DNA from: Limnoperna fortunei
Lineage: Eukaryota > Mollusca > Bivalvia > Mytilida > Modiolidae
Length of the DNA stretch: 64,000 nucleotides
Direction of reading: 5' to 3'
NCBI GenBank assembly: GCA_944474755.1
Contig: OX104114.1
Coordinates: forward strand, 26,373,220 to 26,437,219
Below, piece by piece: positions 1 to 64,000 of this stretch (the first letter of the stretch is position 1; each line of letters begins with the position of its first letter). The notes beneath the pieces were generated by a model. That model was not told where the DNA came from. It made no database searches and saw only the letters and a list, made by a program, of their open reading frames with translations. A program made the translations under genes and the position numbers.

Positions 1-222
1 TCGTTTATGTGGTTTTGGTAGCTGTTATTGTTTTCGTTTTGGCATGTGTATCTGCAGCTGTAATTTCCAATCGACAGAACATGGGTATATAAATTACAAA
101 AAATAACGATTTAGACGGCGCATATATACATATGAATAAAAACGAATTTTGTTTTCATCGATACTTGATTGGTTTCAATAGCTCTTAATGGGATATACAG
201 GCAATTGGTTTTTCGTAGTGGC

Positions 223-282
223 TTTCTCACAGTGTATCTCAGGTGAGCCCGTTAGGGCCACTTGAGATATCACCATGAGAAA
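223..282. repeat. foldback hairpin with GGTGAGCCCGT loop
   Basis: TTTCTCA, TATCTCA and GTG on the left are complementary to CAC, TGAGATA and TGAGAAA on the right, giving an imperfect stem of about 20 bp around the loop GGTGAGCCCGTTAGG. Nearly the same loop occurs, reverse-complemented, in the hairpin at 796-920, so this looks like a solo copy of a small foldback (MITE-like) repeat. CTCAGGTGAGC-type loops remind me of short repeats in bivalve genomes; that is memory, not a search. Confidence 0.6.
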
Positions 283-283
283 T

Positions 284-795
284 CTATTTATCATTTATAA
301 ATAAATGATGTGTAAATCGTATCTTCCCTGGCCACTGCAAAGTATTGCAAATTAAAAATAACACAGCCCCAAGCAGTTGCCAGAAATGATAACGATACAA
401 AATACAAAATATAGAAAACAATAAAAAGTAAAACTGACACTCAATTAGAAAATCGGTCAGAAACGTTGGGCGTTGGCAACATAAATTTGAAATAATAATA
501 CGGTTCGTCAAAAAGCAAAATGTTAAAAACACAAAATTTGACATCCCATTTTATAATTAAAAGTAAAGTAAAAGATTCTCATTCTCAAAATATTACATAA
601 ACTAATAAAAATGACTTGCCCTACATAGAATCAATGAAAAACACGTCCATTTATTACGCCACATTCCTGTTGAATGACGTTGACGCTAAATAACGTTACA
701 CACAGCTTAAAATAGAAAACTTCGACTAAAAGTAGTTTCTTAAAAATATGGCCTAAATTGACCAAATCGGCTATTTGTAAAAATTACCGATAAAA
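284..795. other. AT-rich low-copy DNA, no feature seen
   Basis: There is no reading frame with protein-like composition, no tandem repeat and no similarity to the array further right. A minus-strand open frame of 86 codons at 284-544 is hydrophobic only because of T/A richness and has no recognisable motif. Confidence 0.5.
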
Positions 796-920
796 GGAAT
801 ATAGTACATTTTTTTCCTGATACAGACTTTATCACGGCTTAAAGTATCAGGTTCGCCTTACGGGCTCACCTGATACTGGCGTGATAAAGTCTGTATCACA
901 AACAAAATGTACTATATTCC
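796..920. mobile_element. MITE-like foldback element with 17-bp terminal inverted repeats
   Basis: The ends GGAATATAGTACATTTT (796-812) and AAAATGTACTATATTCC (904-920) are exact reverse complements. Inside them GATACAGACTTTATCACG and CGTGATAAAGTCTGTATC form a second exact inverted repeat, and AGTATCAGG/CCTGATACT a third. The whole 125-bp unit is therefore an almost complete palindrome around a loop containing TTCGCCTTACGGGCTCA. This is the expected structure of a non-autonomous foldback element. No convincing target-site duplication is visible beyond a few A residues. Confidence 0.7.
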
Positions 921-1835
921 AAATGCATTAATATGTTTAAATCAGGACAAATGTAATTTCTGAATCATATTAATGTCATTCGTAGGCATAATTTATGCAA
1001 AGGAAGTTTACACAACATCTTCGTCAATGCTAAATTTCTTTTGATATCTACATAATACAGTTGACATAAGCAGCAGAAATTTCCCTACAAATGAAACACC
1101 GTGACACAGATTTTCAGCATAAAGAGCAAGTGTCAGTTGTTTACTTTTCAAAAATGCTTGTCATCACCCTATATGTTTTTCAGGGTTAAACATAACACCA
1201 GCAACAGTTTCAGTGTAAGAATATGCTTTTATTTTACTGTTTATATTAAAGATATAAGTATAATTTAAAGAAAGAAAGAGAAAGGGGGATTTTTTCGTAT
1301 ACAAAACAATAGACATTGTTACTGATATATCTCTTTATCAATTTTTGCTATCTAATTAAAGGCTTGTTCCGATCCACTATTTACGAATTAACAATTGTGC
1401 CAATTTACATTGTTTTTATTGGGTTCGGGTTACTCACTTTCTGTTTTTGTGGTTTTTTGGTTTTGTTTTGTGTTGTAAATGTTTTCGAAATTCCGGATTT
1501 TTATTTATCTCTTGACTTTTTTTATCTTATTGTTTGGTCGGTTGCCTTGTTATTTTTCTTACATTAGTGCGAAACTAATTATTTTAATTCAGATTTCCAT
1601 CATTTATTATTTATATTGAAACTATACACAGCTCTCATATAATTTGTTTGTTCGTTAACAGTGAACAATTTTTACTGATATCCCATTTAAATACATTTAA
1701 CGTTTACGTTTGAATATAATTAGATGTAACTTCCGTTGTTAAGGTTTAGTTTCAAAAAGGTTTAAAATGGCAAATCTGCATTGTTCCTTTAATGCCACTT
1801 CCAAATTATCATGTGCTTAAGGTTTTTTTTTATAG
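921..1835. other. AT-rich DNA, probable intron or intergenic sequence
   Basis: No gene is seen. The 83-codon open frame at 1316-1567 on the plus strand is very hydrophobic (Leu, Phe, Ile, Val), but this follows from T-rich sequence; it lacks any family motif and I do not call it. The 3' end is a T-run ending in TATAG at 1835, read as a splice acceptor for the next feature. Confidence 0.45.
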
Positions 1836-2052
1836 TTACTATGCAGCTCCGCAAATTGAAAATCAAGTCAACAACATTTATAATATCACAAACTCACACT
1901 ACGACGAGATAAACAATTATGAGGATATCGACGAGGTTATACTAGAGCAAACCATCGTGCATTCGGATAATCAAGTTCATGGTAACATAGTTGAAGACGC
2001 TACAGATGAAAATCTACGGGAAATCGTACACGAGTACTTGGAACTCGAATAA
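1836..2052 (+). CDS. candidate 3'-terminal exon, tyrosine-rich acidic tail
   Basis: A pyrimidine run followed by TATAG (1824-1835) is a good splice acceptor. The open frame after it runs 71 codons to a TAA at 2050-2052. The encoded tail is acidic and carries tyrosine motifs of the YxxI/L type: HYDEI, NYEDI and, at the very C-terminus, EYLELE. Such motifs act as endocytosis signals or ITIM/ITAM-like phosphorylation sites in receptor tails. No transmembrane segment is in this exon, so the receptor reading depends on upstream exons outside the window. An alternative is a small unspliced ORF from the ATG at 1792. The protein itself is not recognised; exon status rests on the acceptor, composition and the poly(A) signal at its end. 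Confidence 0.4.
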
Positions 2053-2053
2053 A
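2048..2053 (+). promoter_or_regulatory. poly(A) signal AATAAA overlapping the stop codon
   Basis: AATAAA overlaps the TAA stop of the candidate terminal exon. It is the start of a 14-mer, AATAAACACTGAAA (2048-2061), that recurs exactly at 5608-5621 on the other side of the LINE. The close overlap with the stop makes its use as the main signal uncertain. Confidence 0.3.
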
Positions 2054-2489
2054 CACTGAAACATATTTTTTCAAAAAACATTGATAGACATCATTTTTTG
2101 GTAAATAGCACGTTTCAACATGACGAAAAGTGAAGATACAGTGTAATTTAGTCCGAAAGAGGGACCGAACTTCCTTACGGTTTTCTTGTGCTGTCGATGT
2201 GTTACTTGATGCACGGGCCTTTGATAGCTATTTATTAAATCGAATTCTATTATATGCATATGTTTACTCTGCAAAATTAGAGCACAAATGTCAACGTTTT
2301 AAATGGTGTTTAGCTTCTAAAGATAGGACTTGCTTCTGTGCTGAGAATTACGTTATATAAGACTCTTCACTTCTAGTGTATATTCTACTCGGTAGAGTTG
2401 AAACCATTTTGTTAGAAAATCTTGGATTTCATCAATACTAGTAAAAGCCAATTTCCTGATTAGGTGTCCACCAAGACAGTGTCCGGACT

Positions 2490-2940
2490 ACTGATCATGA
2501 CATATTGACTAGATTAAACTATCTTGGTATATTGAATTGTAGAAGGAAACGATCCGGTTGCCCCGGGACTAAAACAAACTGGAGTGAATCTAAAAAATCT
2601 ATTGTATCCAAAACGCTGTAACACCCTAGGCAGTTTTAAAGAGAATCTCACTTGTCTAATTTTAAATTGCCGGTCCTTAGTAAGGAAGGATGTCCTGGTA
2701 GGGCAATTGCTACGTGAAGAAAAAAATGACTTTGAAATATTAACAGAGATATGGTTTTCAGATGACAAACAGCACCAACTGAATGCTCTGATCTTAACCA
2801 AAATGGCTACAAATTAAGCGTTTACAGTCGTAAAGACATGGTTGGAGGCTGGCGGCGTTGCCTTGACATGTCGCAGCGGTATACCCATGCGTCAAATGTT
2901 AAATGGCGCGACACGAAGCTTTTAGAACTGAGTAAGTCAA
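2490..2940 (+). pseudogene. LINE endonuclease, N-terminal half
   Basis: LILNCRSL (2656-2679) and ILTEIWF (2740-2760) correspond to the first EEP strands, with the Asn and the catalytic Glu preserved. A frameshift near 2800 moves the reading into another frame, where NGYKLSVYSRKD (about 2802-2837) and then, after another shift, a GVALTCRSGI-like strand follow. These are standard steps of the LINE EEP fold. The function in the intact family is to nick target DNA for target-primed reverse transcription. This copy is broken. Confidence 0.8.
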
Positions 2941-2999
2941 CTCATTTTTAAAAACATTACCATACATTGTGTTTGTATTTACAGACCCCTGTCACTGGC

Positions 3000-3430
3000 G
3001 ACTGCAAACCAGTTTTTTTCATGTTTTTTTAAGAAATAGTTCCAAAGTTCTCTAATCTTATGCTCATGGGGATATTCCTGACAATAGTAAAGGAATTCAA
3101 TAATTCTTTAGAAACCTTCGGATTGGTGCAACACGTAAATTTTTCAACCCACGTCCTTGGCCACAGTCTCGACCTAGTGATCACTAAAGTCGCGAATGGT
3201 ATTGGCATACTTTCATGTGAACCAAGTCTTTTCTTATCAGATAACTGCTCTGTTAAAAATGTAACAAAGGTAAAAAAGAAAATTATTGTCAGCAAGTCTA
3301 TCGTGTTTCTGAACTTTAAAGATATGAACGATCTTCGTGCGAAATCAAATTGTAGTGAATCAGTTAATAAATTCGCGTTGAATAGTTCGAAGTTGAGATC
3401 AAAAATCTACGTTATAACCACGCACTCATG
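3000..3430 (+). pseudogene. LINE endonuclease, C-terminal half
   Basis: The open frame from about 3060 contains FGLVQHVNFSTHVLGHSLDL, the strand expected late in LINE EEP domains, followed at 3237-3248 by Ser-Asp-Asn-Cys. Family members normally have Ser-Asp-His there, and the His is catalytic. The change to Asn would by itself inactivate the nuclease, so the copy is dead on two grounds (frameshifts and active site). Confidence 0.8.
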
Positions 3431-3720
3431 AAAGACAAAATGCAAATTTATAGAGCTCCTAAACCCTGGTTCAGTGAAGATATTCATATCATTAAACGAC
3501 ATGCACGTCGGTCTATGAAATTATGGAGTAATTATCGCAACCTAGGGACTATGAAATTTTTAGGGCCTCATTAAATACGTACCATTATGCTCTAAGACAG
3601 GAATTTCTTGATTTCAAAGAAGATATCAAAAAGCTTTACAAGTTTTTGAAGGACTTAACCGGAAGCGCATCTGAAAACCCTATGTCAACTGCGGAAACGG
3701 AAATAGTATAGCAGATCATT
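3431..3720 (+). pseudogene. LINE ORF2 linker between endonuclease and RT
   Basis: APKPWFSEDIHIIKRHARRS (about 3451-3510) matches the conserved PWF/Y-x-E-I...KR.RR segment that follows the endonuclease in CR1/L2-type ORF2 proteins. A tract with YHYALRQEFLDFK and LYKFLKDLTG follows in a different frame, again as expected for the linker. Confidence 0.7.
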
Positions 3721-3809
3721 TTGCTGATTATTTCATGAATAAGATTTAAAACATAAGAGAGTCTCTAAAGGATTCAGTAACGTTAGCCCTTGTTTGAGAA
3801 CTGTACAAT

Positions 3810-4480
3810 TTTTGGAACTTTCAGAAAATTACGCCAGAAAGCTAATTCGCAAAATACAAACAAAATCGTCTGAACTTGACATTATAAAGATAAAGGTGCT
3901 AAAGTCATTTCTAAACGAGCGTCACCTTCAATTACGAGACTAGTAAATCTTTCAAAGACCTAAGGTGTTTTCTAACAAAATAGAAACAGACAATCGTCAT
4001 ACCATTATTGGAATAATCCGGCCTTAAACTAGAATTAGATAATTATCTTAGGTCAGTAACTCGTCATTTGGCACTTTTTAGACTGAATAAACACGTGAAT
4101 GATTACAATCTACTTCCAAAGAAACAAAACGCATATAGACAATTCCACTCGTACTAGTCTGCTTTACTTCGGCCTATGAACGATTTACTTGATGGGATAG
4201 AACATCAAGAAGTTATGGCGCTTATAGCTATTGACCTTAGTGCCGCATTTGATACGGTTGACCATGACATTCTCGTCGATGTTTTAAATCAGCAGTATGG
4301 TGTGTATGGCACAGCGCTGGATTGGGTCAACTCATACATGCAGTATGCTGTAGTGTTCCACAAGGAAGCTGACTAGGGCCGTTGCTATATCTCACCAATG
4401 AGGAACTATTTTCGACATTATGCCACGAGCCATTTCCATTTTCGGATTTGCAGATGACCATACGGCGAACTAACGTTTCC
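3810..4480 (+). pseudogene. LINE reverse transcriptase, fingers and palm
   Basis: The fingers are visible as a KSSELD...VLKSFL tract (about 3860-3915), then LDNYLRSV and LLPKKQNAYRQFHS (to about 4150). The palm follows with AIDLSAAFDTVDHDIL (4227-4274), whose first catalytic Asp is at 4233-4235. CSVPQGS (4349-4369) sits in a second frame and FADD (4447-4458), the second catalytic motif, in a third. All metal-binding Asp residues are present, but three frames are needed to read them. There is a stop at 4374 in the first frame. Confidence 0.85.
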
Positions 4481-5290
4481 AGCCAACAAAACAATCGCCG
4501 AGGAGAATGCAATACAGCAGCTTTCAAATTGTGCCCGTGTAATAAATGATTGGATGAATCACAATAAGCTAAGGGGAGTTTATCGAAAACAGACCTTATA
4601 ATTTTTGGTTATTGCCAGCAATTAAGTAAGTGTAATACTAAATAAATCGACATTTGTAGTGAAAAGGTTAAATTACAAAATTATATGTGATATCTGGCTG
4701 CTTTTCTCGATGGCTCGCTATTTGTAAAGAGCATGTTACGTGAAAGTGTAAAACTGCAATGTTCAACTATTTACAAAAAAGAGCATCCGCAAATTCTTAA
4801 TCAAAAGCAACTTAGATTTTAGTCTTCTCATTAGTGATTTCACACTTAGATTACTGCAATGTTATTGTGTATGGAATCGATCAAACATAAATCGATAAGT
4901 TGCAACTTATTCAAAATATGTGCGCTAAACTAGTTCTTAACAGAAATAAGCAAGATAGTTCCAAGCAGTAGTTGAACTGGTTCCCTTCAAGGCAAGAATT
5001 AATTTTAAAATTCTTACGTTCAAGTATAACTGTTCAGTCGTGGAAGGACCACAATACTTGATCGAACTTTTGTCAATTAAAGATTCCAAACGTACACTTC
5101 GATCCCCAGAATAGTTAGTCGGTTGTTATGTCGTTCCTTATAATGTTAAGAAGACTTTTAGTGACAGAAGTTTCAGTACGTTTGGACTTAAGCTTTGGAA
5201 TGAACTGCCTTTAAAGTTAAGACTAAGTGATTAAGTGAGCTCCTTTAGAACATTTGAAAACATATTTCTTTAGAGACTTTTAATTGTGTT
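4480..5290 (+). pseudogene. LINE reverse transcriptase thumb and C-terminal region
   Basis: A thumb-like NCARVINDWMNHNKL tract lies near 4527-4572. An SDFTLRLLQCYCVWN-type strand is read around 4830-4875, QNMCAKLVLNR near 4912-4944, and RINFKILTFKYN near 4995-5030. RSFSTFGLKLWNELPLKL (about 5166-5219) and a final FENIFL/RDF close the protein near 5280. These signatures mark the C-terminus of CR1/L2-type ORF2. Frameshifts are scattered throughout. Confidence 0.75.
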
Positions 5291-5582
5291 GAAATTTGTA
5301 ATAGAAAACGGAAATAACAGTGACAATAACACCAAAAATTGTGATTTAAAGTAACTTAGAGTGTTTGTGTGACTAATTTTATGAGTAAATATTACTTCTA
5401 CATTTCTATACAAAATGCTTTTATTCCGAGTTATTTCTCACTAAAATGACGGCTTATGTTGATGTATTATATGTAAATACTGCTTTGTTTCAATTACCTG
5501 CATTTGTTACTCACTTTTATCTTTGTACAACGCAATTGAATGTGAATTCTATATGTAGTAGTATGCGTTTAAGTAAATAAAC
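5291..5582 (+). other. LINE 3' untranslated tail
   Basis: Positions 5522-5580 read TTGTACAACGCAATTGAA, then ATTCTATATG, then ATGCGTTTAAGTAAATAA. This resembles the 3' ends of L2/CR1-like elements, which carry a TTGTAAAGCGC...GCGCTTTATAAA hairpin tail. It supports placing the 3' end at about 5580. The precise end is uncertain because a 14-bp direct repeat candidate lies 25 bp further on. Confidence 0.55.
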
Positions 5583-7061
5583 AAGACAATGTTTTTCCTT
5601 AGTGCCCAATAAACACTGAAAAAGTGCATTTCTGGAAAAAATGGTACTAAATGTCCTTTCCGATATGTTTGCTCCTGATAAATATTAAAAAATATTATTA
5701 ACATGATACTTTAATAAGCAAAATTAACTATGCAGCCCTATGGTTAATTAAACATGTTGCTTTCAGCATTATATTGTTTTTGTGTTACAAAATCTGTGAC
5801 GATAGCACAATATTGTTTATTAATGGCTATAATTAGTTTAGCAATTGTTCATGTGTGTGATGGAGTCCAAGCTTTTTTGTTTTTGTTTGTTTGTTTGGTG
5901 GGGGGAATGAAATACCTCGACCTTTAGCAGGAAAATTGGCACACTAGCACTCTTTGTCAATTAAGGTTAAAATTGAGCACACCTTGACCGAACTCAGGCT
6001 CGAACTTACAACCATAATGTATTTGTAGATGAATAAATACTTATACAACTTTGCAATCAAGGTTCTCATTAGAGCAGTATACTTATAAATCATGTCATTA
6101 ACTATTTAGTATTTAAAATTAGAATTATTCCATAACAATTGAAACATCAGCTCAAATGTTAATATAAAACTTTTGTGATAAAACGACTTAAACACGCCAA
6201 AATTAACACAATTATGCCAAGACCTCGACATTTTCCCAAGTTACAACACGGTTACATGTCAAGAAAACAAAAGGTAAAACCAAAGATTTATATGTAATAA
6301 AATGATGCTGACATTGAAAACTGTTTGTTAGGAACTTTGTCATCCTTGCAGAAACTGTATATATATAAATGATTCATCTTAGTGTTAAGCACAAAACGAG
6401 GATAGACTCGCATAAACCTGTAGCGTTACATTAGGAGGTTGGAAGTGGAAATCTGAAGCGTTATCGATGTGCAGGATTTTTGAAATTTTACCTGGATTTA
6501 TAAAGAACTACTTTGAAATTCATCCAGTGTGGTGTCATGTAACATACTGTTAATAATTCTCTAGATTATAATCTTACAACTGAAACAAAACAAACTTGAT
6601 TTGGATAAACAGGACATAATACATACTCATATACTAAATAACTGATTGTTTCTGCTGGATTCTACTGTTACAATAAACAGTCGGATTACCGGTTTTCGTA
6701 ATGTTTGGATGAGGATGATGTCGGTATAGCTGTTTAGTCTTTTGAACATCACAGTATTGATGGATTTTAAAATATGTCTAGGCCCCAGCTTTGCTTTAAT
6801 CACAAATTTAACGTCCAGTTTTTACGCTATATTATATAATCATTTTTGTTACAGTTTCTATGAGATTTATAATCTGTTATTTATGGATTGTTATAACCTT
6901 TATACCATTATTGGGTTCTATATATAATTTTTTATCTGTTTGTCTGCATTTTAAATAATTTCAATTTCAACAAACTTGTGGTGTTTTAGAGCAAACATAG
7001 ATCCATTTCCCTTTTAAATGAAGTGATCATAAATGTATTTATGGAACATAAAATTGTTATT
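5583..7061. other. AT-rich low-copy DNA left of the array
   Basis: No coding potential beyond short random frames was seen. There is a short (TTTG)n tract at about 5875-5897 followed by a G-run. A minus-strand B-box-like GTTCGAGCC lies near 5994 but has no A box. The array begins abruptly after TTGTTATT at 7061. Confidence 0.5.
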
Positions 7062-7211
7062 AAGTCGCCCAAAACGAAGTTTTGTCGACTTATTGTTTTT
7101 TGCACCGTTTCTTCTTATTAAGTCGCCGACCACGAAGTGTCGGGCGACTTATTGTTTTTACTCCGTTTCTTATTATTATTAAGTCGCCGACCACGAAGTG
7201 TCGGGCGACTT
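7062..7211 (+). repeat. three 5' hairpin units (class V, class I, class I)
   Basis: Hairpins lie at 7062-7091 (left arm AAGTCGCCC, AAAACGAAGTTTT tip), 7120-7150 and 7181-7211 (AAGTCGCC/GGCGACTT with a CACGAAGTG tip). Each is followed by ATTGTTTTT-CTCCGTTTCTT (GCACCG in the first) and ATT repeats. The first is the leftmost unit of the array and is the only one with its right arm eroded to GTCGACTT. Confidence 0.8.
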
Positions 7212-7235
7212 ATTGTTTTTACTCCGTTTCTTATT

Positions 7236-7914
7236 ATGTCTCCCAAACGAAGTTTTGGGAGACATATTGTTTTTGTCCGGTTTCTTATTATTATTCTTCT
7301 TCTTTCTTTTTTCTTTTCGTTCAATCTTGTCCGCACATTTTCTCAGAGACGCAATGTCCAATCAAGATGAAACTTTGGGAACATGTTAAGGGTGACCTGA
7401 AGTTGTGCAATCCACTTTTGAAATTTTCAAAATGACCGCCATTTTCAAAATGGCCGCCGTTGAAAAAAAATGACTACCGTTGTCAAATCTCAGTAATTGC
7501 CAAAGAAATTTCAATGAAAATTGGTATACTGATACAGCTAACTATCCTGAGCATTTTTGCAAAAAAAAATTTGACGCGACCGACATTTCAAAATGGCCGC
7601 CATCCGAACACCACCCCCCTAAAAATGCAAAAATTTAAACGTCATCCGATTTAGACGAAATTTGGTATACCGGTAGCTTATGATACTATGAGTGTGCCAC
7701 TATTTAAAAATTTTTTGTCCGACTTCCGGTTTCAAAATGGCGGCCATTTTACTGCAGGAAAAAATCAACTTTGTCCAATTTCAACAAAATTTGATTTCTA
7801 GGCATATTTTAATGTACTGATTTGAATGAAATACTATCCATAAGGATTATAGTGGCAATGGGGGTTCGTTTGGGAGACATTCTGTGTTGGCATCCCAACA
7901 CAATCAGCACTAGT
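7236..7914 (+). mobile_element. F3 element, short form, both ends present
   Basis: The 5' hairpin ATGTCTCCCAAA/TTTGGGAGACAT is at 7236-7265. The 3' subterminal TTCGTTTGGGAGACAT (7865-7880) is the exact reverse complement of its first 16 bases. The 3' hairpin TGTGTTGG-CATC-CCAACACA is at 7883-7902, and the terminus is AATCAGCACTAGTT. The head contains a pyrimidine-rich stretch and GTTCAATCTTGTCCGCAC. Compared with the copy at 45406-46711 it lacks about 630 bp of internal core modules. No coding. Confidence 0.75.
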
Positions 7915-7929
7915 TATTATTATTATTAT

Positions 7930-8702
7930 TTTCATATTTCTTATGTTTTCCCCTCGCAATGTTGTCCGCTCGTTTTCTCGCTCATCTTTTAACCGATCGA
8001 AATGAAACTTTGGGAACATGTTAAGGGTGACCTGAAGTTGTGCAATCCACTTTTGAAATTTTCAAAATGAACGCCATTTTCAAAATGGCCGCCGTTGAAA
8101 AAAATGACGGCCGTTGTCAGATCTCAGTAATTGCCAAAGCAATTTCAATGAAAATTGGTATACTGGTACAGCTAACTATCCCGAGCATTTTTGCAAAAAA
8201 AAATTTGACGCGGCCGACATTTCAAAATGGCCGCCATCCGAACACCACCCCCCTAAAAATGTAAAAATTTAAACGTCATCCGATTTAGACGAAATTTGGT
8301 ATACAGGTAGCTTATGATACCCTAAGTGTGCCACTATTTAAAAATGTTTTGTCCGACTTCCGGTTTCAAAATGGCGGCCGTTTTAAAGTTTTACAAAATG
8401 GCGGCCGTTGTCAGATCTCAGTTATGGCCAGAGCAATTTCAATGAAAATTGGTATACTGATACAGCTAACTATCCTGAGCATTTTTGCAAAAAAAATTTT
8501 TTGTCCGACTTCCGGTTTCAAAATGGCGGCCGTTTTAAAGTTTGCTCGTTTTCTCGCTCATCTTTTAACCGATCGAAATGAAACTTGGCCAACTGAAAGC
8601 TCATGTTATGAAGTTGTGCTCTTGACTTTTAGTTCCCTCTACTCGGTCAAAAGTGCTGAACGGCAGGCGACTTCAACGTTTCGGGAAACGTAAATTTTAA
8701 TT
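7930..8702 (+). mobile_element. F1 element
   Basis: The head TTTTCATATTTCTTATG follows (ATT)n. A 43-bp direct repeat beginning GCTCGTTTTCTCGCTC flanks the core (near 7969 and 8544). The tail has GGCGACTT, then CGTTTCGGGAAACG (8677-8690) and TAAATTTTAATT. Private changes: AAATGAACGCC in the first core motif, and GTGCTGAACGGCAGG in the tail where other copies have GTGCGGAACGGGAGG. No 5' hairpin directly precedes it. Confidence 0.75.
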
Positions 8703-8733
8703 AAGTCGCCGACCACGAAGTGTCGGGCGACTT
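8703..8733 (+). repeat. class I 5' hairpin unit
   Basis: A single AAGTCGCC/GGCGACTT hairpin fused directly to the TAATT end of the preceding F1, with the standard spacer after it. It is directly followed by a class II hairpin. Confidence 0.8.
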
Positions 8734-8757
8734 ATTGTTTTTACTCCGTTTCTTATT

Positions 8758-9262
8758 AAGTCTCCCAAACGAAGTTTGGAGACTTATTGTTTTTACTCTG
8801 TTTCTTATTATTATTATTCTTCTTCTGGTTTCCCCGTAGAGATTTCCGACACTTTTCTCAGAAACCGTAAATGGGATCAATTTGAAACTTGGTAGGATGT
8901 TAGACCCTATTGGCTAGATGTGCAATCATCTTTCGGAATTTCCAAGATGGCCGCCACTTTCAAAATGGCCGCCATTTAAGTTTTCCCGCCAAAATGCAGT
9001 TCCCGGAGAACCGCCAGATGGATTTCGATGAAACTTGGTATGTAGGTTCAGCATAGTGGTCTTGATTTATTTTTGGCAAAAAATCGCGCGCGAACCTGCC
9101 GCCATTTTCAAAATGGCCGCCGAATCGCCAAAAATTCAAGTTTGTCGGATTTCAACGAAAATGGGTTTTAACAGTAAATTTGGTATGCCGAGTCCAATGG
9201 TCAACTCAGAATTTTTATACGACGCGCCATTTTTTGTAAAATGGCCGCCAAAGTTGCCAAAT
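8758..9262 (+). mobile_element. F2 element, 3'-truncated
   Basis: It starts with the class II hairpin AAGTCTCC/GGAGACTT (8758-8785), then the CTCTG spacer, (ATT)n and the head CTTCTTCTGGTTTCCCCG. It breaks off inside the core after AAGTTGCCAAAT and the next F2 head begins at once with TCTGGTTTCCCC, so its 3' end is missing. Confidence 0.75.
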
Positions 9263-10065
9263 TCTGGTTTCCCCGTAGAGATTTCCGACACTTTTCTCAG
9301 AAACCGTAAATGGGATCAATTTGAAACTTGGTAGGATGTTAGACCCTATTGGCTAGATGTGCAATCATCTTTCGGAATTTCCAAGATGGCCGCCACTTTC
9401 AAAATGGCCGCCATTTAAGTTTTCCCGCCAAAATGCAGTTCCCGGAGAACCGCCAGATGGATTTCGATGAAACTTGGTATGTAGGTTCAGCATAGTGGTC
9501 TTGATTTATTTTTGGCAAAAAATCGCGCGCGAACTGGCCGCCATTTTCAAAATGGCCGCCGAATCGCCAAAAATTCAAGTTTGTCGGATTTCAACGAAAA
9601 TGGGTTTTAACAGTAAATTTGGTATGCCGAGTCCAATGGTCAACTCAGAATTTTTATACGACGCGCCATTTTTTGTAAAATGGCCGCCAAAGTTGCCAAA
9701 TGGGCAAAAATTCAACATTGTCATAATTCAACGAAAATAGGTTCTAAAAGTAAATTTGGTATGCCGAGTTCAACGGTACACTCAGATTTTTTATACGACC
9801 CGCCATTTTTTTAAAAATGGCCACCAAAGTCGCCAAATCGGCAAAAATTCAACATTGTCGGAACTCAATGAAAATTGGTTCCTAAAGTAAATTTAGTATG
9901 TCGAGTTCAATGGTCAACTCAGAATTTTTATATGACGCGCTATTTTTTGTAAAATAGGTGAATAGCAACCTGTAAAGTCAAATATAAGGTGATTCACAGG
10001 CTGCACAGGACTATCAGTAACTTCGTTTGGGAGACTTCACGTTTCGCGAAACGTAAATTTTAATT
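9263..10065 (+). mobile_element. F2 element, 5' hairpin missing, internal deletion
   Basis: The head joins the broken preceding F2 at about 9263. The 3' subterminal AACTTCGTTTGGGAGACTT is at 10019-10037 and the 3' hairpin CGTTTCGCGAAACG at 10040-10053. Near 9955 TGTAAAAT jumps directly to AGGTGAATAGC, deleting the part with CATGTGGGACAGG present in longer copies. Confidence 0.75.
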
Positions 10066-10081
10066 ATTATTATTATTATTA

Positions 10082-10849
10082 TTTTCATATTTCTTATGTT
10101 TTCCCCTCGCAATGTTGTCCGCTCGTTTTCTCGCTCATCTTTTAACCGATCGAAATGAAACTTTGGGAACATGTTAAGGGTGACCTGAAGTTGTGCAATC
10201 CACTTCTGAAATTTTCAAAATGGCCGCCATTTTCAAAATGGTCGCCGTTGAAAAAAATGACGGCCGTTGTCAGATCTCAGTAATTGCCAAAGCAATTTCA
10301 ATGAAAATTGGTATACTGGTACAGCTAACTATCCCGAGCATTTTTGCAAAAAAAAATTTGACGCGGCCGACATTTCAAAATGGCCGCCATCCGAACACCA
10401 CCCCCCTAAAAATGTAAAAATTTAAACGTCATCCGATTTAGACGAAATTTGGTATACAGGTAGCTTATGATACCCTAAGTGTGCCACTATTTAAAAATGT
10501 TTTGTCCGACTTCCGGTTTCAAAATGGCGGCCGTTTTAAAGTTTTACAAAATGGCGGCCGTTGTCAGATCTCAGTTATGGCCAGAGCAATTTCAATGAAA
10601 ATTGGTATACTGATACAGCTAACTATCCTGAGCATTTTTGCAAAAAAAATTTTTTGTCCGACTTCCGGTTTCAAAATGGCGGCCGTTTTAAAGTTTGCTC
10701 GTTTTCTCGCTCATCTTTTAACCGATCGAAATGAAACTTGGCCAACTGAAAGCTCATGTTATGAAGTTGTGCTCTTGACTTTTAGTTCCCTCTACTCGGT
10801 CAAAAGTGCGGAACGGGAGGCGACTTCAACGTTTCGGGAAACGTAAATT
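10082..10849 (+). mobile_element. F1 element with clipped 3' end
   Basis: A complete body, but after CGTTTCGGGAAACG (10830-10843) the usual TAAATTTTAATT is reduced to TAAATT before the next hairpin. One core motif reads AAAATGGTCGCC. Confidence 0.75.
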
Positions 10850-10993
10850 AAGTCGCCGACCACGAAGTGTCGGGCGACTTATTGTTTTTACTCCGTTTCT
10901 TATTAAGTCGCCGACCACGAAGTGTCGGGCGACTTATTGTTTTTACTCCGTTTCTTATTATTAAGTCGCCGACCACGAAGTGTCGGGCGACTT
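10850..10993 (+). repeat. three class I 5' hairpin units
   Basis: Hairpins at 10850-10880, 10905-10935 and 10963-10993, spaced 55 and 58 bp apart; the difference is one ATT triplet. Confidence 0.85.
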
Positions 10994-11035
10994 ATTGTTT
11001 TTACTCCGTTTCTTATTATTATTATTATTATTATT

Positions 11036-11818
11036 ATTTTCATATTTCTTATGTTTTCCTTTTTCCCCTCGCAATGTTGTCCGCTCGTTTTCTCGCTCAT
11101 CTTTTAACCGATCGAAATGAAACTTTGGGAACATGTTAAGGGTGACCTGAAGTTGTGCAATTAACTTTTGAAATTTTCAAAATGGCCGCCATTTTTAAAA
11201 TGGCCGCCGTTGAAAAAAAATGACGGCCGTTGTCAGATCTCAGTAATTGCCAAAGCAATTTCAATGAAAATTGGTATACTGGTACAGCTAACTATCCCGA
11301 GCATTTTTGCAAAAAAAAATTTGACGCGGCCGACATTTCAAAATGGCCGCCATCCGAACACCACCCCCCTAAAATTGTAAAAATTTAAATGTCATCCGAT
11401 TTAAACGAAATTTGGTATACAGGTAGCTTATGATACCCTGAGTGTGCCACTATTTTTAAAATTTTTGTCCGACTTCCGGTTTCAAAATGGCGGCCGTTTT
11501 AAAGTTTTACAAAATCGCGGCCGTTGTCAGATCTCAGTTATGGCCAGAGCAATTTCAATGAAAATTGGTATACTGATACAGCTAACTATCTTGAGCATTT
11601 TTGCAAAAAAAATTTTTTGTCCGACTTCCGGTTTCAAAATGGCGGCCGTTTTAAAGTTTGCTCGTTTTCTCGCTCATCTTTTAACCGATCGAAATGAAAC
11701 TTGGCCAACTGAAAGCTCATGTTATGAAGTTGTGCTCTTGACTTTTAGTTCCCTCTACTCGGTCAAAAGTGCGGAACGGGAGGCGACTTCAACGTTTCGG
11801 GAAACGTAAATTTTAATT
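11036..11818 (+). mobile_element. F1 element, CTTTTT-head subtype
   Basis: The head carries the extra bases TTTTCCTTTTTCCCC. The core has CTATTTTTAAAATTTTTG in place of the usual CTATTTAAAAATGTTTTG, a variant it shares in type with 20353-21119 and 58611-59385. The 3' hairpin is at 11793-11806. Confidence 0.75.
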
Positions 11819-11829
11819 ATTATTATTAT

Positions 11830-12602
11830 TTTCATATTTCTTATGTTTTCCCCTCGCAATGTTGTCCGCTCGTTTTCTCGCTCATCTTTTAACCGATCGA
11901 AATGAAACTTTGGGAACACCTTAAGGGTGACCTGAAGTTGTGCAATCCACTTTTGAAATTTTCAAAATGGCCGCCATTTTCAAAATGGCCGCCGTTGAAA
12001 AAAATGACGGCCGTTGTCAGATCTCAGTAATTGCCAAAGCAATTTCAATGAAAATTGGTATACTGGTACAGCTAACTATCGCGAGCATTTTTGCAAAAAA
12101 AAATTTGACGCGGCCGACATTTCAAAATGGCCGCCATCCGAACACCACCCCCCTAAAAATGTAAAAATTTAAACGTCATCCGATTTAGACGAAATTTGGT
12201 ATTCAGGTAGCTTATGATACCCTAAGTGTGCCACTATTTAAAAATGTTTTGTCCGACTTCCGGTTTCAAAATGGCGGCCGTTTTAAAGTTTTACAAAATG
12301 GCGGCCGTTGTCAGATCTCAGTTATGGCCAGAGCAATTTCAATGAAAATTGGTATACTGATACAGCTAACTATCCTGAGCATTTTTGCAAAAAAAATTTT
12401 TTGTCCGACTTCCGGTTTCAAAATGGCGGCCGTTTTAAAGTTTGCTCGTTTTCTCGCTCATCTTTTAACCGATCGAAATGAAACTTGGCCAACTGAAAGC
12501 TCATGTTATGAAGTTGTGCTCTTGACTTTTAGTTCCCTCTACTCGGTCAAAAGTGCGGAACGGGAGGCGACTTCAACGTTTCGGGAAACGTAAATTTTAA
12601 TT
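11830..12602 (+). mobile_element. F1 element
   Basis: A complete body. Private variants are GGGAACACCTTAAGG in the head and CTATCGCGAGC in the core. It is joined to the previous copy by ATT repeats only, with no 5' hairpin. Confidence 0.75.
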
Positions 12603-12609
12603 ATTATTA

Positions 12610-13231
12610 TTTTCATATTTCTTATGTTTTCCCCTCGCAATGTTGTCCGCTCGTTTTCTCGCTCATCTTTTAACCGATCGAAATGAAACTTTGGGAACAT
12701 GTTAAGAGTGACCTGAAGTTGTGCAATCCACTTTTTAAATTTTCAAAATGGCCGCCATTTTCAAAATGGCCGCCGTTGAAAAAAAATGACGGCCGTTGTC
12801 AGATCTCAGTAATTGCCAAAGCAATTTCAATGAAAATTGGTATACTGATACAGCTAACTATCTCGAGCATTTTTGTAAAAAAAAATTTGACGCGGCCGAC
12901 ATTTCAAAATGGCCGCCATCCGAACACCACCCCCCTAAAAATGTAAAAATTTAAACGTCATCCGATTTAGACGAAATTTGGTATTCAGGTAGCTTATGAT
13001 ACCCTGAGTGTGCCACTATTTAAAAATTTTTTGTCCGACTTCCGGTTTCAAAATGGCGCCCATTTTACTGCAGGAAAAAGTCAACTTTGTCCGATTTCAA
13101 CAAAATTTGATTTCTAGGCATATTTTAATGTACTGATTTGAATGAAATACTATCCATGGGGATTATAGTGGCAATGGGGGTTCGTTTGGGAGACATTCTG
13201 TGTTGGCATCCCAACACAATCAGCACTAGTT
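12610..13231 (+). mobile_element. F1-head/F3-tail chimera
   Basis: The head is F1 (TTTCATATTTCTTATG). After GGTTTCAAAATGGCG the sequence switches to the F3 tail (ACTGCAGGAAAAAGTCAAC, then GGGTTCGTTTGGGAGACAT, hairpin TGTGTTGG/CCAACACA, CTAGTT). Its 5' and 3' ends therefore belong to different subterminal-repeat classes. A near copy lies 1,584 bp downstream. Confidence 0.75.
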
Positions 13232-13262
13232 AAGTCGCCGACCACGAAGTGTCGGGCGACTT
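13232..13262 (+). repeat. class I 5' hairpin unit
   Basis: A hairpin fused to the CTAGTT end of the chimera, followed by the standard spacer and then a truncated F1. Confidence 0.8.
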
Positions 13263-13285
13263 ATTGTTTTTACTCCGTTTCTTAT

Positions 13286-13413
13286 TAAATGAAACTTGGC
13301 CAACTGAAAGCTCATGTTATGAAGTTGTGCTCTTGACTTTTAGTTCCCTCTACTCGGTCAAAAGTGTGGAACGGGAGGCGACTTCAACGTTTCGGGAAAC
13401 GTAAATTTTAATT
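13286..13413 (+). mobile_element. F1 3' fragment
   Basis: Only the last 128 bp of F1 are present (from AAATGAAACTTGGCCAACTG to TAAATTTTAATT). The hairpin spacer joins it at TTATTAAATGAAAC. The marker GTGTGGAACGGG instead of GTGCGGAACGGG is shared with 14870-14997. Confidence 0.75.
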
Positions 13414-13420
13414 TTAATTA

Positions 13421-14194
13421 TTTTCATATTTCTTATGTTTTCCCCTCGCAATGTTGTCCGCTCGTTTTCTCGCTCATCTTTTAACCGATCGCAATGAAAC
13501 TTTGGGAACATGTTAAGGGTGACCTGAAGTTGTGCAATCCACTTTTGAAATTTTCAAAATGGCCGCCATTTTCAAAATGGCCGCCGTTGAAAAAAATGAC
13601 CGCCGTTGTCAGATCTCAGTAATTGCCAAAGCAATTTCAATGAAAATTGGTATACTGGTACAGCTAACTATTCCGAGCATTTTTGCAAAAAAAAATTTGA
13701 CGCGGCCGACATTTCAAAATGGCCGCCATCCGAACACCACCCCCCTAAAAATGTAAAAATTTAAACGTCATCCGATTTAGACGAAATTTGGTATACAGGT
13801 AGCTTATGATACCCTAAGTGTGCCACTATTTAAAAATGTTTTGTCCGACTTCCGGTTTCAAAATGGCGGCCGTTTTAAAGTTTTACAAAATGGCGGCCGT
13901 TGTCAGATCTCAGTTATGGCCACAGCAATTTCAATGAAAATTGGTATACTGATACAGCTAACTATCCTGAGCATTTTTGCAAAAAAAATTTTTTGTCCGA
14001 CTTCCGGTTTCAAAATGGCGGCCGTTTTAAAGTTTGCTCGTTTTCTCGCTCATCTTTTAACCGATCGAAATGAAACTTGGCCAACTGAAAGCTCATGTTA
14101 TGAAGTTGTGCTCTTGACTTTTAGTTCCCTCTACTCGGTCAAAAGTGCGGAACGGGAGGCGACTTCAACGTTTCGGGAAACGTAAATTTTAATT
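13421..14194 (+). mobile_element. F1 element
   Basis: A complete body. The marker GGCCACAGCAATTTC (others GGCCAGAGC) is shared only with the copy 1,584 bp downstream at 15005-15778. Confidence 0.75.
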
Positions 14195-14200
14195 ATTATT

Positions 14201-14815
14201 ATGTTTTCCTTTTTCCCCTCGCAATGTTGTCCGCTCGTTTTCTCGCTCATCTTTTAACCGATCGAAATGAAACTTTGGGAACATGTTAAGAGTGACCTGA
14301 AGTTGTGCAATCCACTTTTTAAATTTTCAAAATGGCCGCCATTTTCAAAATGGCCGCCGTTGAAAAAAAATGACGGCCGTTGTCAGATCTCAGTAATTGC
14401 CAAAGCAATTTCAATGAAAATTGGTATACTGATACAGCTAACTATCTCGAGCATTTTTGTAAAAAAAAATTTGACGCGGCCGACATTTCAAAATGGCCGC
14501 CATCCGAACACCACCCCCCTAAAAATGTAAAAATTTAAACGTCATCCGATTTAGACGAAATTTGGTATTCAGGTAGCTTATGATACCCTGAGTGTGCCAC
14601 TATTTAAAAATTTTTTGTCCGACTTCCGGTTTCAAAATGGCGCCCATTTTACTGCAGGAAAAAGTCAACTTTGTCCGATTTCAACAAAATTTGATTTCTA
14701 GGCATATTTTAATGTACTGATTTGAATGAAATACTATCCATGGGGATTATAGTGGCAATGGGGGTTCGTTTGGGAGACATTCTGTGTTGGCATCCCAACA
14801 CAATCAGCACTAGTT
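14201..14815 (+). mobile_element. F1-head/F3-tail chimera, clipped head
   Basis: It is the duplicate of 12610-13231. It starts at ATGTTTTCCTTTTTCC, so the first bases of the F1 head are missing, and it ends in the F3 hairpin and CTAGTT. Its body matches the upstream copy including GGCGCCCATTTTACTG and TTTTTGTAAAAAAAAA. Confidence 0.75.
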
Positions 14816-14846
14816 AAGTCGCCGACCACGAAGTGTCGGGCGACTT
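14816..14846 (+). repeat. class I 5' hairpin unit
   Basis: The counterpart of the hairpin at 13232-13262 in the 1,584-bp duplication. Confidence 0.8.
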
Positions 14847-14869
14847 ATTGTTTTTACTCCGTTTCTTAT

Positions 14870-14997
14870 TAAATGAAACTTGGCCAACTGAAAGCTCATG
14901 TTATGAAGTTGTGCTCTTGACTTTTAGTTCCCTCTACTCGGTCAAAAGTGTGGAACGGGAGGCGACTTCAACGTTTCGGGAAACGTAAATTTTAATT
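14870..14997 (+). mobile_element. F1 3' fragment (duplicate)
   Basis: Same junction and same GTGTGGAACGGG marker as 13286-13413. Confidence 0.75.
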
Positions 14998-15004
14998 TTA
15001 ATTA

Positions 15005-15778
15005 TTTTCATATTTCTTATGTTTTCCCCTCGCAATGTTGTCCGCTCGTTTTCTCGCTCATCTTTTAACCGATCGCAATGAAACTTTGGGAACATGTTAA
15101 GGGTGACCTGAAGTTGTGCAATCCACTTTTGAAATTTTCAAAATGGCCGCCATTTTCAAAATGGCCGCCGTTGAAAAAAATGACGGCCGTTGTCAGATCT
15201 CAGTAATTGCCAAAGCAATTTCAATGAAAATTGGTATACTGGTACAGCTAACTATTCCGAGCATTTTTGCAAAAAAAAATTTGACGCGGCCGACATTTCA
15301 AAATGGCCGCCATCCGAACACCACCCCCCTAAAAATGTAAAAATTTAAACGTCATCCGATTTAGACGAAATTTGGTATACAGGTAGCTTATGATACCCTA
15401 AGTGTGCCACTATTTAAAAATGTTTTGTCCGACTTCCGGTTTCAAAATGGCGGCCGTTTTAAAGTTTTACAAAATGGCGGCCGTTGTCAGATCTCAGTTA
15501 TGGCCACAGCAATTTCAATGAAAATTGGTATACTGATACAGCTAACTATCCTGAGCATTTTTGCAAAAAAAATTTTTTGTCCGACTTCCGGTTTCAAAAT
15601 GGCGGCCGTTTTAAAGTTTGCTCGTTTTCTCGCTCATCTTTTAACCGATCGAAATGAAACTTGGCCAACTGAAAGCTCATGTTATGAAGTTGTGCTCTTG
15701 ACTTTTAGTTCCCTCTACCCGGTCAAAAGTGCGGAACGGGAGGCGACTTCAACGTTTCGGGAAACGTAAATTTTAATT
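15005..15778 (+). mobile_element. F1 element
   Basis: The duplicate of 13421-14194, with GGCCACAGC kept. Private change: CTCTACCCGG for CTCTACTCGG. Confidence 0.75.
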
Positions 15779-15781
15779 ATT

Positions 15782-15812
15782 AAGTCGCCGACCACGAAGT
15801 GTCGGGCGACTT
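15782..15812 (+). repeat. class I 5' hairpin unit
   Basis: A hairpin, spacer and four ATT triplets before the next F1. This is the layout of a complete class I/F1 element. Confidence 0.8.
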
Positions 15813-15844
15813 ATTGTTTTTACTCCGTTTCTTATTATTATTAT

Positions 15845-16616
15845 TTTCATATTTCTTATGTTTTCCCCTCGCAATGTTGTCCGCTCGTTTTCTCGCTCAT
15901 CTTTTAACCGATCGAAATGAAACTTTGGGAAAATGTTAAGGGTGACCTGAAGTTGTGCAATCCACTTTTGAAATTTTCAAAATGGCCGCCATTTTCAAAA
16001 TGGCCGCCGTTGAAAAAAATGACGGCCGTTGTCAGATCTCAGTAATTGCCAAAGCAATTTCAATGAAAATTGGTATACTGGTACAGCTAACTATCCCGAG
16101 CATTTTTGCAAAAAAAATTTGACGCGGCCGACATTTCAAAATGGCCGCCATCCGAACACCACCCCCCTAAAACTGTAAAAATTTAAACGTCATCCGATTT
16201 AGACGAAATTTGGTATACAGGTAGCTTATGATACCCTAAGTGTGCCACTATTTAAAAATGTTTTGTCCGACTTCCGGTTTCAAAATGGCGGCCGTTTTAA
16301 AGTTTTACAAAATGGCGGCCGTTGTCAGATCTCAGTTATGGCCAGAGCAATTTCAATGAAAATTGGTATACTGATACAGCTAACTATCCTGAGCATTTTT
16401 GCAAAAAAAATTTTTTGTCCGACTTCCGGTTTCAAAATGGCGGCCGTTTTAAAGTTTGCTCGTTTTCTCGCTCATCTTTTAACCGATCGAAATGAAACTT
16501 GGCCAACTGAAAGCTCATGTTATGAAGTTGTGCTCTTGACTTTTAGTTCCCTCTACTCGGTCAAAAGTGCGGAACGGGAGGCGACTTCAACGTTTCGGGA
16601 AACGTAAATTTTAATT
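15845..16616 (+). mobile_element. F1 element
   Basis: A complete body, with the hairpin at 15782 likely its own 5' end. Variants: GGGAAAATGTTAAGG in the head and CCTAAAACTG after the core motif. Confidence 0.75.
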
Positions 16617-16647
16617 AAGTCGCCGACCACGAAGTGTCGGGCGACTT
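16617..16647 (+). repeat. class I 5' hairpin unit
   Basis: Directly abuts the TTAATT end of the preceding F1 and is followed by a long (ATT)n tract (about 16670-16697). Confidence 0.8.
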
Positions 16648-16666
16648 ATTGTTTTTACTCCGTTTC

Positions 16667-16696
<30 letters not shown>

Positions 16697-16698
<2 letters not shown>

Positions 16699-17470
16699 TT
16701 CATATTTCTTATGTTTTCCCCTCGCAATGTTGTCCGCTCGTTTTCTCGCTCATCTTTTAACCGATCGAAATGAAACTTTGGGAACATGTTAAGGGTGACC
16801 TGAAGTTGTGCAATCCACTTTTGAAATTTTCAAAATGGCCGCCATTTTCAAAATGGCCGCCGTTGAAAAAAATGACGGCCGTTGTCAGATCTCAGTAATT
16901 GCCAAAGCAATTTCAATGAAAATTGGTATACTGGTACAGCTAACTATCCCGAGCATTTTTGCAAAAAAAAATTTGACGCGGCCGACATTTCAAAATGGCC
17001 GCCATCCGAACACCACCCCCCTAAAAATGTAAAAATTTAAACGTCATCCGATTTAGACGAAATTTGGTATACAGGTAGCTTATGATACCCTAAGTGTGCC
17101 ACTATTTAAAAATGTTTTGTCTAACTTCCGGTTTCAAAATGGCGGCCGTTTTAAAGTTTTACAAAATGGCGGCCGTTGTCAGATCTCAGTTATGGCCAGA
17201 GCAATTTCAATGAAAATTGGTATACTGATACAGCTAACTATCCTGAGCATTTTTGCAAAAAAAATTTCTTGTCCGACTTCCGGTTTCAAAATGGCGGCCG
17301 TTTTAAAGTTTGCTCGTTTTCTCGCTCATCTTTTAACCGATCGAAATGAAACTTGGCCAACTGAAAGCTCATGTTATGAAGTTGTGCTCTTGACTTTTAG
17401 TTCCCTCTACTCGGTCAAAAGTGCGGAACGGGAGGCGACTTCAACGTTTCGGGAAACGTAAATTTTAATT
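16697..17470 (+). mobile_element. F1 element
   Basis: A complete body. Private changes are TTTTGTCTAACTTCC and AAATTTCTTGTCCG. Confidence 0.75.
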
Positions 17471-17479
17471 ATTATTATT

Positions 17480-18106
17480 TTCATATTTCTTATGTTTTCC
17501 TTTTTCCCCTCGCAATGTTGTCCGCTCGTTTTCTCAGAGACGCAATGTCCAATCAAGATGAAACTTTGGGAACATGTTAAGGGTGACCTGAAGTTGTGCA
17601 ATCCACTTTTGAAATTTTCAAAATGGTCGCCATTTTCAAAATGGCCGCCGTTGAAAAAAAATTACTACCGTTGTCAGATCTCAGTAATTGCCAAAGCAAT
17701 TTCAATGAAAATTGGTATACTGATACAGCTAACTATCCTGAGCATTTTTGCAAAAAAAAATTTGACGCGACCGACATTTCAAAATGGCCGCCATCCGAAC
17801 ACCACCCCCCTAAAAATGCAAAAATTTAAACGTCATCCGATTTAGACGAAATTTAGTATACAGGTAGCTTATGATACCCTGAGTGTGCCACTATTTAAAA
17901 ATTTTTTGTCCGACTTCCGGTTTCAAAATGGCTGCCATTTTACTGCAGGAAAAAGTCAACTTTGTCCAATTTCAACAAAATTTGATTTCTAGGCATATTT
18001 TAATGTACTGATTTGAATGAAATACTATCCATAAGGATTATAGTGGCAATGGGGGTTCGTTTGGGAGACATTCTGTGTTGGCATCCCAACACAATCAGCA
18101 CTAGTT
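17480..18106 (+). mobile_element. F1/F3 mosaic
   Basis: The F1 head (CTTTTT subtype) changes within the head to the F3 sequence TCTCAGAGACGCAATG, and the tail is fully F3 with the hairpin and CTAGTT. The core reads AAAATTACTACCGTTG, like F3 at 7470, so most of this copy is F3 with an F1 cap. Confidence 0.7.
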
Positions 18107-18256
18107 AAGTCGCCGACCACGAAGTTTCGGGCGACTTATTGTTTTTACTCCGTTTCTTATTATTAAGTCGCCGACCACGAAGTGTCGGGCGACTTATTGT
18201 TTTTACTCCGTTTCTTATTATTATTAAGTCGCCGACCACGAAGTGTCGGGCGACTT
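18107..18256 (+). repeat. three class I 5' hairpin units
   Basis: Units at 18107-18137, 18165-18195 and 18226-18256. The first has CGAAGTTTCGG instead of CGAAGTGTCGG, which breaks a pair in the tip. Confidence 0.8.
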
Positions 18257-18296
18257 ATTGTTTTTACTCCGTTTCTTATTATTATTATTATTATTA

Positions 18297-18483
18297 TTTT
18301 CATATTTCTTATGTTTTCCTTTTTCCCCTCGCAATGTTGTCCGCTCGTTTTCTCGCTCATCTTTTAACCGATCGAAATGAAACTTGGCCAACTGAAAGCT
18401 CATGTTATGAAGTTGTGCTCTTGACTTTCAAAAGTGCGGAACGGGAGGCGACTTCAACGTTTCGTGAAACGTAAATTTTAATT
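18297..18483 (+). mobile_element. minimal core-less F1
   Basis: Only 187 bp: the F1 head runs straight through one copy of the 43-bp repeat into the F1 tail, with no AAAATGGCSGCC core. Near 18428 TTGACTTT joins CAAAAGTGCGG, lacking the TAGTTCCCTCTACTCGGT present in full copies. The 3' hairpin is CGTTTCGTGAAACG. Confidence 0.75.
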
Positions 18484-20224
18484 AAGTCTCCCAAACGAAG
18501 TTTGGAGACTTATTGTTTTTACTCTGTTTCTTATTATTATTATTATTATTATTCTGGTTTCCCCGTAGAGATTTCCGACACTTTTCTCAGAAACCGTAAA
18601 TGGGATCAATTTGAAACTTGGTAGGATGTTAGACCCTATTGGCTAGATGTGCAATCATCTTTCGGAATTTCCAAGATGGCCGCCACTTTCAAAATGGCCG
18701 CCATTTAAGTTTTCCCGCCAAAATGCAGTTCCCGGAGAACCGCCAGATGGATTTCGATGAAACTTGGTATGTAGGTTCAGCATAGTGGTCTTGATTTATT
18801 TTTGGCAAAAAATCGCGCGCGAACCGGCCGCCATTTTCAAAATGGCCGCCGAATCGCCAGAAATTCAAGTTTGTCGGATTTCAACGAAAATGGGTTTTAA
18901 CAGTAAATTTGGTATGCCGAGTCCAATGGTCAACTCAGAATTTTTATACGACGCGCCATTTTTTGTAAAATGGCCGCCAAAGTTGCCAAATGGGCAAAAA
19001 TTCAACATTGTCATAATTCAACGAAAATAGGTTCTAAAAGTAAATTTGGTATGCCGAGTTCAACGGTACACTCAGATTTTTTATACGACCCGCCATTTTT
19101 TTAAAAATGGCCACCAAAGTCGCCAAATCGGCAAAAATTCAACATTGTCGGAACTCAATGAAAATTGGTTCCTAAAGTAAATTTAGTATGTCGAGTTCAA
19201 TGGTCAACTCAGAATTTTTATATGACGCGCTATTTTTGTAAAATGGCCGCCGAAGTTGCCAAATCGGCAAAAAATCAACAACGTTGGAATTCAATGAAAT
19301 TGGGTTCTTAAAGTAAATTTGGGGCCTCTTGTTTGCCTATAACTTGAGAACGATAGTAGATAGAGAAAAACTTTAAATTGCTAAAATGTTCAGATCATCA
19401 AGCTCCACAAAAGACTTTATGGTTCGAAGTTGTCATATGGCTCCTTGTAGGAGTTATCTCTCTTGAAATGTCAAAAAAAGCGATTTTGGGGGTTTTTTGC
19501 CTTTAACTTGAGAACGATAGTAGATGAAGAAAAACTTTTACTTGCTGAAATGCTCAGCTCATCAAGCTCTACAAAAGTCTCCATTGGTTTGACTTTGTCA
19601 GACTGCTTCTTGTAATAGTTATCTCTCTTGAAAAGTCAAAAATAGCGATTTTGGGTGTTTTTTGCCTGTAACTTGAGAACGATAGTAGATAGAGAAAAAC
19701 TTTCAATTGCTGAAATGTTCAGCTCATCAAGCACTACAAAAGTCTTCATTGGGCCGAAGTTGTCAAACAGCTCCTTGTTGTATAAGCTATTGCTCCTTGG
19801 TAGCAAAAATTCCAGGTCAGCGATACAGGACCCTTAGGGCCTCTTGTTTCTTGTGTCTGTTTAATATGAAGCATTGATGGTAGACCATTGATATGTTGTC
19901 TGCAGTTACATATTAGCATTTGTCTACATCAATTGCAATAGCATTTCAATGTTCATATGTATGCCCCTGGCGTCACGCTCCACTTACTTTATTTTTGTTA
20001 TTCTCTTTTAGGCAAACGTTCATGTGGGACAGGTGAAACATGTCTGTGTCAACAGAATACCAGTAAAATTTGAAAATTTACCATTTTTTTCAATTTTATT
20101 AGAATTTGAAATCTAGGTGAATAGCAACCTGTAAAGTCAAATATAAGGTGATTCACAGGCTGCACAGGACTATCAGTAACTTCGTTTGGGAGACTTCACG
20201 TTTCGCGAAACGTAAATTTTAATT
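18484..20224 (+). mobile_element. F2 element interrupted by a 0.7-kb insert
   Basis: The class II hairpin is at 18484-18511, the 3' subterminal AACTTCGTTTGGGAGACTT at 20178-20196, and CGTTTCGCGAAACG follows. The first 19 bases of the hairpin unit and the 3' subterminal are exact reverse complements. From about 19320 to 20007 a foreign sequence replaces the short TTATGGCGAG stretch of other copies. Confidence 0.75.
19322..20007. repeat. insert with three 165-bp tandem repeats between GGGCCTCTTGTTT motifs
   Basis: Units start at 19336, 19500 and 19665, each with AACTTGAGAACGATAGTAGA and a run of GAAAAACTTT, about 80% alike. The 13-mer GGGCCTCTTGTTT stands before the first unit (19322-19334) and after the last (19837-19849). 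The remaining 150 bp to about 20007 are unlike anything else here. The third unit is open for 60 codons but the first has stops in the same frame, so I do not call it coding. Confidence 0.65.
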
Positions 20225-20227
20225 ATT

Positions 20228-20316
20228 AAGTCGCCGACCACGAAGTGTCGGGCGACTTATTGTTTTTACTCCGTTTCTTATTATTAAGTCGCCGACCACG
20301 AAGTGTCGGGCGACTT
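20228..20316 (+). repeat. two class I 5' hairpin units
   Basis: Units at 20228-20258 and 20286-20316, spaced 58 bp. Confidence 0.85.
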
Positions 20317-20352
20317 ATTGTTTTTACTCCGTTTCTTATTATTATTATTATT

Positions 20353-21119
20353 ATGTTTTCCTTTTTCCCCTCGCAATGTTGTCCGCTCGTTTTCTCGCTC
20401 ATCTTTTAACCGATCGAAATGAAACTTTGGGAACATGTTAAGGGTGACCTGAAGTTGTGCAATCCACTTTTGAAATTTTCAAAATGGCCGCCATTTTCAA
20501 AATGGCCGCCGTTGAAAAAAATGACGGCCGTTGTCAGATCTCAGTAATTGCCAAAGCAATTTCAATGAAAATTGGTATACTGGTACAGCTAACTATCCCG
20601 AGCATTTTTGCAAAAAAAAATTTGACGCGGCCGACATTTCAAAATGGCCGCCATCCGAACACCACCCCCCTAAAACTGTAAAAATTTAAACGTCATCCGA
20701 TTTAAACGAAATTTGGAATACAGGTAGCTTATGATACCCTGAGTGTGCCACTATTTTCAAAATTTTTGTCCGACTTCCGGTTTCAAAATGGCGGCCGTTT
20801 TAAAGTTTTACAAAATGGCGGCCGTTGTCAGATCTCAGTTATGGCCAGAGCAATTTCAATGAAAATTGGTATACTGATACAGCTAACTATCCTGAGCATT
20901 TTTGCAAAAAAATTTTTTTGTCCGACTTCCGGTTTCAAAATGGCGGCCGTTTTAAAGTTTGCTCGTTTTCTCGCTCATCTTTTAACCGATCGAAATGAAA
21001 CTTGGCCAACTGAAAGCTCATGTTATGAAGTTGTGCTCTTGACTTTTAGTTCCCTCTACTCGGTCAAAAGTGCGGAACGGGAGGCGACTTCAACGTTTCG
21101 GGAAACGTAAATTTTAATT
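20353..21119 (+). mobile_element. F1 element, clipped head, CTTTTT subtype
   Basis: It starts at ATGTTTTCCTTTTTCC right after ATT repeats. It has CTATTTTCAAAATTTTTG in the core and GGAATACAGG for GGTATACAGG. Confidence 0.75.
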
Positions 21120-21129
21120 ATTATTATTA

Positions 21130-21737
21130 TTTTCATATTTCTTATGTTTTCCCCTCGCAATGTTGTCCGCTCGTTTTCTCGCTCATCTTTTAACCGATCG
21201 AAATGAAACTTTGGGAACATGTTAAAGGTGACCTGAAGTTGTGCAATCCACTTTTGAAATTTTCAAAATGGCCGCCATTTTCAAAATGGATGCCGTTGAA
21301 AAAAATGACGGCCGTTGTCAGATCTCAGTAATTGCCAAAGCAATTTCAATGAAAATTGGTATACTGGTACAGCTAACTATCCCGAGCATTTTTGCAAAAA
21401 AAAATTTGACGCGACCGACATTTCAAAATGGCCGCCATCCGAACACCACCCCCCTAAAAATGAAAAAATTTAAACGTCATCCGATTTAGACAAAATTTGG
21501 TATTCAGGTAGCTTATGATACCCTGAGTGTGCCACTATTTAAAAATTTTTTGTCCGACTTCCGGTTTCAAAATGGCGGCCATTTTACTGCACGAAAAAGT
21601 CAACTTTGTCCGATTTCAACAAAATTTGATTTCTAGGCATATTTTAATGTACTGATTTGAATGAAATACTATCCATGTGGATCAAAAGTGCGGAACGGGA
21701 GGCGACTTCAACGTTTCGGGAAACGTAAATTTTAATT
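21130..21737 (+). mobile_element. F1/F3/F1 mosaic
   Basis: An F1 head, an F3 middle (ACTGCACGAAAAAGTCAAC to ATCCATGTGGAT) and then an F1 tail starting CAAAAGTGCGGAACGG. The junction at about 21681 differs from the mosaics at 31286 and 60244. Confidence 0.75.
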
Positions 21738-21744
21738 ATTATTA

Positions 21745-22111
21745 TTTTCATATTTCTTATGTTTTCCTTTTTCCCCTCGCAATGTTGTCCGCTCGTTTTC
21801 TCGCTCATCTTTTAACCGATCGAAATGAAACTTGGCCAACTGAAAGCTCATGTTATGAAGTTGTGCTCTTGACTTTTCGTTTTCACCGATACCCCCCGCA
21901 CGCGACACAGTTGCCATTCAAAGTTGAAGGGTCATAATTTAGGACATCGCTTATATCGGGAAAACCGCTCGATGAAAAGTTTTGAAATTTGGTACGGTTG
22001 TAGAGTAAGTTTTAACATTTTTAAAGATTATAACTGCAAAGTTCCCTTTACTCGGTCAAAAGTGCGGAACGGGAGGCGACTTCAACGTTTCGTGAAACGT
22101 AAATTTTAATT
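21745..22111 (+). mobile_element. F1 variant with a unique 165-bp core
   Basis: The head reads through the 43-bp repeat into the tail as in core-less copies, but between TTGACTTTT (about 21878) and AGTTCCCTTTACTCGG (about 22042) lies sequence found nowhere else in the window. It still holds a diverged core signature (GATGAAAAGTTTTG, then AATTTGGTACGG). The 3' hairpin is CGTTTCGTGAAACG, as in the minimal copy at 18297. Confidence 0.75.
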
Positions 22112-22438
22112 AAGTCGCCGACCACGAAGTGTCGGGCGACTTATTGTTTTTACTCCGTTTCTTATTATTAAGTCGCCGACCACGAAGTGTCGGGCGACTT
22201 ATTGTTTTTACTCCGTTTCTTATTATTATTAAGTCGCCGACCACGAAGTGTCGGGCGACTTATTGTTTTTGCTCCGTTTCTTATTATTATTATTATTATT
22301 AAGTCTCCCAAACGAAGTTTGGAGACTTATTGTTTTTACTCTGTTTCTTATTATTAAGTCTCCCAAACGAAGTTTGGAGACTTATTGTTTTTACTCTGTT
22401 TCTTATTATTAAGTCTCCCAAACGAAGTTTGGAGACTT
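22112..22438 (+). repeat. six 5' hairpin units: three class I then three class II
   Basis: Class I at 22112-22142, 22170-22200 and 22231-22261; class II (AAGTCTCC/GGAGACTT) at 22301-22328, 22356-22383 and 22411-22438. The spacer follows the class: CTCCG after class I, CTCTG after class II. The class switch falls inside a run of seven ATT triplets. Confidence 0.85.
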
Positions 22439-23484
22439 ATTGTTTTTACTCTGTTTCTTATTATTATTATTATTATTCTTCTGGTTTCCCCGTAGAGATT
22501 TCCGACACTTTTCTCAGAAACCGTAAATGGGATCAATTTGAAACTTGGTAGGATCTTAGACCCTATTGGCTAGATGTGCAATCATCTTTCGGAATTTCCA
22601 AGATGGCCGCCACTTTCAAAATGGCCGCCATTTAAGTTTTCCCGCCAAAATGCAGTTCCCGGAGAACCGCCAGATGGATTTCGATGAAACTTGGTATGTA
22701 GGTTCAGCATAGTGGTCTTGATTTATTTTTGGCAAAAAATCGCGCGCGAACCGGCCGCCATTTTCAAAATGGCCGCCGAATCGCCAAAAATTCAAGTTTG
22801 TCGGATTTCAACGAAAATGGGTTTTAACAGTAAATTTGGTATGCCGAGTCCAATGGTCAACTCAGAATTTTTATACGACGCGCCATTTTTTTGTAAAATG
22901 GCCGCCAAAGTTGCCAAATGGGCAAAAATTCAACATTGTCATAATTCAACGAAAATAGGTTCTAAAAGTAAATTTGGTATGCCGAGTTCAACGGTACACT
23001 CAGATTTTTTATACGACCCGCCATTTTTTTTAAAATGGCCACCAAAGTCGCCAAATCGGCAAAAATTCAACATTGTCGGAACTCAATGAAAATTGGTTCC
23101 TAAAGTAAATTTAGTATGTCGAGTTCAATGGTCAACTCAGAATTTTTATATGATGCGCTATTTTTTGTAAAATGGCCGCCGAAGTTGCCAAATCGGCAAA
23201 AAATCAACAACGTTGGAATTCAATGAAATTGGGTTCTTAAAGTAAATTTGTTATGGCGAGTTCTCTTTTAGGCAAACGTTCATGTGGGACAGGTGAAACA
23301 TGTCTGTGTCAACAGAATACCAGTAAAATTTGAAAATTTACCATTTTTTTCAATTTTATTAGAATTTGAAATCTAGGTGAATAGCAACCTGTAAAGTCAA
23401 ATATAAGGTGATTCACAGGCTGCACAGGACTATCAGTAACTTCGTTTGGGAGACTTCACGTTTCGCGAAACGTAAATTTTAATT
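22411..23484 (+). mobile_element. F2 element, complete
   Basis: It takes the last class II hairpin as 5' end, with body from 22476. The late part includes GTTATGGCGAGTTCTC, then CATGTGGGACAGG. The 3' subterminal and CGTTTCGCGAAACG close it. Private variant: GTAGGATCTTAGACC. Confidence 0.8.
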
Positions 23485-23494
23485 ATTATTATAA

Positions 23495-24481
23495 TTCTTC
23501 TTCTGGTTTCCCCGTAGAGATTTCCGACACTTTTCTCAGAAACCGTAAATGGGATCAATTTGAAACTTGGTAGGATGTTAGACCCTATTGGCTAGATGTG
23601 CAATCATCTTTCGGAATTTCCAAGATGGCCGCCACTTTCAAAATGGCCGCCATTTAAGTTTTCCCGCCAAAATGCAGTTCCCGGAGAACCGCCAGATGGA
23701 TTTCGATGAAACTTGGTATGTAGGTTCAGCATAGTGGTCTTGATTTATTTTTGGCAAAAAAATCGCGCGCGAACCGGCCGCCATTTTCAAAATGGCCGCC
23801 GAATCGCCAAAAATTCAAGTTTGTCGGATTTCAACGAAAATGGGTTTTAACAGTAAATTTGGTATGCCGAGTCCAATGGTCAACTCAGAATTTTTATACG
23901 ACGCGCCATTTTTTGTAAAATGGCCGCCAAAGTTGCCAAATGGGCAAAAATTCAACATTGTCATAATTCAACGAAAATAGGTTCTAAAAGTAAATTTGGT
24001 ATGCCGAGTTCAACGGTACACTCAGATTTTTTATACGACCCGCCATTTTTTTAAAAATGGCCACCAAAGTCGCCAAATCGGCAAAAATTCAACATTGTCG
24101 GAACTCAATGAAAATTGGTTCCTAAAGTAAATTTAGTATGTCGAGTTCAATGGTCAACTCAGAATTTTTATATGACGCGCTATTTTTTGTAAAATGGCCG
24201 CCGAAGTTGCCAAATCGGCAAAAAATCAACAACGTTGGAATTCAATGAAATTGGGTTCTTGAAGTAAATTTGTTATGGCGAGTTGAATGGTGCAATCTGT
24301 CTGTGTCAACAGAATACCAGTAAAATTTGAAAATTTACCATTTTTTTCAATTTTATTAGAATTTGAAATCTAGGTGAATAGCAACCTGTAAAGTCAAATA
24401 TAAGGTGATTCACAGGCTGCACAGGACTATCAGTAACTTCGTTTGGGAGACTTCACGTTTCGCGAAACGTAAATTTTAATT
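23495..24481 (+). mobile_element. F2 element, no 5' hairpin
   Basis: It joins the previous F2 through ATTATTATAATTCTTC. In the late region GTTATGGCGAG continues as TTGAATGGTGCAATCTG, a 24-bp shorter variant than its left neighbour. Confidence 0.8.
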
Positions 24482-24491
24482 ATTATTATTA

Positions 24492-25502
24492 TTCTTCTTC
24501 TGGTTTCCCCGTAGAGATTTCCGACACTTTTCTCAGAAACCGTAAATGGGATCAATTTGAAACTTGGTAGGATGTTAGACCCTATTGGCTAGATGTGCAA
24601 TCATCTTTCGGAATTTCCAAGATGGCCGCCACTTTCAAAATGGCCGCCATTTAAGTTTTCCCGCCAAAATGCAGTTCCCGGAGAACCGCCAGATGGATTT
24701 CGATGAAACTTGGTATGTAGGTTCAGCATAGTGGTCTTGATTTATTTTTGGCAAAAAATCGCGCGCGAACCGGCCGCCATTTTCAAAATGGCCGCCGAAT
24801 CGCCAAAAATTCAAGTTTGTCGGATTTCAACGAAAATGGGTTTTAACAGTAAATTTGGTATGCCGAGTCCAATGGTCAACTCAGAATTTTTATACGACGC
24901 GCCATTTTTTGTAAAATGGCCGCCAAAGTTGCCAAATGGGCAAAAATTCAACATTGTCATAATTCAACGAAAATAGGTTCTAAAAGTAAATTTGGTATGC
25001 CGAGTTCAACGGTACACTCAGATTTTTTATACGACCCGCCATTTTTTTAAAAATGGCCACCAAAGTCGCCAAATCGGCAAAAATTCAACATTGTCGGAAC
25101 TCAATGAAAATTGGTTCCTAAAGTAAATTTAGTATGTCGAGTTCAATGGTCAACTCAGAATTTTTATATGATGCGCTATTTTTTGTAAAATGGCCGCCGA
25201 AGTTGCCAAATCGGCAAAAAATCAACAACGTTGGAATTCAATGAAATTGGGTTCTTAAAGTAAATTTGTTATGGCGAGTTCTCTTTTAGGCAAACGTTCA
25301 TGTGGGACAGGTGAAACATGTCTGTGTCAACAGAATACCAGTAAAATTTGAAAATTTACCATTTTTTTCAATTTTATTAGAATTTGAAATCTAGGTGAAT
25401 AGCAACCTGTAAAGTCAAATATAAGGTGATTCACAGGCTGCACAGGACTATCAGTAACTTCGTTTGGGAGACTTCACGTTTCGCGAAACGTAAATTTTAA
25501 TT
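24492..25502 (+). mobile_element. F2 element, no 5' hairpin
   Basis: Long late region (TTCTCTTTTAGGCAAACG) like the copy at 22411. It forms the first half of the second copy of a two-element unit. Confidence 0.8.
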
Positions 25503-25511
25503 ATTATTATA

Positions 25512-26498
25512 ATTCTTCTTCTGGTTTCCCGTAGAGATTTCCGACACTTTTCTCAGAAACCGTAAATGGGATCAATTTGAAACTTGGTAGGATGTTAGAC
25601 CCTATTGGCTAGATGTGCAATCATCTTTCGGAATTTCCAAGATGGCCGCCACTTTCAAAATGGCCGCCATTTAAGTTTTCCCGCCAAAATGCAGTTCCCG
25701 GAGAACCGCCAGATGGATTTCGATGAAACTTGGTATGTAGGTTCAGCATAGTGGTCTTGATTTATTTTTGGCAAAAAAATCGCGCGCGAACCGGCCGCCA
25801 TTTTCAAAATGGCCGCCGAATCGCCAAAAATTCAAGTTTGTCGGATTTCAACGAAAATGGGTTTTAACAGTAAATTTGGTATGCCGAGTCCAATGGTCAA
25901 CTCAGAATTTTTATACGACGCGCCATTTTTTGTAAAATGGCCGCCAAAGTTGCCAAATGGGCAAAAATTCAACATTGTCATAATTCAACGAAAATAGGTT
26001 CTAAAAGTAAATTTGGTATGCCGAGTTCAACGGTACACTCAGATTTTTTATACGACCCGCCATTTTTTTTAAAATGGCCACCAAAGTCGCCAAATCGGCA
26101 AAAATTCAACATTGTCGGAACTCAATGAAAATTGGTTCCTAAAGTAAATTTAGTATGTCGAGTTCAATGGTCAACTCAGAATTTTTATATGACGCGCTAT
26201 TTTTTGTAAAATGGCCGCCGAAGTTGCCAAATCGGCAAAAAATCAACAACGTTGGAATTCAATGAAATTGGGTTCTTGAAGTAAATTTGTTATGGCGAGT
26301 TGAATGGTGCAATCTGTCTGTGTCAACAGAATACCAGTAAAATTTGAAAATTTACCATTTTTTTCAATTTTATTAGAATTTGAAAACTAGGTGAATAGCA
26401 ACCTGTAAAGTCAAATATAAGGTGATTCACAGGCTGCACAGGACTATCAGTAACTTCGTTTGGGAGACTTCACGTTTCGCGAAACGTAAATTTTAATT
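25512..26498 (+). mobile_element. F2 element, no 5' hairpin
   Basis: Short late region like 23495-24481. One C is lost in the head (GGTTTCCCGTAG). Confidence 0.8.
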
Positions 26499-26507
26499 AT
26501 TATTATA

Positions 26508-27495
26508 ATTCTTCTTCTGGTTTCCCCGTAGAGATTTCCGACACTTTTCTCAGAAACCGTAAATGGGATCAATTTGAAACTTGGTAGGATGTTAGACCCT
26601 ATTGGCTAGATGTGCAATCATCTTTCGGAATTTCCAAGATGGCCGCCACTTTCAAAATGGCCGCCATTTAAGTTTTCCCGCCAAAATGCAGTTCCCGGAG
26701 AACCGCCAGATGGATTTCGATGAAACTTGGTATGTAGGTTCAGCATAGTGGTCTTGATTTATTTTTGGCAAAAAAATCGCGCGCGAACCGGCCGCCATTT
26801 TCAAAATGGCCGCCGAATCGCCAAAAATTCAAGTTTGTCGGATTTCAACGAAAATGGGTTTTAACAGTAAATTTGGTATGCCTAGTCCAATGGTTAACTC
26901 ATAATTTTTATACGACGCGCCATTTTTTGTAAAATGGCCGCCAAAGTTGCCAAATGGGCAAAAATTCAACATTGTCATAATTCAACGAAAATAGGTTCTA
27001 AAAGTAAATTTGGTATGCCGAGTTCAACGGTACACTCAGATTTTTTATACGACCCGCCATTTTTTTAAAAATGGCCACCAAAGTCGCCAAATCGGCAAAA
27101 ATTCAACATTGTCGGAACTCAATGAAAATTGGTTCCTAAAGTAAATTTAGTATGTCGAGTTCAATGGTCAACTCAGAATTTTTATATGACGCGCTATTTT
27201 TTGTAAAATGGCCGCCGAAGTTGCCAAATCGGCAAAAAATCAACAACGTTGGAATTCAATGAAATTGGGTTCTTGAAGTAAATTTGTTATGGCGAGTTGA
27301 ATGGTGCAATCTGTCTGTGTCAACAGAATACCAGTAAAATTTGAAAATTTACCATTTTTTTCAATTTTATTAGAATTTGAAATCTAGGTGAATAGCAACC
27401 TGTAAAGTCAAATATAAGGTGATTCACAGGCTGCACAGGACTATCAGTAACTTCGTTTGGGAGACTTCACGTTTCGCGAAACGTAAATTTTAATT
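26508..27495 (+). mobile_element. F2 element, no 5' hairpin
   Basis: Short late region. Private changes GCCTAGTCCAATGG and GGTTAACTCATAA break the local open frame seen in other copies, which is expected for non-coding DNA. Confidence 0.8.
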
Positions 27496-28204
27496 AAGTC
27501 TCCCAAACGAAGTTTGGAGACTTATTGTTTTTACTCTGTTTCTTATTATTATTATTCTTCTTCTGGTTTCCCCGTAGAGATTTCCGACACTTTTCTCAGA
27601 AACCGTAAATGGGATCAATTTGAAACTTGGTAGGATGTTAGACCCTATTGGCTAGATGTGCAATCATCTTTCGGAATTTCCAAGATGGCCGCCACTTTCA
27701 AAATGGCCGCCATTTAAGTTTTCCCGCCAAAATGCAGTTCCCGGAGAACCGCCAGATGGATTTCGATGAAACTTGGTATGTAGGTTCAGCATAGTGGTCT
27801 TGATTTATTTTTGGCAAAAAATCGCGCGCGAACCGGCCGCCATTTTCAAAATGGCCGCCGAATCGCCAAAAATTCAAGTTTGTCGGATTTCAACGAAAAT
27901 GGGTTTTAACAGTAAATTTGGTATGCCGAGTCCAATGGTCAACTCAGAATTTTTTTACGACGCGCCATTTTTTGTAAAATGGCCGCCAAAGTTGCCAAAT
28001 GGGCAAAAATTCAACATTGTCATAATTCAACGAAAATAGGTTCTTAAAGTAAATTTGGTATGCCGAGTTCAACGGTACACTCAGATTTTTTATACGACCC
28101 GCCATTTTTTAAAAAATGGCCACCATAGTGATTCACAGGCTGCACAGGACTATCAGTAACTTCGTTTGGGAGACTTCACGTTTCGCAAAACGTAAATTTT
28201 AATT
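27496..28204 (+). mobile_element. F2 element with internal deletion
   Basis: A class II hairpin at 27496-27523 and a body from about 27556. After GGCCACCATA the sequence jumps to GTGATTCACAGG, removing about 300 bp. The 3' hairpin carries a mutation (CGTTTCGCAAAACG). Confidence 0.8.
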
Positions 28205-28296
28205 AAGTCGCCGACCACGAAGTGTCGGGCGACTTATTGTTTTTACTCCGTTTCTTCTTCTTATTAAGTCGCCGACCACGAAGTGTCGGGCGACTT
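28205..28296 (+). repeat. two class I 5' hairpin units
   Basis: Units at 28205-28235 and 28266-28296; the spacer between them ends in TTCTTCTT instead of ATT repeats. Confidence 0.8.
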
Positions 28297-28339
28297 ATTG
28301 TTTTTACTCCGTTTCTTATTATTATTATTATTATTATTA

Positions 28340-29113
28340 TTTTCATATTTCTTGTGTTTTCCCCTCGCAATGTTGTCCGCTCGTTTTCTCGCTCATCTTT
28401 TAACCGATCGAAATGAAACTTTGGGAACATGTTAAGGGTGACCTGAAGTTGTGCAATCCACTTTTGAAATTTTCAAAATGGCCGCCATTTTCAAAATGGC
28501 CGCCGTTGAAAAAAATGATGGCCGTTGTCAGATCTCAGTAATTGCCAAAGCAATTTCAATGAAAATTGGTATACTGGTACAGCTAACTATCCCGAGCATT
28601 TTTGCAAAAAAAAATTTGACGCGGCCGACATTTCAAAATGGCCGCCATCCGAACACCACCCCCCTAAAAATGTAAAAATTTAAACGTCATCCGATTTAGA
28701 CGAAATTTGGTATACAGGTAGCTTATGATACCCTAAGTGTGCCACTGTTTAAAAATGTTTTGTCCGACTTCCGGTTTTAAAATGGCGGCCGTTTTAAAGT
28801 TTTACAAAATGGCGGCCGTTGTCAGATCTCAGTTATGGCCAGAGCAATTTCAATGAAAATTGGTATACTGATACAGCTAACTATCCTGAGCATTTTTGCA
28901 AAAAAAATTTTTTGTCCGACTTCCGGTTTCAAAATGGCGGCCGTTTTAAAGTTTGCTCGTTTTCTCGCTCATCTTTTAACCGATCGAAATGAAACTTGGC
29001 CAACTGAAAGCTCATGTTATGAAGTTGTGCTCTTGACTTTTAGTTCCCTCTACTCGGTCAAAAGTGCGGAACGGGAGGCGACTTCAACGTTTCGGGAAAC
29101 GTAAATTTTAATT
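28340..29113 (+). mobile_element. F1 element
   Basis: Markers CACTGTTTAAAAATG and CCGGTTTTAAAATGG occur together here and in the copy at 48368-49141, so the two are close relatives. Confidence 0.75.
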
Positions 29114-29129
29114 ATTATTATTATTATTA

Positions 29130-29759
29130 TTTTCATATTTCTTATGTTTTCCTTTTTCCCCTCGCAATGTTGTCCGCTCGTTTTCTCGCTCATCTTTTAA
29201 CCGATCGAAATGAAACTTTGGGAACATGTTAACGGTGACCTGAAGTTGTGCAATCCACTTTTGAAATTTTCAAAATCGCCGCCATTTTCAAAATGGCCGC
29301 CGTTGAAAAAAAATGACGGCCGTTGTCCGATCTCAGTAATTGCCAAAGCAATTTCAATGAAAATTGGTATACTGATACAGCTAACTATCCTGAGCATTTT
29401 TGCAAAAAAAAATTTGACGCGGCCGACATTTCAAAATGGCCGCCATCCGAACACCACCCCCCTAAAAATGTAAAAATTTAAACGTCATCCGATTTAGACG
29501 AAATTTGGTATTCAGGTAGCTTATGATACCCTGAGTGTGCCACTATTTAAAAATTTTATTGTCCGACTTCCGGTTTCAAAATGGCGGCCATTTTACTGCA
29601 GGAAAAAGTCAACTTTGTCCGATTTCAACAAAATTTGATTTCTAGGCATATTTTAATGTACTGATTTGAATGAAATACTATCCAAGGGGATTATAGTGGC
29701 AATGGGGGTTCGTTTGGGAGACATTCTGTGTTGGCATCCCAACACAATCAGCACTAGTT
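29130..29759 (+). mobile_element. F1-head/F3-tail chimera
   Basis: A CTTTTT-subtype F1 head, an AAAATCGCCGCC first core motif, and an F3 tail with hairpin and CTAGTT. The AATCGCCGCC marker recurs at 32755 and 40578. Confidence 0.75.
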
Positions 29760-30208
29760 AAGTCGCCGACCACGAAGTGTCGGGCGACTTATTGTTTTTA
29801 CTCCGTTTCTTATTATTAAGTCGCCGACCACGAAGTGTCGGGCGACTTATTGTTTTTACTCCGTTTCTTATTATTAAGTCGCCGACCACGAAGTGTCGGG
29901 CGACTTATTGTTTTTACTCCGTTTCTTATTAAGTCGCCGACCACGAAGTGTCGGGCGACTTATTGTTTTTACACCGTTTCTTATTATTAAGTCGCCGACC
30001 ACGAAGTGTCGGGCGACTTATTGTTTTTACTCCGTTTCTTATTATTAAGTCGCCGACCACGAAGTGTCGGGCGACTTATTGTTTTTACTCCGTTTCTTAT
30101 TATTAAGTCGCCGACCACGAAGTGTCGGGCGACTTATTGTTTTTACTCCGTTTCTTATTAAGTCGCCCAAAACAAGTTTTGGGAGACTTATTGTTTTTGC
30201 ACCGTTTC

Positions 30209-30254
<46 letters not shown>

Positions 30255-30338
30255 GTCGCCGACCACGAAGTGTCGGGCGACTTATTGTTTTTACTCCGTT
30301 TCTTATTAAGTCGCCGACCACGAAGTGTCGGGCGACTT
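29760..30338 (+). repeat. array of ten 5' hairpin units
   Basis: Starts at 29760, 29818, 29876, 29931, 29989, 30047, 30105, 30160, 30253 and 30308. Spacing is 58 or 55 bp. Nine are class I. The eighth (30160-30189) is class V-like (AAGTCGCCC, tip AAAACAAGTTTT, right arm GGGAGACTT with one mismatch) and is followed by GCACCG and a long (ATT)n tract. The fourth unit's spacer is ACACCG. Confidence 0.9.
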
Positions 30339-30357
30339 ATTGTTTTTACTCCGTTTC

Positions 30358-30387
<30 letters not shown>

Positions 30388-30389
<2 letters not shown>

Positions 30390-31149
30390 TTCATATTTCT
30401 TATGTTTTCCTTTTTCCCCTCGCAATGTTGTCCGCTCGTTTTCTCGCTCATCTTTTAACCGATCGAAATGAAACTTTGGGAACATAATAAGGGTGACCTG
30501 AAGTTGTGCAATCCACTTTTGAAATTTTCAAAATGGCCGCCGTTGAAAAAAAATGACGGCCGTTGTCAGATCTCAGTAATTGCCAAAGCAATTTCAATGA
30601 AAATTGGTATACTGATACAGCTCCCTATCCCGAGCATTTTTGCAAAAAAAAATTTGACGCGGCCGACATTTCAAAATGGCCGCCATCCGAACACCACCCC
30701 CCTAAAACTGTAAAAATTTAAACGTCATCCGATTTAAACGAAATTTGGTATACAGGTAGCTTATGATACCCTAAGTGTGCCACTATTAAAAATGTTTTGT
30801 CCGACTTCCGGTTTCAAAATGGCGGCCGTTTTAAAGTTTTACAAAATGGCGGCCGTTGTCAGATCTCAGTTATGGCCAGAGCAATTTCAATGAAAATTGG
30901 TATACTGATACAGCTAACTATCCTAAGCATTTTTGCAAAAAAAAATTTTTGTCCGACTTCCGGTTTCAAAATGGCGGCCGTTTTAAAGTTTGCTCGTTTT
31001 TTCGCTCATCTTTTAACCGATCGAAATGAAACTTGGCCAACTGAAAGCTCATGTTATGAAGTTGTGCTCTTGACTTTTAGTTCCCTCTACTCGGTCAAAA
31101 GTGCGGAACGGGAGGCGACTTCAACGTTTCGGGAAACGTAAATTTTATT
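30388..31149 (+). mobile_element. F1 element with shortened core
   Basis: One CAAAATGGCCGCCATTTT is missing from the first core motif pair. Markers ACATAATAAGGG and CAGCTCCCTATCC are shared with 33545-34305. Confidence 0.75.
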
Positions 31150-31247
31150 AAGTCGCCGACCATGAAGTGTCGGGCGACTTATTGTTTTTACTCCGTTTCT
31201 TATTATTATTATTATTAAGTCGCCGACCACGAAGTGTCGGGCGACTT
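31150..31247 (+). repeat. two class I 5' hairpin units
   Basis: Units at 31150-31180 (loop change CCATGAAG) and 31217-31247. The CCATGAAG variant appears again at 34306, 44484 and 45333, in each case just after an F1 end. Confidence 0.8.
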
Positions 31248-31285
31248 ATTGTTTTTACTCCGTTTCTTATTATTATTATTATTAT

Positions 31286-31964
31286 TTTCATATTTCTTAT
31301 GTTTTCCCCTCGCAATGTTGTCCGCACATTTTCTCAGAGATGCAATGTCCAATCAAGATGAAACTTTGGGAACATGTTAAGGGTGACCTGAAGTTGTGCA
31401 TTCCACTTTTGAAATTTTCAAAATGGCCGCCATTTTCAAAATGGCCGCCGTTGAAAAAAAATGACGGCCGTTGTCAGATCTCAGTAATTGCCAAAGCAAT
31501 TTCAATGAAAATTGGTATACTGATACAGCTAACTATCCCGAGCATTTTTGCAAAAAAAAATTTGACGCGGCCGACATTTCAAAATGGCCGCCATCCGAAC
31601 ACCACCCCCCTAAAAATGTAAAAATTTAGACGTCATCCGATTTAGACGAAATTTGGTATTCAGGTAGCTTATGATACCCTGAGTGTGCCACTATTTAAAA
31701 ATTTTTTATCCGACTTCCGGTTTCAAAATGGCGGCCATTTTACTGCAGGAAAAAGTCAACTTTGTCCGATTTCAACAAAATTTGATTTCTAGGCATATTT
31801 TAATGTACTGATTTGAATGAAATACTATCCATGGGGATTATAGTGGCAATGGGGGTTCGTTTGGGAGACATTTAGTTGTGCTCTTGACTTTTAGTTCCCT
31901 CTACTCGGTCAAAAGTGCGGAACGGGAGGCGACTTCAACGTTTCGGGAAACGTAAATTTTAATT
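31286..31964 (+). mobile_element. F1/F3/F1 mosaic
   Basis: An F1 cap, F3 from TCCGCACATTTTCTCAGAG through GGTTCGTTTGGGAGACAT, then a switch inside the 3' subterminal repeat (GACATTTAGTTGTGCTC) to the F1 tail. The element at 60244-60925 has the same breakpoints. Confidence 0.75.
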
Positions 31965-31974
31965 ATTATTATTA

Positions 31975-32747
31975 TTTTCATATTTCTTATGTTTTCCCCT
32001 CGCAATGTTGTCCGCTCGTTTTCTCGCTCATCTTTTAACCGATCGAAATGAAACTTTGGGAACATGTTAAGGGTGACCTGAAGTTGTGCAATCCACTTTT
32101 GAAATTTTCAAAATGGCCGCCATTTTCAAAATGGCCGCCGTTGAAAAAAATGACGGCCGTTGTCAGATCTCAGTAATTGCCAAAGCAATTTCAATGAAAA
32201 TTGGTATACTGGTACAGCTAACTATCCCGAGCATTTTTGCAAAAAAAAATTTGACGCGGCCGACATTTCAAAATGGCCGCCATCCGAACACCAGCCCCAT
32301 AAAAATGTAAAAATTTAAACGTCATCCGATTTAGACGAAATTTGGTATACAGGTAGATTATGATACCCTAAGTGTGCCACTATTAAAAATGTTTTGTCCG
32401 ACTTCCGGTTTCAAAATGGCGGCCGTTTTAAAGTTTTACAAAATGGCGGCCGTTGTCAGATCTCAGTTATGGCCAGAGCAATTTCAATGAAAATTGGTAT
32501 ACTGATACAGCTAACTATCCTGAGCATTTTTGCAAAAAAAATTTTTTGTCCGACTTCCGGTTTCAAAATGGCGGCCGTTTTAAAGTTTGCTCGTTTTCTC
32601 GCTCATCTTTTAACCGATCGAAATGAAACTTGGCCAACTGAAAGCTCATGTTATGAAGTTGTGCTCTTGACTTTTAGTTCCCTCTACTCGGTCAAAAGTG
32701 CGGAACGGGAGGCGACTTCAACGTTTCGGGAAACGTAAATTTTAATT
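31975..32747 (+). mobile_element. F1 element
   Basis: A complete body with the marker CACCAGCCCCATAAAAATG and GGTAGATTATG. Confidence 0.75.
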
Positions 32748-32754
32748 ATTATTA

Positions 32755-33536
32755 TTTTCATATTTCTTATGTTTTCCTTTTTCCCCTCGCAATGTTGTCC
32801 GCTCGTTTTCTCGCTCATCTTTTAACCGATCGAAATGAAACTTTGGGAACATGTTAAGGGTGACCTGAAGTTGTGCAATCCACTTTTGAAATTTTCAAAA
32901 TCGCCGCCATTTTCAAAATGGCCGCCGTTGAAAAAAAATGATGGCCGTTGTCCGATCTCAGTAATTGCCAAAGCAATTTCAATGAAAATTGGTATACTGA
33001 TACAGCTAACTATCCCGAGCATTTTTGCAAAAAAAAATTTGACGCGGCCGACATTTCAAAATGGCCGCCATCCGAACACCACCCCCCTAAAAATGTAAAA
33101 ATTTAAACGTCATCCGATTTAGACGAAATTTGGTATACAGGTAGCTTATGATACCCTAAGTGTGCCACTATTTAAAAATGTTTTGTCCGACTTCCGGTTT
33201 CAAAATGGCGGCCGTTTTAAAGTTTTACAAAATGGCGGCCGTTGTCAGATCTCAGTTATGGCCAGAGCAATTTCAATGAAAATTGGTATACTGATACAGC
33301 TAACTATCCTGAGCATTTTTGCAAAAAAAATTTTTTGTCCGACTTCCGGTTTCAAAATGGCGGCCGTTTTAAAGTTTGCTCGTTTTCTCGCTCATCTTTT
33401 AACCGATCGAAATGAAACTTGGCCAACTGAAAGCTCATGTTATGAAGTTGTGCTCTTGACTTTTAGTTCCCTCTACTCGGTCAAAAGTGCGGAACGGGAG
33501 GCGACTTCAACGTTTCGGGAAACGTAAATTTTAATT
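32755..33536 (+). mobile_element. F1 element, CTTTTT head
   Basis: It carries AAAATCGCCGCC and GTTGTCCGATCTC, as in the chimeras at 29130 and 40578, but keeps a normal F1 tail. Confidence 0.75.
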
Positions 33537-33544
33537 ATTATTAT

Positions 33545-34305
33545 TTTCATATTTCTTATGTTTTCCTTTTTCCCCTCGCAATGTTGTCCGCTCGTTTTCT
33601 CGCTCATCTTTTAACCGATCGAAATGAAACTTTGGGAACATAATAAGGGTGACCTGAAGTTGTGCAATCCACTTTTGAAATTTTCAAAATGGCCGCCGTT
33701 GAAAAAAAATGACGGCCGTTGTCAGATCTCAGTAATTGCCAAAGCAATTTCAATGAAAATTGGTATACTGATACAGCTCCCTATCCCGAGCATTTTTGCA
33801 AAAAAAAATTTGACGCGGCCGACATTTCAAAATGGCCGCCATCCGAACACCACCCCCCTAAAACTGTAAAAATTTAAACGTCATCCGATTTAAACGAAAT
33901 TTGGTATACAGGTAGCTTATGATACCCTAAGTGTGCCACTATTAAAAATGTTTTGTCCGACTTCCGGTTTCAAAATGGCGGCCGTTTTAAAGTTTTACAA
34001 AATGGCGGCCGTTGTCAGATCTCAGTTATGGCCAGAGCAATTTCAATGAAAATTGGTATACTGATACAGCTAACTATCCTGAGCATTTTTGCAAAAAAAA
34101 TTTTTTGTCCGACTTCCGGTTTCAAAATGGCGGCCGTTTTAAAGTTTGCTCGTTTTTTCGCTCATCTTTTAACCGATCGAAATGAAACTTGGCCAACTGA
34201 AAGCTCATGTTATGAAGTTGTGCTCTTGACTTTTAGTTCCCTCTACTCGGTCAAAAGTGCGGAACGGGAGGCGACTTCAACGTTTCGGGAAACGTAAATT
34301 TTATT
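33545..34305 (+). mobile_element. F1 element with shortened core
   Basis: A sister copy of 30388-31149 (same ACATAATAAGGG and CTCCCTATCC), with a TTTTTTCGCTC change in the second 43-bp repeat. Confidence 0.75.
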
Positions 34306-34336
34306 AAGTCGCCGACCATGAAGTGTCGGGCGACTT
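34306..34336 (+). repeat. class I 5' hairpin unit (CCATGAAG)
   Basis: Fused to a clipped F1 end (AAATTTT), followed by seven ATT triplets and a class IV hairpin. Confidence 0.8.
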
Positions 34337-34375
34337 ATTGTTTTTACTCCGTTTCTTATTATTATTATTATTATT

Positions 34376-35441
34376 AAATCCCCGACCACGAAGTGTCGGG
34401 GATTTATTGTTTTTGCACCGTTTCTTATTATTATTATTATTATTATTCTTCTTCTTCTTCTTCTTCTTCTTCTTCTTCTTCTGGACCTAACTTTGTCCGT
34501 AGGATTTCTCGAAGACGAAAAGACATAGGTCAATGAAACTTACCAGAAAGATAGGTCACCACTAGGAAATGTTGTTTCCGATTTCGAAATTTTGAAAATG
34601 GCGGCCATCTTGGATTGGCGGCCATTTTGAATTTGAAAAAAATACAAAATTAATCATAAAAAATCACAAACAATATGGATATGAACCAAAATAGGTTTAT
34701 AGGTCAATATTAAGGTCCCGGACAATATGGGACCATTTTCCGAAAAATCCAAGATGGCCACCATATTCAAAATGGCCGCCAAAGTGCGAAAATTGAAAAG
34801 TTGTCCGATTTCAACGAAAATTGGCATTTAGGTCAATATTGATATTACGAACAACATGGTGACATGTTCGAACAAATCAAAGATGGCCGCCAAAGTCCAA
34901 GATGGCCGCCATATTCAAAATGGCCTCCAAAGTGCGAAAATTGAAAAGTTGTCCGATTTCAACGAAAATTGGCATTTAGGTGAATATTGATATTACGAAC
35001 AACATGGTGACATGTTTGAACAAATCCAAGATGGCCGCCAAAGTCCAAGATGGCCGCCATATTCAAAATGGCCGCCAAAGTGCGAAAATTGAAAAGTTGT
35101 CCTATTTCAACGAAAATTGGCATTTAGGTCAATATTGATATTACGAACAACATGGTGACACTTTCGAACAAATCCAAGATGGCTGTCATATTCAAAATGG
35201 CTGCCAAAGTGCGAATATTGAAAAGTTGTCTGATTTCAACAAAAATTGGCATTTAGGTCAATATTGATATTACGAACAACATGTCGAACAAATCCAAGAT
35301 GGCTGCCAAAGTCCAAGATGGCCGCCATATTCGAAATGGCCGCCAAAGTGCGAAAATTGAAAAGTTGTCCGAATTGTGACAAAAGTGGGCACGGGAGGGG
35401 ATTTTTTTGTGACTTGCTTGCAATCACAATCAGCACTTGTT
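34376..35441 (+). mobile_element. F4 element, complete
   Basis: The class IV hairpin AAATCCCC/GGGGATTT is at 34376-34405, with GCACCG in the spacer, (ATT)n and then (CTT)n (34448-34481), and the head GGACCTAACTTTGTCCGTAG. Core modules repeat about every 130 bp with AATTGGCATTTAGGTCAATA and CAAGATGGCCGCC. The 3' subterminal GGGGATTT (35397-35404) precedes the hairpin TTGTGA...TTGCTTGCAA...TCACAA (35407-35429) and AATCAGCACTTGTT. Confidence 0.8.
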
Positions 35442-36431
35442 ATTCTTCTTCTTCTTCTTCTTCTTCTTCTTCTGGACCTAACTTTGTCCGTAGGATTTCT
35501 CGAAGACGAAAAGACATAGGTCAATGAAACTTACCAGAAAGATAGGTCACCACTAGGAAATGTTGTTTCCGATTTCGAAATTTTGAAAATGGCGGCCATC
35601 TTGGATTGGCGGCCATTTTGAATTTGAAAAAAATACAAAATTAATCATAAAAAATCACAAACAATATGGATATGAACCAAAATAGGTTTATAGGTCAATA
35701 TTAAGGTCCCGGACAATATGGGACCATTTTCCGAAAAATCCAAGATGGCCACCATATTCAAAATGGCCGCCAAAGTGCGAAAATTGAAAAGTTGTCCGAT
35801 TTCAACGAAAATTGGCATTTAGGTCAATATTGATATTACGAACAACATGGTGACATGTTCGAACAAATCAAAGATGGCCGCCAAAGTCCAAGATGGCCGC
35901 CATATTCAAAATGGCCTCCAAAGTGCGAAAATTGAAAAGTTGTCCGATTTCAACGAAAATTGGCATTTAGGTGAATATTGATATTACGAACAACATGGTG
36001 ACATGTTTGAACAAATCCAAGATGGCCGCCAAAGTCCAAGATCGCCGCCATATTCAAAATGGCCGCCAAAGTGCGAAAATTGAAAAGTTGTCCGATTTCA
36101 ACGAAAATTGGCATTTAGGTCAATATTGATATTACGAACAACATGGCGACACTTTCGAACAAATCCAAGATGGCTGTCATATTCAAAATGGCAGCCAAAG
36201 TGCGAATATTGAAAAGTTGTCTGATTTCAACAAAAATTGGCATTTAGGTCAATATTGATATTACGAACAACATGTCGAACAAATCCAAGATGGCTGCCAA
36301 AGTCCAAGATGGCCGCCATATTCGAAATGGCCGCCAAAGTGCGAAAATTGAAAAGTTGTCCGAATTGTGACAAAAGTGGGCACGGGAGGGGATTTTTTTG
36401 TGACTTGCTTGCAATCACAATCAGCACTTGT
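35442..36431 (+). mobile_element. F4 element, no 5' hairpin
   Basis: A direct tandem copy, offset 991 bp from the previous one, starting with (CTT)n. Differences include AAGATCGCCGCC and ACATGGCGACAC. The 3' subterminal is at 36388-36395 and the 3' hairpin at 36398-36420. Confidence 0.8.
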
Positions 36432-36439
36432 TATTATTA

Positions 36440-37212
36440 TTTTCATATTTCTTATGTTTTCCCCTCGCAATGTTGTCCGCTCGTTTTCTCGCTCATCTTT
36501 TAACCGATCGAAATGAAACTTTAGGAACATGTTAAGGGTGACCTGAAGTTGTGCAATCCACTTTTGAAATTTTCAAAATGGCCGCCATTTTCAAAATGGC
36601 CGCCGTTGAAAAAAATGACGGCCGTTGTCAGATCTCAGTAATTGCCAAAGCAATTTCAATGAAAATTGGTATACTGGTACAGCTAACTATCCCGAGCATT
36701 TTTGCAAAAAAAAATTTGACGCGGCCGACATTTCAAAATGGCCGCCATCCGAACACCACCCCCCTAAAAATGTAAAAATTTAAACGTCATCCGATTTAGA
36801 CGAAATTTGGTATACAGGTAGCTTATGATACCCTAAGTGTGCCACTATTAAAAATGTTTTGTCCGACTTCCGGTTTCAAAATGGCGGCCGTTTTAAAGTT
36901 TTACAAAATGGCGGCCGTTGTCAGATCTCAGTTATGGCCAGAGCAATTTCAATGAAAATTGGTATACTGATACAGCTAACTATCCTGAGCATTTTTGCAA
37001 AAAAAATTTTTTGTCCGACTTCCGGTTTCAAAATGGCGGCCGTTTTAAAGTTTGCTCGTTTTTTCGCTCATCTTTTAACCGATCGAAATGAAACTTGGCC
37101 AACTGAAAGCTCATGTTATGAAGTTGTGCTCTTGACTTTTAGTTCCCTCTACTCGGTCAAAAGTGCGGAACGGGAGGCGACTTCAACGTTTCGGGAAACG
37201 TAAATTTTAATT
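36440..37212 (+). mobile_element. F1 element
   Basis: A complete body, with GAAACTTTAGGAACATG in the head and the TTTTTTCGCTC marker late. It forms a two-element unit with the following F5. Confidence 0.75.
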
Positions 37213-37219
37213 ATTATTA

Positions 37220-38000
37220 TTCTTTTCCACACATTTTTCTTAATCGTGAACTTGTCCGACACATTTTTTGAAAACGCTTTGACCAATCAAGATAAAACCT
37301 GCTGAGGTGGGTGGAGGGTCACTCAGAGGTGAGCCATCCACTTTTGAAATTTTCAAAATGGCCGCCATTTTCAAAATGGCCGCCGTTAAATATTTTTGGC
37401 CTCCTCTCAGATCTCGGAGATGGCTGGATGGATTTTAATGAAAATTGGTACACTGGTAAAGTTAGCCATTCTGAGCAGTGTGGCGAAAAAAAATTTGATG
37501 CGAACGCCGCCATTTTAAAATGGGCGCCGTTTTACCACATCCGCCGCCCAAAAACGTCAACTTCGTCCGATTTCAAAGAAATTTGATTTCTAGACGTATT
37601 TTGATGTACTGAACCTGCTGAGGTGGGTGGAGGGTCACTCAGAGGTGTGCCATCCACTTTTGAAATTTTCAAAATGGCTGCCATTTTCAAAATGGCCGCC
37701 GTTAAAGATTTTTGGCCCCCTCTCAGATCTCGGAGATGGGTGGATGGATTTTAATGAAAATTGGTACACTGGTAGAGTTAACCATCCTGAGCAGTATGGC
37801 GAAAACAAATTTGATGCGAAAGCCGCCATTTTAAAATGGCCACCGTTTTACCACACCCACCCCCAAAAACATCAACTTTGTCCGATTTCAACGAAATTTG
37901 ATTTCTAGAGGTATTTTGATGTACTGATTTGAATGGAATACTATCCATGGGGATTTGGGCGACTTCTGTGTTGGCATCCCAACACAATCATGTTTAATTA
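37220..38000 (+). mobile_element. F5 element
   Basis: The head TCTTTTCCACACATTTTTC follows ATT repeats. Two core modules of about 310 bp each start at AACCTGCTGAGGTGGGTGG. The 3' end has TTTGGGCGACTT, the hairpin TGTGTTGG/CCAACACA (37967-37986) and AATCATGTTTAATT. The 12-base subterminal is the reverse complement of the class V left arm AAGTCGCCCAAA, but no class V hairpin is adjacent. Confidence 0.75.
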
Positions 38001-38020
38001 TTATTATTATTATTATTATT

Positions 38021-38051
38021 AAGTCGCCGACCACGAAGTGTCGGGCGACTT
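38021..38051 (+). repeat. class I 5' hairpin unit
   Basis: Sits between an F5 end and an F1 head, flanked on both sides by (ATT)n of 7-8 triplets. This F5-hairpin-F1 layout recurs at 39727, 43639 and 48297. Confidence 0.8.
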
Positions 38052-38092
38052 ATTGTTTTTACTCCGTTTCTTATTATTATTATTATTATTAT

Positions 38093-38864
38093 TTTCATAT
38101 TTCTTATGTTTTCCCCTCGCAATGTTGTCCGCTCGTTTTCTCGCTCATCTTTTAACCGATCGAAATGAAACTTTGGGAACATGTTAAGGGTGACCTGAAG
38201 TTGTGCAATATACTTTTGAAATTTTCAAAATGGCCGCCATTTTCAAAATGGCCGCCGTTGAAAAAAATGATGGCCGTTGTCAGATCTCAGTAATTGCCAA
38301 AGCAATTTCAATGAAAATTGGTATACTGGTACAGCTAACTATCCCGAGCATTTTTGCAAAAAAAAATTTGACGCGGCCGACATTTCAAAATGGCCGCCAT
38401 CCGAACACCACCCCCCTAAAAATGTAAAAATTTAAACGTCATCCGATTTAGACGAAATTTGGTATACAGGTAGCTTATGATACCCTAAGTGTGCCACTAT
38501 TAAAAATGTTTTGTCCGACTTCCGGTTTCAAAATGGCGGCCGTTTTAAAGTTTTACAAAATGGCGGCCGTTGTCAGATCTCAGTTATGGCCAGAGCAATT
38601 TCAATGAAAATTGGTATACTGATACAGCTAACTATCCTGAGCATTTTTGCAAAAAAAATTTTTTGTCCGACTTCCGGTTTCAAAATGGCGGCCGTTTTAA
38701 AGTTTACTCGTTTTTTCGCTCATCTTTTAACCGATCGAAATGAAACTTGGCCAACTGAAAGCTCATGTTATGAAGTTGTGCTCTTGACTTTTAGTTCCCT
38801 CTACTCGGTCAAAAGTGCGGAACGGGAGGCGACTTCAACGTTTCGGGAAACGTAAATTTTAATT
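38093..38864 (+). mobile_element. F1 element
   Basis: Markers GTGCAATATACTTTTG and AAATGATGGCCG are shared with copies at 39798 and 48368. AAAGTTTACTCG is a private change. Confidence 0.75.
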
Positions 38865-38871
38865 ATTATTA

Positions 38872-39705
38872 TTCTTTTCCACACATTTTTCTTAATCGTG
38901 AACTTGTCCGACACATTTTTTGAAAACGCTTTGACCAATCAAGATAAAACCTGCTGAGGTGGGTGGAGGGTCACTCAGAGGTGAGCCATCCACTTTTGAA
39001 ATTTTCAAAATGGCCGCCATTTTCAAAATGGCCGCCATTTTCAAAATGGCCGCCATTTTCAAAATGGCCGCCATTTTCAAAATGGCCGCCGTTAAATATT
39101 TTTGGCCTCCTCTCAGATCTCGGAGATGGCTGGATGGATTTTAATGAAAATTGGTACACTGGTAAAGTTAGCCATTCTGAGCAGTGTGGCGAAAAAAAAT
39201 TTGATGCGAACGCCGCCATTTTAAAATGGGCGCCGTTTTACCACATCCGCCGCCCAAAAACGTCAACTTCGTCCGATTTCAAAGAAATTTGATTTCTAGA
39301 CGTATTTTGATGTACTGAACCTGCTGAGGTGGGTGGAGGGTCACTCAGAGGTGTGCCATCCACTTTTGAAATTTTCAAAATGGCTGCCATTTTCAAAATG
39401 GCCGCCGTTAAAGATTTTTGGCCCCCTCTCAGATCTCGGAGATGGGTGGATGGATTTTAATGAAAATTGGTACACTGGTAGAGTTAACCATCCTGAGCAG
39501 TATGGCGAAAACAAATTTGATGCGAAAGCCGCCATTTTAAAATGGCCACCGTTTTACCACACCCACCCCCAAAAACATCAACTTTGTCCGATTTCAACGA
39601 AATTTGATTTCTAGAGGTATTTTGATGTACTGATTTGAATGGAATACTATCCATGGGGATTTGGGCGACTTCTGTGTTGGCATCCCAACACAATCATGTT
39701 TAATT
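38872..39705 (+). mobile_element. F5 element with expanded 18-bp motif
   Basis: As 37220-38000, but the first core holds five CAAAATGGCCGCC motifs in a row (about 39005-39090) where the other F5 copies have one or two. This accounts for the 54-bp greater length. The 3' subterminal and hairpin are intact. Confidence 0.8.
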
Positions 39706-39726
39706 ATTATTATTATTATTATTATT

Positions 39727-39757
39727 AAGTCGCCGACCACGAAGTGTCGGGCGACTT
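39727..39757 (+). repeat. class I 5' hairpin unit
   Basis: Same position and flanks as the unit at 38021-38051, offset 1,706 bp. Confidence 0.8.
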
Positions 39758-39797
39758 ATTGTTTTTACTCCGTTTCTTATTATTATTATTATTATTA

Positions 39798-40571
39798 TTT
39801 TCATATTTCTTATGTTTTCCCCTCGCAATGTTGTCCGCTCGTTTTCTCGCTCATCTTTTAACCGATCGAAATGAAACTTTGGGAACATGTTAAGGGTGAC
39901 CTGAAGTTGTGCAATATACTTTTGAAATTTTCAAAATGGCCGCCATTTTCAAAATGGCCGCCGTTGAAAAAAATGATGGCCGTTGTCAGATCTCAGTAAT
40001 TGCCAAAGCAATTTCAATGAAAATTGGTATACTGGTACAGCTAACTATCCCGAGCATTTTTGCAAAAAAAAATTTGACGCGGCCGACATTTCAAAATGGC
40101 CGCCATCCGAACACCACCCCCCTAAAAATGTAAAAATTTAAACGTCATCCGATTTAGACGAAATTTGGTATACAGGTAGCTTATGATACCCTAAGTGTGC
40201 CACTGTTTAAAAATGTTTTGTCCGACTTCCGGTTTCAAAATGGCGGCCGTTTTAAAGTTTTACAAAATGGCGGCCGTTGTCAGATCTCAGTTATGGCCAG
40301 AGCAATTTCAATGAAAATTGGTATACTGATACAGCTAACTATCCTGAGCATTTTTGCAAAAAAAATTTTTTGTCCGACTTCCGGTTTCAAAATGGCGGCC
40401 GTTTTAAAGTTTGCTCGTTTTCTCGCTCATCTTTTAACCGATCGAAATGAAACTTGGCCAACTGAAAGCTCATGTTATGAAGTTGTGCTCTTGACTTTTA
40501 GTTCCCTCTACTCGGTCAAAAGTGCGGAACGGGAGGCGACTTCAACGTTTCGGGAAACGTAAATTTTAATT
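39798..40571 (+). mobile_element. F1 element
   Basis: GTGCAATATAC head and CACTGTTTAAAAATG core. It begins a segment that resembles 28340-30338. Confidence 0.75.
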
Positions 40572-40577
40572 ATTATT

Positions 40578-41206
40578 ATTTTCATATTTCTTATGTTTTC
40601 CTTTTTCCCCTCGCAATGTTGTCCGCTCGTTTTCTCGCTCATCTTTTAACCGATCGAAATGAAACTTTGGGAACATGTTAAGGGTGACCTGAAGTTGTGC
40701 AATCCACTTTTGAAATTTTCAAAATCGCCGCCATTTTCAAAATGGCCGCCGTTGAAAAAAATGACGGCCGTTGTCCGATCTCAGTAATTGCCAAAGCAAT
40801 TTCAATGAAAATTGGTATACTGATACAGCTAACTATCCTGAGCATTTTTGCAAAAAAAAATTTGACGCGGCCGACATTTCAAAATGGCCGCCATCCGAAC
40901 ACCACCCCCCTAAAAATGTAAAAATTTAAACGTCATCCGATTTAGACGAAATTTGGTATTCAGGTAGCTTATGATACCCTGAGTGTGCCACTATTTAAAA
41001 ATTTTTTGTCCGACTTACGGTTTCAAAATGGCGTCCATTTTACTGCAGGAAAAAGTCAACTTTGTCCGATTTCAACAAAATTTGATTTCTAGGCATATTT
41101 TAATGTTCTGATTTGAATGAAATACTATCCAAGGGGATTATAGTGGCAATGGGGGTTCGTTTGGGAGACATTCTGTGTTGGCATCCCAACACAATCAGCA
41201 CTAGTT
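40578..41206 (+). mobile_element. F1-head/F3-tail chimera
   Basis: A counterpart of 29130-29759 with AAAATCGCCGCC. Private changes: GACTTACGGTTTC, GGCGTCCATTTTAC and AATGTTCTG. It ends in CTAGTT. Confidence 0.75.
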
Positions 41207-41655
41207 AAGTCGCCGACCACGAAGTGTCGGGCGACTTATTGTTTTTACTCCGTTTCTTATTATTAAGTCGCCGACCACGAAGTGTCGGGCGACTTATTGT
41301 TTTTACTCCGTTTCTTATTATTAAGTCGCCGACCACGAAGTGTCGGGCGACTTATTGTTTTTACTCCGTTTCTTATTAAGTCGCCGACCACGAAGTGTCG
41401 GGCGACTTATTGTTTTTACACCGTTTCTTATTATTAAGTCGCCGACCACGAAGTGTCGGGCGACTTATTGTTTTTACTCCGTTTCTTATTATTAAGTCGC
41501 CGACCACGAAGTGTCGGGCGACTTATTGTTTTTACTCCGTTTCTTATTATTAAGTCGCCGACCACGAAGTGTCGGGCGACTTATTGTTTTTACTCCGTTT
41601 CTTATTAAGTCGCCCAAAACAAGTTTTGGGAGACTTATTGTTTTTGCACCGTTTC

Positions 41656-41694
<39 letters not shown>

Positions 41695-41866
41695 TATTAT
41701 TATTATTAAGTCGCCGACCACGAAGTGTCGGACGACTTATTGTTTTTACTCCGTTTCTTATTAAGTCGCCGACCACGAAGTGTCGGGCGACTTATTGTTT
41801 TTACTCCGTTTCTTATTATTATTATTATTATTATTAAGTCGCCGACCACGAAGTGTCGGGCGACTT
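41207..41866 (+). repeat. array of eleven 5' hairpin units
   Basis: Starts at 41207, 41265, 41323, 41378, 41436, 41494, 41552, 41607, 41708, 41763 and 41836. The first eight reproduce the spacing, the ACACCG spacer and the class V-like eighth unit of 29760-30338. The ninth has a GTCGGACGACTT change that breaks one stem pair. The eleventh is an addition, with ACCCCG in its spacer. Confidence 0.9.
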
Positions 41867-41897
41867 ATTGTTTTTACCCCGTTTCTTATTATTATTA

Positions 41898-42830
41898 TTT
41901 TCATATTTCTTATGTTTTCCCCTCGCAATGTTGTCCGCTCGTTTTCTCGCTCATCTTTTAACCGATCGAAATGAAACTTTGGGAACATGTTAAGGGTGAC
42001 CTGAAGTTGTGCAATCCACTTTTGAAATTTTCAAAATAGCCGCCATTTTCAAAATGGCCGCCGTTGAAAAAAATGACGGCCGTTGTCAGATCTCAGTAAT
42101 TGCCAAAGCAATTTCAATGAAAATTGGTATACTGGTACAGCTATCTATCCCGAGCATTTTTGCAAAAAAAAATTTGACGCGGCCGACATTTCAAAATGGC
42201 CGCCATCCGAACACCACCCCCTAAAAATGTAAAAATTTAAACGTCATCCGATTTAAACGAAATTTGGTATACAGGTAGCTTATGATACCCTAAGTGTGCC
42301 ACTATTTAAAAATGTTTTGTCCGACTTCCGGTTTCAAAATGGCGGCCGTTTTAAAGTTTTACAAAATGGCGGCCGTTGTCAGATCTCAGTTATGGCCAGA
42401 GCAATTTCAATGAAAATTGGTATACTGATACAGCTAACTATCCTGAGCATTTTTGCAAAAAAAATTTTTTGTCCGACTTCCGGTTTCAAAATGGCGGCCG
42501 TTTTAAAGTTTGCTCGTTTTACAAAATGGCGGCCGTTGTCAGATCTCAGTTATGGCCAGAGCAATTTCAATGAAAATTGGTATACTGATACAGCTAACTA
42601 TCCTGAGCATTTTTGCAAAAAAAATTTTTTGTCCGACTTCCGGTTTCAAAATGGCGGCCGTTTTAAAGTTTGCTCGTTTTTTCGCTCATCTTTTAACCGA
42701 TCGAAATGAAACTTGGCCAACTGAAAGCTCATGTTATGAAGTTGTGCTCTTGACTTTTAGTACCCTCTACTCGGTCAAAAGTGCGGAACGGGAGGCGACT
42801 TCAACGTTTCGGGAAACGTAAATTTTAATT
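41898..42830 (+). mobile_element. F1 element with duplicated 160-bp core module
   Basis: Positions 42361-42520 and 42521-42680 are near-identical tandem copies starting ACAAAATGGCGGCCG. The junction GCTCGTTTTACAAAATGG shows an unequal exchange at the start of the second 43-bp repeat. A first-core change reads AAAATAGCCGCC. Confidence 0.8.
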
Positions 42831-42838
42831 ATTATTAT

Positions 42839-43617
42839 TCTTTTCCACACATTTTTCTTAATCGTGAACTTGTCCGACACATTTTTTGAAAACGCTTTGA
42901 CCAATCAAGATAAAACCTGCTGAGGTGGGTGGAAGGTCACTCAGAGGTGAGCCATCCACTTTTGAAATTTTCTAAATGGCCGCCATTTTCAAAATGGCCG
43001 CCGTTAAATATTTTTGGCCTCCTCTCAGATCTCGGAGATGGCTGGATGGATTTTAATGAAAATTGGTACACTGGTAAAGTTAGCCATTCTGAGCAGTGTG
43101 GCGAAAAAAAATTTGATGCGAACGCCGCCATTTTAAAATGGGCGCCGTTTTACCACATCCGCCGCCCAAAAACGTCAACTTCGTCCGATTTCAAAGAAAT
43201 TTGATTTCTAGACGTATTTTGATGTACTGAACCTGCTGAGGTGGGTGGAGGGTCACTCAGAGGTGTGCCATCCACTTTTGAAATTTTCAAAATGGCCGCC
43301 ATTTTCAAAATGGCCGCCGTTAAAGATTTTTGGCCCCCTCTCAGATCTCGGAGATGGGTGGATGGATTTTAATGAAAATTGGTACACTGGTAGAGTTAAC
43401 CATCCTGAGCAGTATGGCGAAAACAAATTTGATGCGAAAGCCGCCATTTTAAAATGGCCACCGTTTTACCACACCCACCCCCAAAAACATCAACTTTGTC
43501 CGATTTCAACGAAATTTGATTTCTAGAGGTATTTTGATGTACTGATTTGAATGGAATACTATCCATGGGGATTTGGGCGACTTCTGTGTTGGCATCCCAA
43601 CACAATCATGTTTAATT
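42839..43617 (+). mobile_element. F5 element
   Basis: Two core modules. Markers GTGGAAGGTCAC and TTTTCTAAATGGCCG are shared with 47496-48275. The 3' subterminal, hairpin and TTTAATT are intact. Confidence 0.75.
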
Positions 43618-43638
43618 ATTATTATTATTATTATTATT

Positions 43639-43669
43639 AAGTCGCCGACCACGAAGTGTCGGGCGACTT
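43639..43669 (+). repeat. class I 5' hairpin unit
   Basis: The F5-hairpin-F1 arrangement. Confidence 0.8.
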
Positions 43670-43709
43670 ATTGTTTTTACTCCGTTTCTTATTATTATTA
43701 TTATTATTA

Positions 43710-44483
43710 TTTTCATATTTCTTATGTTTTCCCCTCGCAATGTTGTCCGCTCGTTTTCTCGCTCATCTTTTAACCGATCGAAATGAAACTTTGGGAACAT
43801 GTTAAGGGTGACCTGAAGTTGTGCAATCCACTTTTGAAATTTTCAAAATGGCCGCCATTTTCAAAATGGCCGCCGTTGAAAAAAATGACGGCCGTTGTCA
43901 GATCTCAGTAATTGCCAAAGCAATTTCAATGAAAATTGGTATACTGGTACAGCTATCTATTCCGAGCATTTTTGCAAAAAAAAATTTGACGCGGCCGACA
44001 TTTCAAAATGGCCGCCATCCGAACACCACCCCCCTAAAAATGTAAAAATTTAAACGTCATCCGATTTAGACGAAATTTAGTATAGAGGTAGCTTATGATA
44101 CCCTAAGTGTGCCACTATTTAAAAATGTTTTGTCCGACTTCCGGTTTCAAAATGGCGGCCGTTTTAAAGTTTTACAAAATGGCGGCCGTTGTCAGATCTC
44201 AGTTATGGCCAGAGCAATTTCAATGAAAATTGGTATACTGATACAGCTAACTATCCTGAGCATTTTTGCAAAAAAAATTTTTTGTCCGACTTCCGGTTTC
44301 AAAATGGCGGCCGTTTTAAAGTTTGCTCGTTTTCTCGCTCATCTTTTAACCGATCGAAATGAAACTTGGCCAACTGAAAGCTCATGTTATGAAGTTGTGC
44401 TCTTGACTTTTAGTTCCCTCTACTCGGTCAAAAGTGCGGAACGGGAGGCGACTTCAACGTTTCGGGAAACGTAAATTTTAATT
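43710..44483 (+). mobile_element. F1 element
   Basis: Marker ACAGCTATCTATTCC, partly shared with 41898-42830 (CAGCTATCTATCC). AAATTTAGTATAGAGG is private. Confidence 0.75.
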
Positions 44484-44514
44484 AAGTCGCCGACCATGAA
44501 GTGTCGGGCGACTT
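44484..44514 (+). repeat. class I 5' hairpin unit (CCATGAAG)
   Basis: A loop variant as at 31150, followed by a nine-triplet ATT tract. Confidence 0.8.
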
Positions 44515-44560
44515 ATTGTTTTTACTCCGTTTCTTATTATTATTATTATTATTATTATTA

Positions 44561-45332
44561 TTTTCATATTTCTTATGTTTTCCCCTCGCAATGTTGTCCG
44601 CTCGTTTTCTCGCTCATCTTTTAACCGATCGAAATGAAACTTTAGGAACATGTTAAGGGTGACCTGAAGTTGTGCAATCCACTTTTGAAATTTTCAAAAT
44701 GGCCGCCATTTTCAAAATGGCCGCCGTTGAAAAAAATGACGGCCGTTGTCAGATCTCAGTAATTGCCAAAGCAATTTCAATGAAAATTGGTATACTGGTA
44801 CAGCTAACTATCCCGAGCATTTTTGCAAAAAAAAATTTGACGCGGCCGACATTTCAAAATGGCCGCCATCCGAACACCACCCCCCTAAAAATGTAAAAAT
44901 TTAAACGTCATCCGATTTAAACGAAATTTGGTATACAGGTAGCTTATGATACCCTAAGTGTGCCACTATTAAAAATGTTTTGACCGACTTCCGGTTTCAA
45001 AATGGCGGCCGTTTTAAAGTTTTACAAAATGGCGGCCGTTGTCAGATCTCAGTTATGGCCAGAGCAATTTCAATGAAAATTGGTATACTGATACAGCTAA
45101 CTATCCTAAGCATTTTTGCAAAAAAAATTTTTTGTCCGACTTCCGGTTTCAAAATGGCGGCCGTTTTAAAGTTTGCTCGTTTTTTCGCTCATCTTTTAAC
45201 CGATCGAAATGAAACTTGGCCAACTGAAAGCTCATGTTATGAAGTTGTGCTCTTGACTTTTAGTTCCCTCTACTCGGTCAAAAGTGCGGAACGGGAGGCG
45301 ACTTCAACGTTTCGGGAAACGTAAATTTTATT
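44561..45332 (+). mobile_element. F1 element
   Basis: Markers TTTTGACCGACTTCC and CTATCCTAAGC. The 3' end is clipped to TAAATTTT before the next hairpin. Confidence 0.75.
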
Positions 45333-45363
45333 AAGTCGCCGACCATGAAGTGTCGGGCGACTT
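45333..45363 (+). repeat. class I 5' hairpin unit (CCATGAAG)
   Basis: Precedes a class III hairpin across a run of ATT triplets. Confidence 0.8.
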
Positions 45364-45405
45364 ATTGTTTTTACTCCGTTTCTTATTATTATTATTATTA
45401 TTATT

Positions 45406-46711
45406 ATGTCTCCCAAACGAAGTTTTGGGAGACATATTGTTTTTGTCCGGTTTCTTATTATTATTCTTCTTCTTTCTTTTTTCTTTCCGTTCAATCTTGT
45501 CCGCACATTTTCTCTGAGACGCAATGTCCAATCAAGATGAAACTTTGGGAACATATTAAGGGTGACCTGAAGTTGTGCAATCCACTTTTGAAATTTTCAA
45601 AATCGCCGCCATTTTCAAAATGGCCGCCATTGAAAAAAATGTCGACTATTGTCAGATCTCAGTAATGGCCAAAGCAATTTCAATGAAAATTGGTATACTG
45701 ATACAGCTAACTATCCTGAGCATTTTTACCAAAAAAAAATAGACGCGAACGACATTTCAAAATGGCCGCCATCCGAACACCACCCCCCTAAAAATGCAAA
45801 AATTTAAACGTCATCCGATTTCGACGAAATTTAGTATACAGGTAGATTATGGCACCCTGAGTGTGCTATTACTTTCAAAATTTTTGTCCGACTTCCGGTT
45901 TCAAAATGGCGGCCGTTTCAAAGTTTTAAAAAATGGCGGCCGTTGTCAGATCTCCGTAATGGCCAGACCAATTTCAATGAAAATTGGTATACTGATACAG
46001 CTAACTATCCTGAGCATTTTTGCCAAAAAGAAATTTTTTCCGACTTCCGGTTTCAAAATGGCGGCCGTTTTAAAGTTTGAAAAAATGGCGGCCGTTGTCA
46101 GATCTAAGTAATGGCCAGAGCAATTTCAATGAAAATTGGTATACTGATACAGCTGACTATCCTGAGTATTTTTGCCAAAAAAAATGGACGCGAACGACAT
46201 TTCAAAATGGCCGCCATCCGAACACCACCCCCTAAAAATGCAAAAATTTAAACGTCATCCGATTTCGACGAAATTCGGTACACAGGTATATTATGGTACC
46301 CTAAGTGTGCCACTACTTTTAAAATTTTTGTCCGACTTCCGGTTTCAAAATGGCGGCCGTTTTAAAGTTTTCAAAAATGGCGGCCATTGTCAGATCTCAG
46401 TAATGGCCAGAGCAATTTCAATGAAAATTGGTATACTGATACAGCTAACTATCCTGAGCATTTTTGCCAAAAACAAAATTGGATGCGAACGACACCATTT
46501 TGTGATGGCAGCCGTTTCACCACACTCCCCCCGCCCCTACCGTTAACTTAGTCCGATTGCAACGAAATTTCATATGTAGGTATATTTTAATGCACAAACT
46601 AAGAATATCATGTCTATTTGGGGGTTTTCAACATGCACAAGAATAAAGTGGCAATGGGGGTTCGTTTGGGAGACATTCTGTGTTGGCATCCCAACACAAT
46701 CAGCACTAGTT
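45406..46711 (+). mobile_element. F3 element, long form, both ends present
   Basis: The class III hairpin ATGTCTCCCAAA/TTTGGGAGACAT is at 45406-45435. The head CCGTTCAATCTTGTCCGC precedes a series of core modules with AATTTCAATGAAAATTGGTA at about 45680, 45970, 46120 and 46410. The 3' subterminal TTCGTTTGGGAGACAT is at 46661-46676, the hairpin at 46679-46698 and CTAGTT at the end. At 1.3 kb it is the longest F3 and probably the closest to a founder. No open frame above 124 codons and no Rep or helicase motif. Confidence 0.8.
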
Positions 46712-46715
46712 ATTA

Positions 46716-47488
46716 TTTTCATATTTCTTATGTTTTCCCCTCGCAATGTTGTCCGCTCGTTTTCTCGCTCATCTTTTAACCGATCGAAATGAAACTTTAG
46801 GAACATGTTAAGGGTGACCTGAAGTTGTGCAATCCACTTTTGAAATTTTCAAAATGGCCGCCATTTTCAAAATGGCCGCCGTTGAAAAAAATGACGGCCG
46901 TTGTCAGATCTCAGTAATTGCCAAAGCAATTTCAATGAAAATTGGTATACTGGTACAGCTAACTATCCCGAGCATTTTTGCAAAAAAAAATTTGACGCGG
47001 CCGACATTTCAAAATGGCCGCCATCCGAACACCACCCCCCTAAAAATGTAAAAATTTAAACGTCATCCGATTTAGACGAAATTTGGTATACAGGTAGCTT
47101 ATGATACCCTAAGTGTGCCACTATTAAAAATGTTTTGTCCGACTTCCGGTTTCAAAATGGCGGCCGTTTTAAAGTTTTACAAAATGGCGGCCGTTGTCAG
47201 ATCTCAGTTATGGCCAGAGCAATTTCAATGAAAATTGGTATACTGATACAGCTAACTATCCTGAGCATTTTTGCAAAAAAAATTTTTTGTCCGACTTCCG
47301 GTTTCAAAATGGCGGCCGTTTTAAAGTTTGCTCGTTTTTTCGCTCATCTTTTAACCGATCGAAATGAAACTTGGCCAACTGAAAGCTCATGTTATGAAGT
47401 TGTGCTCTTGACTTTTAGTTCCCTCTACTCGGTCAAAAGTGCGGAACGGGAGGCGACTTCAACGTTTCGGGAAACGTAAATTTTAATT
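46716..47488 (+). mobile_element. F1 element
   Basis: A complete body, GAAACTTTAGGAACATG head and TTTTTTCGCTC late marker, like 36440-37212. Confidence 0.75.
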
Positions 47489-47495
47489 ATTATTA

Positions 47496-48275
47496 TTCTT
47501 TTCCACACATTTTTCTTAATCGTGAACTTGTCCGACACATTTTTTGAAAACGCTTTGACCAATCAAGATAAAACCTGCTGAGGTGGGTGGAAGGTCACTC
47601 AGAGGTGAGCCATCCACTTTTGAAATTTTCTAAATGGCCGCCATTTTCAAAATGGCCGCCGTTAAATATTTTTGGCCTCCTCTCAGATCTCGGAGATGGC
47701 TGGATGGATTTTAATGAAAATTGGTACACTGGTAAAGTTAGCCATTCTGAGCAGTGTGGCGAAAAAAAATTTGATGCGAACGCCGCCATTTTAAAATGGG
47801 CGCCGTTTTACCACATCCGCCGCCCAAAAACGTCAACTTCGTCCGATTTCAAAGAAATTTGATTTCTAGAGGTATTTTGATGTACTGAACCTGCTGAGGT
47901 GGGTGGAGGGTCACTCAGAGGTGTGCCATCCACTTTTGAAATTTTCAAAATGGCCGCCATTTTCAAAATGGCCGCCGTTAAAGATTTTTGGCCCCCTCTC
48001 AGATCTCGGAGATGGGTGTATGGATTTTAATGAAAATTGGTACACTGGTAGAGTTAACCATCCTGAGCAGTATGGCGAAAACAAATTTGATGCGAAAGCC
48101 GCCATTTTAAAATGGCCACCGTTTTACCACACCCACCCCCAAAAACATCAACTTTGTCCGATTTCAACGAAATTTGATTTCTAGAGGTATTTTGATGTAC
48201 TGATTTGAATGGAATACTATCCATGGGGATTTGGGCGACTTCTGTGTTGGCATCCCAACACAATCATGTTTAATT
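47496..48275 (+). mobile_element. F5 element
   Basis: A sister of 42839-43617 (offset about 4,658 bp), with a private GGGTGTATGGATT. Confidence 0.75.
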
Positions 48276-48296
48276 ATTATTATTATTATTATTATT

Positions 48297-48327
48297 AAGT
48301 CGCCGACCACGAAGTGTCGGGCGACTT
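48297..48327 (+). repeat. class I 5' hairpin unit
   Basis: The F5-hairpin-F1 arrangement again. Confidence 0.8.
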
Positions 48328-48367
48328 ATTGTTTTTACTCCGTTTCTTATTATTATTATTATTATTA

Positions 48368-49141
48368 TTTTCATATTTCTTATGTTTTCCCCTCGCAATG
48401 TTGTCCGCTCGTTTTCTCGCTCATCTTTTAACCGATCGAAATGAAACTTTGGGAACATGTTAAGGGTGACCTGAAGTTGTGCAATATACTTTTGAAATTT
48501 TCAAAATGGCCGCCATTTTCAAAATGGCCGCCGTTGAAAAAAATGATGGCCGTTGTCAGATCTCAGTAATTGCCAAAGCAATTTCAATGAAAATTGGTAT
48601 ACTGGTACAGCTAACTATCCCGAGCATTTTTGCAAAAAAAAATTTGACGCGGCCGACATTTCAAAATGGCCGCCATCCGAACACCACCCCCCTAAAAATG
48701 TAAAAATTTAAACGTCATCCGATTTAGACGAAATTTGGTATACAGGTAGCTTATGATACCCTAAGTGTGCCACTGTTTAAAAATGTTTTGTCCGACTTCC
48801 GGTTTTAAAATGGCGGCCGTTTTAAAGTTTTACAAAATGGCGGCCGTTGTCAGATCTCAGTTATGGCCAGAGCAATTTCAATGAAAATTGGTATACTGAT
48901 ACAGCTAACTATCCTGAGCATTTTTGCAAAAAAAATTTTTTGTCCGACTTCCGGTTTCAAAATGGCGGCCGTTTTAAAGTTTGCTCGTTTTCTCGCTCAT
49001 CTTTTAACCGATCGAAATGAAACTTGGCCAACTGAAAGCTCATGTTATGAAGTTGTGCTCTTGACTTTTAGTTCCCTCTACTCGGTCAAAAGTGCGGAAC
49101 GGGAGGCGACTTCAACGTTTCGGGAAACGTAAATTTTAATT
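48368..49141 (+). mobile_element. F1 element
   Basis: Combines GTGCAATATAC with CACTGTTTAAAAATG and CCGGTTTTAAAATGG, which links it to 28340-29113 and to the 38-40 kb copies. Confidence 0.75.
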
Positions 49142-49172
49142 AAGTCGCCGACCACGAAGTGTCGGGCGACTT
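49142..49172 (+). repeat. class I 5' hairpin unit
   Basis: Abuts the TTAATT end of the preceding F1; spacer and eight ATT triplets follow. Confidence 0.8.
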
Positions 49173-49215
49173 ATTGTTTTTACTCCGTTTCTTATTATTA
49201 TTATTATTATTATTA

Positions 49216-49989
49216 TTTTCATATTTCTTATGTTTTCCCCTCGCAATGTTGTCCGCTCGTTTTCTCGCTCATCTTTTAACCGATCGAAATGAAACTTTGG
49301 GAACATGTTAAGGGTGACCTGAAGTTGTGCAATCCACTTTTGAAATTTTCAAAATGGCCGCCATTTTCAAAATGGCCGCCGTTGAAAAAAATGACGGCCG
49401 TTGTCAGATCTCAGTAATTGCCAAAGCAATTTCAATGAAAATTGGTATACTGGTACAGCTAACTATCCCGAGCATTTTTGCAAAAAAAAATTTGACGCGG
49501 CCGACATTTCAAAATGGCCGCCATCCGAACACCACCCCCCTAAAAATGTAAAAATTTAAACGTCATCCGATTTAGACGAAATTTGGTATACAGGTAGCTT
49601 ATGATACCCTAAGTGTGCCACTATTTAAAAATGTTTTGTCCGACTTCCGGTTTCAAAATGGCGGCCGTTTTAAAGTTTTACAAAATGGCGGCCGTTGTCA
49701 GATCTCAGTTATGGCCAGAGCAATTTCAATGAAAATTGGTATACTGATACAGCTAACTATCCTGAGCATTTTTGCAAAAAAAATTTTTTGTCCGACTTCC
49801 GGTTTCAAAATGGCGGCCGTTTTAAAGTTTGCTCGTTTTCTCGCTCATCTTTTAACCGATCGAAATGAAACTTGGCCAACTGAAAGCTCATGTTATGAAG
49901 TTGTGCTCTTGACTTTTAGTTCCCTCTACTCGGTCAAAAGTGCGGAACGGGAGGCGACTTCAACGTTTCGGGAAACGTAAATTTTAATT
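49216..49989 (+). mobile_element. F1 element, good reference copy
   Basis: Reference layout. The 43-bp direct repeat lies at 49255-49297 and 49831-49873. Between them is the 533-bp core with six AAAATGGCSGCC motifs and two related modules beginning GTTGTCAGATCTCAGT about 290 bp apart. The tail with GGGAGGCGACTT, CGTTTCGGGAAACG and TAAATTTTAATT follows. Confidence 0.8.
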
Positions 49990-49998
49990 ATTATTATT

Positions 49999-50776
49999 CT
50001 TTTCCACACATTTTTCTTAATCGTGAACTTGTCCGACACATTTTTTGAAAACGCTTTTGACCAATCAAGATAAAACCTGCTGAGGTGGGTGGAGGGTCAC
50101 TCAGAGGGGTGCCATCCACTTTTGAAATTTTCAAAATGGCCGCCATTTTCAAAATGGCCGCCATTAAAGATTTTTGGCCCCCTCTCAGATCTCGGAGATG
50201 GCTGGATGGATTTTAATGAAAATTGGTACACTGGTAGAGTTAACCATCCTGAGCAGTGTGGCGAAAAAAAATTTGATGCGAACGCCGCCATTTTAAAATG
50301 GCCGCCGTTTTACCACACCCGCCCCCCAAAAACGTCAACTTTGTCCGATTTCAACGAAATTGGATTTCTAGATGTATTTTGATGTACTGAACCTGCTGAG
50401 GTGGTGGAGGGTCACTCGGAGGTGTGCCATCCACTTTTGAAATTTTCAAAATGGCCGCCATTTTCAAAATGGCCGCCGTTAAAGATTTTTGGCCCCCTCT
50501 CAGATCTCGGAGATGGGTGGATGGATTTTAATGAAAATTGGTACACTGGTAGAGTTAACCATCCTGAGCAGTATGGCGAAAACAAATTTGATGCGAAAGC
50601 CGCCATTTTAAAATGGCCGCCGTTTTACCACACCCGCCCCCAAAAACATCAACTTTGTCCGATTTTAACGAAATTTGATTTCTAGAGGTATTTTGATGTA
50701 CTGATTTGAATGGAATACTATCCATGGGGATTTGGGCGACTTCTGTGTTGGCATCCCAACACAATCATGTTTAATT
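49999..50776 (+). mobile_element. F5 element
   Basis: Two cores. Differs from the other F5 copies by CAGAGGGGTGCCATCC in the first core and CTGAGGTGGTGGAGG at the second. Ends in AATCATGTTTAATT. Confidence 0.75.
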
Positions 50777-50806
50777 ATGGCTCCCAAACGAAAGTTTGGG
50801 AGACAT
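50777..50806 (+). repeat. class VI 5' hairpin (TGGCTCCCAAACG)
   Basis: ATGGCTCCCAAAC, GAAA, GTTTGGGAGACAT: a stem with one G/A mismatch, since the right arm still has the class III GAGACAT. The left arm TGGCTCCCAAACG (50778-50790) is the exact reverse complement of CGTTTGGGAGCCA at 53740-53752, the 3' subterminal of F6. I take it as the 5' end of F6, now separated by two F4 copies. Confidence 0.65.
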
Positions 50807-50830
50807 ATTGTTTTTGCTCCGTTTCTTATT

Positions 50831-50860
50831 AAATCCCCGACCACGAAGTGTCGGGGATTT
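50831..50860 (+). repeat. class IV 5' hairpin unit
   Basis: AAATCCCC/GGGGATTT with a CACGAAGTG tip and GCACCG spacer. A second identical unit 63 bp on starts the F4 body. Confidence 0.85.
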
Positions 50861-50893
50861 ATTGTTTTTGCACCGTTTCTTATTATTATTATT

Positions 50894-51952
50894 AAATCCC
50901 CGACCACGAAGTGTCGGGGATTTATTGTTTTTGCACCGTTTCTTATTATTATTCTTCTTCTTCTTCTTCTTCTTCTTCTTCTTCTTCTTCTTCTGGACCT
51001 AACTTTGTCCGTAGGATTTCTCGAAGACGAAAAGACATAGGTCAATGAAACTTACCAGAAAGATAGGTCACCACTAGGAAATGTTGTTTCCGATTTCGAA
51101 ATTTTGAAAATGGCGGCCATCTTGGATTGGCGGCCATTTTGAATTTGAAAAAAATACAAAATTAATCATAAAAAATCACAAACAATATGGATATGAACCA
51201 AAATAGGTTTATAGGTCAATATTAAGGTCCCGGACAATATGGGACCATTTTCCGAAAAATCCAAGATGGCCACCATATTCAAAATGGCCGCCAAAGTGCG
51301 AAAATTGAAAAGTTGTCCGATTTCAACGAAAATTGGCATTTAGGTCAATATTGATATTACGAACAACATGGTGACATGTTCGAACAAATCAAAGATGGCC
51401 ACCAAAGTCCAAGATGGCCGCCATATTCAAAATGGCCTCCAAAGTGCGAAAATTGAAAAGTTGTCCGATTTCAACGAAAATTGGCATTTAGGTGAATATT
51501 GATATTACGAACAACATAGTGACATGTTTGAACAAATCCAAGATGGCCGCCAAAGTCCAAGATGGCCGCCATATTCAAAATGGCCGCCAAAGTGCGAAAA
51601 TTGAAAAGTTGTCCGATTTCAACGAAAATTGGCATTTAGGTCAATATTGATATTACGAACAACATGGTGACACTTTCGAACAAATCCAAGATGGCTGTCA
51701 TATTCAAAATGGCTGCCAAAGTGCGAATATTGAAAAGTTGTCTGATTTCAACAAAAATTGGCATTTAGGTCAATATTGATATTACGAACAACATGTCGAA
51801 CAAATCCAAGATGGCTGCCAAAGTCCAAGATGGCCGCCATATTCAAAATGGCCGCCAAAGTGCGAAAATTGAAAAGTTGTCCGAATTGTGACAAAAGTGG
51901 GCACGGGAGGGGATTTTTTGTGACTTGCTTGCAATCACAATCAGCACTTGTT
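50894..51952 (+). mobile_element. F4 element, complete
   Basis: The class IV hairpin is at 50894-50923, the (CTT)n tract runs 50953-50993, and the ends are as at 34376. It has one T fewer before the 3' hairpin and an AACATAGTGAC change. Confidence 0.8.
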
Positions 51953-52793
51953 ATTCTTCTTCTTCTTCTTCTTCTTCTTCTTCTGGACCTAACTTTGTCC
52001 GTAGGATTTCTCGAAGACGAAAAGACATATGTCAATGAAACTTACCAGAAAGATAGGTCACCACTAGGAAATGTTGTTTCCGATTTCGAAATTTTGAAAA
52101 TGGCGGCCATCTTGGATTGGCGGCCATTTTGAATTTGAAAAAATACAAAATTAATCATAAAAAATCACAAACAATATGGATATGAACCAAAATAGGTTTA
52201 TAGGTCAATATTAAGGTCCCGGACAATATGGGACCATTTTCCGAAAAATCCAAGATGGCCACCATATTCAAAATGGCCGCCAAAGTGCGAAAATTGAAAA
52301 GTTGTCCGATTTCAACGAAAATTGGCATTTAGGTGAATATTGATATTACGAACAACATGGTGACATGTTTGAACAAATCCAAGATGGCCGCCAAAGTCCA
52401 AGATGGCCGCCATATTCAAAATGGCCGCCAAAGTGCGAAAATTGAAAAGTTGTCCGATTTCAACGAAAATTGGCATTTAGGTCAATATTGATATTACGAA
52501 CAACATGGCGACACTTTCGAACAAATCCAAGATGGCTGTCATATTCAAAATGGCTGCCAAAGTGCGAATATTGAAAAGTTGTCTGATTTCAACAAAAATT
52601 GGCATTTAGGTCAATATTGATATTACGAACAACATGTCGAACAAATCCAAGATGGCTGCCAAAGTCCAAGATGGCCGCCATATTCAAAATGGCCGCCAAA
52701 GTGCGAAAATTGAAAAGTTGTCCGAATTGTGACAAAAGTGGGCACGGGAGGGGATTTTTTTGTGACTTGCTTGCAATCACAATCAGCACTTGT
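51953..52793 (+). mobile_element. F4 element, one core module short
   Basis: A tandem copy starting with (CTT)n. One internal module of about 150 bp (the one with ACAAATCAAAGATGG) is absent compared with 50894-51952, and one A is lost in the AATTTGAAAAAATAC stretch. Confidence 0.8.
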
Positions 52794-52808
52794 TATTATT
52801 ATTATTAT

Positions 52809-53787
52809 TTTTCTTCTCCTTTCCGCCAAAATTTTGTCCGACCGTTTTCTCGGAGACCATAAATTGGATCATTATGAAACTTCACCCAAAAATAGGTCAT
52901 GACTTGAAGTGGTGCCTTCAAGTTTTAAAATTTTGAAATTGGCGGCCATCTTGAAATGGCGGCCATTTTGAAAACGAAAAAAATCCTTTAAAATCCAAAA
53001 GTTAACGGATTTCAACGAAAATTGGAATATAAGTAGGGTATGTTATACCGCACCATACGGCGCACATGTTGTCTTTTTGTGGCGGCCATTTTGAATCCAA
53101 GATGGCCGCCAAAAATTCAAAATGCTCGGAATCACACGAAACTTGGTTTTTACGTAGATTACCATGATGCGGTCAGATGTTAGTCATCAAAATTGGAATT
53201 TGAACATGGCGGCCATCTTAAAATGGCGGCCATTTTGAAAATGAAAATAAATCCTTAAAAATCCAAAAGTTAACGGATTTTGACGAAAATTGGAATATAG
53301 GTAGAGTATGTTATACCGCACCATATGACGCACATGTTGACTTTTTATGGCGGCCATTTTGAATCCAAGATGGCCGCCAAACATTCAAAATGCTCGGAAT
53401 CGCATGTAACTTGGTTTTTAGGTAGATTACCATGTCGCGATAAGATGTTAGTCATCAAAAGTTGAATTTGAACACGACAGCCATCTTAAAATGGCGGCCA
53501 TTTTGAAAATGAAAATAAATCCTTAAAAAACCAACAGTTAACAGATTTCAATGAAAATTGGAATACAAGTAGAGTCTGTTATACCGCACCATATGACGCA
53601 CATGTGGACTTTCTATGGCGGCCATTTTGAATCCAAGATGGCAGACAAAACTGAAAAATGCTCCGATTTGCTTGAAACTTGGTTTCCTGGTAGATAAAGT
53701 TGCTGTGAATGGATGTCTGAACTCGAGTGTCCACGGGGGCGTTTGGGAGCCAGTTATGATCCATAAGATCATAATCATGTTTAATTA
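52809..53787 (+). mobile_element. F6 element body and 3' end
   Basis: The head TTTCTTCTCCTTTCCGCC, then three diverged modules of about 240-260 bp, each with AAGTTAACGGATTT or a variant, TATACCGCACCATA and GGCGGCCATTTTGAATCC. The 3' subterminal CGTTTGGGAGCCA (53740-53752), hairpin TTATGATC-CATAA-GATCATAA (53754-53774) and TCATGTTTAATT follow. It is the only F6 in the window and the most diverged between its own modules, so probably old. Confidence 0.75.
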
Positions 53788-53789
53788 TT

Positions 53790-54551
53790 ATTCTTTTCCA
53801 CACATTTTTCTTAATCGTGAACTTGTCCGACACATTTTTTGAAAACGCTTTGACCAATCAAGATAAAACCTGCTGAGGTGGGTGGAGGGTCACTCAGAGG
53901 GGTGCCATCCACTTTTGAAATTTTCAAAATGGCCGCCATTTTCAAAATGGCCGCCGTTAAAGATTTTTGGCCCCCTCTCAGATCTCGGAGATGGCTGGAT
54001 GGATTTTAATGAAAATTGGTACACTGGTAGAGTTAACCATCCTGAGCAGTGTGGCGAAAAAAAATTCGATGCGAACGCCGCCATTTTAAAATGGTCGCCG
54101 TTTTACCACACCCGCCCCCCAAAAGCGTCAACTTTGTCCGATTTCAACGAAATTTGATTTCTAGACGTATTTTGATGTACTGAACCTGCTGAGGTGGGTG
54201 GAGGGTCACTCAGAGGTGTGCCATCCACTTTTGAAATTTTCAAAATGGCCGCCGTTAAAGATTTTTGGCGACCTCTCAGATCTCGGAGATGGGTGGATGG
54301 ATTTTAATGAAAATTGGTACACTGGTAGAGTTAACCATCCTGAGCAGTGTGGCGAAAACAAATTTGATGCAAAAGCCGCCATTTTAAAATGGCCGCCGTT
54401 TTACCACACCCGCCACCAAAAACATCAACTTTGTCCGATTTTAATGAAATTTGATTTCTAGAGGTATTTTGATGTACTGATTTGAATGGAATACTATCCA
54501 TGGGGATTTGGGCGACTTCTGTGTTGGCATCCCAACACAATCATGTTTAAT
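53790..54551 (+). mobile_element. F5 element
   Basis: The second core has one CAAAATGGCCGCC motif fewer and reads TTTGGCGACCTC. AAATTCGATGCG and CCAAAAGCGTC are private. Confidence 0.75.
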
Positions 54552-54566
54552 TATTATTATTATTAT

Positions 54567-55344
54567 TCTTTTCCACACATTTTTCTTAATCGTGAACTTG
54601 TCCGACACATTTTTTGAAAACGCTTTGACCAATCAAGATAAAACCTGCTGAGGTGGGTGGAGGGTCACTCAGAGGTGTGCCATTCACTTTTGAAATTTTC
54701 AAAATGGCCGCCATTAAAGATTTTTGGCGACCTCTCAGATCTCGGAGATGGGTGGATGGATTTTAATGAAAATTGGTACACTGGTAGAGTTAACCATCCT
54801 GAGCAGTGTGGCGAAAAAAAATTTGATGCGAATGCCGCCATTTTAAAATCGCCGCCATTTTATCACACCCGCCCCCCAAAAATGTCAACTTTGTCCGATT
54901 TCAACGAAATTTGATTTCTAGACGTATTTTGATGTACTGTCAAGATAAAACCTGCTGAGGTGGGTGGAGGGTCACTCAGAGGTGTGCCATCCACTTTTGA
55001 AATTTTCAAAATGGCCGCCATTTTCAAAATGGCCGCCATTAAAGATTTTTGGCCCCCTCTCAGATCTCGGAGATGGGTGGATGGATTTTAATGAAAATTA
55101 ATACACTGGTAGAGTTAACCATCCTGAGCATTGTGGCGAAAACAAATTTGATGCGAAAGCCGCCATTTTAAAATGGCCGCCGTTTTACCACACCCGCCCC
55201 CCGAAAACGTCAACTTTGTCCGATTTCAACGAAATTTGATTTCTAGACGTATTTTGATGTACAGCTGTACTGATTTGCATGGAATACTATCCATGGGGAT
55301 TTGGGCGACTTCTGTGTGGCATCCCAACACAATCATGTTTAATT
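54567..55344 (+). mobile_element. F5 element with damaged 3' hairpin
   Basis: Two cores; the second is entered through TGTCAAGATAAAACCTGC, so the junction differs from other F5 copies. The left arm of the 3' hairpin lost a T (CTGTGTGGCATCCCAACAC), shortening the stem. Confidence 0.75.
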
Positions 55345-55350
55345 ATTATT

Positions 55351-55634
55351 AAGTCGCCGACCACGAAGTGTCGGGCGACTTATTGTTTTTACTCCGTTTC
55401 TTATTAAGTCGCCGACCACGAAGTGTCGGGCGACTTATTGTTTTTACTCCGTTTCTTATTATTATTATTATTAAGTCGCCGACCACGAAGTGTCGGGCGA
55501 CTTATTGTTTTTACTCCGTTTCTTATTATTATTATTATTAAGTCGCCGACCACGAAGTGTCGGGCGACTTATTGTTTTTACTCCGTTTCTTATTATTATT
55601 ATTATTAAGTCTCCCAAACGAAGTTTGGAGACTT
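55351..55634 (+). repeat. five 5' hairpin units: four class I, one class II
   Basis: Class I at 55351-55381, 55406-55436, 55473-55503 and 55540-55570; class II at 55607-55634. As at 22112, the class II unit with its CTCTG spacer lies next to the F2 body. Confidence 0.85.
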
Positions 55635-56549
55635 ATTGTTTTTACTCTGTTTCTTATTATTATTATTCTTCTTCTGGTTTCCCCGTAGAGATTTCCGACA
55701 CTTTTCTCAGAAACCGTAAATGGGATCAATTTGAAACTTGGTAGGATGTTAGACCCTATTGGCTAGATGTGCAATCATCTTTCGGAATTTCCCGGAGAAC
55801 CGCCAGATGGATTTCGATGAAACTTGGTATGTAGGTTCAGCATAGTCGTCTTGATTTATTTTTGGCAAAAAATCGCGCGCGAACCGGCCGCCATTTTCAA
55901 AATGGCCGCCGAATCGCCAAAAATTCAAGTTTGTCGGATTTCAACGAAAATGGGTTTTAACAGTAAATTTGGTATGCCGAGTCCAATGGTCAACTCAGAA
56001 TTTTTATACGACGCGCCATTTTTTGTAAAATGGCCGCCAAAGTTGCCAAATGGGCAAAAATTCAACATTGTCATAATTCAACGAAAATAGGTTCTAAAAG
56101 TAAATTTGGTATGCCGAGTTCAACGGTACACTCAGATTTTTTATACGACCCGCCATTTTTTTTAAAATGGCCACCAAAGTCGCCAAATCGGCAAAAATTC
56201 AACATTGTCGGAACTCAATGAAAATTGGTTCCTAAAGTAAATTTAGTATGTCGAGTTCAATGGTCAACTCAGAATTTTTATATGACGCGCTATTTTTTGT
56301 AAAATGGCCGCCGAAGTTGCCAAATCGGCAAAAAATCAACAACGTTCATGTGGGACAGGTGAAACATGTCTGTGTCAACAGAAAACAGTAAAATTTGAAA
56401 ATTTACCATTTTTTTCAATTTTATTAGAATTTGAAATCTAGGTGAATAGCAACCTGTAAAGTCAAATATAAGGTGATTCACAGGCTGCACAGGACTATCA
56501 GTAACTTCGTTTGGGAGACTTCACGTTTCGCGAAACGTAAATTTTAATT
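55607..56549 (+). mobile_element. F2 element with two internal deletions
   Basis: Class II hairpin, body from 55666. One deletion removes the AAGATGGCCGCCACTTTC part near 55790 (TTTCCCGGAGAAC), another fuses CAACAACGTT to CATGTGGGACAGG near 56343. The 3' subterminal and CGTTTCGCGAAACG are intact. Confidence 0.8.
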
Positions 56550-56561
56550 ATTATTATTATT

Positions 56562-57335
56562 ATTTTCATATTTCTTATGTTTTCCCCTCGCAATGTTGTC
56601 CGCTCGTTTTCTCGCCCATCTTTTAACCGATCGAAATGAAACTTTAGGAACATGTTAAGGGTGACCTGAAGTTGTGCAATCCACTTTTGAAATTTTCAAA
56701 ATGGCCGCCATTTTCAAAATGGCCGCCGTTGAAAAAAATGACGGCCGTTGTCAGATCTCAGTAATTGCCAAAGCAATTTCAATGAAAATTGGTATACTGG
56801 TACAGCTAACTATCCCGAGCATTTTTGCAAAAAAAAATTTGACGCGGCCGACATTTCAAAATGGCCGCCATCCGAACACCACCCCCCTAAAAATGTAAAA
56901 ATTTAAACGTCATCCGATTTAGACGAAATTTGGTATACAGGTAGCTTATGATACCCTAAGTGTGCCACTATTAAAAATGTTTTGTCCGACTTCCGGTTTC
57001 AAAATGGCGGCCGTTTTAAAGTTTTACAAAATGGCGGCCGTTGTCAGATCTCAGTTATGGCCAGAGCAATTTCAATGAAAATTGGTATACTGATACAGCT
57101 AACTATCCTGAGCATTTTTGCAAAAAAAATTTTTTGTCCGACTTCCGGTTTCAAAATGGCGGCCGTTTTAAAGTTTGCTCGTTTTCTCGCTCATCTTTTA
57201 ACCGATCGAAATGAAACTTGGCCAACTGAAAGCTCATGTTATGAAGTTGTGCTCTTGACTTTTAGTTCCCTCTACTCGGTCAAAAGTGCGGAACGGGAGG
57301 CGACTTCAACGTTTCGGGAAACGTAAATTTTAATT
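56562..57335 (+). mobile_element. F1 element
   Basis: A complete body with TTCTCGCCCATC in the first 43-bp repeat and GAAACTTTAGGAAC. Confidence 0.75.
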
Positions 57336-57345
57336 ATTATTATTA

Positions 57346-58118
57346 TTTTCATATTTCTTATGTTTTCCCCTCGCAATGTTGTCCGCTCGTTTTCTCGCTC
57401 ATCTTTTAACCGATCGAAATGAAACTTTAGGAACATGTTAAGGGTGACCTGAAGTTGTGCAATCCACTTTTGAAATTTTCAAAATGGCCGCCATTTTCAA
57501 AATGGCCGCCGTTGAAAAAAATGACGGCCGTTGTCAGATCTCAGTAATTGCCAAAGCAATTTCAATGAAAATTGGTATACTGGTACAGCTAACTATCCCG
57601 AGCATTTTTGCAAAAAAAAATTTGACGCGGCCGACATTTCAAAATGGCCGCCATCCGAACACCACCCCCCTAAAAATGTAAAAATTTAAACGTCATCCGA
57701 TTTAGACGAAATTTGGTATACAGGTAGCTTATGATACCCTAAGTGTGCCACTATTAAAAATGTTTTGTCCGACTTCCGGTTTCAAAATGGCGGCCGTTTT
57801 AAAGTTTTACAAAATGGCGGCCGTTGTCAGATCTCAGTTATGGCCAGAGCAATTTCAATGAAAATTGGTATACTGATACAGCTAACTATCCTGAGCATTT
57901 TTGCAAAAAAAATTTTTTGTCCGACTTCCGGTTTCAAAATGGCGGCCGTTTTAAAGTTTGCTCGTTTTCTCGCTCATCTTTTAACCGATCGAAATGAAAC
58001 TTGGCCAACTGAAAGCTCATGTTATGAAGTTGTGCTCTTGACTTTTAGTTCCCTCTACTCGGTCAAAAGTGCGGAACGGGAGGCGACTTCAACGTTTCGG
58101 GAAACGTAAATTTTAATT
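57346..58118 (+). mobile_element. F1 element
   Basis: A direct tandem partner of the previous copy (offset 783 bp), sharing GAAACTTTAGGAAC and CACTATTAAAAATG. Confidence 0.75.
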
Positions 58119-58210
58119 AAGTCGCCGACCACGAAGTGTCGGGCGACTTATTGTTTTTACTCCGTTTCTTATTATTATTAAGTCGCCGACCACGAAGTGT
58201 CGGGCGACTT
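58119..58210 (+). repeat. two class I 5' hairpin units
   Basis: Units at 58119-58149 and 58180-58210, then eleven ATT triplets. Confidence 0.85.
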
Positions 58211-58229
58211 ATTGTTTTTACTCCGTTTC

Positions 58230-58258
<29 letters not shown>

Positions 58259-58260
<2 letters not shown>

Positions 58261-58436
58261 CATATTTCTTATGTTTTCCCCTCGCAATGTTGTCCGCTCG
58301 TTTTCTCGCTCATCTTTTAACCGATCGAAATGAAACTTGGCCAACTGAAAGCTCATGTTATGAAGTTGTGCTCTTGACGGTCAAAAGTGCGGAACGGGAG
58401 GCGACTTCAACGTTTCGGGAAACGTAAATTTTAATT
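58259..58436 (+). mobile_element. minimal core-less F1
   Basis: 178 bp: the head passes through a single 43-bp repeat into the tail. It has CTCTTGACGGTCAAAAG, so the small TTTTAGTTCCCTCTACTC segment is missing with different endpoints from the copy at 18297. The 3' hairpin is the normal CGTTTCGGGAAACG. Confidence 0.75.
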
Positions 58437-58580
58437 AAGTCGCCGACGACGAAGTGTCGGGCGACTTATTGTTTTTACTCCGTTTCTTATTATTAAGTCG
58501 CCGACCACGAAGTGTCGGGCGACTTATTGTTTTTACTCCGTTTCTTATTAAGTCGCCGACCACGAAGTGTCGGGCGACTT
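58437..58580 (+). repeat. three class I 5' hairpin units
   Basis: Units at 58437-58467 (CCGACGACGAAG change), 58495-58525 and 58550-58580. Confidence 0.85.
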
Positions 58581-58610
58581 ATTGTTTTTACTCCGTTTCT
58601 TATTATTATT

Positions 58611-59385
58611 ATTTTCATATTTCTTATGTTTTCCCCTCGCAATGTTGTCCGCTCGTTTTCTCGCTCATCTTTTAACCGATCGAAATGAAACTTTGAGAAC
58701 ATGTTAAGGGTGACCTGAAGTTGTGCAATCCACTTTTGAAATTTTCAAAATGGCCGCCATTTTCAAAATGGCCGCCGTTGAAAAAAATGACGGCCGTTGT
58801 CAGATCTCAGTAATTGCCAAAGCAATTTCAATGAAAATTGGTATACTGGTACAGCTAACTATCCCGAGCATTTTTGCAAAAAAAAATTTGACGCGGCCGA
58901 CATTTCAAAATGGCCGCCATCCGAACACCACCCCCCTAAAAATGTAAAAATTTAAACGTCATCCGATTTAGACGAAATTTGGTATACAGGTAGCTTATGA
59001 TACCCTGAGTGTGCCACTATTTTCAAAATTTTTGTCCGACTTCCGGTTTCAAAATGGCGGCCGTTTTAAAGTTTTACAAAATGGCGGCCGTTGTCAGATC
59101 TCAGTTATGGCCAGAGCAATTTCAATGAAAATTGGTATACTGATACAGCTAACTATCCTGAGCATTTTTGCAAAAAAAATTTTTTGTCCGACTTCCGGTT
59201 TCAAAATGGCGGCCGTTTTAAAGTTTGCTCGTTTTCTCGCTCATCTTTTAACCGATCGAAATGAAACTTGGCCAACTGAAAGCTCATGTTATGAAGTTGT
59301 GCTCTTGACTTTTAGTTCCCTCTACTCGGTCAAAAGTGCGCAACGGGAGGCGACTTCAACGTTTTGGGAAACGTAAATTTTAATT
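58611..59385 (+). mobile_element. F1 element
   Basis: CTATTTTCAAAATTTTTG core. The 3' hairpin is weakened (CGTTTTGGGAAACG) and the tail reads GTGCGCAACGGG. Confidence 0.75.
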
Positions 59386-59388
59386 ATT

Positions 59389-59419
59389 AAGTCGCCGACC
59401 ACGAAGTGTCGGGCGACTT
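59389..59419 (+). repeat. class I 5' hairpin unit
   Basis: Hairpin, spacer and five ATT triplets before the next F1. Confidence 0.8.
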
Positions 59420-59452
59420 ATTGTTTTTACTCCGTTTCTTATTATTATTATT

Positions 59453-60234
59453 ATTTTCATATTTCTTATGTTTTCCTTTTTCCCCTCGCAATGTTGTCCG
59501 CTCGTTTTCTCGCTCATCTTTTAACCGATCGAAATGAAACTTTGGGAACATGTTAAGGGTGACCTGAAGTTGTGCAATCCACTTTTGAAATTTTCAAAAT
59601 GGCCGCCATTTTCAAAATGGCCGCCGTTGAAAAAAATGACGGCCGTTGTCAGATCTCAGTAATTGCCAAAGCAATTTCAATGAAAATTGGTATACTGGTA
59701 CAGCTAACTATCCCGAGCATTTTTGCAAAAAAAAATTTGACGCGGCCGACATTTCAAAATGGCCGCCATCCGAACACCACCCCCCTAAAAATGTAAAAAT
59801 TTAAACGTCATCCGATTTAGACGAAATTTGGTATACAGGTAGCTTATGATACCCTAAGTGTGCCACTATTTAAAAATGTTTTGTCCGACTTCCGGTTTCA
59901 AAATGGCGGCCGTTTTAAAGTTTTACAAAATGGCGGCCGTTGTCAGATCTCAGTTATGGCCAGAGCAATTTCAATGAAAATTGGTATACTGATACAGCTA
60001 ACTATCCTCAGCATTTTTGCAAAAAAAATTTTTTGTCCGACTTCCGGTTTCAAAATGGCGGCCGTTTTAAAGTTTGCTCGTTTTCTCGCTCATCTTTTAA
60101 CCGATCGAAATGAAACTTGGCCAACTGAAAGCTCATGTTATGAAGTTGTGCTCTTGACTTTTAGTTCCCTCTACTCGGTCAAAAGTGCGGAACGGGAGGC
60201 GACTTCAACGTTTCGGGAAACGTAAATTTTAATT
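59453..60234 (+). mobile_element. F1 element, CTTTTT head
   Basis: A complete body with a private CTATCCTCAGC. Confidence 0.75.
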
Positions 60235-60243
60235 ATTATTATT

Positions 60244-60925
60244 ATTTTCATATTTCTTATGTTTTCCCCTCGCAATGTTGTCCGCACATTTTCTCAGAGA
60301 TGCAATGTCCAATCAAGATGAAACTTTGGGAACATGTTAAGGGTGACCTGAAGTTGTGCAATCCACTTTTGAAATTTTCAAAATGGCCGCCATTTTCAAA
60401 ATGGCCGCCGTTGAAAAAAAAATGACGGCCGTTGTCAGATCTCAGTAATTGCCAAAGCAATTTCAATGAAAATTGGTATACTGATACAGCTAACTATCCC
60501 GAGCATTTTTGCAAAAAAAAATTTGACGCGGCCGACATTTCAAAATGGCCGCCATCCGAACACCACCCCCCTAAAAATGTTAAAATTTAAACGTCATCCG
60601 ATTTAGACGAAATTTGGTATTCAGGTAGCTTATGATACCCTGAGTGTGCCACTATTTAAAAATTTTTTGTCCGACTTCCGGTTTCAAAATGGCGGCCATT
60701 TTACTGCAGGAAAAAGTCAACTTTGTCCGATTTCAACAAAATTTGATTTCTAGGCATATTTTAATGAACTGATTTGAATGAAATACTATCCATGGGGATT
60801 ATAGTGGCAATGGGGGTTCGTTTGGGAGACATTTAGTTGTGCTCTTGACTTTTAGTTCCCTCTACTCGGTCAAAAGTGCGGAACGGGAGGCGACTTCAAC
60901 GTTTCGGGAAACGTAAATTTTAATT
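60244..60925 (+). mobile_element. F1/F3/F1 mosaic
   Basis: Same three-part structure and same breakpoints as 31286-31964, including the switch at GGGAGACATTTAGTTGTG. Private changes are AATGAACTG and AATGTTAAAATTT. Confidence 0.75.
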
Positions 60926-60936
60926 ATTATTATTAT

Positions 60937-61709
60937 TTTCATATTTCTTATGTTTTCCCCTCGCAATGTTGTCCGCTCGTTTTCTCGCTCATCTTTTAAC
61001 CGATCGAAATGAAACTTTGGGAACATGTTAAGGGTGACCTGAAGTTGTGCAATCCACTTTTGAAATTTTCAAAATGGCCGCCATTTTCAAAATGGCCGCC
61101 GTTGAAAAAAATGACGGCCGTTGTCAGATCTCAATAATTGCCAAAGCAATTTCAATGAAAATTGGTATACTGGTACAGCTAACTATCCCGAGCATTTTTG
61201 CAAAAAAAAATTTGACGCGGCCGACATTTCAAAATGGCCGCCATCCGAACACCACCCCCCTAAAAATGTAAAAATTTAAACGTCATCCGATTTAGACGAA
61301 ATTTGGTATACAGGTAGCTTATGATACCCTAAGTGTGCCACTATTTAAAAATGTTTTGTCCGACTTCCGGTTTCAAAATGGCGGCCGTTTTAAAGTTTTA
61401 CAAAATGGCGGCCGTTGTCAGATCTCAGTTATGGCCAGAGCAATTTCAATGAAAATTGGTATACTGATACAGCTAACTATCCTGAGCATTTTTGCAAAAA
61501 AAATTTTTTGTCGGACTTCCGGTTTCAAAATGGCGGCCGTTTTAAAGTTTGCTCGTTTTCTCGCTCATCTTTTAACCGATCGAAATGAAACTTGGCCAAC
61601 TGAAAGCTCATGTTATAAAGTTGTGCTCTTGACTTTTAGTTCCCTCTACTCGGTCAAAAGTGCGGAACGGGAGGCGACTTCAACGTTTCGGGAAACGTAA
61701 ATTTTAATT
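60937..61709 (+). mobile_element. F1 element
   Basis: A complete body with CTCAATAATTGCC, TTTTGTCGGACTTCC and TGTTATAAAG as private changes. Confidence 0.75.
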
Positions 61710-61715
61710 ATTATT

Positions 61716-62621
61716 AAGTCTCCCAAACGAAGTTTGGAGACTTATTGTTTTTACTCTGTTTCTTATTATTATTATTATTATTCTTCTTCTGGTTTCCCCG
61801 TAGAGATTTCCGACACTTTTCTCAGAAACCGTAAATGGGATCAATTTGAAACTTGGTAGGATGTTAGACCCTATTGGCTAGATGTGCAATCATCTTTCGG
61901 AATTTCCAAGATGGCCGCCACTTTCAAAATGGCCGCCATTTAAGTTTTCCCGCCAAAATGCAGTTCCCGGAGAACCGCCAGATGGATTTCGATGAAACTT
62001 GGTATGTAGGTTCAGCATAGTGGTCTTGATTTATTTTTGGCAAAAAATCGCGCGCGAACCTGCCGCCATTTTCAAAATGGCCGCCGAATCGCCAAAAATT
62101 CAAGTTTGTCGGATTTCAACGAAAATGGGTTTTAACAGTAAATTTGGTATGCCGAGTCCAATGGTCAACTCAGAATTTTTATACGACGCGCCATTTTTTG
62201 TAAAATGGCCGCCAAAGTTGCCAAATGGGCAAAAATTCAACATTGTCATAATTCAACGAAAATAGGTTCTAAAAGTAAATTTGGTATGCCGAGTTCAACG
62301 GTACACTCAGATTTTTTATACGACCCGCCATTTTTTTAAAAATGGCCACCAAAGTCGCCAAATCGGCAAAAATTCAACATTGTCGGAACTCAATGAAAAT
62401 TGGTTCCTAAAGTAAATTTAGTATGTCGAGTTCAATGGTCAACTCAGAATTTTTATATGACGCGCTATTTTTTGTAAAATGGCCGCCGAAGTTTATTAGA
62501 ATTAGAAATCTAGGTGAATAGCAACCTGTAAAGTCAAATATAAGGTGATTCACAGGCTGCACAGGACTATCAGTAACTTCGTTTGGGAGACTTCACGTTT
62601 CGCGAAACGTAAATTTTAATT
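61716..62621 (+). mobile_element. F2 element with internal deletion
   Basis: The class II hairpin is at 61716-61743. GAACCTGCCGCC is shared with the truncated copy at 8758. GCCGAAGTTTATTAGAATTAG marks a deletion. The 3' subterminal and palindromic hairpin are intact. Confidence 0.8.
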
Positions 62622-62628
62622 ATTATTA

Positions 62629-63402
62629 TTTTCATATTTCTTATGTTTTCCCCTCGCAATGTTGTCCGCTCGTTTTCTCGCTCATCTTTTAACCGATCGA
62701 AATGAAACTTTGGGAACATGTTAAGGGTGACCTGAAGTTGTGCAATCCACTTTTGAAATTTTCAAAATGGCCGCCATTTTCAAAATGGCCGCCGTTGAAA
62801 AAAATGATGGCCGTTGTCAGATCTCAGTCATTGCCAAATCAATTTCAATGAAAATTGGTATACTGGTACAGCTAACTATCCCGAGCATTTTTGCAAAAAA
62901 AAATTTGACGCGGCCGACATTTCAAAATGGCCGCCATCCGAACACCACCCCCCTAAAAATGTAAAAATTTAAACGTCATCCGATTTAGACGAAATTTGGT
63001 ATACAGGTAGATTATGATACCCTAAGTGTGCCACTGTTTAAAAATGTTTTGTTCTACTTCCGGTTTCAAAATGGCGGCCGTTTTAAAGTTTTACAAAATG
63101 GCGGCCGTTGTCAGATCTCAGTTATGGCCAGAGCAATTTCAATGAAAACTGGTATACTGATACAGCTAACTATCCTGAGCATTTTTGCGAAAAAAAATTT
63201 TTGTCCGACTTCCGGTTTCAAAATGGCGGCCGTTTTAAAGTTTGCTCGTTTTCTCGCTCATCTTTTAACCGATCGAAATGAAACTTGGCCAACTGAAAGC
63301 TCATGTTATGAAGTTGTGCTCTTGACTTTTAGTTCCCTCTACTCGGTCAAAAGTGCGGAACGGGAGGCGACTTCAACGTTTCGGGAAACGTAAATTTTAA
63401 TT
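62629..63402 (+). mobile_element. F1 element
   Basis: Private changes: TTTTGTTCTACTTCC, GAAAACTGGTATAC and GCGAAAAAAAATTT. Confidence 0.75.
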
Positions 63403-63412
63403 ATTATTATTA

Positions 63413-64000
63413 TTTTCATATTTCTTATGTTTTCCCCTCGCAATGTTGTCCGCTCGTTTTCTCGCTCATCTTTTAACCGATCGAAATGAAACTTTGGGAA
63501 CATGCTAAGGGTGACCTGAAGTTGTGCAATCCACTTTTGAAATTTTCAAAATGGCCGCCATTTTCAAAATGGCCGCCGTTGAAAAAAAATGACGGCCGTT
63601 GTCAGATCTCAGTAATTGCCAAAGCAATTTCAATGAAAATTGGTATACTGGTACAGCTAACTATCCCGAGCATTTTTGCAAAAAAAAATTTGACGCGGCC
63701 GACATTTCAAAATGGCCGCCATTCGAACACCACCCCCTAAAAATGTAAAAATTTAAACGTCATCCGATTTAGACGAAATTTGGTATACAGGTAGCTTATG
63801 ATACCCTAAGTGTGCCACTATTTAAAAATGTTTTGTCCAACTTCCGGTTTCAAAATGGCGGCCGTTTTAAAGTTTTACAAAATGGCGGCCGTTGTCAGAT
63901 CTCAGTTATGGCCAGAGCAATTTCAATGAAAATTGGTATACTGATACAGCTAACTATCCTGAGCATTTTTGCAAAAAAAATTTTTTGTCCGACTTCCGGT
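63413..64000 (+). mobile_element. F1 element, cut by the window end
   Basis: Head and most of the core are present, to the GTCCGACTTCCGGT before the second 43-bp repeat. The array therefore continues beyond the window. Confidence 0.75.

Follow-up and report, generated by a model that had tools for sequence, protein, structure and literature searches.

The Helitron2 elements described by Bao and Jurka (2013, PMC3627910) carry at the 5' end a repeat that pairs with the bases downstream of it, forming a 5' hairpin, and a second copy of this repeat at the 3' end, upstream of the 3' hairpin. The sections of that paper on which we draw report compensatory mutations and suggest that the 5' hairpin might be lost, and the end point set, when the two copies pair with each other.

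The window, by which we mean the whole stretch of 64,000 nucleotides of the Limnoperna fortunei genome analysed here (C4:26373220-26437219), holds many small Helitron-type transposons, apparently nested by self-insertion. Judged by their sequence anatomy, these are non-coding transposons of the Helentron/Helitron2 type, and their ends have the anatomy already published for Helitron2 and Helentron as "asymmetric terminal inverted repeats" (ATIRs); the kind is ordinary, but as a test case this locus is unusually clear. A scan of the window against Rfam at gathering thresholds gave no match. The principal features, with the families designated by F numbers and all positions counted within the window, are:

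7236 to 7913, + strand: F3 non-autonomous Helentron/Helitron2-type element between TT and TT, recognised by comparison of copies and by identity to the element on contig C7; it terminates in ACTAG, followed by TT.
7236 to 7251, + strand: F3 left arm (5' ATIR), in the 5' hairpin directly after TT.
7254 to 7265, + strand: F3 local right arm of the 5' hairpin.
7865 to 7880, + strand: F3 distal arm (3' ATIR), 16/16 complementary to the left arm.
7884 to 7901, + strand: F3 3' hairpin, GTGTTGGCATCCCAACAC.
8758 to 10063, + strand: F2 element, with 5' hairpin 8758-8785, distal arm 10019-10037 (19/19) and 3' hairpin 10039-10054.
10963 to 11816, + strand: F1 element, with 5' hairpin 10963-10993, distal arm 11782-11789 (8/8) and 3' hairpin 11792-11807.
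12610 to 13411, + strand: composite of an F1-type head and a mismatched F3 3' end (13183-13222), after which come TT, an F1 5' unit (13232-13262) and a mini-F1 ending in an F1 3' end.
29760 to 30338, + strand: stacked array of 5' hairpins (seven F1, one F5, two F1).
30160 to 30189, + strand: F5 5' hairpin, mismatched at position 6 of the local arm.
34376 to 35439, + strand: F4 element, with 5' hairpin 34376-34405 and distal arm 35397-35404 (8/8).
37954 to 37965, + strand: F5 distal arm, matching the F5 left arm at 12/12; read as a bracket, it closes the nest that begins with the unit at 30160.
50777 to 50806, + strand: F6 5' hairpin, mismatched at position 4 of the local arm.
53740 to 53752, + strand: F6 distal arm, matching the left arm from the second base on and closing the nest F6(F4(F4 F4)F4)F6.

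A sequence-only reading of the window had stated for six families that the left arm recurs as its reverse complement, once beside itself and once before the 3' hairpin. This was borne out for F3 (7236-7251 against 7865-7880, 16/16, the local arm ending at 7265) and for the other five families as that reading gave them, with the refinements that the distal match comprises 8 nt only in F1 and F4 and begins at the second base in F6.

As in Helitron2, hairpins stand at both ends of the elements, and the arms, which begin at the flanking TT and measure 8-19 nt, are placed like the asymmetric inverted repeats of 8-15 bp described for that group. The distance from the distal arm to the 3' end is 27 nt in F1, 26 in F2, 33 in F3 and 35 in F4, the last two lying slightly outside the range stated in the consulted part of PMC3627910. 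Unlike the Chlamydomonas examples given there, which insert between TTTT and T or C, the present elements insert at TT, mostly inside TTA tracts. Insertion at TT is characteristic of Helentron/HINE elements (Thomas et al. 2014, PMC4067079) and DINE-1 (PMC2374699), and here TT precedes the 5' arm in 28/28 F3 copies and follows ACTAG in 26/28, the exceptions being L006 (TC) and L023 (altered end). According to the cited portions of these two papers, the likeness extends to the subterminal inverted repeats (subTIRs), the neighbouring inverted repeat, the 3' stem-loop, the internal microsatellite, the central repeats, and a partner encoding Rep, helicase and endonuclease. The Helentron/HINE family rule of 11 bp of identical subTIR holds in F2, F3, F5 and F6 (at least 11 bp), whereas the arms of F7 measure 10 nt and those of F1 and F4 only 8. 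Of the hallmarks of canonical Helitrons (Helitron1), i.e. a 5' TC, a 3' CTRR and insertion between A and T, the elements show a different set: their 5' ends begin with AA or AT and they insert at TT, although F3 and F7 nevertheless end in CTAG. Within the central repeats, palindromic motifs resembling AAAATGGCGGCCATTTT recur at window positions 7418-9413, spaced by about 143 nt.

A molluscan parallel in described anatomy is Cg_HINE of the Pacific oyster (Vojvoda Zeljko et al. 2020, PMC7492417), with its subTIR, local inverted repeat, microsatellite, central tandem repeats and 3' palindrome, and likewise with element-specific changes in the subTIR and the inverted repeat. According to the cited part of that study, Cg_HINEs could not be tied to autonomous elements, whereas two families are assigned here. 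FoHeli, a Helitron2 of Fusarium (PMC5148889), possesses ATIRs, 5' hairpins and multiple 5' termini, and the portion of that paper used here proposes self-insertion with transposition to the first 3' end. Unlike in FoHeli as described there, 5' units are stacked extensively in the window, which holds 76 of them and 65 3' ends in 64 kb, and the 3' ends nest by family. The compensatory evidence for Helitron2 in the consulted text of PMC3627910 comes from two related elements, while here it comes from seven families of a single genome, two of which have Rep-encoding partners.

The genome (1.34 billion bases in 285 contigs) was searched with F3 as the query, giving 82 matches from the best 40 of 2494 first-look candidates, and a sample of 264 kb was formed from the window and 20 stretches of 10 kb. 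As each of these stretches was chosen for containing an F3 copy, the sample is biased toward F3 clusters. Hairpins served to locate the 3' ends, and the 5' units were recognised from a local palindrome with no more than 2 mismatches in 8 together with the tail; the arm then gave each family its name. This selection favours local pairing and not distal pairing, because the 5' units were picked for the local palindrome while the distal arms were not picked for a match to the left arm. It produced 285 candidate 5' hairpin units and 286 matches to five types of 3' hairpin, of which 281 and 256 were assigned to families; 4/285 and 30/286, respectively, were unclassified or were palindromes read on the other strand and were excluded from the pair counts. 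The sample comprises seven families, the seventh (F7) being absent from the list of the sequence-only reading. At one site (L031, minus strand, 3657) an F7 5' hairpin corresponds exactly to the reverse complement of the usual form (15 occurrences), as if it had been inverted in place.

Adjacent 5' and 3' ends belong to the same family in 113 of 119 cases (30/30 in the window and 83/89 elsewhere), compared to a mean of 37.3 and a maximum of 52 in 5000 shuffles, so that the families keep matched ends, as had been claimed. The six exceptions, five cases of F1 followed by F3 and one of F5 followed by F7, count against the main explanation. With the distal arm scored at whichever of 14 offsets from the 3' hairpin matched best (an offset that is constant within each family except for one F4 copy), the first 8 distal bases fully match the left arm in 110 of the 113 matched pairs, and the other 3 are single-base F1 variants. 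Complete agreement of the two F3 arms (16/16) is found in 26/28 copies, with the window copy counted; L014 has an F6-like 5' unit and L020 matches at 15/16. Regarding the 3' hairpins, one type is common to F1 and F2, and the pairs are 53 F1-F1, 15 F2-F2 and zero F1-F2 or F2-F1. The F3 and F5 3' hairpins are identical over 24 nt (55 F3 and 21 F5 ends), with 5 further F5 ends differing in the last letters. Since F3 and F5 share the 3' hairpin but differ in their arms, and their Rep domains are 61% identical, it is the arm and not the 3' hairpin that is family-specific.

Over the first eight positions the arms of the seven families vary at positions 2, 3, 4 and 6, and the distal arm tracks the left arm at all four in 7/7 families. 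The sole failing cell among the 56 left:distal comparisons is position 1 of F6, the outermost distal base, which counts against our main explanation. The local match is complete over the first 8 nt in F1, F2, F3 and F4, the F2 helix having a bulge after position 8 while its distal match of 19 nt runs through the loop. In F5-type units the local arm is mismatched at position 6 in 9/13 and matching there in 4/13, and in F6-type units it is mismatched at position 4 in 14/14, which agrees with the earlier assertion that base changes are matched distally in all six families and locally in most. In F5 the distal match is 8/8 and the local one 7/8 in 3/3 pairs. Thus F2, F5 and F6 have an imperfect local hairpin and retain the distal match; the distal match is better kept than the local one, although the local one was selected for.

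Covariation was evaluated with one row per family and 8 positions, against 500 shuffles and slid-alignment controls. For left:distal pairing, 98.2% of the cells are paired, with 4 doubly changed positions (reached in 7/500 shuffles), 5 further pair types (28/500) and a covariation score of 0.464 (0/500; slid versions 0 to 0.095). For left:local pairing the values are 96.4%, 3 doubly changed positions (46/500), 4 further types (195/500) and a score of 0.345 (0/500; slid versions 0 to 0.041). The score thus lies above all shuffles for both pairings, in line with the covariation that the sequence-only reading had led one to expect, although the seven family rows are few and the count-type measures are weaker than the score itself. 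The left:distal duplex is predicted, with DNA parameters, to be more stable than the 5' hairpin in 8/8 sequences (the seven families and one F5 variant), by as little as 0.5 kcal/mol in F4 and 1.5 kcal/mol in F7, where the energies of a two-strand duplex and a hairpin are not strictly comparable. By columns, the best partner of each distal arm is the left arm of its own family (8/8, the two F5 forms being tied). By rows, the F5 left arm prefers the distal arm of its variant and the F3 left arm prefers that of F2 (-21.4 vs -20.3 kcal/mol for its own), and the latter counts against the main explanation. A structural switch, in which the left arm would pair either locally or distally, as the sequence-only reading had suggested, is plausible from these predictions.

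The same reading had taken the arms for a family-specific address used by a trans-acting Rep protein, and support comes from Rep-encoding loci with the same ends (F3 on C7 and C12, F5 on C5) together with the 113/119 matching ends. The Rep profile PF14214 has 147 matches in the genome, some of which lie in open frames longer than 2000 aa. On C7, an F3 5' hairpin (34001224) and an F3 3' end (34010993) flank an open frame of 2292 aa, in the scanned parts of which OTU, Rep (PF14214), PIF1 and Exo_endo_phos domains were recognised; only at C7 were Rep, helicase and endonuclease all recognised, so that this F3 partner has the Rep, helicase and AP-like endonuclease expected of a Helentron/HINE partner. 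The short F3 (7236-7913) is 95.0% identical to the C7 element over 521 bp of the 5' part and 93.9% over 82 bp of the 3' part. The C12 locus has the same F3 ends and a Rep domain 99% identical to that of C7. The third locus, C5:36859359-36873341, has F5 ends with an exact 12-nt distal match and the same mismatched local arm; here the F5 3' end came to light before the F5 left arm, which was then sought upstream and found at 36859359. PF14214 and a partial Exo_endo_phos (23.1 bits, below the 24.5 cut-off) were recognised there, in the scanned Rep and endonuclease parts.

For F1, F2, F4, F6 and F7 no partners were found, and further 3' regions on C4, C13 and C14 contained none of the known ends. 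Another candidate, C5 30299200-30309700, with a frame of 2821 aa (Rep, OTU and an endonuclease tail of 20.0 bits, below the cut-off), was set aside, as the family ends were not found; this frame starts behind an apparent splice acceptor, and a PDB search with its protein returned OTU domains only. In L049 (C5:30299200-30304160), the RepHel frame contains OTU, DUF6570 and Herpes_teg_N-like domains, and about ten near-identical short lysine-rich repeats precede the Rep domain. As to the surroundings of the autonomous F3 elements, the one on C7 (L052/L053) is followed, after one TT, by an F3 copy head to tail, and the one on C12 (L054/L055) has F2 and F1 5' units stacked in front.

The window contains about 76 5' units and 65-66 3' ends, and all 141 ends that entered the bracket analysis, in which a 5' unit opens and a 3' end closes, lie on the + strand. 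Here 51/66 3' ends each close the innermost unit then open in the same family, compared to a mean of 24.4 and a maximum of 39 in 2000 label shuffles; against the main explanation, 14/66 meet another family, 1/66 finds none open and 24 5' units stay open. Over all 21 stretches 184/256 3' ends close the innermost open same-family unit (1000 shuffles: mean 82.2, maximum 105), while 37/256 meet a unit of the wrong family and 35/256 none, which again counts against it. The best non-crossing pairing in the window, with a 5' unit at 7062 added by hand, accommodates 53/66 (60 shuffles only: mean 41, maximum 45). A single strand is used in 20/21 stretches, and of the 281 5' units 154 are preceded by the tail of another 5' unit, 116 by a 3' end and 11 by neither. 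The common orientation would be explained by the fact that TTATTATT presents TT on one strand only, and the bracket-like nesting apparently arose from copies inserting at TT in the TTA tracts of other copies. By eye, the arrays at 29760-30338 and from 41207 look alike (seven F1, then one F5), suggesting a block duplication or an array that moved whole.

Sixteen elements in the 264 kb join an F1-type head to a mismatched F3 3' end, and in 15/16 an F1 5' unit comes after the F3 end, separated from it by TT or TTATT, compared to 8/36 F3 ends with an F3-type head. Most of these elements, which might be read as rule-breakers, therefore look like the first half of a composite, and we rejected that reading for them; the exception, L029:8836-9466, in which plain TTA repeats come next after the F3 end, lacks the F1 unit, so that this mismatched element may have moved as such, which counts against the main explanation. 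Direct closure by a short F1, measuring 154-237 bp between 5' unit and 3' hairpin, is seen in 9/15 (three of these have 1-2 additional stacked F1 units before it), and the remaining 6/15 lead into other nested insertions or reach the limit of the stretch. The sample has 13 short F1 elements, 9 behind F3 ends of F1-headed elements and 4 elsewhere; these four, all of the 216-230 class and located behind F1 or F4 ends, count against the main explanation, and because of them the four short F1 of the 228-237 class behind F3 ends may be separate insertions. The 155-class mini-F1, on the other hand, has 5 copies, 5/5 behind an F3 3' end and with 4 different right flanks; one internal deletion common to the copies suggests a single origin. 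This class is the only clear composite among the short F1 elements. It apparently spreads from the F1 5' end to the F1 3' end, ignoring the intact internal F3 end, and its copies could alternatively have spread within larger duplicated blocks.

We consider it rather probable that the matching of the left arm with its distal copy tells the partner RepHel which 3' end closes the element, and that the nests arose by self-insertion into TTA. Once exposed in rolling-circle copying, the 5' arm would give up its hairpin for pairing with the 3' arm and so mark the end point, whereas a 3' end of another family would be read through. As only one strand of a TTA repeat contains TT, new copies would enter the TTA tracts of older copies in one orientation, and self-insertion would build nests of stacked 5' hairpins followed by bodies. 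What is seen is complementarity alone, and inverted binding sites explain the arm matching and the covariation equally well. There is a considerable, though lesser, chance that the arms are inverted double-stranded binding sites of the cognate transposase, as in ordinary TIRs, with their identity under selection and with no end-to-end pairing: different Reps (61% identical) accompany different arms, and the matches in F2 (19 nt) and F3 (16 nt) continue across the hairpin loop, as would also be expected of a long binding site. By themselves, such sites leave unexplained why the left arm should at the same time form one side of a hairpin that is kept by paired changes in F3, F4 and F7. It is very improbable, and already disfavoured, that the matches are functionless, having been inherited from a few ancestors or spread by conversion between ends. 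There are indeed just seven families, with near-identical copies within each, but the arms of different families change in step at four positions while the slid controls do not exceed 0.095, and the F1 and F3 bodies in the window are 93.7% identical over 394 bp, yet their arms differ.

Somewhat doubtful, but to be taken seriously, is the idea that the composites and stacked 5' units reflect unequal crossing-over of tandem copies or side-by-side insertions instead of read-through and nesting. Shared central repeats and long TTA tracts invite such events, the arrays at 29760 and 41207 look duplicated, 4/13 short F1 lie apart from F3 ends, and F1 units directly follow 8/36 ordinary F3 ends; it is harder to reconcile with bracket nesting across families, e.g. 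F6(F4(F4 F4)F4)F6, or with the four right flanks of the 155-class mini-F1. Returning to the arms as an end-choosing signal, we suggest, tentatively and with more doubt than confidence, that the Helentron stop address is arm complementarity and not the 3' hairpin, in view of the shared hairpin with different arms, the mismatched end that would be read through, and the tolerance of local mispairing.

Because the end anatomy and the alternative-pairing switch already appear in the cited sections of PMC3627910, we regard this work as a rediscovery with added evidence and not as a new kind of element. As for nesting and read-through, nothing closer was found than the Fusarium paper (PMC5148889), in the part cited, and we make no claim that the phenomenon is unpublished. 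What is added comprises F7, the 113/119 family-matched pairs, the families with a broken local and a kept distal match, the autonomous loci, the composite and the bracket nesting. For the pile-up of elements in one orientation a simple reason is suggested, namely that they carry their own TTA target along. The choice of the 3' end by Helitron2 and Helentron has been a proposal since 2013, based, in the cited literature as consulted, on few elements. With seven variants of the address, candidate transposases for two families and natural mismatched composites, this locus makes the pairing model directly testable.
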